In this document: one piece after another, positions 1 through 64,000 of the stretch
Numbering within the stretch: the first letter of the stretch is position 1
Layout: every line of letters begins with the position of its first letter
NCBI RefSeq assembly: GCF_000002865.3
Contig: NW_001865056.1
Span: forward strand, 83,247-147,246
DNA from: Monosiga brevicollis MX1
Lineage: Eukaryota; Opisthokonta; Choanoflagellata; Craspedida; Salpingoecidae
Direction of reading: 5' to 3'
DNA length: 64,000 nt
The notes under the pieces: generated by a model
Databases searched by the model: none
What the model was told of the DNA's origin: nothing
The model's input: only the letters and a program-made list of their open reading frames with translations
Translations under genes and position numbers: made by a program

Positions 1-57
1 CGACGGCGTGCGTCGTGCCGGGCTAGCCTAATGTGGGACATCGTAACCGCTACGCAG

Positions 58-516
58 GGACAAGCTCGTGGCGGGTTTGGTGGTCGGGCTACTGCTGGTC
101 GTGGCGGCAGTCGGCGTGGTGACCTATCATTTCATGCAGTTGAGACGGCGTCATTACCAGCTTCTGGAAGTGGCGAGTGGCGTGGAGGGTGATGATGCAG
201 CCTTTGATTTGGAGCATGACGAGGGTGGGGTTGTGCACAACATGGACGCCGTGACTCTGGACAGTAGCCTCGGTAGCACCTGGGCGCTCGGTGAGTCAGT
301 GGCCCAGCCTTGCTCATTTCGTGCCTTGAGTTGAGGACAGCGCTTACATCTGGACCACGCGTGAATGCCTGGCCCGATCCATCTCTAGAAGCATCACAAA
401 TCAGTGCAGGCGGGGGCCAAGGCTCTGTGGGCCAAGGGCGGGCACCTTTTGATCCCAGCGCTGCCTCTATAACTGAGACTGGTGATGAGGAGGACGACGC
501 GCCCCTTCCTTTCTAG
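58..516 (+). CDS. C-terminal exons of a single-pass membrane protein (5' end outside window)
   Basis: Two exons are visible, 58-290 and 341-516, joined by a 50-bp GT-AG intron (phase 1). The acceptor at 57 is preceded by an in-frame stop, so the upstream part lies in exons outside the window. The first exon encodes a strongly hydrophobic helix of about 20 residues (AGLVVGLLLVVAAVGVVTY) followed at once by basic residues (QLRRRH). This is the stop-transfer pattern of a type I membrane protein with a cytoplasmic tail of roughly 110 residues. The tail is acidic and ends in DEEDDAPLPF before TAG at 514-516. No catalytic domain is seen in the tail. The ectodomain, and so the family, cannot be told from this window. 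Confidence 0.6.
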
Positions 517-1078
517 CCCCGGGGTTGAGTTCAGACGCGCAGGCGGGGCACTTTGCGCCATGTATTGAGTCAACTATTCTATATCCGGCCCTCGCCGCTG
601 TTTTCTCGTGTCCATACTCGTGACCCTTGCCCGTTGCGACACGGCGTTCAAGCCGCCCGATCCAGTGCTTGCCTCAGCTAGCCTGTTTCCTGTTTGATGC
701 CCTGTGGGCTGTCCACTTGTTGTCCCCGTAGTCCTGTTCTCCCATAGTTTGATTGTCCTCGAAGCTCAAAATTGGAATTTGACCGTTTAAAGTGATAAAG
801 TGACCAATTGCAGGTTCACCCTTCAACCGTCACTTCTTCGTCTTGTTCTCTCACGCTTTCTGCGTCTGCTGGCGTTGGCGTGGTACACAAAGACCGTTCT
901 CTTCTGCAACAACTCGCAGTACAGTGTCATCATTATAACATGCTCTTGCCCCCATTGGACACTGGACGACGAGAAGGGGAGATGGATAAGCAGTTAGTTA
1001 CACATGGGGCGTCAAGCATCGTAGAACCAGCCAGAGCTGAGCGCAGGGCCAGGGGGACAAGGTAAGCAAGGATAATCA

Positions 1079-1156
1079 GGAGGTAGCAGGAGGAGGCGGA
1101 AGGAGGCGGAAGGAGGCAGGAGGCAGGAGGAAGGCAGAAGGAGGAAGGCAGAAGAA
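1079..1156. repeat. GGAGGC/GGAAGGC-type purine repeat
   Basis: Imperfect tandem units of AGGAGGC, GGAAGGAGGC and AAGGCAGAAGGAGG, all purine-rich on the + strand. Non-coding. Confidence 0.8.
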
Positions 1157-1317
1157 GGACAGGGGGGATGTTGACACATTTGCAAGTGGCTCCTTCTGCG
1201 ATTTGAAGGATTTGAAGGAGGTGTGCGATCGTTTGTCATACTTTTGCCTTTTTGTCAGCACGTGACGGCACAGGGGAGAGAGGGAGAGCGAAGAGAGAGA
1301 GAGAGAAATACATGTAG

Positions 1318-1374
1318 AGACAGAGACAGAGACAGAGACAGAGACAGAGACAAGACAGAGACAGAGACAGAGAC

Positions 1375-1431
<57 letters not shown>
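1318..1431. repeat. (GACAGA)n hexamer microsatellite
   Basis: About 110 bp of GACAGA units with interruptions by GA dinucleotides, grading from a GA-rich stretch that begins near 1272. Confidence 0.9.
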
Positions 1432-1881
1432 CGAAAGCACAAGTTTGCATTTTTCTTCTCTCTCTCTTGCCATTGCCAATGTGTGTGGTCTGTGCGCTGC
1501 GGTACCGAGGGGCGGAGGGGGCTTTGCTTTGCTTGCTCCGTGTCCGAGGGGATGATGATGGATCGTGCGGCTGCCAGATGGGCTTGGGAAGAAAAGAGGT
1601 CAGATGCCCAGAGCTCATGCATGTACGCGCGACTTGTTGGCAGACGCTTCGATTTTACCACCGCGTGTACACGAAACGCTGCCAGCCCCCTTTCCAATGT
1701 ACGTCTGTGGTCGGTCGCAGGCTATGCGTGTGATGCCTCCTCACAGGGCGTGGCCATGCCCTGTGGCGTGGCCTCTCCTGGGTGGCGTTTGGGCCAGTGG
1801 CCTCTTGGATGATGCCGCCGATGCATGACTTGGCCCTGCTCTACCGCTTTAGAATCACTGACACCAAGGCACAGCTTCATC

Positions 1882-3220
1882 ATGGACGCTGCTGCCAAGA
1901 ACCCAACGACCTCGGCCATCGAGGCCACCATTGCTGCTGGCGGTGATGCCAAAGCTGCCATTTCCATCGGCGTCATTGGACTTGGCACGATTGCCACTGG
2001 TGAGTCGAGCTGTACCGAGATCTAGTCGGTATTCGTCTGGTTCGCCACCCACCAAGCTCTCATGCCGCTTGTCATGCCGCTTACCGTACCACCACCACTT
2101 GCATCGGGCACCAATCATGATCAATTCAGCCTTTGTTCGTGGCCTGCTGCAGTCGCGGCGCAGCGCGCAGTTCCATTTCGTCGTGTCCCGCCGCAGCGAG
2201 CGCAACAGCCAGGCCTTGCTGGAAGCCTACCCCGACCAGGTCTTGGATCAACTGCACCCTGGCCGCCATGTCCGCCGTCCAGCTGACGCCCGCTGCCTCA
2301 CTGGTGCGCTCCTGGTCTGCCGTGACCTCTGCTTTAGGTGCGCGTATGTGATGACAACCAGGACGTGGTTGATGCCTGCGAAGTGTTGGTGCTGGCTGTG
2401 CGCACCCCAGATGCGAAGACGGTCCTCTCACCCCTCAAAGCACACGCGGAGCAACTGCTGTTGACCTTTATGGCCACCATTCCCTCCCCGGACCTGGCCG
2501 ACTGGATGAAGGCTGACGTCAGCCGCGTTGTGCGAGCCGTGCCGCTCCCACCCATTGCGTATCAGCGGGGTGCCACAATTTATGCACCCCGTCACCCCCT
2601 CGTGCACGAGCTCTTCGATCTTGTGGGCGTGGCCATCCCCGTCAGCAATCCAGAACAGCTGCGCGGTCTCCAGGCCATCACATCCCTCATGGGGCCTGCT
2701 TACGCTCAAATGCTCGCGGCGCAGCGCTGGTGTGAAGCCCACGGTTTGTTGCCCTCGCCCAAACCACCAACTCAAAAGCGGCCCGTGCCTTCATTTGCTC
2801 GGCAACTCATTCACCTGCGCGCACCTTAGGCGTTCCCAGCGAAGCGGCCGTCACCTTCGTCTCCGAATTCTACTCAAGCATCTGTGACGACGCCCGCCTG
2901 CGACAACGACAAATGCGGGCCGAAGGCGAAGACATCAGCCACCTCTTCCAAGAACTTGTCAATGAGCAGACCCCGGTAGGATTTCATTTCTCGCTCGCTT
3001 CCCCTTAATCTTCGCCCGGCGATGGATTTTGCATGTCTTCCGTGACCCGTCGCAAGTCTCATTTGCGTCTTCATCTGTTTCTCAGGGTGGTCTGAATGAA
3101 AGAGCCATTGGTGACATGACAGCGCTCGGTGCCTACGATAGCTTGGCCCGAGCCTTGGACAACACAAACCTTCTGCTTCAAGGCGTGGTGGTTGATGCCG
3201 AAGGCAATGGTGCAGCATAA
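1882..3220 (+). CDS. PYCR: Pyrroline-5-carboxylate reductase family protein
   Basis: Predicted NAD(P)H-dependent reductase of the last step of proline synthesis (P5C to proline), 304 aa. Five exons: 1882-1999, 2130-2239, 2338-2743, 2830-2975, 3086-3220; phases agree throughout. The N-terminus has the dinucleotide fold (GVIGLGTIATA), then the strand end LAVRTPDAKTVL. The C-terminal dimerisation half has a GPAY-containing helix and the family signature QTPGGLNERAIG across the last intron. An in-frame ATG also lies at 1825; 1882 was preferred because it sits just before the Rossmann strand in better context (ATGG). The second intron donor is weak (CAG/GTCTTG). Family assignment is firm. Substrate could differ, because several residues around the GPAY helix are not the usual ones. 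Confidence 0.85.
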
Positions 3221-3886
3221 ACCCTGCCCCAAACCCCTTTTTTTTTCGAGAGGCCTATACACGGACTGCATACCATTCACATGCCATTGCAAGCTATTTG
3301 AGACAAAGTGGGCCGCGTCACAGTCTACCCGCAGGGCGGACCTGTGAGCGGCAACAGAGGTCAAGCGGACAGCCTAATTCATATTCGAATCACTCTATTT
3401 CACTAACTTTGTTTGCGGTGTCAATTGGGCTACACATGGTCGCAAACGAAAGAAAAAACAAAATCAGGACGCTGCAGCCTCGCCGCTCGTCCCTGCATGC
3501 CATGGTTCGCTCGGGGATCGTGGTACAAACGGATGGACAAGCTCGTCAGCTTGCACATGGGCAGGGGCAGAAACAAAGCCAAGGTTTCGGTTCGGTTCGG
3601 TTCGGTTCGTGTAGTATATGGTCATTTATTGTTGGGCCTTGGCGCGCGGCGTCCGACCTACGGCATGGACAGCGCCGGGCACGAACCACCGCGAGTCAAG
3701 AACACAACACTCCCCAAAACAATACGACGACCAAAACACCCCGATGATAAAGCAACGCAACCGCAGCACAATGTCATCCAGCACCAGACGAAAGGCCAGG
3801 CACGCGCGAGACGAGCGAGCGAGAACAACTGCAGGCCTGAAGCCAAGGGAACAAGGCAGTCACGACCAAAAACGGAACGGAACGCC
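3221..3886. other. Convergent spacer with a short TTCGG repeat
   Basis: This holds the 3' ends of the reductase (+) and ALDH16 (-). It includes a run of TTCGG pentamers at about 3584-3609. No coding exon was recognised. Confidence 0.6.
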
Positions 3887-6800
3887 TTAGTTGGCAAAGA
3901 TGGTACCCATGGGCATCCAGATGTTCTTGCACTCGACGGCATTGTACAAAAACTCCTCGCCAGCACCCTACGCGAGACAACGGTGGCATCAGTCTCGACC
4001 AGTCTAGGCCAATTATCATGTCAACAAGCCAGATACTGCCGTCGTACCTGCACAGGGTCAGCCCAGTCGCGCGATTGGCCATAGTTGACCCAGGTGCGCT
4101 TGATGTTTTCGGCAGCTGTGCGGGGGTGACCCACGGATGAGGCGAAGTGAGCGTCGTGCCTTGTTAACAACCAACCAACCCCCACCCCAGGAGCGAGCAA
4201 TCGTACCAGCCGTCTCGACGTATTTGCTGCCCACAGCCGAACCAAAGTACCAGACCGCCTCGAGATCCTAGCACACAAGATAAGCACGTCAGTCAGAGAC
4301 CGTGAGCCCAAGTACCCGCATGGCACACAAGAGGCAGGTGCCTTTAAACGGGAAATTTAGGCCAACGCAACGCACATGATGCTCCGACATGTACTTGGCA
4401 AGGTGCTCGCGGTTGCCAGTCAAGATGTTAACGACGCCAGCCGGCAGGTCCGAGGTGTCAAAGACCTTTGAATGGAAAGGATAGGCAAGGGAAAAAAAAA
4501 AAAAAAAAAAAAAAAACACAATACACACAGTGAGAAACACCGGTTGGCTGATGTGGCCTTGAGAAGGCAACAACATGCAAAGTCGAGGCACACTTTTGGG
4601 GGTCGCACGGCTACCATGACGACGACAAACCTGGTAAAAGTCGAGGGCCAAAACAGGGCAGCGCTCGGAGGGCACAATGACAATGGTGTTGCCGCGAACA
4701 ATGGCGGGCGCAAAGAGGGACACAAAAGCCAGAAGGGGTCGTTCATCGGGGCACAAAACACCAAGGGGGCCTGACAGCCAAAATCAGGCATCATTCAAAG
4801 TACAAACGAAAAAGTGGAATGAGTCGAAGGCATCAAAGAAAAGAGAAAACTCAAAAGGAGGAAAAAGAAGGGGGCAACGGCTTAGCCGACGCCCCGGACC
4901 AGCAGGTTGGTGAGCGTACCAACGGGCTCGTGGATCTTGACGGTGGCGCCGTATAGGGTGGTTTCCTGCACGGTACCACCGTACTTGTCGGCATAGGCGC
5001 CCCAATAAAAGAGGCGCTCCACGGAGAGGTCGACTTCGTTCAAGGCGTCGTCCAGGCTGCAACCGGTGATGTCGGCCAGGCGACCGGCCAGCTCAGAGCG
5101 GCGAACTTCGAGGTTCTCAGCCATGTAGTAGACAATCTGGGCACGATTGTGGGCTGCACGCTTGCTCCAGCCGCCAAAGGCTTTGTGCGCTGCCTCCACG
5201 GCATTACGTACGTCCTTGCGGTTGCCCTCGCCCACCTGCAATTAATACCAGCGAGGCAAAGAAAGAAGAGAGCAATGTGAGTGCGATGCGCGCTTGTATT
5301 GGAATGGAAGAAAAAAACAAAATAGGGGTGGGGCTGACGAACGTGGGCGACAAGCTCCTGCTTGGTATTCAGGATGGGGCGAGCGTAGGGAGCATCGGGG
5401 CGCTTTTGAGCACCACCATAGTACATCTTGTAGGTGCGATCGACGAGAGGCTTTTCCGCGCTGCTTGCCGATGTAGGCAAGGTCGGCACGGGGTAGTCGC
5501 TCGAGCCAAAATTGGAGATGTCGAGATTCTAATCTCAGCAAAACGAGGCAGGGCAGGGCAGAGCATGAGTAAGAGCGAAAGGACATGCATGGTCGGGTAG
5601 ACCAGGTGCACGTGCTTGTGTAAAACACAGAAGCCTTGGTGCTTTAGAGGGGCGAGTGCGAGCAAAGCTGGGCACCAACCTCATGGCGCACGCGCTTTTG
5701 CCACTTGGGCTTGAGGTACTCCATGAGACCTTCTTTGCCGCCATCGCGACCAAAGCCAGACTCACGGAACCCGCCAAAACCGGCCGCGGCATCAAACATG
5801 TTGTGACCATTGATCCAGACGGTGCCCGCCTTGATCATGATAGCCACCTCCAGAGCCATGGAGAGGTTTTCGGTCCACACGCTGGCACCCAGGCCAAAGC
5901 TGGTGTTGTTGGCCAGTGCGACTGCCTCCTTGGCAGTGCGGAAGGCCTGAGCCGTCACAACGGGACCGAAGATCTCCTCCTGCACCACGCGCGAGGCTTG
6001 GTCAACGTTGGTGATGAGAGTAGGGGGGTAGAAGCAGCCGGTGGCAGGCATGCACGCCGCAGCCTGGTAGACCTCGCAGCCCTCTTGGCGAGCAATCTCA
6101 ACGTAGGCCGCGATGCTATCACGCTGTTTCTCGTCGACAACGGCACCCATGTCAATGCACTTGTCGAGGGAATCGCCCAGGCGAAGGTGCTGCATGCGGG
6201 CCTTCACGCGACGGACAAATTCCTCATAGACGGTCTCCTGCACGAGAATGCGGGAGCCGGCACTGCAGACCTGGCCCTGGTTGAACCAGATGGCATCGAC
6301 AACGCCCTCAACGGTAGAGTCAAGATCCGCGTCGTCAAAGACGACAATAGGTGACTTGCCACCCAGCTCCAAGGAGATCTTCTTGCCAGTTCCAGCAGTG
6401 GAGCGACGAAGCAGACGACCAATGTCGGTGCTGCCCGTGAAGCCAACCTGTCGAGGCATCCAAGAGAGAGTAGGGGTATTGTGAAATTGAGGGCACAAAG
6501 GTATGAAACGCAACAGTTTAAGCCTTCAAGACTTGGCCCCCACCTTGTCCACATCCACATGCTCAGCCATTTGTGAGCCCATGCGGCCGCCGCCAGTCAG
6601 CACATTGAAAACACCCGGAGGTAAGCCGGCTTCGGCACAGATCTCGGCGAAGAGCAGGGCCGACAGGCGCGTGTTGGTGGCAGGCTTCATGACGATGGTG
6701 TTACCAGCTGCCAGGGCAGGTGCCACCTGAGCGGGGGGGACATCAAGGTGCGAGCAAGGAATCAGAAGACGGATGACGCAGTGCAGGTACTGGGTGTGAT

Positions 6801-8200
6801 GTTTGGCGGTAGATACTCAGAAGGTGAGGAAACATGACGTCAAATTTTAAAAAAGAAAACGAAAAAAAAAAAAAAAAAAGACATGCTTCCTCATGCCACA
6901 AACAGCCGTCAACTCTTCGAAACGCCATCGATGCGCGCCTACCTTCCAAACGAGGAGCATGAGAGGAAAGTTCCAGGCCACAATGCCAGCAACGACACCG
7001 CAGGAGGTCCACTGGGGGAGCTCTGTTTCAAGGAGTTGGGCCCAGCCGGCATAGTGGTAGAGCCAGCGTGTCACGACGGCATGATCAGCATCGCGGGTCT
7101 CGCGGACGGCCTTGCCATTGTCCAGGCTCTCAATGACGGCGATGAGGCGGTGGTGCTTCTGAACGTGACGGGCAATGCTGTAGATGTGGCGGGCACGGAC
7201 ATGGGCAGGCAGGCTTCCCCAAGTGGTGTGGGCGGTCTTGGCGGCCTTGACAGCCATATCAACGTCTTCCTGCGTGCCTTGAATGGTCTCGGCCAACACA
7301 TCACCACGGGCAGGGCTGGTGCTCTTGTGGTATTGGCGGCTCTCGGGCTGGACCCACTGGGTACGGAAACGATCGATCAATCGATCAATGCGTAAGTGCT
7401 GAAAAAGGAGGTCGCAGGCACCGGGAATTGACAAAACAGACACACCTTATTGTTGATGAAGTGGCCAAACTTGCGGTTGTGGGCGTCCAACCAGGCGTAG
7501 GCACCCTTGGCATCCTCGGGCGCCGGGCCGTACTCTAGATTCTCAAACACCTCAGCCACACTGGAGAGTTGCGAATCAGCAGTCAGATTGATTGAACATT
7601 GACACCTTTCATCTGTGTTGCCTTAACTGTCCTCTGTGTGCGCTTTCCAAACTACTGTGCCAGCCTCTATGGATTTTCTCTCTCTTTTTTTTTTTTTCCC
7701 TATGTGCTGCAAGCTGCGGATCGGGCTGCATGTTGCAGTTGAAGTTTGAACATACGTGGGGCGAGGGCCAACGTCTTTGCCCGGGGCCTTGGCGGAGAGG
7801 CCATGGATGCTAGAAGTGTCGTTGGCGTTGATGGTGTCGATGCTCACGGGCTCAGACGTCTTGATTCCGTTGGTTGAGGGCTTTTCGGTGCCCTTGCCTA
7901 AAAGATTTACAAGTAAAGAGGAGGGCGGAGGGTGACAGGACGAGATGAGGTTTTGTCGTTTCGAGCCAGACTCCCACACGCGAGGTGCCCAAATGGTAGA
8001 GAGACCAAGAAGGGCGAGAGGCGTGAGAACCAGAAGCAATCCAACCTGCTGCGGCGGGCGCTCCCTAAGGCAACAAGAGGATTCGAGGCGATGGAGGATT
8101 CGGAGATGGATCAGGATTCGGATCGCCAGGGCTTATAGCGGGACAGTAAAGTCAACAGAAGGCCCGCTGCACGGACCTTGGCAGATGCGACGGCAGCCAT
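3887..8200 (-). CDS. ALDH16A1: ALDH16-type two-domain aldehyde dehydrogenase, catalytic Cys present
   Basis: About 860 aa (mammalian ALDH16A1 is about 800). Thirteen exons: 8200-8177, 7892(or 7897)-7756, 7560-7446, 7356-6943, 6726-6544, 6447-5680, 5528-5343, 5235-4920, 4770-4631, 4465-4376, 4267-4207, 4115-4048, 3967-3887. The first ALDH domain is complete, with WNFP, the catalytic-type Glu in LELGGKSP (about residue 318) and the catalytic-type Cys in GQVCSAGSR (about residue 352). A second, shorter ALDH-like domain follows ([19 protein letters not shown], then [13 protein letters not shown]). It has no catalytic region, and the protein ends in the family hallmark WMPMG. The N-terminal [19 protein letters not shown] block is also ALDH16-specific. 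Mammalian ALDH16A1 is known to have lost its catalytic Cys, so this copy is predicted to be active; the substrate is unknown. The exon 2 acceptor is ambiguous by five bases. Confidence 0.92.
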
Positions 8201-11053
8201 GATGGCAGTGTCACTACGTAGAGTGGTATCAGTCGTGGTCTAATCGGACAGGGCGCTCGGGTCCTTGGCGGAGACGGCACACCTAATCCCACAAGTTTGT
8301 GATCGACGTGAGTCTTTTGAAAAAACTCAAAAAGTCAAATAACATGTGCAAACGCGACCGCGACCACGAACGCGGCGGCTCGAGCATCTGGGGTCCGTGT
8401 TTGTACGTCTCTGTCTGCCCTGTCTGTGATGGCACACCGAGCTTGCATTGCAAGATCAAGCAAAGAGCCGGAGAGAGGCAAGAGGCAAGAGGAAAGAACA
8501 CACACAAACGCACACACACACAAGGAAGCACATGGCAATGGCAGTGTGGGAAGTGGTTGCTGTTTCCTTGCTACTGATCCCGCCACCCGACATCGGCAAG
8601 TGACACAGGACGTTCAAGCTGTATTCTCCCAAAGATCACATGCGTATGAATGCTATATGGCAGCGCCTGCTGGCGTTGCATTCAGGCGGAGATCGCCGTC
8701 TGTCGCTGTCGCTGCCATCGCGCGGCTCAAAGGCGATACCTGTTGATGGAAAAATGGGGTCCAGGAGGCACTGCGTCTCTCTGGTACTTGGGTCCTGTTT
8801 CGACCCTCCCTCTGAAGGACATCCAAGTTACAATACATTCTCTGAAAACGCCTTCGGAATGGTTATACCTAATTCTAACATTTCAAAGGTGTCTCTGCAT
8901 TCTATACAAGAGGATAGCTCAGTCTCTTGTCTCTGGCTGATGTCTGGGCGTACCCTCTATCGCGTCGTGGTGTGCGCCAGTCTCCTTGTCTCAACCAGTC
9001 TGCGCCAGTCTCCTTGTCTCAAGAATCCTCACCAGTCTGCACAGGGATTTCTCAGTCTCCTGGTCTCCCGAGAAGATGCGTGGTTCTAATTTCAAAAAAG
9101 CGTCATCACGACGCCGCGAGACCAGTGGCTCCCCCTAACCCACACCACATCCCCAGCGCCCCATACAATCCCCAAACCATGTCCTCATCCCACCAGAAAG
9201 CAAAAAAAAAAAACTTTGAACACGATGACAAACTCTTTGTGATTAAGTGATACAGAAAAGGGCAGCTGCCACCAGCTGCCATTGAGCCCCCCCCCCCCCC
9301 CCGTGCGCGCGCTCGGCTTGATGCTGCGGCTCTGTGTTGATGACCTGATGTTAGGCTCGCAGGGTCTGGTTGCGGCTGGCATGTGAAAATGGCCGGCGTA
9401 GGCAAACAAAGGCATAGGGCAGACCGGAAACAACCCAGGGAGACGAGCCAGACCGCCAAGTGTCGGAAAGACGTGTCGCGAAAGGTTTTACATCACCCAA
9501 ACCACCCACCCATACCAAACGTGTGCTCACATGACAAGTGTGTGGACTCGTGCCATGTGCGCCTTTCCTACCGGCAGACTTCTTCGGGGTGAGATGTGGC
9601 ATGGTCGCGAACTTGCGAGTGTCTTGCCCGATCCGAACTATCGACCCCTCGGCGCGTCGTGTACACGGGATGTGTGATCCTTCCGAAGGGGCCTACGACC
9701 GATGGATTGACCCGTCCTCCTGGTCTGACTCAAATCTGGGGCCCTCTCGCCATCTCCCCCTTTATGCCTTGCGTGACCGACCCACCCGCGGCGGCTTTTG
9801 TTTGGTCTGGGAAAAAACACGGCCAGTGGCGGACATCCCCTCACTTCCTGTCAAAATTGGCTCCGGAACCATGACCATGACTATGACCTGAGCCCCATAG
9901 GGCGCTGCGCCTCGCAATGTTGAGTGCCACAATCCCATCTGTGCGAGTTGATCTTGCTCACAATGAACAAGAACAACCCGTTTGCGCACTCAAATTAAAA
10001 TTAAACACACGCAGGTCTGGCGCCTGAGCTCGGGTACCAGCAGTGCAGAGCCTACAACGCAGCGCACGAAACCCACGGCGCGACACTGCTGGTGCAGATC
10101 CCACATCATGACCCTTGCTCCCCGAATTCCACAATTTGCTCGTGCAGAAGCTGGCACCAACAGGCGTCAAAAGGCAGCTGTCAATTTTCGAGGGCTGACG
10201 GCAAACCCAGTACCGGGACTATAAAGATGGAAACAACAAGCGACTGGCAATCAGAAACAAGAGAAGAGATGGGATAATACCGAGACGTTACAGGCGGACG
10301 GTAGAACAACAACAACAGCAACAACATCAAGGCACACACTGGCACAACTAGATAAAGCCAAACTAAAAACATGCAGACCAAAACTCAAAAGGAAGCAGTA
10401 AGACAATCACATGTCAGTAGACAAGGTCAAATAGCAATGAACAGCGCCCATCAACATCAACACCACTTGAAACACACACCCCGAGCCCACTGAGCAGGAG
10501 GGAAAACTCGAAAAGAGGCAATGCAACAATCATGCATCTTCACTTGGAAGCCATATGCATCAAAGGTCCCGTTCGAGCTCACGTCTGTACGGTGCCACAC
10601 CGCCCGCCACGAAGGGATGCTGCATACATTGTTGCGACACTCGCACACAAAGTCGTGCAGTCGTGGGAAGGAAGAAGGAGCACAACTCGAAAAAAAAAAG
10701 AAAAAAAAAACACGGAAAGACGCCATGAATCACAAGTCACTGGGTTAGGAAATGAAGACATCAAAAGCCAGCTCAAAGGCCACAGTGACGGCATCACGAG
10801 AGGAAGAAGATAAACCCCAAATAAAAGAAGGTACAAGTCATGGCTTGCCAGCGGGTTGAGTGATCGAGGATCCCGAGTTCCGATGACTCTCTCAAAGGCT
10901 GTCAAGGGGCTGGCACCCATTGGGCTGCCAGGTGACGCGCAAGCACACACATGTTATGTTGCGCAACAAGAGCAGCGGTGGCGGCGGCGGCGACGGCACA
11001 AATAGCAGTCATGGCTACTGAATCGAAGAGAGGCAGGCTCGAGGAACTCAAAC
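8201..11053. other. Gene-poor spacer
   Basis: About 2.9 kb between the ALDH16 start and the forkhead-like gene stop. Six-frame reading shows only short, unconserved frames (none above 150 codons). No tRNA cloverleaf was recognised. Small repeats occur: a 28-bp duplication near 8973, a C run at 9287-9301 and ACA/ACAC patches. Part must be the ALDH16 promoter and the 3' UTR of the forkhead-like gene. Confidence 0.5.
8973..9021. repeat. Short direct repeat (28-bp unit, about 1.8 copies)
   Basis: TGCGCCAGTCTCCTTGTCTC occurs at 8973 and again at 9001. The unit continues CAACCAGTC in copy 1 and diverges after CAA in copy 2. Related CAGTCTC(C)TTGTCTC words flank it at about 8920 and 9051. Confidence 0.75.
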
Positions 11054-12169
11054 TCAAGACTGATGTTGTCCCATCTGCTGCATCATCAGCATGGACGGGT
11101 GCATGTTGTTGGGCATCATCATCGGCGCGGCCGAGTTGGGCAACTCCATGGAGGGGGCCATGGCACCGCTGGCCATCATGTTGAGGAGTTGTTGCCATGG
11201 TGGGAGGGCTGGGTTGTTGCCCATCATGGCAGCGGCAGGATTCATGCCGGGCTGGGAATGTTGGGGCGTGGGCATGGTGGTGCTGACGGCACCAGGCATC
11301 ATGTGCATGGGGTTCATCCACATCGGGGGCATGTGAAAGGGAAAATTGTTCATGCCCATGTTGGAGGCGACGGATGAGAGCTTTTGTTGAACGGCGGGTT
11401 GTGGAGGGTTGGCGCGCAGCGAGGGGCTGGCCGTGGTCCCGTTGGTGAGACCAGGGGCCGAGGCCAGGGAGTCCTTGGTCAACGCACCCATGTCGGACGC
11501 GTTGGAGCGATCGCCACTGCTCTCCTTGAGAGCGTGAATGAGTTGAGCGGCCTGATAGTCGGCCGAGTCGGTGAGGGAGCTGTTGGTGTTGACGGAGCGG
11601 GTGGCGGGAGATTCGCGGGGACTGCTCGTGTTGGAGGGTAGGGCGTGTTTCATCAAAGCGATTGAGGGCTGGGATGCCTGTTGTGGGTGATGGCTGGGAA
11701 GGGTGTGGCGTTGCTGGTGTGGCGGCTGTTGGTGTTGCTGCCCTTGTTGAGGAAGGGAGGGCGAAAACTGTTGATTTTTGAGGGCGGCACTGGCGGCGGC
11801 TGTTTCGCGCTTGAGATCGGACATGGACTTGAGATGGCGAAGATGGCGGCGGGTAGCAGCGGGAAGACATTCGGCGCGCATGAGCCAGGTGTGCGTCAGG
11901 GTGCCGTAGAGAGTGGGCTTGCGTTCAAAGGCCTTGTTGGAGGACAGGCAGTGTCGCACGCCCGACTTCCACTTTGGATGATGATTCACAAAGCTGGGTG
12001 TCTGCTTGGCCATGTAATTGTAGATTTCCTTGGTGGAGAGGCCACGATCGAGGGCCGAGTCGATGGAGCAAAAGGCAAGCGCGATGCAAGTGGCGTACGA
12101 GGCCACGTCCTCGAGGTCCATTTCCAATGCTTCCATGAAGCTTTTGGCGACGGCCGAGTTGATGGCCAT
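11054..12169 (-). CDS. Forkhead-domain-like transcription factor, single exon
   Basis: 371 aa without introns. Residues about 24-86 align with a forkhead winged helix: SYATCIALAF for SYATLIAQAI, GLSTKEIYNYM for LTLSEIYEWI, then the turn and recognition helix WKSGVRHCLSSNKAF for WQNSIRHNLSLNKCF. The rest is low-complexity. A Gln/His/Pro-rich stretch around residues 135-170 (QQGQQHQQPPHQQR) and a Met/Pro/Asn-rich C-terminus (PMWMNPMHMMPG) resemble activation regions. The expected nuclear role is DNA binding. In the recognition helix Arg72 and His73 are kept, but the two Asn positions are Gly70 and Cys74, so the sequence preference may be altered or binding weak. The start is the first ATG, followed at once by the conserved domain. 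Assignment rests on the pattern of hydrophobic residues; a few positions are unusual for the family. Confidence 0.75.
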   Translation of the reverse strand: MAINSAVAKSFMEALEMDLEDVASYATCIALAFCSIDSALDRGLSTKEIYNYMAKQTPSFVNHHPKWKSGVRHCLSSNKAFERKPTLYGTLTHTWLMRAECLPAATRRHLRHLKSMSDLKRETAAASAALKNQQFSPSLPQQGQQHQQPPHQQRHTLPSHHPQQASQPSIALMKHALPSNTSSPRESPATRSVNTNSSLTDSADYQAAQLIHALKESSGDRSNASDMGALTKDSLASAPGLTNGTTASPSLRANPPQPAVQQKLSSVASNMGMNNFPFHMPPMWMNPMHMMPGAVSTTMPTPQHSQPGMNPAAAMMGNNPALPPWQQLLNMMASGAMAPSMELPNSAAPMMMPNNMHPSMLMMQQMGQHQS

Positions 12170-15022
12170 GGCTGAACGCGCTGCGTAACTTGCAAGACGA
12201 CACGGCCGGCCGGCAGGAAGGGGTTAAGGGAAGTCTTGAGCAAAGCCGGAAATGGCCGGTCGTGCAGCGAAAGCCGGGGGGGGGAGGGGGGAGAAGGAAG
12301 AAGCTCGTTTCCCCCGGTGCCAGAGCGTAGTCGGGTGGTCAGATGACTTGAGTAAGTTCAGCTACGGTCTGGTCTGAACGCTCTAGTGCTATCAGAGCAG
12401 CGGAGAAGCGCGCCCACGCGACGAGCAAAAGCGAATGCACGTAGCAAGCTGTCAAAGGCAAAGGCCACTCACTGCCTTTGTACAACAAGAGTAAATGGCG
12501 CAGGCCGGCGGCGTCACTTGATCACGACAAGACAAGGGGTGGTGAGACCGCACACAAGCAGGGGCAGGGGGGAGGGGGGAAGACGAGTCTTGTGACAGCG
12601 CGGGCTGCCGAAACGTGGCACCGCAACTCGGTGTGGGGGGAATCAGAAAAGCAGGAGGCGTGTGACCCACGGCCACTTTGGAAGACACGAGCGAGCGTAT
12701 TGACATTCAACCAGCCAACACAATGTTGTGACTGGCCAAAGTAGCAAGCGAGCTGTGACCCCCAAAAAGAAGGGGGTGGGGGGATGGGAGAGCGTGTCGG
12801 CGAGCCGTGTGTGCTCACACGACGAGACAAGAGAGCCGAAGAGAGCCGGAGAGAGCCGAGAGAGAGAGAGAGAGACGCTGCGCACGTAGACACACGAACG
12901 ATCAGGGTGATGAACCAAAAAAAGGAAAAGAAAAATGGGGCGCTTGTGGCAGATGTCCGAACCCGTAGCTCGTGTCCGTGGTGCTGGTGGTGATGTATGT
13001 GTGGCTTTGGGCGATGAGATTGTTGAGTGAGCCAAAGTGAGTGTGTGTGTGTGTCACATGTGGGATGTCTTTGGTGGACAGAGCGTGTGCATGGGTTTGA
13101 CGCGGTTTGCAAAGTGTGCACCGGTGTTGCGCACCCACGATTGGTGTTGCGGCGACTACCTATCATCAAGGCAAGGGGGTGTGGGGGTGTAGGTGTGCAC
13201 TGCACGCACAACTGAACATTGACGTGGGTGAAGCCGCTTAGGGAACGGGTCTGTGGGTCCTGAAATCTTCGTGTCCCTCCAGTGGTATCGTGTGTGGCGC
13301 TGCAGATGTAAAAGCAGCAGTCGAACCCACGCACGAACCCACAAACCCAAAACCGTTGGTCCAATAGGTCCACAATGACATTGTTATTCACATTACAAGC
13401 GCAACCTCAACGCCCATGCGCTTGATTCGCAAGATGCGACCCTGACAAACCACTCACCCCCTTCAGACGTTTAATTAGCAGCAGTCCTCACTCGCCCCCC
13501 ATGGTCGCAAGGGGGTGGTAAGGGATTGCAGGGATGTGGTTGAAGATTGACATGTGGACATCATGGGTGCGACACGCACGCACGAACATGACTTGATCCC
13601 CTTGTCCAGAGGCGCATGCATATGGTGTCATTGGACCCTCAAATGCGTCCCAGTGGCACGGTGACGTAGGATTCGTGCCGCAGAAGCAAGAGCTTGGCGC
13701 CGTGACCTTGCACTGCTTGACGTATTCCAATCAACCCACGACCCTTTGGCTGGTGTGTCTGTGTGCGTGTGTGTGTGATCGTCCGTCGCCTGCGCACGCG
13801 AGCGTACTGCCGTCGTGCTCGGCCATGTGCTCACCCTCTTGGGAGGGGAGGCGATGCCTTTTCCGTCGACACGTAATCATCATAATAATCAATATTCAAA
13901 ACGCCCAACACGCCAAGCAAGCAAATCAAAAACAAAGAGCAATTCGCGTGGACGATGGATCATGTTGTGCGCTCGCCGCGCAGCTGCGCCCCATGCCCCC
14001 TTGCGCAGTCGGTAACCCCCCACCTCCCACAATCGTCCCGAGATTCGAGCATGCTTGCAGCTGTAAATTATACGTCATGATATCCAACCGAACCATGACG
14101 AGGGACATGACACCCGATGACACACGTTTTTTTTTTTAACATCAAGCTGCCCGCGTCGGCAACCGCTCCTGCCATACGAAGTCACAGCGCCTGCGCCTGG
14201 CGACATATGCACCCATCGGCTCCTGTTGCTTATCGCAAAGCATGAACCTGAAAGCTTGATGGCTTTCGTTTTGCAGATCAAGCAATCACACGACCACACT
14301 CACGCAACCACAACCACAACCACAACAGCAACTGCAAACAGAATCGAATGACAGGCTGCTTATCAGATATCGCCACTTTTAGTCTTGTCACATGCACGCT
14401 TTTGTGCCTATTCCTTGCATCATCCAGCAAAGGCAGCGTAAATCGGTTTGTAGCGAGTGAACAAACCACCGCACGCCCGCGATCACCATCATCATCACCC
14501 TTTGGTGTCGAAGAAAAGGCATTCGCTTTTTTTTTTTTCGTGCGACTCCACCTCACTCTGGCCAAGCTTCCTATTCTTCCTAATCAAGTCCCATATGCCA
14601 GTCCAGCCAGGCCGCCCAGGACAAACCCCCCAAGCCCTCCTCACTCATCCAACACCTCTTCACCTCATGCTCCGTTCGTCAGACCCCCGCGCTTGGCTCG
14701 TGTGACATGATCATTCTTCTTCAAACCCTTGCCCCGACCTTTCTGGGCCTGTTGCGCCTTGCTCTTCAGCCTCTTCCCTTCCACGCTGCTTTCCGTCCGC
14801 CAGCTTGTCCTGCCCGCTCGTTGCAACTCATCATGCTTGAATGCTGACGTGATGGCATTACCATCAGTCTCGCTCGCGGTTTTCTTCAATTCGCGCCGAC
14901 CTGGCACACTCTGGATCTTTCTAGATGGTTTACGCTTTCACGTGTGCCGGTGTCGCCCCATTGCCGTTGGCCACTCGGCAGCCCGGCATCTTGCTTGCAC
15001 ATGAACATGTGTTGCCCGCCCT
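12170..15022. other. Gene-poor spacer
   Basis: About 2.85 kb between the forkhead-like start and the SEC15 stop. It contains G-rich and GA-rich patches (12270-12300, 12850-12880), short GT runs and CAACCA repeats near 14305. The longest minus frame (12522-13391) has no family resemblance. An 80-codon basic minus frame at 14665-14907, rich in Lys/Arg/Gly and just downstream of SEC15, could be a small unrecognised exon, but I cannot support it. Confidence 0.5.
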
Positions 15023-18000
15023 CTACTGAGCCTTGAGCTGGCGTAGCACGGCCTCCACTTCGCGCGACTTCTTCTCGCTGCGACGTCCAAAGATGCTTGA
15101 CTGCGCCTTGTCTTCGAATCTGCGCCAGCCCCAGTGAGATGCGTCAGTCTGAGTCACCGGTCACCGCGACCAGAGCAGATGTGCGAGACCAGCACTGACT
15201 TTTCGAGCCAAGTAATGGCGGTGGCCGTCTTCAAGTGGGGATAATACTTGCGGCGCATAAGAGGATCACAAAACTTGTCCCAGTCATTGCGGAGAAACAC
15301 GTCGACCAATTCGCGCAGCTGGACAAAGGCTCCCTTGAGCAGCTGATCCCCAGCCTCAATCACAGGACAGGTGTCGGCGTACTCCTCGCACGTGGCGACG
15401 TCCACCTCAAAGGATTTGATCCCGTTCAGATTGATCTGCAGTTGGCCGCGTCGATACCCCATCAAAGAGGGCCAATGAAATGAGAAGTCATCGCTGACAT
15501 GTTGCGCACGGCGTGCGCGACCGCTCCACGGCACGCCTTCAAGCGATTCCACCTAGTCATCAGCCCGCGCACCTTTTTGATTTCAGGATCCTCGACCTGA
15601 GAAATGAGGCGCTGGCCAATGTATTTGCAAGTGTTAAAGTACGCAGCCCGAGCCACTTCGGTTGGCATGTGGCGCAGGGCGGCAAACGTGGTGGTGAGAT
15701 AAGCCAGCAGCTCAAACATGTGAGGACTTGGTGTCGTTTTGGGCGCCGATGGTGCCCAATCAAACTCCGCCAGCTCCAAAAACTGGTCAATGCGCCCTTG
15801 CAGGCACGCAAAGATGCCATCTTCGGCCGCCGAGCGGGGATCTGAGCCCAGAACAACCAGAAGACGCAATTGTGCACGCCGTCGAATCCGTATGAGGGTA
15901 GATATGCCGTTTTGTCCAATCAACCTCACACACCCCATTCACTTTCACTCATACACAATACACAATACACCCTTTTCACCGACGTACCCTTGAGCGTGTC
16001 AGCACCATGCAAGCGGGTACCGTGCACGTCGTTGCCGATGGAGCGCGTCAATTGGCTAATGTACAGTTCCAAGCTCTCGCAAGCCAGCTATGGGACACCA
16101 CAAGCGGCGTATGGTCTGAGCGGCGGGCGAGAGACAGACATGGCAATCCGCTCGGAAGATCATTGGCGCCAACCCTGCATCGCACCTCCAGCTGAGTCGT
16201 GTTCAGCGAGATTTGTGTCAGCTGCTGAACGTTGAGACCGGCCGACCGGACCAGCTTCATCAAGATGCTACTCAACACCTGGCCATGGAGTTCACACCAA
16301 TCAGTCGGCGACAACACCAGCTGGGCCAAGAGGCAGCGAACGTGCACACCTTTGAGAAGAGGTGGTTGGTCGATTGACGCAACAACTCGTCCACCTCGGT
16401 GCTCGAGAGGCCCACGTTCTCCAGAAACTGGTGGCTCAGATCAATGTAGTGCCGAACCTCGGCGTACAATCGAGGCACGGCATTGCTACGGCGCAAATGT
16501 CAGACAAGCCAACCAAGGTACAATGTCAGACAATCGGCCGATGTCAGATAAATGTACCTGTGCGTCTGCTTGACGCCGCCGCGCGGCGCATACGACCCGA
16601 GCATGACTGTGCCGCGGCCCAACTTCCCCACACCCCGCCACACTCAAATACAGAAGCAACCAATTTTTCACGCACGCCCCCTCCATGACGCCGTTTCGGG
16701 CAATCGAGCGGTCAGGGCGGGCTCACCCACGGCCAACAGTTGCAACACGACAAACCCCTCCCGCAAATTTCCCCTGTCCCACCAAGGTGGGCAAGATGGC
16801 TCGGGCACAACCAAACACAAGGGAAGGCTACCTGAACAGGAGCTGGCGAGGAAAGACGGTTGCGCCCACGGTCGCGCCATCTTCAAAGGGGTACGTTTCC
16901 AACAGCTGTCAAAAAAGGGGGGGCGGAGGAACGCAAGGGCATCAACGCAAAGTGTGCGAAGCATGGGTGCGAGGCATCGGAGCATACTAAACAAAGCCAT
17001 CAAGCGCCATTGTGGCTCTGATCACGTCACATCCAAATGCAGATGAAACAATGACGAAAAACCAAAACACATTCGGGAGAGGGGCGGGGGGGGGGGGGGG
17101 GGGGGTTTCCNNNNNNNNNNNNNNNNNNNNNNNNNNNNNNNNNNNNNNNNNNNNNNNNNNGGGGGGGGGGGGGGGTGGCACACCACAACAAGTGGTAGAC
17201 GACGAACGCCACACCCACGCGACAACAGTCGCATCCCATGCCACTCGAAACAGACGAGCAAACTTTTTCGCCCACATGAACAACTGAGTCAACGATCCGA
17301 TAAGAGCGTGTCCCACAACCCAGCCAGTGGCAACCCTGTGGCACGCGCGACGCACATGCGCCCACACCGCACAAACGCCAAAGAAGCCTACCTCGCGGTA
17401 TTGATCGGCATTGTCGAGCCGCAAGGGATTGTAGTTGTCCTCAGCCAGGATGGCTTTGAAGGCCTCGGTCGAGATGGTGACCAACACAGCCTGATACCGA
17501 GACCGCACCTAGAAGGAAGTTGGCAGGCACACGACACTCGATGGGTTGACGTTGACAACAGCGCACAAAGCACCTGTCTGCCCGAATTCTCTTCAATCAA
17601 TCATCGCGCCACCCACTTGAAGGAGCACATCGGTCAGCCGCGAGACGGAGTACTCATGCGCTAGCATTGTACGATTGAAGGTCACAATCATGTCCTTGAC
17701 CTGGCAGGTTAAAGAGCAAACCGCGGGGTTTGAGGTGTACAGGAGAAAAAAAACAGTATGTCGCCACTTCAAAAGTCCGAGGTCCATGGCCGCTGATAGC
17801 CCTGCCGACCCACCTGGCGAATCATGGAAGCTGTCGTACACTGAGCCAGTTGGGCTTGTGTCACCTGGCTCAGCTGTGTGAGTGCCGTTTGCCACAGCGA
17901 GTCCAACCACTGCCGCGAGATCAGTCCTGTACGAGGCACCAGAAGCAAGTGGTCAGAGGCGCAGAGGGGCGGGCGAGCACGTTGTGCGGACCACATCAAA

Positions 18001-20148
18001 AAAAAATGGCTTGACATGAAGAGCCATTGCTTTGCGGTATACTGCGAGACCTCACCATCCGTTGTCGCCAAGACCGTGTGCTCCGCAATGAAGCAACCGG
18101 CCACTGCATGAAAGTACGCCCGAAACGTGGTTTCCGATGTCTGTACCAAAAGGACGGAAAGACAGGCAGGCAGGCAGGTCGATAGCCATTTGAGTTGAAT
18201 GAGCCGGGCGCTTGTAGCTTGAAAGAGGGCATCCAAAGGCGCCTTGAATGGTCGCTTCAGAAGGCAGACTCTGACAACCGACCAGGGAAGTGGTAGGATT
18301 CAGCACCAAATCCAACTGCTTGCGCCGCTCTTCACGATAGTACTCGGCACATTCCTCCATGACGTCCTGTGCGCCAAGGCAGGTCGATACAGTTGTGGGC
18401 ATGGCCGTGCTCTTGGTAATTGAGGCAATGGGATGAACATACCAGGACTTTGCAGATGTGGGCGCAACGATACAAGGGGCTAAAGTCGAGCTCGGTGCCC
18501 TCGATTGATTGCTGGGTCGCGCGGCGTGGCGTACCAGAGTTGGAGCCACTTTGCGAGGCCTGCCAAAAGCATGGCGATGCATGCAAGGGTCGAAACGTAA
18601 CATTGAGCGAGCACAAGAAACCAGCATAGCTGAGGGGCTGCACCCACCCACCGTCATGGCCTGGGCTCCCAGAGGCTCGCACGATTGGCGCAGGGAGGCC
18701 AAAAAGTCGCGCAGACTGGTCATGGAATCTCGCTTGACTTGCAACCGGAGGGCCGGAATTTCTGTTCGAATCGTCTCAACAAACTTGTACCTGTACAGGA
18801 CAAACAAGTCAATTATGCGTGTGAGGCCACCCGACTTGATGAGCGTCATTTTTTTTTTGTTTTTTTTTTTTTTTCTTGTTTTTTAAAAAAGGATGGACGA
18901 AGCCGAGGTTTGGGCGCCGGACTTACGATGTCAGACGCGGCAGTTGCTCGGCCTCCAGCTCTTGAAGGGTTTTGAGTGCAGCGTAGGCACGACCCTCGCG
19001 CAGCTGTTGCTGAGCTTGGTTGTATAGCACAATGGCTGTACAACACCCCGTCGTTGTCTGCCATGAGAACCCTTCGAACCATGCCTATACGCTCGGTATC
19101 ACGCACACCGTGCTCACTGCCGAGAGGCTGCGCAGCATTTCCGGCGGGTAGACCACACACCTGGGCGACAGACATGCAGTGCTTCAAGGCCTGCCAAGAC
19201 ATTGCGGTGTTGTCGGCGCATGGCCAGCAACCGTTCGTTGTGTTGCCGCAGATGTTCACCTGTGGTATTTCGCACGTCAAGCACCGCACACCAAGGTCTT
19301 GAGCTTCAGAGCCTAGCCAGCCTCGCTGTATTGGTTGGGTGCAAGAGGTCAGCCAATTTACAAGGGATCGATCCACTGACCAGCGTCTTGCAAGCCCTCG
19401 GAGCATTCTCGTGCAGCCAGCTGCGAACAGAGAAAATGAATTCAATCGGAGTGCCGCATCCGATGAAAACAATTCAAGGGGCTGGGAGACCCCTACACGG
19501 GCCCTCAGCAGGAGCTGCGCGAGCACCATGGCCACGCCAAAGCCAAGGTCCACATGCGCTAGCCCATGTTCACGGGCACGAACCTTGAGGTCGTCGGCGT
19601 GTTCCCCAACACTGAGAAGCTCCTGGACCGACTCGACAAATCCCTAATAAATTTTGAAAGCCGGAGGGAATTGTGATGGCCCACTCGAGCATGAGTGCGG
19701 ATAGAAACCTGAAGGTGGCACGGCAGAAAGGGGTTTGCCCCTCACCTGGTAGTTGCGGTTACAAATGCGTTTCAAGTCTTCATCGATGCGCGAGGCCCGG
19801 GCATTCAGTTGATCGAGAAGAGCCTTGGCATCAATGCCATTCTCGTAGGCCGCACTGTATCAGATGAGTCGGAGGAGTCAGCGGCGCATAAGGAACGTAA
19901 AGAATCAACAGGAAAAGACTGATAGCCGCTCAACCCTGACCGAGAGATCGGCTGAAACCTACCCAATGGCCGACCCCAAGTTGATGTCGCTGGACATGAC
20001 CTGGTCAATGATCCGCGCATGATTGGATTGCGTCGCTGCATCGTGCCCCAAACAAGCATCAAATGTCGTGCATGAGGAGCTTTCACGCGGGACACAAGCC
20101 TCCAAAAGGCGGATACGTACACTTGCTGTCTACACGCTCCGCAGCCAT
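15023..20148 (-). CDS. EXOC6: Exocyst complex subunit SEC15 (EXOC6)
   Basis: Subunit of the octameric exocyst, which tethers secretory vesicles to the plasma membrane; SEC15 is the Rab11/Sec4 effector. 753 aa from 21 exons: 20148-20121, 20035-19963, 19854-19746, 19643-19584, 19420-19381, 19259-19161, 19035-18927, 18790-18652, 18559-18443, 18366-18283, 18140-18056, 17926-17814, 17700-17617, 17508-17392, 16905-16832, 16485-16350, 16278-16186, 16087-15988, 15841-15573, 15435-15200, 15119-15023. All phases join. Family landmarks in order: CNRNYQGFVESVQELL; AYAALKTLQELE; SMTSLRDFLASLR; LDFSPLYRCAHI; YYREERRKQLDLVLNP; AILAEDNYNPL; SSTEVDELLRQSTNHLFS; a C-terminal helical region ending EVEAVLRQLKAQ. 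Length matches animal homologues (about 800). A 50-N gap lies in the intron 17391-16906, outside the coding sequence. Confidence 0.95.
17090..17175. other. Assembly gap (50 N, 17111-17160) bounded by G runs
   Basis: Fifty N with long G tracts on both sides, typical of a read stop in poly-G. It lies within a SEC15 intron, so the protein is unaffected unless a small exon is hidden; the phases join without one. Confidence 0.95.
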
Positions 20149-21052
20149 GATGTCAGGGAAGGGGCCGTCTGGGGGGACGTGTCAGGTCGATGAAAAGACT
20201 ACCAGGTCGTTGACGATCAACTTCCGATGTCTACGCAGCGTCAGGCGATGCTCATCAAATCCCCATGCGCCCTGATGACCACTTGCAGATTGAAGCATCG
20301 ACTCACATTCTTCTTCGCTTGCCTGCACTCTGCCGAAGCTAGCCAGCCGCCATGGCCCACACAACTCGCTGAGCCCAGCTCAATCAACCAGTCGAGCTCA
20401 GCACAGCGCCCACTTTGACCAGCAACAGGCACATTCACAAGCAGCTGATACAGCCACTACCACCACCCGATTCACCCCTCAACAAGCTCTGTCTGCCACT
20501 AGCACACCGACGACGACGACGATGGCAACGGCAAAAGCAGCAAATGCAACTGACGCCTCAAGAAAAGTTACAATAAAAGTTAGGGGGTGTGTGTTAAAAA
20601 TGGAAAAGCTCAACGACACACACACAAACAATAAAAGTTAGGGGGGGTGTTAAAAATGGAAAAGCTCAAAGACACACACACACACGAACACACACACAGT
20701 TGAGGGTGGGTGTGATGATTGAAATTAGAGGGTTTTTTATGTTCGTGTCAGCAAAAAACGCACGGGTGTTGCAACTGGTGTTGTTCACGGATATCTCAAA
20801 ACTATATGTTGACAACAGTAGTTTTTGCCATTATCGCCCGGCCAAATCGTCGAACAGCGTTCGAATCGGCAGCCGGAGGGAACTGGTGGCCAAGGCAGCT
20901 TCACGGCAAGCAGCACCTGCCGCTCGGGGCTGGTCGTGAGGGACACGGCGCCAGCTTGGAATTGGCCCGGGTCAACTACGGTGTGAGGGCTCTTGCACAG
21001 AAGCTTATCGAGGGTGGTTCTTACGCGTTCATTGCCAGCAGCAACCAGCGCC
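20149..21052. promoter_or_regulatory. Divergent spacer, SEC15 (-) / SLU7 (+)
   Basis: About 0.9 kb between the two start codons, so it must carry both promoters and 5' UTRs. No TATA or initiator element could be assigned. It contains a two-copy direct repeat (20571-20690) and CA-rich patches. Confidence 0.5.
20571..20690. repeat. Tandem direct repeat, about 60-bp unit x2
   Basis: Copy 1 starts at 20571 and copy 2 at 20629. Each has CAATAAAAGTTAGGGGG, then GTGTTAAAAATGGAAAAGCT, then CAA(C/A)GACACACACAC. They differ by a few bases and a small indel in the G/GT run. Confidence 0.9.
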
Positions 21053-24000
21053 ATGTCGGACGAGAAGGACAAGGATGGCCTGATCAACCCGCGTGTCAAC
21101 CGAGAAAACTACAAGCGTCGCCAGGAGCTCGAAGAGGCCCGTAAGCTCGGTGCCATTCCCGCCCTCGTTGACGAAGAAGGCCGGTAGGTTCCATGCTCGA
21201 GCGTGACGAGGGCGAGTCGTGTCCTTTCTCAAGTGGTCTGGACTTGAGTCTTGCTCGCCTCGCCAAGCCGATCAATCTTGCCTCACTTGGTCTCGCAATG
21301 GTCACCGCTTCCGTTCGACAGCGACATCAACCCCCATATTCCGCAGTACATCACCAATGTACCCTTTTTCTATGGCAACACTGGGTATGCCTCGTTGTAG
21401 CACGCACGCACGCACATGCACATCCCCCTTTTTGGATGCACTTGAACCGCAAGAGCAATGGGTCCACCTTGATGGCCCGTGCTGATAAGACCTCACACAT
21501 CACTATGGCTTGCGTGTTCTGGCGCAGCCCCACGCTGAAGCACCAGCGTCAGCAAGATGATCGGGTGCCTCAACACGACGATATCCATCGTCAAGTCAAA
21601 CGTGGTGTTAAAAAGGTGGGCGTGCACCAATGTCATCTGCTCGAAATGGCAGGAATGGCAAGGCAGAGGACAGGGGTCGACACAATGGCAATGTTGTCCG
21701 TCCTTGCTGCGGCTCACGGCTTCCATAAATTACAACGTAGGGCTCGGGCTCAACGCGTTACAAAAAGGGAGCCTGCGAGAACTGCGGGTCCACCACGCAC
21801 AAGAAGCAAGACTGCGTTGAGCGTCCACGCCGCGTCGGCGCTCGGTTCAACAACAAGAACATTGCCGCAGACGAATACATTCCCGTACGTTCTGAGGCCT
21901 GCCACAACCATCGATGCTGTCCGTGCTGTTGTTGACGATCTTGGGGCACTCTCACTCTGAGCGTCGGCTTGTCCATCGCTTTTCTTCGACTCTTTGACCT
22001 TGGCAACTTGGTCTTTTAGACCGAACTGAACCACTCATTCGAGGGCAAGCGTGATCGCTGGCAAGACTATGACCCGGCTGAGCATCTGGAGGTAGTGCGG
22101 GAATTTGAAAAGATTGAGGCTGAGAAGCGCAAGCTCAAGCTGCAAGAACTTAAGCAGCGTGCAGCCGAGGCCCGCGAACGTGCTGCCGCCGGAGAGGAAG
22201 ACGTGTCGGCCGAGAAGCGTGTAGACCCCAAGGCTGAAGAGGCCTCAGATGATAGTGACGATGATGACGATGACGACAAGGATAAGGCGGATGATCTTCG
22301 TTATGCCGAAAGCGCTAACATGGCCGGCGCCAAGATTGACACCAAGAACCGTATCTCCGTGCGCAACCTGCGTATCCGCGAAGATACAGCCAAATACCTG
22401 CTGAATCTCGACGTCAACTCGGCGCACTACGATCCCAAGACACGTGCCATGCGTGCTGACCCGCTGCGTGGAACCAACAAAAAGGCCACGTGAGTTTTTT
22501 TTTTTTTTTGTTCTGTTTGGTTCTTTTTGTTTTCTCAAGCTCGACCCGCTATTCCGATGTCCCGGTTTGGGTCTCATCTGTCCCGGTTTGCTATTTTTAG
22601 CAAAGCCTTTGCCGGCGAAAACTTTGTTCGGCATACGGGCGAGGTGCCTCACATTGCCGACCGCCAACTCTTTGCTTGGGATGCTGCTGATAAGGGTGTG
22701 TACCGCGCGCTTGTACTTATTCCTGCTGGCCCACGATGCTCGCACGGCAAGCATTGTGCCTTGATCCTGCTGTTGCTGGTTGTTGTCGTTTCTCCTCTCC
22801 GCCTTTCCTCTTGCCCCCTCCTGGTCTCTCGCTTTGAGAATGCGCACCGTTTGTCTATTGCCTATATCGATCAAGGCGCCTCTCACTCAAGACCGCCACT
22901 ATTGGGCGTCATGGCAGGTGTGGACGTTCACTTGCAAGCTGATCCCACCAAGGCGGAAATGCTGCACAAGGCTTTTGAGCAGAAGAAACAGCAATTTGGG
23001 GAACAGCAGCGCCAATCCATTCTGGAAAAGGTTTGTACCAATGAGGGCTACGGTTTCAGGCCACTTATCCTTCAAACGCTGAGCCAGACTCACGCTGGTT
23101 GCGACTGATGCTGACTGCTTCGTAGTACGGCGGTGCCGAGCATTTGAAGGCACCCCCCAAGGAGCTGCTGATGGCGCAAACGGAGCACTACGTCGAGTAC
23201 TCGCAGTCGGGCCGCGTCATCAAGGGCAACGAAAAAGCCAAGGTCTGATTTTAGCTTCGATCCTCGCCACCAACGCCTTTCCACCCGCGCGCCTTGTCCA
23301 CACACCATCTATGCCTGATTTGCGTGCTTCGTGGACGCTAGGTGCAATCCAAATACGAGGAGGATGTTTACCCCGGCAACCATACTAGCGTGTGGGGTTC
23401 CTACTGGTCGCGCGGTACGGCTGGCCAACGTCCTTGGCATGGAGAGGACTTGGGAACGATGTTCCATGACCAAAAGCTCACACATGTTTTGCGTTGGTGT
23501 TGATGCTCTGATTTTAGGGCGTTGGGGCTATGCGTGCTGCCATGCAACGGAAAAGCAAAGCTATTGTACGGGTGCCGAGGGCCGTGCGGCGCGTGCTGCC
23601 GATCCTACCCAGTTGTTAAAATTGCGTGGCCAGGCCGCGGAGCAGGCGCAAGGCGAGGGTGAAGAGGCGGCAGATGGCAAGCCCGTCGAGACCCTTCTCG
23701 AACAGCATCGTAAATCCAACAAGGGCAAACGCAGCAAAGGTTTGTAACTCGCGTGTGCGGCTCGGCCACGTGTTTGACCGTGCGTTTGTAGCCGCATCTC
23801 TCATCCTGGCACGCTGGGTCAGACGAGGCGGCAGCAGAAGATGATGATGATGAGGCGCGCGAGAAGCGCATCAAGGAGGTGAGCCATGCCGACCTTAGCA
23901 TGGCCCTGCTCCTGGTTCTTCATTCTCACATGCCGTGTTGCTATGCGCACACAGTACATGGAGAAGCATCGCAAGCAAGAGCGCGAGGCAGACCGACTCA

Positions 24001-24134
24001 TGTCGATGGATGAGCGTTCGCGACCATTCAACTCGATGAAGGAGTCGGAGCACAAAATGTCTGAGGAGGAGATGGAAGCCTATCATCGCACCCGCGTGCA
24101 CGCTGATGATCCCATGGCTGCCTTTATGAAGTGA
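21053..24134 (+). CDS. SLU7: Pre-mRNA splicing factor SLU7 (step II)
   Basis: Spliceosomal protein that acts in 3' splice-site choice during the second transesterification. 583 aa (human 586). Twelve exons: 21053-21183, 21322-21384, 21528-21615, 21741-21884, 22020-22489, 22601-22695, 22918-23030, 23126-23242, 23342-23414, 23518-23739, 23823-23878, 23955-24134. Hallmarks in order: [15 protein letters not shown]; a CCHC zinc knuckle [14 protein letters not shown] (C106, C109, H114, C119); [11 protein letters not shown]; an acidic run; [56 protein letters not shown]; the C-terminal [21 protein letters not shown] block. The start is a single ATG in MSDEKDKDG just before conserved sequence. The gene is divergent from SEC15. 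Confidence 0.97.
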
Positions 24135-24628
24135 TTGCATTTGGGCAGACGAGAGAGCGAGAGCGAGAGAGAGAGAGAGAAACGTCTGAACGAGAGTTGG
24201 CTTTGTTTTCTTTTTTTCCAAGGTGCGGGAATACTGTGTGAAGTTCGAGTTTTGCTGCGTCTTCAATTGACTCTAGTCAGGGCTTGCTCAAGAATCTGAA
24301 TGGCTGGGCCCTTGTATCGGTAATCAACTCCAAATCTGATCTCACTTTGATGAGGAGAAGGTGTTGATCCGAGCTTTGATCAGCTGTGTATGCCAGCCCA
24401 GAGCAGCGAGGATCTTCCCTGGACACGCGACGACGACGACGATTCGGGTGTTTGTTGTTTGGGGAAACCATGAAGTTTTGATCTCACCAACAACGCCCCA
24501 TCAAACTTCATCTAACACCACGAATGGCGAGCCGATTTGGTAGTAGATCGAAGTATTGAATGAAGGAGTCCGAGTGAAGGGGCTGCTGGCATGAACAAAT
24601 ACGCCAAAAATCATAAAAAAAAACCTGG

Positions 24629-24678
<50 letters not shown>

Positions 24679-24805
24679 CACACACACCGTTGCGCAATTT
24701 TCAGTGTGCTTGAGCAAGAGAGACTCTCGCACACACACACTCGCACACACACTCTCTCTGTCTCTCTCTCTGTCTCTTCAATCTCTCTCTCACTCACGGG
24801 GCGGG
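24135..24805. other. Spacer between SLU7 and biotin ligase with (CT)n repeat
   Basis: Contains the SLU7 3' UTR and the upstream region of the next same-strand gene. There is a GA run at 24147-24180, a pure (CT)n tract at 24632-24674, and CA/CT-rich sequence up to the next start codon. No exon was seen. Confidence 0.6.
24632..24674. repeat. (CT)n microsatellite
   Basis: About 21 uninterrupted CT units, followed by CA-rich and CTCT-rich sequence to 24795. Confidence 0.95.
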
Positions 24806-26797
24806 ATGGCGATGGCTCGGATCGTGGCTGCTGTCAGTGCTGCCGGGGTCGCTGCTTATACGATTCGTGTAAGTCTTGCCACGGGGCTTGCGGGTGGATG
24901 GTGGGAAGTCGGCTTGAGTGGGCGTTGAGCGGCGACATGCGAGCCTCAGCCCATCATTGTTCTTTCCCCCGCACATGATCCCCTTTGCCATGTCACACGC
25001 AGCGCTACACGGCGCACTGCAGTGGAGCAACCGGGGAGATGGCTTCGACTTTTGGTACGACTTGTGCCCACAGCTCTTGAAGGATCCTCCATCGCGGTGT
25101 CTTCATGTGACGCGCATGAGATGCTGTTTCAATGCTGGACAGTCTTCGAGTCTTGTTTCGAGCCTGCCCGCTCCTTCACTGAGCTGGCACGTGCGATTAG
25201 ACATGGGTCGTTATCGGGAGGCGCTGCATACACGTCATCTTGGCTGGCCAGCCGAGCATCGGTTTGTTTCCGACCCTTTTCGCTGGGTAAAACCCGTTGC
25301 ATGCACAGTCTTACCCCTGGGGCCACCATGTATGTATTCACTCATACAGGGTTCAAGTTGATACAACCATGACATGGGCTGGAGGCATTTTGCGCAGCAA
25401 GGGCCCTGATGCTCACGGCAGCGTGTTCATTGCTGATGAACAAACGGCTGGCATTGGGCGTCGAGGACGCGCCTGGAGCAGCGAGCGTCAGTGATCTGCA
25501 CACCGCGTTCCCCGCGCCCCTTCGCGAGGGCGGCCAGCTTATATTTTCACAATTGCGAGCCTCCGTGCCCAAAAACTAAGCAGTCATTCTGGACTCCATG
25601 TTGCAGGGTCGGACAATCTCTACTTTTCCTTTGTATATGCGCCAACGGTGCCAGACAAGGCCACACTTTTTACAGGCATGCAGTCATGCGGCTCCTGCGC
25701 TTGTTTTGCCTTGCAAAATGAACTGAACTGACGCTGAACCTGCGTCCACAACAGAAATGCAAAAGCTGAACTTTGCCATTTCCATCGCCACGGCCAAGAC
25801 TTGCCACGACTTTGGCGCCACCTCTGCTAAGTGAGTCAATGCTGCGGCCCTCGTCTTGAAGCTTGGATTAGCCTGCGCACGAGTCGCTTTTCCTTCCTCA
25901 GCTTCATCAAGCATGTACTCGGCGATTCGTCGCAACCTCTATGTGGTGGTGGTATAGAATCAAGTGGCCAAACGATGTGTGGATTGACGGACGCAAGGTA
26001 GGATGATGTACAGGCCCAGGCGTCGAGGTTGCCTTTTTTTTTTTTTTTTTTTTTGCCCATACACAGCGAAACCCCTAGCCTGGTTGTATCACTGAACGGG
26101 TAATGACGCAAATAGGTCTCTGGCATGCTTGTCAATTTCAATGGCATCAACGGTGGAGTAGCTGGCGTAGGAATCAATGTCAACCAAGTGTTTGACTTGA
26201 AGGGCTCCTTGCCTGCCATCAGCATTGCTCAGGTGCGTGAGGATGTGACTGTCGGATGCGGCAGCTTTGTGAAGAATAGAGCATCTGAAGTATGGGAATG
26301 CGGTTATTTGAACTATTACCTCTGCTGATTGCGCTAGGCAAGCGGGGCGCCAGTGTCTCGTGAGTGCGTGCTGGCCACCTTCTTCAACCACCTTGAGGAC
26401 ACCGTGGCGCTCGGCATGAGCGATGTGCTCAAAACTTATGCCGAGTACGATTTGTTAACGGGCCAGGTGGTGCGCGTGTTTCATCAAGCCCGCGATGTAA
26501 GTGTTCTACTAGGGCCAGCCGCGTGCCGTGTGCTGCTCAAGCATCGCCTTCTCAATAAGAGTGCATCTAGGTGGATGATCCCCGTGACTACGACGCCAAG
26601 GTGCTCGGGCTCGCCAAGGATGGAGGCCTGATGGTTCAGCGCTTGGATACCCACCAGCAGCTTTCGCTCTCCGGTGCGCCCCCTCGCCTTTCTGTCATCC
26701 GTTCACGACTGCCGAGGGTGCAGTATTTGACATTGCACAAGCTCATTTTTTTTCACTTCGCATAGGCGAGGAGATCAGCTTGCGACCCCGTGCATGA
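24806..26797 (+). CDS. HLCS: Biotin-protein ligase (holocarboxylase synthetase)
   Basis: Attaches biotin via biotinyl-AMP to a Lys of carboxylases. 344 aa, closer in size to bacterial BirA-type enzymes than to the long animal HLCS. Ten exons: 24806-24868, 25023-25261, 25350-25486, 25607-25675, 25755-25830, 25958-25997, 26116-26232, 26338-26496, 26571-26673, 26766-26797. The biotin/AMP loop is GIGRRGR (about residues 135-141), the active-site block is KWPND (about 197-201), followed by GRKVSGMLVNFNG and GVGINVN; a C-terminal SH3-like domain ends LRPRA. The N-terminal 21 residues (MAMARIVAAVSAAGVAAYTIR) are hydrophobic with basic residues, which could be a mitochondrial or membrane signal. Intron 4 appears to start with GC (25676). 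Exon 2 and the start are the least certain parts. Confidence 0.88.
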
Positions 26798-27391
26798 TGA
26801 CTGGCGTTGACGCACTCTTTGGTGTCATGTTAGCGCTAGGTAGATGACGTGTACCTAAAATCAATTCAAAGCTGGCCGTTGTCAGATCAACAAGACATCC
26901 CCTAAGTGGGCGCTGGAAAAGGAACAGTCAAAGCCTTGACACAAACAGGCACCCCAAACCGCTGATCTGCAGGAGTACTGCTGCCTCGTTTCACGTACGC
27001 AGTACAGCACTCGCGCGAGAACGGCCAAAACGGCCAAACTAGAAGGCGGGCAGGATTGCCACGGGGAGCAAAAGGCGTAAAAAAAAAACCAAGAACAAAA
27101 ACCAATCAAACACAGAATAAACAAACCCGTGTGTATAAGTAGCAAACACACCAACCCGTACCCAGATGGCGAGAAAATCAAGAGCGCCATATTAAAAAGC
27201 GTCCCAGACATGCAGAGGAAAAACAAAAAAACAAAAGATGGACGACACTGAAGAGAGAACAACGAGGGAGAGACGGTGGAAATGCATGCGCAGGAGCAGG
27301 CAGTGTTGGGAAGAGAGCAGGGTAGAAGAGCAAGTCGGAAAAGAGAGCGGGGACCACCGCGCGGCGGTGGGTGGGAGCCGCGGAAGGGCGG
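26798..27391. other. Convergent spacer
   Basis: 3' regions of the biotin ligase (+) and the mitochondrial carrier (-). A-rich patches occur at 27077-27110 and 27215-27240. No coding exon was seen. Confidence 0.6.
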
Positions 27392-29266
27392 CTATGCGCT
27401 TGTGGCCTGGGCGGTTGATGCTTGACGTGGCACGGGCGCCGCTGCTTCGTGGTGAGTCGGCGGTTCCTCGACGTCGTGTTGGATAAAATGCTTGAAGGCT
27501 TCGTACACAGACCAGGAGATGGCACCGGCCGGGGCGGTGAACATCATACGCGCGGCCCAGCCACGCGTAAAGCCGATCCAGCCGTCGCGGCGATACAGAT
27601 TGCGGGCAGCAATGACGGCACCAGTCAGGAAATTACTAGAGACGGCATCACCGGCCACCTTGGCACCGCGGCATTGCTCCTAGAAATGGGGCGGCAAATG
27701 GCAAGGACATGGTCAGGAGCCCGCCAGAAAAAGATGGGATGCTGAGACGGATGTGGTTGTGGAGTAAGCGTGCGCGCGAGCAAGAACATGCGCACATTAG
27801 TGTTGAGGTACGTCTTGCACACATCAAGGGGTGTGGTGACGGCAGCCGCTAAACCACCGGCAAAGGCACCGGCCACAAACTGCGAGCACCGAGCAAGGAG
27901 GAGTTTTGTGGTTTGATGGTTAGGCAAGGGGGGGGGGGGGGGGGGGGGGGGAANNNNNNNNNNNNNNNNNNNNNNNNNNNNNNNNNNNNNNNNNNNNNNN
28001 NNNGGGGGGGGGGGGGGTGATCGAGGCGATGATGGTGGCGAGGCATAAATGGCACAACGCACGTGAGCAGAGGGGCTGTATTCGCCACTCGGATTGACGA
28101 GGCGTTGGGTGTTGTCGTAGAGGACAATGTAGGCACTGTGGAACGGAATGTTCATGATCAACGAGGTGCTGAAGGAGCTGTTCAGATGAATGATGGCAAG
28201 GGGGAGGAGTGCAAAAGGGGGGTTAGAAGTCAAGTAGCACAGTGGGTGCACCGGATGCACGAAAGAGGTGCAGGACTCTTGGCCACGGGCACAGCGGGCA
28301 GAGTGGATGGGTGCACGCACCGATAAAACGCGCCCACGCCTTCGCGTTGGGCCACGCGCATGACGCAGTCCACGACGCTGCGATAGGGGCTGTTATGAAC
28401 CTGCATGCGCTGTTTGATGACTGATGGTAGGCAGGTGGGGGGGGGGGTGGGATTTGAGTTGAAGGATCAAAAACGACCAGGTCGGCCCAGAACAAGCGCT
28501 GGGCGGCGGATGAGGAGCGCGGGAGGAACAGGGCAGTTCATACCCTCGATGGGGTTCATAAAGCTATCATGAGCCACAGTGGCACAGACTGCCGCTCCGA
28601 CTGAAGTGGGGGAGGTGAGAGGCAAAGCACGGGGCCAAGGCATGCGTGAGCCAGAGGACACAGCAAACGGTTGGTCCTGTGACTGAGTTGGGGCTGAGAC
28701 CACCACGGCCAAACAGACCGTTGCCGGAAATGTGATGGTCGTGGGCGTTGAAGGCGACCTTGCCCTGTTCGTAGGCGGAAAAGTAAAGAGCATGGGCAGG
28801 ACCGGCCCCGAGGAGGACAGCACGGATGCCTGAATTGATCACAAACGAACGGCAGGAGGGAAGCGTGAGGAGGGGAAAAGCAGGAGGCACGTCAGCAGGT
28901 ATGGAGGGGCGGATCCTGGCTGCGTGGTGGTCGGTCGGATGGCAAGGGGCGTACCGTTGAAAAAGGAGCTTGGGCCCTCGTGGCGGAGCATGGATTGGGC
29001 ACAATTGATCATGCCACTGTACTGGTTTGAAGTCTGCAGCCGGGTCTGAGGATGGAGGGGAACGGGGTTGAGCTTACCAAGCCGTGCAGTGCTAGCGTCT
29101 CGCTCCAAGCCGGGACCAAACGGACCTTGATCACGTCAAAGGGGAACATGACTGTGTGTTCGAGCATGCCGGCAGCGCCGCCCGCCAGCATATGAGTGCC
29201 GGCGGAGGCATGGTCTGGCAGTGACTCGTAGTCATGATCAGCCTCGTTTTGCTGCGCGTTGTCCAT
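27392..29266 (-). CDS. SLC25A37: Mitoferrin-type mitochondrial carrier (iron importer)
   Basis: SLC25 carrier of the inner mitochondrial membrane, 328 aa. Eight exons: 29266-29126, 29045-28955, 28829-28719, 28600-28544, 28420-28321, 28177-28063, 27879-27796, 27679-27392. Three repeats each carry the carrier signature Px(D/E)xx(K/R): PFDVIKTR, NPIEVIKQR and PLDVCKT. The first two are split by introns. Mitoferrin-like features are YESLP...[13 protein letters not shown] at the N-terminus, [19 protein letters not shown], the [19 protein letters not shown] helix and [12 protein letters not shown] near the end. These make it an Mrs3/4-mitoferrin orthologue, expected to deliver Fe2+ for haem and Fe-S synthesis. 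The C-terminal 30 residues are Pro/Ala-rich and not conserved. A 50-N gap lies in the intron between exons 6 and 7. Confidence 0.93.
27930..28017. other. Assembly gap (50 N, 27954-28003) bounded by G runs
   Basis: Same form as the gap at 17111. Exon phases on both sides join directly, so no coding sequence need be missing. Confidence 0.95.
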
Positions 29267-29877
29267 AGTGCCGCTCCACCGACCGACGGTCCCTCCTCCT
29301 TCACGCGGTAGCGGTTGCCGTCGTCTTGAACCAGTCCACGTGTGCACGCACAATGGTCCAATGGTCAGGGCCAAACCCCCAGAGCGGAGAGAACAAAGAT
29401 CCAGAAGATGGAAGCAACAGGCTGCTGAGAGACCGCTCACAGCAAGCGAAGCGCGCTCAGAGCAGGAGGGTTCACCAAGCGAGAGGGCCGGGAGGGGGAA
29501 CCAGCGAGCACCAGCGGTCAGAAACAAATGCAGCAGCAGCAGGAAGTTGATTCGCGTTTTGTTCAATCTCTGTGTGTGACTTGTCTTGATGCTCTCTCTC
29601 TGATTGGGTTACTCGCTTTGTCGTATTCTCTGGATATTGGTTTGTTAAAGCTATGTGGGTGTATCTCTCGATGGTACACTCTCTGCCAATGTCACGCTTT
29701 CGTTTTTCTATCTCTCTCTAGATGTTTGCTTCTGTCTCTGTCTCTGTCACTTCGTCTCTCTCCAACGCACAACTTGTGTTCGTGCAGGTGTCGGTCGAGT
29801 CTGCTCCTGCTGCTGCTGCTGCCTGCGGGGCTTGCTTCCATCGTTGATGCTACTACTTTGGTGCTTGAGGTGCTTAG

Positions 29878-29880
<3 letters not shown>

Positions 29881-29920
<40 letters not shown>
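29881..29920. repeat. (TG)20 microsatellite
   Basis: Forty bases of uninterrupted TG. Confidence 0.95.
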
Positions 29921-29922
<2 letters not shown>

Positions 29923-30439
29923 CGGGGGAAGGGTTGTTTTGCGTCCCGCCACCGCGTCGGGTTTGCAGCCTCCCCCCCCCTCTCTCTCTCTCTGTGATTT
30001 CGAGCATTGCACGCCAATTTCGCTGCAGAGTGGGGGTGGTGGAGCCGTAGGTGTGGTGTGGAGAGGCGGGAGCGCCACTCGGAGGGCTTGGGCGTCTTTG
30101 GTAGCGTGGTGCTTGCAGCAGAGGATGAGATGACGCCTGCTGCCCGCGGTATCAAGCAAGCATGGTGCTATCTATGACCGGGCGGGAGGCAACTGAACGG
30201 TCCCCACCGTGCCATAGGAAGGGAGCTGAAGCTAGCTTCTTGGTATGCCGCTGCAGCCATTCAAGGCCGCAAAGCCGTGACTTGAGGGTGGCGTTGGGTG
30301 TTCCTAGCACCATTTCCATTCTTCAAGGGAACCGTATCCACCTCCTGCCGATGCCGTTTCATCGGAGGGCGATGCTGAGCCCGGTTTGCGGCTGCCCTTT
30401 CGCCCATCGATGGGACAATGGCTGGGCAAGGAGTTGATG

Positions 30440-30640
30440 TAGTTCTTAAACAAGTATCTGCGGCATTAAAATCACATTTAGAAGAAAAAAAGTGAAGTTT
30501 ATGAAGCTCGTATAAGTAATTAAACAAGAGAAGTTGTAGATGTGCTAAGTGTTAATGTAGCAAAATGTAGGGTTATTGATGTAGTAAATCAAGTTAACGC
30601 AGATGATATTCCTATGACGCAGTAGCCCGTTATTTATGAG
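30440..30640. other. AT-rich island of unlike composition
   Basis: About 200 bp with visibly low GC (GTAATTAAAC, GTTAATGTAGC, GATGTAGTAAATCAAG), in contrast to the GC-rich surroundings. It could be inserted DNA (organellar or mobile) or a regulatory spacer. No gene was recognised; one frame stays open for only about 33 codons. Confidence 0.5.
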
Positions 30641-31033
30641 CAATGACGCAGGACGTGTCAGGACACGTGTACCCCTGGCCTCATCTCACTGCCTTCGCTT
30701 TCTCGAAAACCAATGGTTATGCTCACTTCCTTCGTTGATTAAAAATTATCAAGTGTGATAATTGTCACAGTGTTTCTAACCGAGTTCACTCTCTCTTTTT
30801 TTTTTTTTTTTGTGTGAGTGGCGCGAAGGTGGCGGTCGCCTTGTGTGCCACTCGCTCCCCGCTCCCCCCCCCTCCCCAGCTGGTACTGGCAAGCAGCTTG
30901 GGGCAGCGTGAGCGGCTTGATCAAGGATATCAGAGTCCAACGAGAGGACATGATGTTGGTTTGTGATGCTCACAATGTTAAATCTCTTGGTTCTTTGCCT
31001 CTCATGCAGAGCACGTCTTTTCCATCATTCACC

Positions 31034-31634
31034 ATGTCGAGCACGCCCGCCGAGTTTCTGAAGCACATCGTGGGCCAGCCCGTGTTGGTTCGCCTTCACA
31101 CTGGCATCGACTACAAAGGTTGGTATTACCACTGCACAACATGCCAAGATGTGTTTGCTTCTACCCTTGGCTTTGTTCTGAAAAGTCCAGAGAAGTTGTC
31201 TCCCGACCCGTGTCGACTCACCGGGTCTGCTTTATCGCTTCTCGACCTTCCAGGCAAGCTGGCCTGCCTCGATGGCTTCATGAACATCGCGCTCGAAGAG
31301 ACGGAAGAATACGTCAACGGCCAGGTTCATACCCTTGCTTCCTGCGTGCCCCCCCCCCCACATTTACGCTTGCGCGGGCAACCCCTTGTGCGTTGTGCCG
31401 GTGACCACAAGGCAAGGTCTGCTCACCTCCTTCTTGCCCTTGTCTTCCCTCCTTCTCTGCTTGTTTCAACTCTTTATCAGCTGCGGAATCGTTATGGTGA
31501 TGCCTTTATTCGTGGCAACAACGGTGGGTTTTGCTCTGATGCCTGGTCTTTGTGCCCACTGTTGATGGCATGACTCATGGCATTTTTCATTTCAACCTTG
31601 CATTCGTGTAGTTCTGTACATCAGTGCCATCTGA
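31034..31634 (+). CDS. LSM6: U6 snRNA-associated Sm-like protein LSM6
   Basis: Sm-fold subunit of the LSM1-7 (mRNA decay) and LSM2-8 (U6 snRNP) rings, 73 aa. Four exons: 31034-31118, 31254-31324, 31481-31523, 31612-31634. Sm1 motif: FLKHIVGQPVLVRLHTG.DYKGKLACLDGFMNIAL (dot marks Ile). Sm2 motif: AFIRGNNVLYIS, which is the diagnostic RGNN of the family. LSM6-specific EETEEYVNGQLRNRYGDAF lies between them. The last exon encodes only seven residues plus stop. The chosen ATG is directly upstream of the conserved TPAEFLK start seen in LSM6 orthologues. Confident. Confidence 0.97.
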
Positions 31635-32341
31635 GCACGGCCAACGCCGGGGGCGGCCCTCTACCCCCTTGTTTCGTAAATCCTTCTGTCCCAAACCTTC
31701 CTCGCTGATGGCGATGGTGCATGTACTTTCCCTGTCGATCGGACAGCGTGTTTATCCCGGTCTCATCTTCTCCCCTTGCACCTTCTCCCCGCATTGCGGC
31801 CGGAGAAGAGAAAGAAGAATAAAGCTACACGACTCTCAACAGAAAAAAAAATAATTCATAAAACGGATTTGCAGTCTCTGCCAGCATTTTACCGGGCGTG
31901 TTCCAACAGCATCTGTGCATCTTGATTGTCAACCACGTGCCAATGAAACAATGACCACGCCGCCCCGTCCGACACAGGCATACGGGGCCAACGCGGGCAA
32001 CAGCAAGTGGCAACACAAACAACAAATCCCAGAAATCAAGAAAAAGCTTTAAACTACAGACAACGCAGACCAGACGTTGGCCCAACAGGTGTGCCGCCGA
32101 TACATACTGGCTCATGACAGAGGTGTGCGACACAATGCACAAGGGCAACAACCAAAAACAACAGCAAGGGTGAAACAACAACAAGGTGACACCAAACCAG
32201 GCGCGTGGAGACCCCGAGGGCGTATGGCTCGGCCAAGCACGGGGTCAAGGCAAGGGATGGGACGCAAGCGACACTGTCGGAAGACATGCAAGACCAGATG
32301 ATTGGCCGATCTCGGCCAAAGGCATAGGCCCGCCCGGCCGC
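31635..32341. other. Convergent spacer, LSM6 / ING
   Basis: 3' regions of LSM6 (+) and the ING-type gene (-). No coding exon was recognised. Confidence 0.6.
31818..31823 (+). terminator. Possible polyadenylation signal of LSM6
   Basis: AATAAA lies 184 nt after the LSM6 stop, in non-coding sequence, on the sense strand. Plausible but unproved. Confidence 0.35.
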
Positions 32342-33653
32342 TCAGCGGCGGCGAGACTGTGCAACCATGGGCTTGCACGTGGGACAAAACCTAGGGGCCA
32401 AACAATCAAGGGTTTGGTCAAGAGTTGAAGGAGCAAGATATCGACACTTGCGAGAGCCCTAATCTCCGTCCTTCTGGCCTTTTGGCTTGGAGCTCGGAAT
32501 TTGAGAGACATACCATTTCTTGGTATCTGGGGGCCCCGTGAGGCCGACGCAGGTGTAGTGAAACCATTGCCCGGGGCAATCCGGGTTGTCACACCCAACC
32601 ATTTCGCCGGTGCCCGTGCAACCTTCAATGCAGTACTTATCACCTTCCTCTTCCTCGGCGTCCTGCGCGCCGCGCTTTTTGGTGTCAGTCTGTTCCTCTT
32701 GGTAAATGACGGCGTCGATATCGTCGTTGTCAACCGAAAGGTTCTCCTGAGCCCGACGAGCTGCTTGACGACTTTTCCCGCGCTTTGAGTTATCACGGGA
32801 CTTGCTCTGACGCGCACCACCACTGGTGGTGTCGGTGCCCGCCTCTTCTTCATCCTCGTCTTGAGTTTGCTGGGGCTCGGCGCGATGCGCGCGCTTGCGC
32901 CGCGATGAGGATGACGCAGTGGAAGCTAAGGACAGGAGCCATGCCGTGTAAGCAACAAGAGGCGACAACAACACAACGGCAGCAGCAGTGGCCAGAGTAG
33001 CACAAAGGCGCGGCTCGGATGGCGTCGGATCGTTACACCATCAACGACGGCAGCACCCAAGCGGTGAAGGGTGTGGCCAGACAAGGCACGTACGGCGCTT
33101 TGCATCCTTGTTGCTTTGAGGCGGGTTCTTGAGACCCTCCTTGGCCAGGTAGGCGCCGCTGTGGTAGTCCCGTTGCAGGCCATCGATGATGGCCATACGG
33201 TCAGTCACCAGCGTTTTGCAGTCCTCGGCCAGAGCCGCGCGCACCGTTTCCAGATGCTTCATGTTATGTAAGTGTTCCTGCGAGCCGGACCCAGTCAGGT
33301 TGTAAGGTTGACGCACGGTCAAACGACAAGCCCTAGGGTCAGGCTAGCAGACAAAGCCGGCCGACGCACCAGGCAGTTTGCGACATGTTTTGTGGCATTT
33401 TGAGGCTTGTCTTTGGCCAGCTTGGCGGCTTCAAGCGCCCGCTTTAAAAAGTCTGGACTCCCAATCAAATCGAGCGCACGGACAGCGTCGAGGCGAATGA
33501 GCACGCGCCCACCGGATCTCAAGCCGAGGGGGCGCAGCAGTGCGTACCGTCAATGTCATGTTCATATTGGTGGAGGTGGGTGAGAGCCCGCTGCAGGTCC
33601 AGCGCCGCGTCCTCGGCCAAATCCAAAAAGTTTTCGAGGTACTCCAACGACAT
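32342..33653 (-). CDS. ING-family PHD-finger protein
   Basis: Chromatin reader expected to bind H3K4me3 and recruit histone acetyltransferase or deacetylase complexes. 277 aa. Five exons: 33653-33548, 33452-33370, 33277-33094, 32925-32514, 32390-32342. The N-terminus is the ING-type helix ([24 protein letters not shown] is the pattern, here given up to residue 24 in two parts: [12 protein letters not shown] and [12 protein letters not shown]). A charged, Ser/Lys/Glu-rich linker follows. The C-terminal PHD finger has [16 protein letters not shown] and WFHYTCVGL. The finger's last Cys pair (WFCPTC) is on a separate 49-nt exon; the codon for Trp spans the intron (TG/G). Reading through that donor gives a false truncated end (WYVSQI). 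The exon 2 start was set by phase and is the weakest boundary. Which ING subtype this is cannot be told. Confidence 0.82.
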
Positions 33654-34046
33654 CCTCAATGGTCGCCGCCGACTCAACCGTCCTTGGCCGCTCGAGGGAG
33701 CGGGTGTCTGATCAAAACCAGCACAGGGCCGTGGAACCAATGCAAAGCGCTAGCAAAGGCCCAAAGCCAAGCAAGGGAAAGGAAAGCAGCAGAGGCAGCA
33801 GAGGCAGCAGAGGCAGCAGAGGCAGTAGACGCGCACGCTTGCGCACGGGAGCGAGGCCACACACAGGCGCGCGGCACTTCCAACAAGAAAGTGTGTGTGT
33901 GTGTGTGGTGTTGAGAGGGCGGGTACAAGGTCTTAACCCGTTCACTGCTGTCGTATATCAAACACATAGAACAAAGCACACACTTTGATTTTATTCCATC
34001 ATAATGTGAACATTGTTACACTACGCCTCTTTTGAGCTTGACGACG

Positions 34047-34081
<35 letters not shown>

Positions 34082-34209
34082 TAAAAATTTCAAGTGTGTG
34101 CGCTCGGTTCTGTGGAGGGGAGGGGGTTTGAGATGGGCGGTGGCGGGTCGAGGGTTAGCCTCCTTTGGACCAAAAGGGCACGGGCTGGGATTGAAAGTGG
34201 ATCATTGTG

Positions 34210-34261
<52 letters not shown>

Positions 34262-34487
34262 AGTGTGGGTGCGGATCACCGATGAACCATGATGGAAGAG
34301 GGTCCCGGTGGATCTGCAAGATGGCGCGTTTTAATGAAACAGCTTTGGCTCACCAGGAACTTGCTGTTGACCCAAATGCAAACAGGCCTTTTCGGTCCGA
34401 CGATTCGCAAACAGCGTTGGCTGAAAGCCCTTGCGAGAGTTGATTGGACACAGGACTTGAGCTCTTCGCTCGACACGCACCGGCGAC
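33654..34487. other. Divergent spacer, ING (-) / ARL3-A (+)
   Basis: Contains a GCAGAG trinucleotide-type repeat (33786-33826), (TC)n with a T run (34047-34082) and (GT)n (34217-34260). The part from about 34091 recurs upstream of the second ARL3 gene. No other exon was seen. Confidence 0.6.
34217..34260. repeat. (GT)n microsatellite
   Basis: About 22 uninterrupted GT units upstream of ARL3-A. Confidence 0.95.
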
Positions 34488-35668
34488 ATGGTACGGGCGG
34501 CGCTGCCCATGCTGTTATTCGAAACGCAGATGTCTCAAAGCTGACCATCGGCTGGTTGGTTGTAGGGCCTGCTCTCGCTGTTCCGGGGGATGAAAGGCGA
34601 GAAGAAGGACTTGCGTATTCTTTTGCTAGGTCTCGACAACGCTGGTGCGTGAAAGGTGCACAAGGTTTCGCCACGCCGCATCCTACATTCCTCGTGTGAA
34701 AGCGACCTGAGCTCATGCGCTCGCCCACTGGCTTTCGTGGTGCTGCAGGCAAGACCACGATTTTGAAAAGCTTGGCAGATGAGGACATTACGCACATTAC
34801 ACCCACTCATGTCTGTGGTGCACCCTCTGCGCCCCATGTCACCAGCGGCGGTGAGCTTACCACCCTTTCCGGCGACGCTCACCTTTTGTGCGTGACTTTT
34901 GCTTAGGGCTTTAACATCAAGTCGGTGACCTCGTCAGGCTTCAAGCTCAACGTGTGGGACATTGGGGGCCAGCGCAAGATTCGCCCCTACTGGCGCAACT
35001 ACTTTGATGACACTGACGTCTTGGTTCGTAACTGAAGAGGTTGAGACAAGACAGGAACGCTCTCTTTGATTCAGGGGTGCGGTGACGCGGTCGGGGTGTG
35101 TCATCATGCAAAGGCCTCTCACGCCCGCGACCATTTTGCTAGATCTATGTCATTGACTCGGCCGACCAAAAGCGGTTTGAGGAGACGGGCGAGGTCAGTG
35201 CTTGGCGTGCTGCTGCATCGTCGGGCTCCTCGTCAAAATTGGCCCTGCGGTCTGCCTTGACTCACGACATGAAACATCCCCGTGTGCGTGTGCGTGTGCG
35301 CGGGCGTGTGCATGTGCGTGTGTTTGCTCGGGTAGGAGCTGGCAGAGCTGCTGGAGGAGGCCAAGCTCAAAGGTGTGGCAGTCCTGATCTATGCAAACAA
35401 GCAAGATTTGCACACGGCGGCCAAGGCCTCGGACATTGCCACGGGTCTGAACCTGCATACTATCCGTGAGCGTGCATGGCAGATCCAGCCATGCTCGGCC
35501 GTCACCGGCGAAGGCGTCAAGGTTCGTTCGATAGGATAGGAGCAACTCCATTTGCCATCCATTCGTGTTTGGCTTTGTCCAGGCATACTCGGCTCTCCTC
35601 AGCACTGCCCCTTATAGGATGGCATGGAGTGGGTCATCAAGACAGTGAGCAAGAAGAAGAAGAAATAA
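34488..35668 (+). CDS. ARL3: ADP-ribosylation factor-like 3 (ARL3), copy A
   Basis: Small GTPase that, in its GTP form, releases lipidated cargo from UNC119/PDE6D carriers for delivery to cilia. 182 aa, exactly the family length. Seven exons: 34488-34490 (ATG only), 34566-34644, 34749-34810, 34907-35023, 35143-35193, 35336-35521, 35618-35668. Motifs: MGLLS N-terminus, P-loop GLDNAGKT (residues 23-30), switch [19 protein letters not shown], base-binding NKQD, SAVTGEG, and a Lys-rich end. At the exon 3/4 junction the usual TPTQG reads TPTHG (CAT/GT donor). This copy is otherwise the conserved one of the pair and probably holds the ancestral role. Confidence 0.96.
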
Positions 35669-36369
35669 ACGGCCCCTAATGTCCGAGAGGGCTTGCTTTG
35701 GCTGCGCCTGGTTCGTCCATGTTAGTGGTGTCCTCTGTGCGTTTGCCGATGTTTCTGTGATCCGACTGGAATGTGACCGGGTGCGTCGGAAGGCTAAAGA
35801 ACCAACAAAAATGAAAACAAACGAATCAAATCATCGCTTGTGTCGAGAGCTTCTCCAGTTGGATAGGTTGTGCTAAACAGACGAGGACGAGAATCACTCA
35901 GCTCAGGGTCATCCAAAAACGACAACCATGTTCCCAGGCCATGCGTCGCGCTCGCTGCTCCTGAGTGGCCATGTTCATATGAACATGTAAAGCGCATCTA
36001 GGCTCAAGCCGTATAGTGTGTATTTCGCACACTCGTTTGCTTGCAGAGCTTGGCAACGTTTTTTTTTTTGGCGTTTTTTTTTTCAATTCAAGTGTGTCAC
36101 GCGTCTTGAGATGACGGCGGTGGTGTGGAGAATCGAGGGCAGCGTCCGCCTGAAAGGGCACGATCTGAGATTTCAAGGGGATGTGTGTGTGTGCGGGTTG
36201 AGTGTGCGATTGTGAATAACCAGAAAGTTTTGGATGGATCGCCTTGGTAGCTCACCGGACTTTTGTCGTTGACCCCGGATGCGCAGGGAGGCCTCCCGTG
36301 ACCACGACGAGCTCGCGCGATCTGCCGAGATACAGGATTTGGGCGCCTTGCTTGACGCGCACCGTTGAC
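35669..36369. other. Spacer between the two ARL3 copies
   Basis: 3' flank of copy A, then from about 36085 sequence resembling the 5' flank of copy A (T tract followed by CAAGTGTGTC). No separate gene was seen. Confidence 0.65.
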
Positions 36370-37667
36370 ATGGTGCGGGCCGTTGCTATCCGGTTGTTCA
36401 ACGCCACCGTCACACTTGAAAGCTGGCCATTGACGAGTTGGGTTGTCTGCTGGTTGGGCGTAGGGGTTACTCTCGCGTTTACGAGAGATGTCGGAGAAGA
36501 GGGACCTGCAAATTCTTTTGCTTGGTCTCGACAACGCTGGTGTGTGAAGGCAGGACTATGCCTAGTCTTGCCACATATCCCATTCTTCGATTGACGGCCG
36601 CGACTTGTACTCATGTCAGCTTCGGTTCTGCCGCGATCGCCTACTGGCTTGCGTGGAGATGCAGGCAAGACCACGATTTTGACAAGCCTGGCAGATGAGG
36701 ACATTACGCACGTTACACCCACTCAAGTCTGTGGTGCACCCTCTGCGCCCCATGTCACCAGCGGCGGTGAGCCTGCATTGTTTTTGACGACGCTCACGGT
36801 TTTTTTGCACGGCGCCGTACGTTGCTTAGGGCTTCAACGTCAAGTCGGTGATGTCGTCGGGCGTCATGCTCAACGTGTGGGACATTGGAGGCCAGCGTGG
36901 GATTCGCCCCTACTGGCGCAACTACTTTGATGGCACCGACGCTTTGGTTTGTTGGACCGATCGCTGGACTGTGAAACGACGGGGTGGGTCATCATGCATA
37001 AGCCTCTCATGTCCGCGGCCATTTTGCTAGGTCTATGTCATTGACTCGGCTGACCAAAAGCGGTTTGAAGAGACGGGCGAGGTCAGTGCTTGTCTTGTTG
37101 CTGCATCGTCGGACCCATCGTCCAAATTGACTCTTGACTCAAGACACGAAACATCCCTGTGTGCGTGTGTGTGTGATATTGCGCGTATAAGAGTAGGAAC
37201 TGGCAGAGCTGCTGGCGGAGGCCAAGCTCAAAGGTGTAGCGGTCCTGGTTTATGCAAACAAGCAAGATTTGGAGACGGCAGCCATGGCCTCGGACATTGC
37301 CACGGGGCTGAATCTGCATACTATCCGTGGGCGCGCGTGGCAGATCCAGCCATGCTCAGCCGTCACCGGCGAAGGTGTTAGGGTTCGTTCGATAGGATGG
37401 GGGCAACTTCATTTGCCATTCATTCGTGTGCACAGGCGCGTTTGACTTTGTACAGGCATACTCGGCTCTCCTCAACACGGACGCTGCTCTGCCTCTTTTA
37501 GGATGGCATGGAATGGGTCATCAAGACAGTGAGCAAGAAAAAGAAGAAATAAACGGCCCCTAATGTCCAAGGGGCGCAGCCAAAGCTCCCTCGCTGCGCT
37601 GGGCATATTGAGCCTCAGTGTTTCTGTGATCCGACTGGTATGTGACCGAGTGCGTTGAAAGGCTAAG
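36085..37667 (+). repeat. Segmental tandem duplication, copy 2
   Basis: Contains ARL3-B. Similarity to copy 1 runs from the T-rich 5' flank through to the 3' flank (TTTCTGTGATCCGACTGG at 37621, then TGTGACCGAGTGCGTTG). Introns are kept in place, so this is a DNA-level duplication, not a retrocopy. The (GT)n present in copy 1 is shortened here. Confidence 0.8.
36370..37552 (+). CDS. ARL3 paralogue, copy B (diverged switch II)
   Basis: 181 aa. Seven exons with the same layout as copy A: 36370-36372 (ATG only), 36464-36539, 36665-36726, 36830-36946, 37031-37081, 37197-37382, 37502-37552. The P-loop GLDNAGKT, TPTQG, WDIGGQ, NKQD and SAVTGEG are intact, so nucleotide binding should be kept. Differences from copy A lie in the N-terminal helix ([11 protein letters not shown]), switch II ([10 protein letters not shown], Lys to Gly) and the following GVMLNVWD and FDGTDAL stretches. 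These surfaces contact effectors and GAPs in ARL3, so altered partners are likely. No frameshift or stop was seen, so it looks functional. Confidence 0.9.
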
Positions 37668-37780
37668 AAGACAATCAAACCAAATCCTTGCTTCATCTTC
37701 TCCTGGCACATCCGCATACAGGTCGAGAGCGCCTCGCTGCCAGTCAAACACGTCGTGCTTCAAAAGGACTGACAGGTCAA

Positions 37781-37783
<3 letters not shown>

Positions 37784-37815
<32 letters not shown>
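37784..37815. repeat. (GT)n microsatellite
   Basis: About 16 uninterrupted GT units just after the ARL3 duplication. Confidence 0.95.
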
Positions 37816-37816
<1 letters not shown>

Positions 37817-38344
37817 GAGCAGCTCATATCAAGTATGACATCTTACACACTTTATATTCAAGTGTAACATCGGTTACATGTATATTTAAAATTTCGGCAA
37901 GGCGCGCTGTCGAAGAAACTGTACGTGCAAATGGCAGCCACCCAAGATGGCGACGACAGCCAAGGGCGCCACCAGCTAGCCTCAGTTTGCCATGACCTGC
38001 GTCGGGCCGATCGCTACAAGAAGGGGGTTGCTTTGACGTATCATCATGTTTTGGACGAACCCACGAAGCGCCTAAAACGAGTGTGCCTTCTTGTATGGGG
38101 ATGTCATTGTCGTGCAACACCGACCGCAACACATGTCACGTCCACCGCAGCTGCTCCATGATGTGTCTGGGTGCTTGGTCTCGTTTGGTCTGATCGGGGG
38201 GAAAGAGCTCGTTCGGGCGCGCGTATGTGCTCCTGGGTGAGACCTTGAAGGCGCGCAGCTACGACAACAACACCAGCCAGCCCGCGCGCTGGCGACGAAA
38301 CCTTGGCGGCCCACAGTCACAGCTGCAAGAAGTCAGCGTGCGCG

Positions 38345-38528
38345 CGAGAGAGAGAGAGAGTTTGAGAGAGAGAGAGGGTTTGAGAGTTTGAGAGAGAGAG
38401 AGTTTGAGAGAGAGAGAGTTTGAGAGAGAGCGAAAGCGAGAGAGAGGGTTTGAGAGAGAGAGAGAGTTTGTTAGAGAGAGTTTGAGAGAGAGAGAGTTTG
38501 TTAGAGAGAGTTTGAGAGAGTTTGAAAC
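38345..38528. repeat. GA/GAGAGAGTTTGA minisatellite
   Basis: About 180 bp of GAGAGAGAG blocks separated by GTTTGA (sometimes GTTTGTTA) spacers, a higher-order repeat of roughly 16-26 bp. Confidence 0.9.
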
Positions 38529-39494
38529 ACAAAAAAATTAGACACGCTTTGTTTATTGCATAAAACGAGGATGACATTGCTCCCTCTAACTGATGCCCGT
38601 AGATGTGTCCTTGCCTCTCCATGTGCGTCTTGGTCAGCTTTCACCTCTCAGATCCCCTTACATTTCCTACTATTTCCACACTCTTGCTCCTGCGAGCCAT
38701 CACCACCTCTGTCGCCCATCCTCTCCCAGCGTCCATCTCTGTAAATTCATGCTCCCCCAAGCCCTGTCTCTACCCCTATTGTTCCTCCTCCTGCCCTGCA
38801 TTTTCTCTCTTTTCAGTGTCAGCTGTCATTCTCTCTCTCTCTCTCTCACTCACTGTGTGTGTGTCGGCGGCTTTGGGGGTCGCCTTTGAGGGGCTCGTAC
38901 ACACGGCCGTCCGTCCCGTCTCGCGGGCTAGCTTGACGCGCGGGAGCGGCGCTTGTTTTGCCATTCTACTGGTCTCCTGGCTGGGGTTGGATCGACGGAG
39001 TGATTAGGTTGGTTGCCACACACAGACACATGTGCCGCTGCCATGGTGGTTGGTGGGAAGGTGGGGGGGGGGGGGAGGTACTCGTGAGCGGGTCACTGCC
39101 ACGAGCTGCCAGTGGCATGCTTGGTTGCCAGCAGGGCGCGCGCTCGTGTTGTGCATACCTCCCGCCTCCCTTTTGATGTACTGAGACCATGGTCTGCTGT
39201 ACACGCCTGGGTTTTTGCTTTCACACTTGCCACATGTGCTGCCCTGTTGGAAGCACACACTGTGCCGAAAACGCCGCAGTGTGCTTATCATGCCAAATGG
39301 CGCTTCGCCTCGCGCCTCTCGCTGCCTTGCAAGGCTCAACTGCCTCTGCAAGCACTCACTGCCTCTGCGCCTGACGTTCTCCTTGCCCTCCGCCATCCGC
39401 CCTCCAGCTCGTAGGACTCCACAGTCATTCCCCGGGCTTCTGCCCCCCTCCCCCCACTTTCTGATAAACGCCAAACCTGGTGCTAGCCAACAGG

Positions 39495-42155
39495 ATGGCA
39501 TTACGGGCTGTTCATCGCGGCTTGCGCTGGCGATCATCGAGCCGCCATACCTGGCCGCTCGGCGTCAGCATTGACCGCGAGTCACACGAGAAGCACCATT
39601 GCTGTGCTGCCACCCAAACTCCGGCCCGCCAGCTGGCCAGTTGGTCCAGCGGCCGCGTGCCCACTGATCTCTGGCACCCTCAAGGTCTCAGCAGGTACCA
39701 GGCTGAGCTCGTGCCTGGCTATTACCGCCAGCTCCACACCGCTGCTGCCCGCTATCAAGCCTTGAGCAACGATGAGCGGCGAAAGCTCATTGTCGAAATT
39801 GACGCCCAAGAGTCCAAGGTCTGGCCTCTTGTTTCCCATCTTACAAAAGTAGAGGAGGAAGGCTGGTCCATCCCGTCATTTCTTGGCATGAGGTCAGCCT
39901 CCACGTTCGCGATTGACAGGCATGATTGCTGCTACATAGGTCGAGCAATCGCTCAAGCAACTCCTCACCCAGAAGCTCAAGGAGCAAAAGAATCCCAGCT
40001 ATCAATTTGTTATCGACAAGCGCGTACGGCCCTGCCCCACAACATCCCGTGCATCCAGCTTCTCGCTGCCCACAGCCCTTCTGCCTTTTCACAAAAACTG
40101 AAAGAAGAAAGAAAGAAGACAACACCCAGAGCCAACCCAACATGCAATGGCGCCTGCCTGACAGTGACCCACGTTTGTAGGCTCATGATGCACTGCGTAA
40201 GCAACAAGAGGTTGCCCAAGCCCCTTGGTACCAGCGCTTGCATACCAAGCAGGTTAGTTAATCTCCCACGCGCTTCAAATTGACACGCTGGCCCTGACCA
40301 CGACCCCGTGCGTTTGGGACCTAGTTTTGGATTGAGAGCTGGGGCAAGGCCAAGCACGAGTTTCAACATTACAAGGCCGGCTTTCAGGTTTGATGACTAC
40401 CTCGCATCCTTGCATGTCCTCGTGTGCTTTTGCCATTTGGTCTTTCAGTTGCATTCTCATGTTGATTGGCGTCCTTGGTGCGGCCTTCCTTGGCGACACA
40501 GCTCCTCTGGGCCGACATGAAGATTGCTGGCCGTTTAATGGGCAAGGTTGTGCGCGGTCATCCGCTCACTCGCCGTGAACGGCGCCAGGTCTGTCCCGCA
40601 TGCGGTTGCCTTTTGGCCTCCCTCTGTTTGGTTTTGCCTTGCTGCCCACGAAATATTCGAGGCTACTTTCTCATGACACACACTGCTCGTGCCGTGTATC
40701 GCACCAATGTTCTTTTTTTTTTTTTTTTTTTTTTGTCTCCATAGCTGGTCCGCACCATGTCAGACCTGTTCCGACTGCTCCCCTTTAGCGTTTTCATCAT
40801 CGTGCCGGGCATGGAGTTTACCCTTCCCTTTTTTATCCGCATCTTCCCTGGCATGCTGCCTTCTCAATTTCAAGATGCCAAATCCAAGGTTCCTCGCGCT
40901 CAAAGTCTTTGCGGGCAATCCGGTCATGGCGGCTCCTTTGCATGCCGTCCGCTTACGCCGTTTGCTTGCCCCGGCTGGTCACCGTTCCCACAGGAGGATC
41001 GTCTCAAGGCTCAGCTCAAGGTTCGCCTGGACGTGGCCAAGTTTCTGCAAGAGGTGGGTCAAGGCGTTTTCCCTCTTCGGTTTCCTTTCCTTGCCCCCTT
41101 GTTGACTCTTTTGAATCTCAGGAATCATTTTCTTACCACCTGTCTCTGGCTTCCTCAGACTGCCGAGGACATGGCAGTCAAGCGCAAAAAGGCTGCTGGA
41201 GACGACGATCAACCTACCCTGCATCAGGAGTTTGGCCAATTTCTGGCCAAGGTTCATCCCATGCACCGCCGACCCGCCTGAGCCATATTCCTTTTTTTCC
41301 CCCCTCACACTGTCACTCATGTCATTCGTTTTTCTTGCTTGCTGTTTTCTATTTGACCCGTATTCCAATTTGTCGTTGACAGTACCGTGACAAGGGCTAC
41401 GTCAGCACCCAAGAAATTCTGCGCTTTGCTCCCCTCTTTCGCGATGAGATGACACTGGATAGCATGGACCTGCCCCAACTTAAGGCCATGTGCAAGCTGC
41501 TCAGCCTCGAGCCGTATGTCATGCTGCCCGTCTCCTCGTGTGCCGGTCCGCTTGCTCTATATGGATTTAATCGCCTTTACTGAGCCGCTCCCACTTCTCA
41601 TGCGTCTCGTTCGATTGGGTACAGTGTGGGCAACAGCACCATCTTGCGCTTTCGTCTGCGTTTGCGTCTTCAGCAGATCCGGGCCGACGATCAGGACATT
41701 GCACGGGAGGGCATTGAGAACTTGTCCATCCTCGAGCTGCAAGCCGCCTGCCGTGAACGTGGCATGCGTGCCATCGGCATTAGCGAGGCCTCGCTGCGAG
41801 ATCGCCTTCAGGTCAGCAGCAAGTGCCACGCAATTCGGACGGCCCACTCTCTCCTCCTGCACCCATCTTTGCTCGATGCGAAGAGGTCGCTCACATACTT
41901 CACAACTTCTGTTACAGCAATGGCTTGATCTCCATATCAAGCACAACGTTCCTGTTACTTTGCTCCTCATGAGCCGTGTGCTCTACTTGCCCGAGAACGT
42001 GCCCGAATTTGAGCGCGTCCGTGCCGTTGTGGAAGGCCTGCCCCGTACGTATCTGGCTGGCTCGTGTGCTGTGGGGTTCTGCCACGTTATGTCTCCGCCT
42101 CGCCTCGCGCCCGGGCTTCAAGCCTGCAGCCACCAAAGTCTATTCTTGTCCCTGA

Positions 42156-42209
<54 letters not shown>

Positions 42210-43964
42210 TTTTTTTTTTTTGGTGCGTTTTCCAACATTTGTGTTGTCCACACGTCTGCAGAGGCACTCTTGGAGCAAGTCAAGGTGGAGGTGCTCGAGG
42301 CCGAGGGCTTTGACGTTGATGCTAAGCTGCGCCTGCAAATCATTGCTCTCGAGGAAGCCAAGATTCAACTGGAAAATGATGAGGTTTGTTGTCTTGCTGC
42401 TTCCCCGATGTCCTTTGAGCCACACGCTTTGCTTACATACATACACCCAAAGGCCGCCTGCCCAGCACCTGCCTTTGGCTCTTCTCATGTGATCACCTCT
42501 TTTGTTGAATGCCGCCTAGCGCAAGCGCGAGGAGGAGCGCAAAAAGTCTGAGCAAGTTACGGATTCGACCGCCAAGGACAAGGACAAGGACAAGGAAAAG
42601 GGCCAGGAAAAGGAAAAGGAGGAGAAGTCTGCACAGGCACCCCAACAGGCTGCTTCTGGCTCCACCCCATCTACGGCAGAGCAGTCAAAGATGGCCAAGG
42701 CCTCTGCCCAAGATCGCGAACTGCGCGACGATGCGCCCGTCATGGACGCCTCCGCGCCTTCCGATGTGGATCTTTCGCAAGCTGTGCCTTCCACCTCATC
42801 GTCGGCGACAAGCACCCCTACCCCCGCGGCATCTGGCGAGACAGCCAAGCCTGCCAAGGGCGAAAAGCGCAAGGCCGAGCCACTGACTCTGGCCGACTGT
42901 GTGGACCTGGCCCTGGTTGTATCTCGCATGTCTGGCCACAAGGACGTTTCGACCGAGTTCCTGAAGCTCAAGGAAGAAGTTGAGGAGCATCGTGAGGTGA
43001 GCTTGGCTAACAATGCCGACTCCTTGATTGCCTCAGCTCTCTGTTGCTGTTGACCTTCTACATCAGCTCACCTTCAACATTTCGCTTGACATTATGTCTT
43101 TGCTTGCCTGTGATCATTTACTCCCAAGGACGTGGCCGATCTGCAAAGCCAATCCCAAGACGAGCTGGCCGTCCTACCCGTTTCCCAAACGCTGTCGGCC
43201 CGCGTTGAGCGAATGCTCAGCAATGTCGAGGCCTCAATGGAGAAGGTCCGCAATGGCCTCCATCTCAAGCCATGTTGGCGTCCCTTTCGCTTTGTTCCTC
43301 GTCTGGTTGCCCGCCTCACTCTACCCCCCGGCCGCCCCCACTTTTTCGTGCTTGCACACGTGCGTGTGCCCTGCCAGATTGACTCGGCCAATCTGGCTGA
43401 ACTGGATTTGGATCGGGACGGCATCATTTCCCGCGAGGAGCTGCTGTATGCCATGCGCGTCAGTAAAGCTGCGTGGTGTTTTTTTTTTTCGCTTGACACA
43501 GTTTTCTTTTACGACGGTGGAGCAGTAGCCGAGCAGGAGCTCATTCATGAAATTTTTGTGCGCATGACAGAACATGAAAAATAGCCCCAGCGAAGAGAAG
43601 ATGGCGTTGCTTGCCGACGCGTTGGATGCCGACCACGATGGCAAATTGCGCCTTGACGTTTTGCAAAAGGTGGGCGTTTACCCGAGCGTGACTATGCCTT
43701 GGTAAACATCGTTGACCTTGCTTCATGTTTGTGCATATGGCGTTGTTTTGATGTAGGTGCTCAACCTCATTGCCTATGAGGGTGTGGATATCCGTTCGGA
43801 CCATCTGCGCACGCTTACTTCGCTCGTGGAGCGCGTCAACGCTGTATGTTGCTGACCAAAACCTCGCTTTGAGCTCGCCTTGACTTCTTTACACCCCCAG
43901 GGCCTGACCCTCTGATTTTTTCTGGCTGCAGGTTGAGGGCGCAGAGGCCTCAAAGAAAGCGTAA
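39495..43964 (+). CDS. LETM1: LETM1, mitochondrial inner-membrane cation/proton exchanger
   Basis: 795 aa (human 739). Eighteen exons: 39495-39818, 39940-40023, 40181-40252, 40325-40387, 40502-40588, 40745-40888, 40994-41053, 41159-41251, 41383-41513, 41625-41811, 41918-42044, 42262-42383, 42520-42996, 43129-43245, 43378-43458, 43571-43669, 43757-43843, 43932-43964. The N-terminus (MALRAVHRGLRWRSSSR) is basic and Ser-rich, fitting a mitochondrial presequence. The single membrane segment with the family signature (LLPFSVFIIVPGMEF, then LPFFIRIFPGMLPSQF) is near residues 215-245. A ribosome-binding-like region follows (LKAMCKLLSLEP; EGIENLSILELQAACRERG). A Lys/Glu/Ala-rich low-complexity insert fills exon 13. 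There is a canonical EF-hand loop DLDRDGIISREE (706-717) and a weaker second loop DADHDGKLRLDV (742-753), which lacks the 12th-position acid. It is known to control mitochondrial K+/H+ or Ca2+/H+ exchange. Confidence 0.96.
42163..42222. repeat. (CT)n followed by a T tract, inside LETM1 intron 11
   Basis: About 19 CT units run into about 22 T, 39 bp upstream of the 3' splice site, thus lying where a polypyrimidine tract acts. Confidence 0.9.
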
Positions 43965-44604
43965 CACCGCGCAAGGGCACACGCACGGTCGCGACGCCCT
44001 ACCCCCCTAAAACGAAGATGAAGTTTTAACATCCGCATTAAAAAAAAAAAAAAAACAAAGACGAAGAGTACCTATATGTACCAATAGAATGGGTTAGAAA
44101 AAGCAATACCACAAACTCAAGCAAGGGGCCGGCTCTTGTTGCCAATTCATGTTTCGATGCCGCCTCGTTGCATTCCCCTCACCCAGTCAGTCGAGTCGCC
44201 AGTTACACGGGCAAACACTACCGAGCCGAGCTCACACCATCATTCAACACCAGGTGATGAAATTGTTAAGCAATTGGCCAAAAGTATATCAAAGAGTACA
44301 CTTTGTCATCTCATGCCCCTGCATTTGCTTTTTCTTCCTTCTTCCTTCTTCTTCTTCTTCTTCGTCCTTCAGGTCAGTGGCAAATGGCAGGGGCAAACGA
44401 TGGGGATGGCGGCCATGCTGGTACATGTGGGAGAAGGGGACGTGGTGACGACACAGTGCGCTGTTTTTGAGTGGTCAAGGGGAAGCGTTTGATGTTGACT
44501 GGGCCTTTTTCGCTGTTGTTTCATGACCAATGGCGGGGGGGTTTTTTTTTGGTTTTGGAGCGCAGCTTGTGACTTCAGTGTCCTTTCTTCAACAACCTTG
44601 AACA
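43965..44604. other. Spacer LETM1 to QDPR
   Basis: Contains an A run (44041-44055) after the LETM1 stop and a TTC repeat (44336-44364). The rest is the 5' region of QDPR. No exon was seen. Confidence 0.6.
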
Positions 44605-46375
44605 ATGGCAGCAGCGGCAGCGGGTATTGGTACGTACGGTGCAGCATCTGAGCGTTGCGTGGAACCGTGCGTATTATGGTGGTGCTACGGCTACAGCTAC
44701 CGCTTCAAGCTTGTTTCAAGCACGCGTCCCGGCTTCAGCTGACGATGGGCTGATTTGACAGTGTGCATCTACGGCGGCAAGGGCGCCCTCGGCAGCATTT
44801 GCGTGACCTACTTTAAGGAGCGCGGCTTTGTAGGTTGCTACGCCTGTTCACCTAGCTGCCTTTGCTCGAGGCCAGAAGCTTGGTTCATCATTGTCCTTCT
44901 CGTGTCTTTGATTTGACATAGAAAACGATCAGCGTGGATCTGGTGGCCAACGAGGAGGCCGACTCCAATGTCATCCTTAGCACGAAGCAAACCTTCCAGG
45001 AGCAGAATGACAAGGTTGGCTGTTGGCAAGGTCGTGCAAAGAGGGCACTTTGGCCTTGCGATCATGGTCCCAACTCAGTGCTGGCTGATTGCTGACAGGT
45101 GCTCAGCGATGTTGAGGCCCAGCTGAAGGGAGACAAGCTCCAGGTGCGATCTGGCCTCTGGCATCGAGTTTGGTTGAAGCGAGGCTGCGGCTTCAGAAGA
45201 AATGGGTGTGAATGTGTTTGGAAGCCTGCCCTGGCATGTTTTGGGTCTTATTCAGATGATATCTATTTAGGCAGTCATTTGCGTCGCTGGCGGCTGGGCC
45301 GGTGGCAATGCCGCGTCCGAGGGTGAGTTGACTGGAGTCGACGAACGCTGTTCTTCGGTTCTGATCCTAAAGTTGAACAGCGTCTTTACTGACCATGCCA
45401 TTGTTCTACGTTAGACCTGATCCGCAACACGGACATGATGTTCAAGCAGAGCGTGTGGACCTCTGTCATCTGCTCGCAGCTCGCAACCCGCTCCCTGGCC
45501 CCGTACGTGTTACCTCTCGCCCGAACACAGAAGAGACTCATTCAACTAGCCGTCTGTGTTATCAATTGTCTATTCATCAATTGTCTATTCATGTACTCAC
45601 ACCGAGCTTTGGGCGACTTGATTCATTGTGCTGTGCAGCAATGGCCTCATCTGCTTGACGGGTGCCGTACCTGCCCTGGGCGCCACCCCTGGTACGTACC
45701 TGTTGCCTTCAAGCTTGATCCTTTTGGATCGAGGTAGCGAAGGGAGGCAAGGGGGCAGGGCAGTGGGCCAACATACTGATGGGCTCTGATGGTTTTATTC
45801 ACGCCTGCTTTTTGCTGATTCCGCTACGCAGGCATGATTGGCTACGGCATGGCCAAGGCTGCCGTGCACCAGCTTGTCAAGTCGCTGGCTGCTTCTGGTT
45901 CGGGTCTCCCCGAGGGCGCCAGTGCCGTGGCTATCCTACCGTGCGTTTCGTTCTTTTGCTTTTCATGACATTCTTTCAACGGTCTCAGGCCAATAGCCTG
46001 TCTTTTCTTTGAAGTTGTGTTTCGTCTGGGTTGACTCATCTTGTCATCCCTGGTGTGTGTGTGTGTTAGTATCACGTTGGACACGCCCATGAACCGCAAG
46101 TTTATGAAGAATGCTGACACCAGCTCCTGGACGCCCCTGGAGGCGGTGGCCAAGTCAGTCGCGAACTCATGCACCCGCAGGGTCGTGTCCGTCTTGTCAG
46201 GAGTGGGCTCTCGATCCGCTCTGCTCACAAAGCGGCCGGCGTATGTGCAAACACAATTGTCTTTTGTCATGTACATAGGTTGATTCATGGTTGGATGACT
46301 GAGTCGAGTCCGGCATCAGGTAGCCTGGCCCAGATCATCACCCAGAACAACGAGACCTCAGTGGTGATGGAGTAG
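44605..46375 (+). CDS. QDPR: Dihydropteridine reductase
   Basis: NADH-dependent short-chain dehydrogenase that regenerates tetrahydrobiopterin from quinonoid dihydrobiopterin. 237 aa (human 244). Ten exons: 44605-44629, 44762-44829, 44922-45014, 45099-45143, 45271-45322, 45415-45502, 45639-45691, 45832-45940, 46070-46153, 46279-46375. Cofactor loop YGGKGALGS, conserved [25 protein letters not shown], the catalytic pair Y146/K150 in [15 protein letters not shown], and [11 protein letters not shown] near the end are all QDPR-specific. The start ATG leads [15 protein letters not shown], with intron 1 in the Rossmann strand. Aromatic amino-acid hydroxylases would be the partner enzymes; none is in this window. 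Confidence 0.96.
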
Positions 46376-46902
46376 GTCCTATCATCCCCTGGGCCTGGCA
46401 CCTGGCTTCTTGAGTGTTGCTTGGCAATAGACTTGCAGCATGGGCACTGTGCACGGCGCAACCTCTTGTGTTCTTGTGAATTGACATGCTCCCCTGTTTT
46501 CCAAGGGGATGGCGATGAAAGCTTTCTTCTTGACAATGATTTTATCAAGAGACAGAATCTAGATTTCTCGAGATGAAGAGAAAACAAAAAATCAAAGCAA
46601 AACAGGAGCACGCTTGATGTTTGCGCATTGAGTTTGACCAACTGCACGGCATGGGGGTTCGGCCAGTGGGCCTCGAAGCCAGAGTCGGATCGATTTATGT
46701 ACCTGTATTACCCATGTCAGTGGATTCATGCAAGCATGCGATGCCACGAATTGTGTGTTCGTGTGCGAAGCCAAAGTGCGCAACAAAGCGCCTCCAATCC
46801 AGTCACTTCCAGTCGCTCTCTCGTGTGCTTGCCAGTCATTGAATCGGCTCTTACCTCATGTGTCCTTGCCCCCTGACATGCCAGTTCCGCTTGCCCATGC
46901 AT

Positions 46903-46991
<89 letters not shown>

Positions 46992-47827
46992 GTCCCAAAA
47001 AGAAAAAAAGATTTCGTCAACAGTGGCGCTGTCTCTCTGTCTCTATGGGGATTACTGTGTCTCTCTGAATCTCTGTGTCAAGCTCCTTGACCTCACCCCA
47101 TCTCTCGTTAAGTCACACCAACGCCATAGAAATGCCAGTATGGGCCAGTGGGGAAATGTGTCTCTCTGCTTTGCGGTCTTGTTCACAACCTCTCTCTGAT
47201 TTTCAAGCTGTTGGTTTGATGTCAATTCTTCGCCTTCACACGTTTGGCGGCGACTCGAGTCGGAGCACGTCCCGACGAGGTCGGCAACTGGCAGACTTGG
47301 TAAGAGGGGAGGGGGGGCGCGGGAGGTGGAGCGGGAGGGGCGATACGTGTCATTTCTACGCGACACGACGTGTCACCCTCGCGCACAGCAACCTACCTCA
47401 ACGTAAAGGAAGTCAGTGGTGACGCGAAGGCCTCCAGCCTCGTCAAGCCGATCACACACATAGAAATTGGGTGTTGGCAGCTCCAGCCTCACGAAGTTCA
47501 AGCCCACCTTGTGGCGCTGCTTGCCCCCAGGCATTGCATTGTTTCTCATCCTTGTTGGTGGTGGTAGTCACCATCCATCACCTGTCGTGTAGAGGTCCCT
47601 GGCATTTTCTGAGCTGCTCCCTTGTGTGCCGCTTCAGTTCCTTGTCTTTCTTGACCGCTGCCCCTGCCTCACCCGCGTCTGATCAGGTGGGCGCCGCTGT
47701 GCTGGATCGGAACCCAAACCTGCATATTCTTGCACTTGTCATTCGTGCTCTTGGCCCATCTCACGCCATATATTGCCTTTCGTCCCAGACCAGCGTTTGG
47801 TCACCAGGGCCTCCGTCGCGCTCAGCC
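46376..47827. other. Spacer QDPR to debranching enzyme
   Basis: About 1.45 kb with a long (CA)n tract and G-rich sequence around 47306-47342. Short plus frames at 47370-47567 and 47471-47971 have no family similarity. The right end is the promoter and 5' UTR of the debranching-enzyme gene. Confidence 0.55.
46904..46987. repeat. (CA)n microsatellite, about 42 units
   Basis: About 84 bp of uninterrupted CA, the longest dinucleotide tract in the window. Confidence 0.97.
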
Positions 47828-49515
47828 ATGGCGCCTTTTGTTAGCGCCATCAACTCGAACGAGGATGTACTCACCCTCACTCTTGGTGATGACGCGAGCA
47901 TTCAACACCGCCTCTACCGCCTCTCCAAAGGTCGGGGCTGCCTGGCTGCTGCTGTCATTGGCCAAGTTTGAGGTACCCTGGCTGTCTCTGGTGCCCTCAC
48001 GACCAGCTATTGTGTGGTCTGCCCCCTCGTGATCACTGCAGGCTCGCGCGTGCGCTTCATGCCCGCTGCCTGCCTTCGAGGCCGCTCCATCAAACTCGAA
48101 ATCAACTACCCCTTCAACAAGAAAAACTTTGATCGCCTTGACTTTACCACGTTGCACTTTGGCGTGGACCCGTGAGTGCCCACCCGACTTTGAAGAGGGG
48201 TTGAAGCAGTTCCCGCCTATTGCTTGCCACCACCACCACCACCATTCGCTTACCTTTCCAATGCAACGTCTGCTCTTTTTAGGACCAGTCCCAATAGTGA
48301 CCCCTATACTGACCTGTTCTTCGAGCTGGCAGGCACGTTTGACTTTCGCTACACGGTGGAGCCCTCCGACAACAGCATCCTTGGCATCTCCAAGCAGCGC
48401 AAGGCCGACGAGGGACCAAAGCAGCCTAACAAATTTCAGGTTGATGCAACCTCGCCACTCAAAGCCTACCCTTGCCGTCCTTTACAGCTACAACCCCTTA
48501 AGTTGGCACTCATTCAACCTTGCTGGGCTTGACGTCGGGCCTCTTGCAGGGCCATATCATTGTCGAGTCTGAGATCATGCTTGGCTCCCGCCGCTTGACC
48601 CTCGACAATCTCTCCATCATGACCATGATCCCACCGGCCATGGGCCCGAGTGAAAATTGGCTCAACCAATTTCAACTCGCATCTGATACCGAGTTCAGCG
48701 CCGTCCACCTGTGCCCCATTCAGGCAAGGAGCCCCCCCCCTTTCAAACGGAAAAAAAAAAAAAAAATTGTCCCGCTCCGAGCTGCGACTGTAAGCAGCTA
48801 TCGCTATGATAGATTTGCAAGCTGACCAGTCACTTGCCCAACCGCAGGAGCAAGGTGGTTCCAATTCTTGTTATAGCCTCAAGAATCAGCTGCGCCTGAA
48901 CCCCAAGCTCTTTGGCGAGGATCCCGACAAAGCCGGTGCGCCCTGGGTGGCGCATCGTTGTTCTCGCTTCCCATACCCAATTGATGCCGCACACATTCTA
49001 ATTGCGCACCGCCCGTTCACGTCTAGACGCCAAGCTGGCCGAGATTGTGGCTCAGGCCAACAAGCCTCGCGACGAGGGAGGTTTGGGCTTGGTTCTCATC
49101 ATGGACGTGGTGTACAACCACACCTCCCCTGACAGCGAGTGGCTCAATGACCATCCCGAAGCCGGCTTCAATTTGGTCAACAGCGCCTTTCTACGCGCCC
49201 CTTTCGTCCTGGATCGAGGTACTTGCTCCATCAATCATGCCGTGCCGTCGCCAACGTATGCCTTCCAAGAGACTTGCTTCTCACTTGCTTTCCTTTTTGC
49301 TTCTCTGCACAGCCATTGCGCTCATGTCCAAACAAATTGGCGACGGCACCTTGGACCTGCCTCGCCGAGTCCAGTCACAGGAAGATGTGACGCGCCTCAT
49401 CGATCATCTCGAGTACCAGATCCTTCCCGTACGAACACGGCGCATAGGATGACTGCGGTTCCGTCTCACCCGGTGCAGTGTGCTCATCCCGCTGAACATC
49501 TTTCTCTCGCTCTCT

Positions 49516-49575
<60 letters not shown>

Positions 49576-52500
49576 ACTCGACTCAACACAGCGACTTGAC
49601 CTCAAGTCCTTTTATCTCGTTCAAGAAGACGATGCGGTAGCAGCCTTTCGCGAGTTTTTGATCTCAAATCCCAAGCCTGCCATCGTCGAAGGCAACGAAC
49701 CGCTCTTTTGTCAAAGCCACCTTGCGCGAAACAGCATCGTTGACATGGACGTGGCCCTACATCGCAGCAGCTACCTGGTTCACCGCAATGCTCAATGGTC
49801 AGTTTTGTTATTGAAAAATTCAGCTCACGTTCTCAAGAGTGTCATGGAACTAGCGCAACGCCGTGACTAATGCGCCGTCCGCTCATCCACTCGATCTCTC
49901 TGCTGCTAATCTCAGGGCCTGTGCCTGGCTTCGCAATGAAATCAAAAACTACAATGGCGCGCTGGACCACGAGTATGGCCATGCCAACGCTCCCTCTGCT
50001 CAATGCTTGATGCCATCATGTAGTTCAAAGCCCAAAAGCACTCCTCGCCTCCTCATCCTAAACCTGTGACACTTGCAGACTGGATGCAGATCTGGGCTCT
50101 GCCATGGGAAGTCTGCGCGGTACCATGGCGTACGAGCGCCTTGATCCCACGGGCCCGTGCCTTGGTGACATAGACGAGCAGCATCCGCTGTTCAGTCCTT
50201 ACTTCACCATCTTGGCGAAAGGCCGCAAACAGGACACCTACGATTACAGCCCGGTAAGCTTGTTATTTGTTTTTATTTTTTTTATTTTTTATTTTATTTT
50301 TATTTTTTTATTTTTTTATTTTTTTATTTTTTTATTTTTTTATTTTTTATTTTATTTTTTTTGTATTTTGTTGTGGTTGTGGTTGTTGTTGTTTTCTCAA
50401 CGCGTACCGTGTGCCTGGACTGCACGGCATGGTGTCCTGCTGCTGGTCTGGTGCTCAATTTATTTTGGCTTTCTGTGCAGGAGCTGTTGGAAGCCTTCGA
50501 TCTTGAGCATTGCCTGGTCAACAACGGTCAGACTTGCTTCGCTTTGCTTGACGCAGCACCTTCAGGCACCCTTGGCTCATGAAGGCATGGTCAAATGGCG
50601 GCTCATACCTCGCATTTTGCTCGCAATTGGCATTAGGCTGGCTGTTCGGCGGGGATCCATCCACCGACTTTGTGCATCCAACCTCGCGCGCGTACTTGCG
50701 CCATGACGTCGTCATTTGGGGCGACTGCGTCAAAATGCGCTACGGCTCGGGTCCTAAAGACAGTCCTTGGTTGTGGGAGCACATGGCCGAGTACACGCGC
50801 CGGTTTGTCTTCTATGGGGCATTCGTGGTCTAAGTTCTACCCGGCCACCTGTTTTTACTTGCCTCACAAAACTGCGTGGCCATGTCCAAACCGATCATCG
50901 CTTTCATCCTGTTGTAGAGTCTGCAAGAACTTTCATGGCGTGCGCATTGACAACTGTCACAGCACACCACGTCACGTGGGCCAGTATATGATGGACATTG
51001 GCCGCACCGTGCGGCCTGATCTGTTGGTGGTTGCTGAGCTTTTCACCAACAGCGCGGAAACTGATGCTGCGTTCACCAACCAACTAGGCATCAGCACCCT
51101 GATTGGAGAGGTACATTCTAAAATCGTGTCATTGGGGACTTGATTGGATACTCACACGCAATGCCCGGGTCCTCGGCTTGAGCCTTTAGTTGGGATCTGC
51201 TCTGTCTCACTCCACCTCGGCGTCTCGCACGTCTAGTCTATGACACCTGGCAATTCTCGTGATTACAGCACCCATTTGCACCGGTTGGCAGGCCAGCCTA
51301 CCGGCTCCTTCACGGCCATGTCCCACCGCCCTCTTGAAGTGGCACAGCAGAGCCCACGCCACGTGTTTTACGACGCGTCACACGATACGGAATATCCAGG
51401 CCGCCGGGTGAGCTTGTAGTGCGGGCTCGCAAACAAATTTTGCATCCAAGTTCCATCTCATAACCAACTCACGTGCTCATGTGTCCGACGCCGTGGTCCT
51501 TGAAACAGTACACCTTGGAGCATTCCCTTCCCCTGATGGCTTTGAATGCTCTCATTTCCAACGGCACCGGCACCACTCGTGGCTTTGACGAGCTCTGGCC
51601 TGATAAGATGAATGTGGTGGCCGATCCACGCAAATACCGCCCATGGACTGGCAACAACAAGCCCAAGTCAGGTAACGTATTTATCAGATCCCTGTGTATC
51701 TGCCAGTTTCAATCCGACGCGCCAATCAAACACAGTGAGCCTCATGGACGGATGTTTTCGGGAATTGTAGACGATGAAGTGGGCATTTCCACAGGCCTGT
51801 ATCGTTTTCGTCGGTGAGGTGGCGGCTCGGTCATTGCTGTCAGCTTGCTTGGTTTGGACGAGTGTCTCGCTGCAACACTTACATGAAGCATGCCTGTGGA
51901 ATTTTCGTGTCAAAGGGTGCTGAACCAGCTTCATCACCGTCTGACAGACGAGCACTATGATCAAGCTTACGTCGACTTGAAGAGCAATGATATCATTACT
52001 GTGACTCGTCACTGTTTGAAGACGCTTCAAGAAGTCACCGTAGTGGCTCGCCTGGCCTTTTCGGGCGACAATTTGGGTGATGAAAGTGCCGAGCTTCACC
52101 TCGAAGCACCTGGTCGAGTCAAGCGTGTCATACTGGCAGCCCGCCCGATTGCAGCCGGTGTGTGCGTGCTTTTCCTTTGTGAAATCTTGTCGCCATTTGA
52201 GTGGCCAAGCGGATTGGGCGGGGCGCACTTGACACTCACGATCCGGTCTAATGTTGGTCCCAAACCCCATGTCCATTTACACTTGCACAGCCAAGCCCGC
52301 CGGCGATTTGCAATCATCCAAGTGGTCTTATGGACACTCGCTCGAGTATGAGGACTTTCTAAACGTTGAGCCCAAAGAATGCCCCAACTTGGATATCACA
52401 TCCCACGAGACAGGCGATCGCCTACGCGTGTCAAAGTTCCGGCCGGGTGCTGTCCTTGTGTACACGGTGCGTCTTTTTTTTTTTTCAAGCCAACCATGTC

Positions 52501-54854
52501 GCTGCAAGATGGACTTGGCTCTTTCTACTGCCTCTGTACATCTCTGAGCTGTGCATTTCTTTCTTCATTTCACTTTGTTGCCGCTGCTCTGGCTGAACAG
52601 GTCGAGCCTCTGCCGGCCATGCTCAACGCTGTTACCACGATTGAGAACATCCTGAAGCAGCCCAATCATCCCGTGGAGATGACCGCTGTAGATCTCAATC
52701 ACGCTCTCTTTCGCTGCAATCAAGAAGAGGAGACGGAGGAGGGAAAGTACGTGCCTGATCTTCTCTGGATGAGGCTTGAAAACCTATATAACCAAGCCCT
52801 GTTTTTCCTGTACACGTTTGCCTGACGTTTGGCGTCATCCATCTTTTTTATCAGGCAAGATGGAGTCTACTACATCCCAAACTATGGCCCGCTGAAGTTT
52901 GTTGGGCTGCTTGGCTTGATTCCTTTGCTGGACGAGATCGTGGCCAGCAACAACCTAGGCCATCCTCTTTGCGACAATCTGCGCGCAGGACCATGGCTTC
53001 TAAAGTTTCTTGCCCAGCACCTTGCCAAGTATGCCCTGTAGAAATATGCTAGAGCGAGGAGGATTGCTGCAATGCCGCCAAGCAGGGAATGCAAAAGGTC
53101 ATGGCAAACACTGATTTACTAATGTCACACCTCGCCTGGTCTTTGCCATAGGCGCAACTCGTGCAAGCCGTTGGCCAGCATCCTTTGGGATGCGGCCAAG
53201 GTGTACATGGACCTGCCAATTGGCCGCAGACCCTGGGCCTTTTCACAGGTGGTCAGCTACGTATATAACATTGTGTACAACTATGCGACTGGGCGGTTGA
53301 TGAGCGATCAGGCAGGCCAATGCCGATTTGTGGAGCTTTTGACTCTGTCTTCGGTTCAGCTCTATGGCCTCGATGCTCGGCGCACGCTGGACAAAGCCAG
53401 CCTTGAGCAGGATTCCGCTCAGCTCTCCATGGCCGCGGGGTTGCCACACTTTGCAGCCGGCTGGATGCGCAGCTGGGGCCGGTATGTTGCTTTGGACTAG
53501 GCTCAGCTAAACAAAGATCAGGGAACGCCACCAAAGGGCGCTCAGCCCGCAATGCACATGAATGAGCCTGAGACTGACTTTGTGCCTTGTAGTGACACCT
53601 TTATCGCGCTGCGCGGCTTGCTCATGGTCACTAAAAATTACGAGGGTGCCAAGCTCTTGATCCTACGCTATGCGGCCGGTATGCTTTCTGTTTTTTTGCT
53701 TCGCATCGTTCTGCGTTGCTGGCATGGAGAATACGCTAACGAGTGTTGCTTGGAACTTTGTGTAGTGGTCCGTCACGGTTTGATTCCCAACTTGTTTGAC
53801 GGCGGCCGCAACCCGCGCTACAATTGCCGTGACGCTACCTGGTGGTGGTTGCAAGCCATCAAGGTTTGTGTCTCAGTCCGAATGCCTGCCCAGTGCCAAT
53901 TCACCACCTCATGCAACGCTTTGTCAATACACCTTAGGACTATTGCACTCTCGTGCCATTTGGCGAAGATATTCTCTTTGAGGTTGTCGAACGGTGAGTC
54001 ATTCCGACCGTCTCTTGTCAGAGGCAGGAAGACTGTCGTCCATCCAGCGCTTGTGAAAACTTGTGGTGCAGCACTGCCTCATACACCAAACCAACCAACA
54101 CCTATCAGCCGCTTTCCTAGTGATGACCCCCGTGAGTTTGAAGAGTCTGGCACAGTATCCATGCCACTGTGTCTGATTATGCATGAGGTGCTGCAGAAGC
54201 ATCTTCACGGTAAGAGTCCCGGATTGCCCTCTTGCTGTAATCATTGATGTACCGCGCCTCACCTTTCATCCCGCTGATATCTCCAGGCATCGAGTTTCGC
54301 GAATGGAATGCCGGCCCCGACATTGACCGTGACATGAGTCCCGAGGGTGAGATGCGTAGCTGTGATATTCGCATCGAGAACAAAGCGCTCTTTTGTGCAG
54401 CACTGATTGGATGATGACTGTGGCGCAGGTTTTGATATTGCGATTCACGTGGACCGCGAAACGGGCTTCATCCATGGCGGTTCACGTTGGAACTGTGGCA
54501 CGTGGATGGACAAGATGGGCTCGTCGGAGCGCGCCGGAAACAAGGGCCATCCTGCCACACCTCGGTATGGCGCGTGGCGCTTTACGTGCTTTGGGTCGTC
54601 CCCACAAGTTGTGAAACATTGCCGGCTTGCTTACTGCTGGCGCCCGACGCTCAACATTTGACCTTTGTGCACGGGCATAGCGATGGCGCGGCTGTGGAGA
54701 TCCAGGGCTTGGCCTATTCGGTTTTGTCTTGGCTAGCTGCCATGCCAAAGTGCCCTCTACAGCCGCTACACACAGAGAGTGTGGGTTCGGGCGAAAAGAC
54801 GTGCGTTACGTGTGGGGCGTGCCTTGTTAGGTGGCTGAGAACGGTTCTGTTCGT

Positions 54855-54894
<40 letters not shown>

Positions 54895-56236
54895 CCCTGA
54901 TGAAGCTATTGTGTGTACACATTGGTTCTGTACAGTTGGACCTTTGAGCATTGGGCAGATTTGCTCAAGGCCAACTTCAGCAAACATTTTTATGTGCCGC
55001 GCATGGATGCGGGCGATTACGACTCTTATGTCGTCAACGAGGAACTCGTCAATCGTCGAGGCATTTTCAAGGTGGGTAGATTGGTCCTGGCGTTGCACTT
55101 GCAAGCTTGCAATACCCTTTTCATCATTCCTGCTTTCTTCAAAAATACAGGATACGGTCGGATCTTCGGCCGAGTATACCGACTACCAGCTGCGGCCCAA
55201 CTTTCCAGTCGCCTTGGCCGTGGCTCCTGGTGAGTGTGGTGGCAAGCTGTAGCCCTTCTCTTTGGGATGGCCGACCGGTAGGCGTCGAGCTCTTAAGGCA
55301 TGAAGAATCTGACTGCGCTATTTTGGCTGCTGTATCATAGAGCTTGTCTCAGATGCACACGCACTTTCAGCACTACGTTTGGCCGAGGAGGTTCTGCTTG
55401 GGCCACTGGGCATGCGGACCCTTGATCCTTCGGTATGACTGCTCTCAGCTGCTGGCCTGATTGGCGGGTCCTTGTGACGGCTCAACTCACATTGCGCGAT
55501 GCTCAAACAAAGGACTGGAAGTACCGACCCAACTACGACAACAGCAATGACACCGACGATTACCAGGTTGCCAAAGGGTTCAACTACCACCAGGGACCTG
55601 AATGGCTCTGGCCAATTGGCTACTTTTGCCGTGCCATCCTCAATTTTGCCGACAACAAGCAAGATAGTACGTTTTGCTTGTTGGACCACCTTCGAGTTGA
55701 TGGAATCTGCTTTGCCTCGTCCTATTTTGCTCCACTCATCACGCGCTTGAAATCATCTCGGCAGCCATTCATCGCATCAACCAGTTTTTCGCCCGGCACG
55801 AAGAACATCTGGCTCATAGCCATTGGGTGGTACGTATGGAAAAACAAACGCAAGATATGTCGGTTGGACTTTTTGCCTGCAACGCCCGACTTTGCCGACT
55901 TGCTTCAGGATTCAATCGCCTTTGGCCGTCATGCGCGCCACCATTGTAGGGCTTGCCGGAGCTTTGCAATGAAAATGGAAGTTTTTGCGCCGATTCATGC
56001 CCAACACAGGTCTGCGCCCGCCCCCTTTCATCACCAATCGTCATCCCACCGGTACATCACCGGCGATAATCCTCATTCGATTGTCTGATGGTCCCATGAT
56101 GCTCGTACGTCAGGCCTGGTCTGCAGCAGCCGTCTTGGACGTTTTGTATGACGCCAACATGCTTTCCAACCCGATTCAGCAAAAGTCACCACGCCGTAGC
56201 TCGAGCTTCCGCGCCTTCCGTCTCTCCTCGGTCTAG
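47828..56236 (+). CDS. AGL: Glycogen debranching enzyme (amylo-alpha-1,6-glucosidase / 4-alpha-glucanotransferase)
   Basis: Bifunctional cytosolic enzyme that moves maltosyl units and then cleaves the alpha-1,6 branch stub. 1537 aa (human 1532). Thirty-five exons: 47828-47930, 48042-48171, 48283-48439, 48550-48723, 48848-48935, 49027-49218, 49313-49428, 49592-49797, 49916-49972, 50079-50253, 50481-50526, 50637-50802, 50918-51110, 51237-51407, 51509-51671, 51771-51813, 51916-52157, 52291-52466, 52601-52746, 52855-53028, 53152-53481, 53593-53678, 53766-53863, 53938-53993, 54109-54209, 54287-54346, 54429-54564, 54681-54800, 54936-55071, 55151-55229, 55341-55432, 55513-55666, 55765-55829, 55950-56009, 56114-56236. 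Transferase site: DVVYNHT, Asp548 in [11 protein letters not shown], Glu577 in VVAELFT. Glucosidase site: Asp1244 in [10 protein letters not shown], Glu1434 in [11 protein letters not shown]. All four acids are present, so both activities are expected. The C-terminal tail ([11 protein letters not shown]) is a basic Ser-rich extension. Intron 4 begins with GC. Confidence 0.96.
49511..49572. repeat. (CT)n in AGL intron 7
   Basis: About 25-30 CT units ending about 20 bp before the 3' splice site at 49591. Confidence 0.9.
50266..50362. repeat. (TTTTTTA)n T-rich repeat in AGL intron 10
   Basis: Nearly 100 bp of T5-7A units, intronic. Confidence 0.9.
54858..54894. repeat. T37 homopolymer in AGL intron 28
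   Basis: Uninterrupted T run, 41 bp before the 3' splice site at 54935. Confidence 0.95.
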
Positions 56237-56834
56237 AGAAGCGACTGTGCTAAGGCTGGGTGAGCGTGACTCTTGCTCGATGTTCTGATGTGCACGTACT
56301 TGTACTGCCATCACGTGTGAAGCAATTTACGGCGTCCACGCCATAAAATTACTACTAACACATGCAAAGTGTATCAAGGTGAAAGCGTGATGCCGACTTG
56401 GTGGACTATGTTAAGACAAAATTTTCACTGCATCTGTTCAATTGCAATTGGCAATTGGTTTTGGGAGAGCAACAAACTCAGCTCTCTGATCGTGAGACAA
56501 GCGATTGGGATGAGACAAAACAGACACAAATTCACAAACCCACAGACAAATCATGCCAGAAAGGAAAAAGACAAGAAAAGGCGTAAACATCACAAGCAGC
56601 CCAGGTCTGCTGCTTGTAGCAAGTGCATTGTGGGATTTTCTACAACTGAAAAACCAAAGGGTGTGGATTGAAAAACAAAACACCGCAAAGTGGCTCAGCC
56701 ACAAATGAAGCTCGAGAAGAACACGGCTCGACGCGCCTCGTATTGTCAGGAGATGTAGCGTGCAACATGAGAGCTACCACCGCGATTTGGATATGCCAAA
56801 ATCAAGAAGTGGCATTTCTGCAATGGCCCCCGAT
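56237..56834. other. Convergent spacer, AGL / RasGEF
   Basis: 3' regions of AGL (+) and the RasGEF gene (-), relatively A-rich at 56430-56690. No exon was recognised. Confidence 0.6.
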
Positions 56835-59800
56835 TCATACGACTGAAGAGAGCGAGATCTTCCCCTTTTTGATGCGGTTGATGGTGGCTCGTCGGTTCAA
56901 TGCCAGCTGCTGCGCGACCTCGGGTGTTACTGATGCACGGGGGCTTGGCCGATTTGAGTCAACTTCCGTAATGTTGTCAAGTGCCACACCGGGAACACGG
57001 TGCGCGGAGCCCCCCGAGTCATCAGTGCCTGCGCTATCCGTATGCCGCCCCAAGCCGCCAAGTGCCACCTGTTTGTGAATGGAGTGTTCCGGAAGTCCAG
57101 GGGCAGCGCCGTTGTTGTGTTGAATACGGCGATGCGCGTTGGATGGAGACGCGTTGTGTACGGCACGTCCACCGCTGCCAGGAGCTTGTGCGCCATCCTG
57201 CACGCCATTGGAGGTCTGTGCAGGCATGCCTGAGCTCCGGGTGGGTGTCGACAGGTGCGTGTGGGGGCTTGACCCACCCTGAGCATGATTATTGGAATGA
57301 GCGGGGCGAGGAGAGGGACTCAGCACAGTGCTCAGTGAGCTTTGCGAGCGCTGTGAAGGACTCTGCTCAGTGCGTTGGGATTCCAACGAGCGCTGTGAAG
57401 GGCCAGAGTTTAGGGTGTGTTGGGCCAACTGGACACAGACGGCATGGGCGCTGCTGTAATGAGAAGCAGCCTGCTCGTTCTTGGCCAAGGCGGAGCCCGT
57501 GCGTCGCACAAGGGGGCTAACTTGAGCCAAGATAACCGGCGAAAGGCGCGAGTAGACCTGAGGAATCGGAAGTTTGCTGTTTGTTGATGCGTCGTGGCCT
57601 TCTTGATGGGCATTGTTAGACTTGTCGAGCGCCCCCATGTCCACATCTTCCACGCTGATAGCGGCAACCGAGTCGCGATTCTTCAAAGGCAACATCACGT
57701 AGTTATGTAGCACGCGGCGAATAAAATTTTTCTTGCGCCCAGTGCTTACCCCGCTGCGAATGGAATCGTTATCACCATCGCTGCTCTGGAGAGCAGATTC
57801 GCGTCCCATGGAATCCGAAGCGACGCGTAGCGTTTCCACTGCCGGTGCGTGTACGAGCGCCGGAGAAGGGCATGGCATGAGCAGCGGGCAAGGTAGCCAG
57901 TCCTGTTCCGGAGTGCTGCAAATCTTGACCAAGTCAAAGAGTGTATCAGCACAGGGCTTGCCATCAAGGCAGAATCCCAAATCATCGACGAAGGTGATGA
58001 GCACGTGGGTGATGACGCACTCGTCATCAAGGAAAGAAAGCGCAAAATTGTCCTTGCCCGTGCTACTGGTTCGAACAAGAAACAGGCCCGGACGGGAGTG
58101 CTTTGACAGTTGAGCCTCAGCTTCGGCTCGGGAGATGTCACCAAAGAACCATGGCTGGTGATTCAACTCGTCGTCGTCATCTACCACTGGCAAGGCGTTG
58201 CTGGCAAAGCGAGGGCATTCCTCCGTCAAAAATGCCGAATCTGTGGGCGTCAATCGAAAAGGCAATTCTGTTGGGGTGGGGAACAACCGAGCCCAGCCCA
58301 ACCCAAACCAAACGAGTGTTGAGTGAGAGGGAAAGAGAGCACATGACAAGACATAGCTGCATGGGGTTGTGTTGACCACGGTACGACGAGGCAATGTGGA
58401 ACATTGTATTATGTCACCAGCTGAACGTACCGGTGGGGAAGATGCAGTAGTGCACAATGAGGTCGCGCAGGGTTAAAAATGCGCGGTCAGAGTCTTTGAA
58501 GCTAAACTTGCCATCCGTCAAGCGTTCGACCAGGTAATGTGTCACTTGATCATTGAACTTCACGGACAAGGCTACCACAAGGATAGTAAAAAAAGTGAGC
58601 CGACGATGAGCAGCAACCAATACACCTCAACACAGATGCCCCTTCATTAGCTGCACCCTTCTTTGCCCAATTCTTTGAAATGTCCACTCTGACTCAGCAG
58701 GAAGACGCGGTGGATGCTCGTAGGGTCAGACACATACCAAAGCAGCCCGGTTGTGAGGTGGAGGGCCGTAGGACGAAGGCTCCGTTGGGGACGGGGTGAT
58801 CCAAGTTTGTGAGCTTGGCCATGGCTCGATCGCGGGCCTCACGAGTATGCTCCACCCAGCGCTGAAACGTTTTTTGGAGGTACATCACAAGTTCAAACGA
58901 ATCATGACCTTCAGTCGTGAAGACATGGCACTCGCGCTGATCCTGCTCATTCTTCGACACAAGATAAAACATTTCTTCGTCCACCATGATGACAACGGCC
59001 TCTATTTGCTGCAAAGGCCGAGACATGACAATGGCATGCGTGGTGGGCACGACCATGTACACGCGATTTTCAACGATGTCGCACGTCACAAAAAGCTTTT
59101 GAGCGTTGAGGGCCATGGCTGATTGTTGCAGCTGTAGAACTCGGGCCCGCAGCTGCTGCGGATCAGCCATCAAGTCATCCTTGACTGCGAAGCCAGCGAG
59201 AAAACGCGCAGTCGCCTCGCGTTGCGGCATGCTTGTGGATGGGCTCAGCGTAGCATAACGGCCCGAGCTGCGCAGGCTATTTTGGCGAACTCGACGGCTG
59301 CTCTTGGGTTCGTTAATCTCGTCCAAGTTGACGACGTGCGATGTGTTCTTGCCAGACATAAAGTCAATCTGTCCCGAGTCGGCATCTTCGTCCCTGCTGC
59401 TGGGCTCTTCCAGTTTCAAACTAATATTCATGCACTCACTACGGGAGATGGACTTTTGGTGTTGCAAGAACCACCGCGCGATGGTCAGATTCTGCGGCGT
59501 AGCCAGAGGCAAGTGGGACACGGTGTAGGGGGTGCGCTGAAATTCGCGCAAGTGTTCCAGCAGCTTGCCAACCGCACGATGCTTGTAAAAATGAATCAGT
59601 TCCTGATCGTTCTCAGACGGAATGTCTGGCTCGGCAACGGAGAGCTTGATGCGGTCCGGGTTGCCTTGTTCGCAAAACAGAACGTCCTGGCAGAAGATGC
59701 CCACAAATGGCATGGTCGGGAGCTGGCAACGACGACTAGTGGCAAAGCCATAGGCTGGCTGCCGGACCGTGCCGGCAGAAAAGAAGCCCTTGAGCCGCGA

Positions 59801-61534
59801 ACGGTACTTGGCGCGATTGTCCGAGGGGCTCAGCAGCTTCTCCATCGTATTAAAGTAGAAGCGCCACGTGTCACCCACCAGTTCCCAAGTACGCACAAGA
59901 CGGCGCACAGCAGGGTGCGAGAGGGCAGAAATGACGGCAAAGACGCCGTGCAAGTTTTGATTCTCGTCGAAACGGTCAATCAGCTGGATGAGCTTCTCCA
60001 AGTTCTGTGCGCGCTCGCGCACATCTGGCTCGGTGAGAAGAATGGTGAGGACCCAGTTGTTGAATTGATTGAAGCGTTGCGTGATGCGGTTGACGAGCAT
60101 TTCGTCGCGATTTTCACCCTTGCGCCAATTTTCCTGAAGCAGGTTGACCGCGTCAATGTGGCAAAAGTCTTCGTGGTCTAGCTTGGTCATGACGTCACAG
60201 ATCAAGTCAACATTGATTTCCTGGTGGTAGCAGGGGCCGACGCTTCGTTCCGGTACAAGGAGCACGCGGGATAGGCGCAGCTCGTGGGGATGCAGGGTAT
60301 CGGAGATGGCGAGGGCAAAGCCTGGGCAGCGAAAGCGATAAGAGTGGGCATCGATGGTCATCAGGTGGCCGCCCGAATATTGTTCAGCACCGAGGTGTCC
60401 CTGATAGTTGCGATTGGCCTGCTCAAGATCCTCGCGGCAAACCTGAACCTTGACATCTGCAAGAGTGCGCTCGGGTTCCAACTCGAACTGCATGTCCGTG
60501 CGATGACCCCCGGGTTTGGTAATCTCAATATAGAGCGGGATGGTGGCGCCTGGTTGCCAGTCCTCCACTTTGCGGCTGGGTGCAGGTGACAGGTTGAGCT
60601 TGAGGTGACTTTTCCAGGTGCAAGTGTCCGGCAAGCACTGAGCAAACTGGTACATGACCTTGACGAGGCCAGCGTCGCGATTGAAACCGTAATCAGTGGC
60701 GTGCGGCGGGTCGTGGTAGCCTTGAGACCAAACGCAAAGCAACTTGGTCACAAGATCACGATCTGTCGGGTGGTCTGCCACGTGTTGGTAGAGAAATTGG
60801 AAGACTTCCGTGGAAGAAATGAACATGCGAAAGCACATGAAGAAGTCACGAATATAGTTGGTGTCCCCGAGGCTTTGACCCTGCAAGAGTAGGGACAGCA
60901 GGCGTTGCTTGGAGCCACCGACGACGATGAACTCCAAATCATTTCGCGCATCCAAGAGCTTGACGATCAGATCACCGTGACGGACACGAAGCAGAGAGTC
61001 GTTGACGCCAGGGGTCGGCGTGGAGGTTGGAGTCGCGACGGCTGCTTTGGCTGTCGAATCAGCGCTTTTGTAGGTGGGGGCAGATGTGACAGCATCTTGA
61101 GGATTGACGCTTCGGCTACGCGAGCGATTGTCCTTGTTCTTGCGCGTTCGGTTGGGCCCGGGCATCGCTGTGGCGGTGGTGGCTGCGCCAGGATCTAGTT
61201 CAATGGGATCTGAACTAAAGCGCGCGCGTCGTCGACGCCCAAACCACTGATTGGAGCGTGGGGACCCAGATGATTGGTTTTGTGATGAGGAGCGAGAGCG
61301 GCCTGAGGAGATGGCATCGGCGTTTGGTGAAAGGTTATTGTGCGCTGTTCGCATGGCTGATAGGGCATCCTCAATGGCTAGTTCTAGCATGCCTGGATTG
61401 GCAGCACACGACAGCGCACGAAGCAGGTGGTCCGCCGTGTTCTCCGGATAGTGAACAGCGCGGCCGGGGCCGGTAGCTGCCACTGTCAGAGCCCTGTGGA
61501 GTGCAGAAAGAGTGAATCTGTACTGCGAGGAAGG

Positions 61535-61576
<42 letters not shown>

Positions 61577-63183
61577 GAAGCAGCATAAACCATAAACAAA
61601 GAGCGAAAAAGAGGGCGAGGGCTTGATACGCACGTAGGGCAGCCATAAATAAATTCAACATCACCCAGCAAGGCGGGAGCAGCGATATCGGCTAGAACCT
61701 GTCGTCGGCGACCTCGCACCTGGACAGATCCCTCAAGCAGAACTAGCCATTGGAGCAAGGGTGCGGTGAGTTGAACAAAGACGCGAAAAAAAGAGCATGT
61801 GGACATGGGCGCATGTGGTTGCGAAAAAAACTAAGGGCGAGAGGCGAAGCCCACATCATGACTCACCCCAAAAACCGTTGTGATTGGCCTGGGCCTGAAA
61901 GAGTATGTCACCAGCTTTCAGGGATGTGTGTCGCCCGAGTAATAGCACGCGGCCGAGGCGCTCGTCGACATCAAGGGCGATGCCCAACCGCTTGACTTGA
62001 TGCATCAGCGTGGGCAAGTCGGCAGCTGGGGGTGTTGGGCAAGATGACGTCTATGGAAATGTGTGCGCACGTGTGTGCGTCGTGTGCGGGGGTGTGTGGA
62101 GATAATGAGGGCATGACGATGGGGCATGGTGAGATGATAACGCTTGCTTCAAGACTTGAAGCAACCGCCTCCAAGTCCGCCACGCGCTGGTGCATTTGAG
62201 TACAAGGAACAGGGCAAAGCGGCCCACCTCAAGGACACGCGAAGAAGATGAGCGTTGAGACGCATTTGAGTCTGAGCGAGCTCGGCTCTAAGATCGGTGA
62301 TTGAAAAGATGACAACGGTCGATGAGCTGCAGAACCACAAGGAGGAAAAGTCTCCAAAGTCAGGAACTCTCGGCAACGCGGACAAGATGCAGATGACTAT
62401 ACCAAGGGCATGCGTTGACGCGTCGCATCGTCCGAAAGGGCAAAACATTTATCAACGTTGACCACCCCGTGCGGAGTGCGCTCATCGGCCTGTGTTTCGT
62501 GGAGGTTACCACAGATCACCTTGGTACTAATGGAGGCCTGTCGAGAGAGGAGGTAAAGCAGGTCTTGGTGCCCGTGTAAAAGGGCCTCATCGAGAGCTGT
62601 GTGCCCCCTGTGATTGCGAAGGTGCACGGGAAAATGGCCTGGCAGGATCAGCTGCATGCAAATGCCACGATGGCCGCGAATGGCGGCCATGTGCAGCAGC
62701 GAATTGCCCAGGGCATCGCGGATGGCTTGGGTTTCTGCTGGCTGCAGGGGAGGAGAAGGCAACCCAACGCGGGAGCGGGGCCTCGAAAGATGAGGGTGGC
62801 GGCGACCCTGACCAAAGGCAAAATCAAATGCGTGGCAGCGCATCGCGGGACGATGGGCGAAGGAAGGGTTGGGCTCACCAAATAGCCGTTGGCCCCGGCG
62901 GCAAGTTGCACGATGTCACCGGATATGCAGGCCTGTACCCGGTACCAAGACAGCCGAGCAGGGCAGGGACAGCGGTGTGAGGGGTGCTGCACAGCCTCCT
63001 AGATGTTGGGTTGGCAGCGGCCTTACCTCGACCAAGGCCTGCGAAGCATCTGTTGATGGCTGGTTTGCCCAAAAGGCCATGGAGACCATGGTGGGTGAGT
63101 CGAAGTGGGAGATGTGAGCTCCAGGCTGAGAGCCAGGCGGTAGCGAGGGGTCGATGTACAAGAAAGGTTGAACTTACATCCAT
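56835..63183 (-). CDS. Multidomain Ras-family exchange factor: ANK-cNBD-REM-RA-RasGEF-PTB-SH2-SH2
   Basis: About 1702 aa. Eleven exons: 63183-63178, 63125-63027, 62932-62879, 62741-62520, 62287-62228, 62186-62142, 62050-61867, 61742-61634, 61493-58738, 58571-58431, 58267-56835. Order by residue: ankyrin-like repeats about 40-120 (GNSLLHMAAIRGHRG; GHTALDEALLHGHQD); Ser-rich linker and short coiled coil; cyclic-nucleotide-binding fold 170-290 (LKAGDILFQ; GDVEFIYGCP); REM 428-513; RA-like region 573-673; CDC25-type RasGEF 676-948 (FNQFNNWVLTILL; HGVFAVISALSHPAVRRL; MPFVGIF); PTB 1021-1138 (ECHVF and the C-terminal helix); SH2-1 about 1138-1222 with FVLR (Arg1169); SH2-2 about 1265-1350 with WFFGDISRAEAEAQL and FLVR (Arg1291); Ser/Pro/His-rich tail to 1702. 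REM-RA-RasGEF behind a cNBD is the EPAC layout, without a DEP domain. The cNBD phosphate-binding Arg appears to be Thr. The start (a two-codon exon) is tentative; exons 63125 onward are firmer. Predicted role: nucleotide exchange on a Ras/Rap GTPase, directed by phosphotyrosine. Confidence 0.85.
61535..61573. repeat. A39 homopolymer (T tract on gene strand) in RasGEF intron
   Basis: It sits between the two exons that meet inside the cNBD. On the minus strand it is a T tract about 40 bp before the 3' splice site. Confidence 0.95.
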
Positions 63184-64000
63184 GGCGATATGACACGTTA
63201 AAAGCTGAGCACTGCGGCGGCCATGGCGATGCCGTCGGGGACTTGATCGGTCAGCCACACAGGGAGGCGAACAAGGGTCCCCGCTGGCCAGGAGTGAAGG
63301 TGTGAGCATGGCAAAAGGAGAGCAAAAATGTGAGGCGGATGCGGGATTCAAGCCGAGGGCGGTGGTGGCGGCGGCGTGGTGGAGGCAGAGAATGTTCAGC
63401 ACGCCCAGGTCAAGGTTGGATGGATGCAGAAGGAAGGGGGAAAGGATGGCGAGGTGGCATTTGCAAGGAAAGCGAGTGAGAACAGGACATACGTGCGGGT
63501 GCGTCAACGGGAACGAGGGGATGTTGCAGCCGAAACGGCGCAAGCAGTGGCTGAGGGACGACGTCGAGTCTTGTGCTCTTTGCCCCAGGAGGAATAGCAG
63601 GACGAAAAAGTGTTGACCGCTTGGGATCCACAGAGGTCAGGCAAGAGACGCACGGAGCACCCAACAGCTGCAGCTTTCCTGATGGGGCAGTGAGAAAGCG
63701 CGGTGGTCGAGGCAAGGAGATGGCAAGGATGAGTGCTGGTGAGCTCTGGGGCGCAGTTGGTGTCAAGACCCGGAGAGAAGCGAGCGCGGTTGCTGTGGGA
63801 GCCAAAGGAGAGGGAAGGGGTTTGAGAACCAAGAAGCACGGAAACGGGACGCTGATCAATCAATGAAAAGGTGAAGGGTGCTGTGGGGCACGGGCAAGGG
63901 CAGGTCGTGGAGCGCGGTTGTTAACCTCGAGGCGACGAGACGGCAGGGGAGAAAAGGGAAAATTGGGAGGGGGTCGTGTGGCAGGTTGGGGTGTTTGGGT
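63184..64000. other. Region upstream of the RasGEF gene
   Basis: Presumed promoter and 5' UTR of the minus-strand RasGEF gene, purine-rich on the + strand. Overlapping frames on both strands show no recognised family. A further upstream exon of the RasGEF gene cannot be excluded. Confidence 0.45.

Follow-up and report, generated by a model that had tools for sequence, protein, structure and literature searches.

Does a single gene of the choanoflagellate Monosiga brevicollis join the reading of phosphotyrosine to the activation of Ras-family GTPases? The locus raising this question lies near the end of the window (the whole stretch of DNA that was analysed, 64,000 nucleotides). A sequence-only reading had described one gene with eight named domains, called it EPAC-like, saw no animal counterpart and proposed that it would replace the GRB2-SOS relay. 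Six of the eight domains scored above the Pfam cut-off, the PTB was marginal and the RA-like segment was left unsupported.

The predicted gene and its domains

The coordinates and splice joints of that reading match the 11-exon model. All ten introns are GT-AG, and the spliced frame is open to the stop codon. The domains are present in the order below, and they share one chain as a gene prediction.

56835..63183, minus strand: predicted gene, 11 exons, 1702 aa (63183-63178, 63125-63027, 62932-62879, 62741-62520, 62287-62228, 62186-62142, 62050-61867, 61742-61634, 61493-58738, 58571-58431, 58267-56835)
62523..63029, minus strand: ankyrin repeats (ANK), aa 35-126, beginning at the end of exon 2 and reaching exon 4 (Pfam Ank_2, 30.0 bits, cut-off 27.3)
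61421..61924, minus strand: cyclic-nucleotide-type domain (cNBD), aa 205-284, exons 7, 8 and 9 (Pfam cNMP_binding, 31.2 bits, cut-off 27.5)
60758..60925, minus strand: REM (RasGEF_N), partial, aa 450-505 (Pfam 33.5 bits, cut-off 28.3, profile 2-57 of 106)
60263..60550, minus strand: spacer between REM and GEF, termed RA-like, aa about 575-670 (bounds by eye, unconfirmed)
59576..60199, minus strand: complete CDC25-type RasGEF, aa 692-899 (Pfam 137.4 bits, profile 3-181 of 181)
58853..59215, minus strand: PTB (PID), Pfam aa 1062-1139, N-terminal strand from aa 1020 added by eye
58447..58831, minus strand: SH2-1, aa 1148-1220, split by intron 9 (Pfam E 2.6e-14, 53.5 bits, profile 9-77 of 77)
57924..58151, minus strand: SH2-2, aa 1265-1340, exon 11 (Pfam E 6.6e-17, 61.8 bits)
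56838..57923, minus strand: C-terminal tail, ending in SSVV (by eye)

The ankyrin-like repeats (E 7.6e-7 in the whole protein) and the cyclic-nucleotide-type domain (E 2.2e-7 in the whole protein, 35.9 bits when isolated) were both recovered as described. When the cNBD was aligned with PKA RI-alpha, its cassette read GDVEFIYGCPTALTV vs GELALIYGTPRAATV, with Arg replaced by Thr and Glu by Asp. The cassette Arg of cNBDs is the residue that binds the cyclic phosphate.

REM exceeded its cut-off (E 5.2e-8 in the whole protein, 5.8e-8 in the genome profile search), but only part of the profile was covered. The RasGEF was complete, with E 6.1e-40 in the whole protein and 1.8e-40 in the genome profile search. 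Both PFVGIFCQDVLFCEQGNPD and ELIHFYKHRAVGKLLEHLREFQ are present, and conservation extends across the full profile. The spacer between REM and RasGEF had no RA match in Pfam, neither in the whole protein nor isolated, and was absent from the six RA places of the genome. Its sole PDB sequence match (E 0.12) was a designed immunogen and was rejected as support; RA-like stays a putative label.

The PTB depended on how it was searched. In the whole protein, PID reached 19.6 bits and stayed under the cut-off of 20.9; the isolated region reached 25.0 bits (E 2.2e-5, profile 53-134 of 140), and the genome profile search placed PID at 58853-59092 (E 6.0e-4, 24.6 bits). No PTB was retrieved when the region was compared with the PDB by phmmer.

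The two SH2 domains were found separately and, for the whole protein, as two stretches with E 5e-30; SH2-2 had E 2.1e-15 in the genome profile search. SH2-1 contains FVLR (within aa 1164-1174) and THY, and SH2-2 contains FLVR (within aa 1286-1295) and ITH. The FLVR-type Arg and the later-strand His are thus retained in both. The former is the phosphotyrosine-pocket residue of SH2 domains, and the latter also has a known role. No Pfam family was found in the C-terminal tail, whose SSVV terminus we take to fit the class I PDZ-ligand pattern.

Exchange factor, scaffold or cyclic-nucleotide sensor

Judged on these features, the gene probably encodes a multidomain Ras-family GEF that would be recruited to tyrosine-phosphorylated membrane proteins by its own PTB-SH2-SH2 tail. 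REM and CDC25 would carry out nucleotide exchange on a Ras-family GTPase (Ras or Rap), and the C-terminal tail would bring the GEF to its site without a separate adaptor. The tandem SH2 domains may confer a preference for partners phosphorylated at two sites. Rather than sensing cAMP, the degenerate cNBD would be a protein-only gate or a dimer surface. From the domain content we infer that the protein catalyses exchange, is recruited, binds phosphotyrosine and is autoinhibited, and likewise that its target is a Ras-family GTPase. The open frame with GT-AG introns throughout, the domain matches, the full-length GEF, the retained SH2 Arg and His and the 114 SH2 pieces in the genome (profile search) agree with this explanation. 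The Gln at the place of SOS1 Glu942, the weak PTB and the partial REM speak against it.

The supposed lack of an animal counterpart holds only in part. The animal NSP family (BCAR3/NSP2, SH2D3C/SHEP1, SH2D3A) already combines SH2 with a CDC25-type domain in the same polypeptide and is linked to tyrosine kinases, although as GEFs its members are inactive or unproven in the sections cited here. SHEP1/SH2D3C is described there as having no exchange activity, its GEF-like domain being closed and inactive (PMC10532290), and the GEF activity of BCAR3 as lacking conclusive demonstration (PMC11083344). Since the nearest animal proteins with both domains are of this kind, the gene could encode a scaffold, whose CDC25 domain has lost the ability to exchange nucleotides or never uses it and acts as a platform for binding proteins, with PTB and SH2 as extra docking sites. 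The Gln mentioned above would fit this; Cdc25 (PDB 7nzz) has His at the same place. Yet the architecture is a different one. BCAR3 carries its SH2 N-terminally and CDC25 C-terminally (PMC11083344), in reverse order to the two SH2 domains behind the GEF here, and the cited NSP descriptions mention no REM, cNBD, PTB or ANK.

The CDC25 domain here is also not of the NSP type. It matched its Pfam profile over the full length with 137 bits. Against PDB chains, the isolated GEF scored 62.4 bits with RasGRF1, 54.5 with Cdc25, 53.5 with RalGPS1, 49.7 with Epac2 and 41.2 with SOS1, all far above BCAR3 (PDB chain 3t6a), which was marginal at 13.8 bits and E 0.13. Moreover, REM is at least partly present, and REM stabilises active CDC25 domains. 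A scaffold is hence unlikely, and an active exchange factor stays the preferred reading.

EPAC (RAPGEF3/4) and PDZ-GEF (RAPGEF2/6) have the layout cNBD, REM and CDC25, and this order is common to both and to the gene here. Descent from them, with a cNBD that still binds cyclic nucleotides and joins second-messenger to phosphotyrosine inputs, would be consistent with that order and with a cNBD match above the Pfam cut-off. Proteins with cyclic-nucleotide-binding domains and a RasGEF in one chain also occur in Amoebozoa (GbpC and GbpD), but these have DEP and protein kinase domains, and phosphotyrosine readers go unmentioned in the section cited (PMC4758236). The details argue the other way. The cassette Arg and Glu are substituted, neither the DEP of EPAC nor the PDZ that PDZ-GEF has between REM and RA had a Pfam match in the protein, even with E values up to 10 allowed, and all 13 DEP places of the genome lie on other contigs. 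The gene also has the additional PTB-SH2-SH2 part. Epac2 was not the top PDB match: it ranked behind RasGRF1, Cdc25 and RalGPS1 for the GEF alone and behind RasGRF1 and RalGPS1 for the whole protein (RasGRF1 56.6, RalGPS1 48.0, Epac2 47.3, Cdc25 46.4 bits), with small margins and, as the two orders disagree, no firm rank below RasGRF1. Such descent is therefore quite improbable. The label EPAC-like, weak without DEP, without the cassette Arg and with a GEF not specially close to Epac2, was rejected.

One chain or adjacent genes

From the cNBD to SH2-2, the gene prediction very probably describes one chain, because introns cut through domains, a long frame spans most of them and SH2-2 has no start of its own. 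Introns 7 and 8 interrupt the cNBD and intron 9 interrupts SH2-1, and splicing rebuilds both domains. A single open frame of 986 aa contains the end of the cNBD, REM, GEF, PTB and half of SH2-1. Intron 10 sits five residues beyond the Pfam match of SH2-1. In exons 10 and 11, the frames used hold no Met before or within SH2-2, the first one being at 57878, past the domain; SH2-2 is hence hardly a separate gene.

The start codon and exons 5 and 6 are the least secure parts of the model. Exon 5 has an in-frame coding signal of 0.01 bits per codon, i.e. none, and exon 6 one of 0.16 bits per codon, inside the null range. As these exons are weak, the linkage of the ankyrin repeats to the rest is less sure, and the repeats may belong to a separate gene. 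The claim of a single gene thus very probably holds for the part from the cNBD onward and less surely for the repeats. That the model merges at least two adjacent genes, most likely with the ankyrin repeats apart from the rest, is nevertheless very improbable: the signal of the short exons 2 and 3 is likewise below the 90% point of the null, and a second gene could begin at the ATG at 62195 (in frame with exon 6), but the chosen frame scores best in every exon except exon 5, the frame is kept when exons 5 (60 nt) and 6 (45 nt) are omitted, and the domains from the cNBD onward are tied together as described.

Genome context and meaning

Tyrosine kinases and SH2 proteins are reported to be numerous in choanoflagellates in the section cited (PMC3507883). 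One predicted chain very probably carries both a complete GEF and phosphotyrosine-reading domains here, and of the 14 RasGEF loci of the M. brevicollis genome, only this one had an SH2 at a distance of 15 kb or less in genome profile searches. Within loci L017-L030, the best tblastn match of the GEF (24.6% identity, E 4.7e-16) was a DEP-ANK-FERM-RasGEF gene (L020, C55:520-526 kb), likewise a large RasGEF with ANK. It differs in having DEP, FERM and a weak, below-cut-off IRS-type PTB, and in having no SH2. A second RasGEF-PTB gene on C6 was rejected: the PTB there lies 4.8-5.1 kb downstream of the RasGEF and by eye resembles a GULP-type PTB with a coiled coil behind it, and the PTB of our gene has no match there. 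VAV, which combines SH2 with a DH RhoGEF, is likewise a phosphotyrosine reader fused to a GEF, but one of the DH type and not CDC25. Separate VAV-like loci with RhoGEF, SH2 and SH3 were found at C56:3446253-3448529. In the open literature, no title or abstract opening among the matches listed had the domain combination, which is not proof of its being unpublished, and a search pairing Monosiga with RasGEF matched nothing.

Like the GRB2-SOS relay, the gene would connect phosphotyrosine to Ras-family activation; the relay uses an adaptor and a separate GEF, whereas a single chain is predicted here. The genome has a GRB2-type SH3-SH2-SH3 gene. A SOS-type gene (DH-PH-REM-CDC25) was not recognised by an exon-wise search of the genome, and the protein studied here had no RhoGEF or PH match (Pfam). 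Grb2 and Shp2 homologues have been reported for Salpingoeca and Monosiga, with Sos not in the list of the section cited (PMC7260276). This omission is weak evidence, because Crk is also unlisted there, although the cited section of another report has Crk in both, including expressed CRK orthologues in M. brevicollis (PMC5043372). The idea that the gene replaces the relay hence gains from the lack of a recognised SOS and loses from the presence of GRB2. With GRB2 but no recognisable SOS, the chain might be a main route by which tyrosine kinases act directly on a Ras-family switch, independent of GRB2-SOS and perhaps older than it or an alternative to it; we regard this as doubtful.

For the origin of animal signalling, it is still an open question how Ras first came to be connected to tyrosine kinases. 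The predicted Ras activator carries its own phosphotyrosine readers, and tyrosine-kinase signals could therefore reach a Ras-type switch without an adaptor. The gene alone is no proof of such a role. It suggests, however, that phosphotyrosine readers were fused directly onto a CDC25 enzyme outside animals, and a predicted GEF that would recruit itself offers a concrete candidate for such a direct link, one that can be tested.

Gene model and domain content

The model built here comprises 11 exons on the minus strand (63183 to 56835), with GT-AG borders in all ten introns and a frame of 1702 aa that remains open until the stop. The edges 61742/61493 and 58738/58267, proposed in the sequence-only reading, are exon edges in this model as well. 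The following domains exceeded the curated cut-offs in Pfam (protein positions, minus-strand gene):

aa 35-126: Ank_2, ankyrin repeats (ANK), spliced protein
aa 205-284: cNMP_binding, cyclic-nucleotide-type domain (cNBD), spliced protein
aa 450-505: RasGEF_N (REM), partial (profile positions 2-57 of 106)
aa 692-899: RasGEF, CDC25-type (GEF; profile positions 3-181 of 181)
two stretches: SH2-1 and SH2-2, spliced protein (E 2.6e-14 and 6.6e-17, each domain by itself)

PID, the Pfam profile for PTB, was a little under the cut-off in the whole spliced protein and passed it when isolated (25.0 bits, E 2.2e-5) and in the genome search (24.6 bits). A phmmer search of this region against PDB matched no PTB. 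Of the claimed domains, ANK, cNBD, a partial REM, RasGEF and both SH2 stand and the PTB is marginal. The RA-like segment found no sequence support in Pfam (whole protein and isolated), in the PDB search or among the RA places genome-wide.

In the alignment, the cNBD cassette GDVEFIYGCPTALTV lies opposite GELALIYGTPRAATV of PKA RI-alpha. The cassette Arg of PKA RI-alpha, which holds the cyclic phosphate, is Thr in the cNBD, and cyclic-nucleotide binding is therefore not expected. PDZ-GEF is a precedent for a cNBD without such binding.

The protein ends in SSVV (window 56838-56846), which fits the class I PDZ-ligand pattern, and an RRAT motif lies a little upstream. Elsewhere in the window, a long open frame (11057-12223, minus strand) encodes a Forkhead domain (Pfam E 8.9e-12).

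One chain or several genes

A single stop-to-stop frame of 986 aa (58694-61654) contains REM, GEF and PTB, flanked by the end of the cNBD on one side and the initial half of SH2-1 on the other. The cNBD is interrupted by introns 7 and 8 and SH2-1 by intron 9; each domain is whole again after splicing. Intron 10 cuts no domain, as it lies 5 residues beyond the SH2-1 Pfam match. In exons 10 and 11, the open frames have no Met ahead of SH2-2 (the earliest, at 57878, is downstream of it), and reading through exon 10 past its donor meets a stop shortly after. SH2-2 thus depends on upstream exons. Judged from the sequence, this argues for one predicted chain from cNBD to SH2-2.

Membership of ANK in this chain is less sure. 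The ANK part could be a gene apart, with a second gene opening at the ATG at 62195. Exon 5 shows no coding signal (0.01 bits per codon, another frame scoring higher) and exon 6 (0.16) is inside the null range, which would fit two genes; however, ANK stays in frame with the rest even if exons 5 and 6 (60 and 45 nt) are skipped. Exons 2 (0.11) and 3 (0.19) were below the 90% point of the length-matched null, which was computed for short exons. Exons 2-4 and 6-11 scored positive in the model frame and negative in both alternatives. The codon score is of limited reliability, because intron 8, with an unbroken run of 39 T (61535-61573, coding strand), reads as coding in all three frames.

GEF type and predicted activity

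The REM-GEF region matched PDB chains (phmmer) in the order RasGRF1 (62.4 bits; 2ije, titled just guanine nucleotide-releasing protein, which we take to be RasGRF1), Cdc25 (54.5; 7nzz), RalGPS1 (53.5), Epac2 (49.7), SOS1 (41.2) and RasGRP2 (35.7). BCAR3 reached 13.8 bits (E 0.13). With the whole protein, the values were 56.6 for RasGRF1, 48.0 for RalGPS1, 47.3 for Epac2 and 46.4 for Cdc25. The margins between GEFs are small, so the GEF is assigned to no subfamily, and nothing in these scores singles out Epac, with Epac2 behind RasGRF1 and RalGPS1 in both rankings. The family label 'EPAC-like' is not supported.

Around the place of SOS1 Leu938-Glu942, Leu and Gly-Asn-Pro are kept and Glu is replaced by Gln in the alignment. 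This alone does not predict inactivity, since Cdc25 has His at the Glu942 place.

By the known roles of its domains, from which all but the shared chain is deduced, PTB-SH2-SH2 would dock at the membrane onto receptors or scaffolds that carry phosphotyrosine. Docking would concentrate the REM-GEF unit around a GTPase of the Ras family that bears a lipid anchor, and might also lift N-terminal inhibition. In the main rival reading, the protein is a scaffold of the NSP kind whose GEF is silent: the GEF-like domain of SHEP1/SH2D3C is described as closed and inactive (PMC10532290), and conclusive proof of BCAR3 activity is stated to be lacking (PMC11083344). BCAR3 is, however, a far more distant match of the predicted GEF than the active GEFs are, and a REM is at least partly present. 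On these two grounds, an active exchange enzyme is favoured.

Other RasGEF loci and adaptor genes

We searched the genome of the same organism (39.47 Mb, 57 contigs) and grouped 20 RasGEF pieces by proximity into 14 loci. A 52-aa stretch from one Sec1-type gene of this genome is identical at 47 of 48 aligned residues to PDB chain 2xhe_A (UNC18), a M. brevicollis protein; this and the number of SH2 pieces (114) fit the choanoflagellate M. brevicollis. Among 114 SH2 pieces, SH2 places on RasGEF-bearing contigs were entered by hand for the neighbourhood check; in this exon-wise search, only the window locus had SH2 within 15 kb of RasGEF (1 of 14). At C43:559-560 kb, SH2 places lie at 15.8 and 16.5 kb, too far to assume a single gene. 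As the searches ran exon by exon, split domains may be overlooked, also in other RasGEF genes; the cNBD and SH2-1 of the gene under study escaped listing.

PTB and GEF are 0.7 kb apart at the window locus. A second RasGEF-PTB gene on contig C6 was rejected: its PTB, 4.8-5.1 kb downstream of RasGEF, appears to belong to another gene. By eye, that PTB (C6:43019-43201, plus strand; L018:1-900), 4.8 kb downstream of RasGEF, resembles a GULP-type PTB with a coiled coil behind it.

The Pfam frame scan covered six further RasGEF loci (seven open frames), the C6 locus (ten) and C55:2.55 Mb (five), leaving out C44, C56, C54, C43:481 kb and C47. The L024 frame had no Pfam match. One long frame, L020:3-5207 (C55:520000-526000), holds DEP, ankyrin, FERM_M (narrowly under cut-off) and RasGEF as well as a weakly matching IRS-type PTB, and is predicted to be one other elaborate, unusual RasGEF among the frames scanned. 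Its GEF was the best tblastn match of the protein under study among loci L017-L030 (24.6% identity).

A GRB2-type adaptor gene (about C51:711760-713092, minus strand; L045) has SH3, SH2 and SH3 exons in order (SH2 and SH3 search matches, frames by eye). A CRK-like SH2-SH3 gene is a single 402-aa frame adjoining an N run (L038:1066-2274), and CRK orthologues are reported as expressed in M. brevicollis (PMC5043372). Adaptor routes thus exist, and the proposed replacement of GRB2-SOS cannot be claimed. No SOS-type gene was recognised in the exon-wise search, which split domains can escape, in a possibly incomplete assembly: RhoGEF was within 20 kb of RasGEF at none of the 14 loci, and the C29 locus was rejected as SOS because its PH lies downstream of RasGEF (6.6 kb), contrary to SOS order. 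A Hydra study that also sought Sos and Crkl names Grb2 and Shp2 homologues in Salpingoeca and Monosiga, with 'at least these two' components pre-animal (PMC7260276). The silence of that study on Sos is weak evidence, since Crk is likewise unlisted. It is fair to hypothesise a direct route alongside the GRB2/CRK adaptors, or one that substitutes for an absent SOS.

The sequence itself is not new, as the M. brevicollis genome paper dates from 2008, and its domains may well already be in automatic annotations and the 2008 surveys. NSP proteins are a known, though distant, animal precedent for the layout. As a gene prediction, the domain layout is real and unusual, and the gene is a variant among multidomain Ras-family GEFs.
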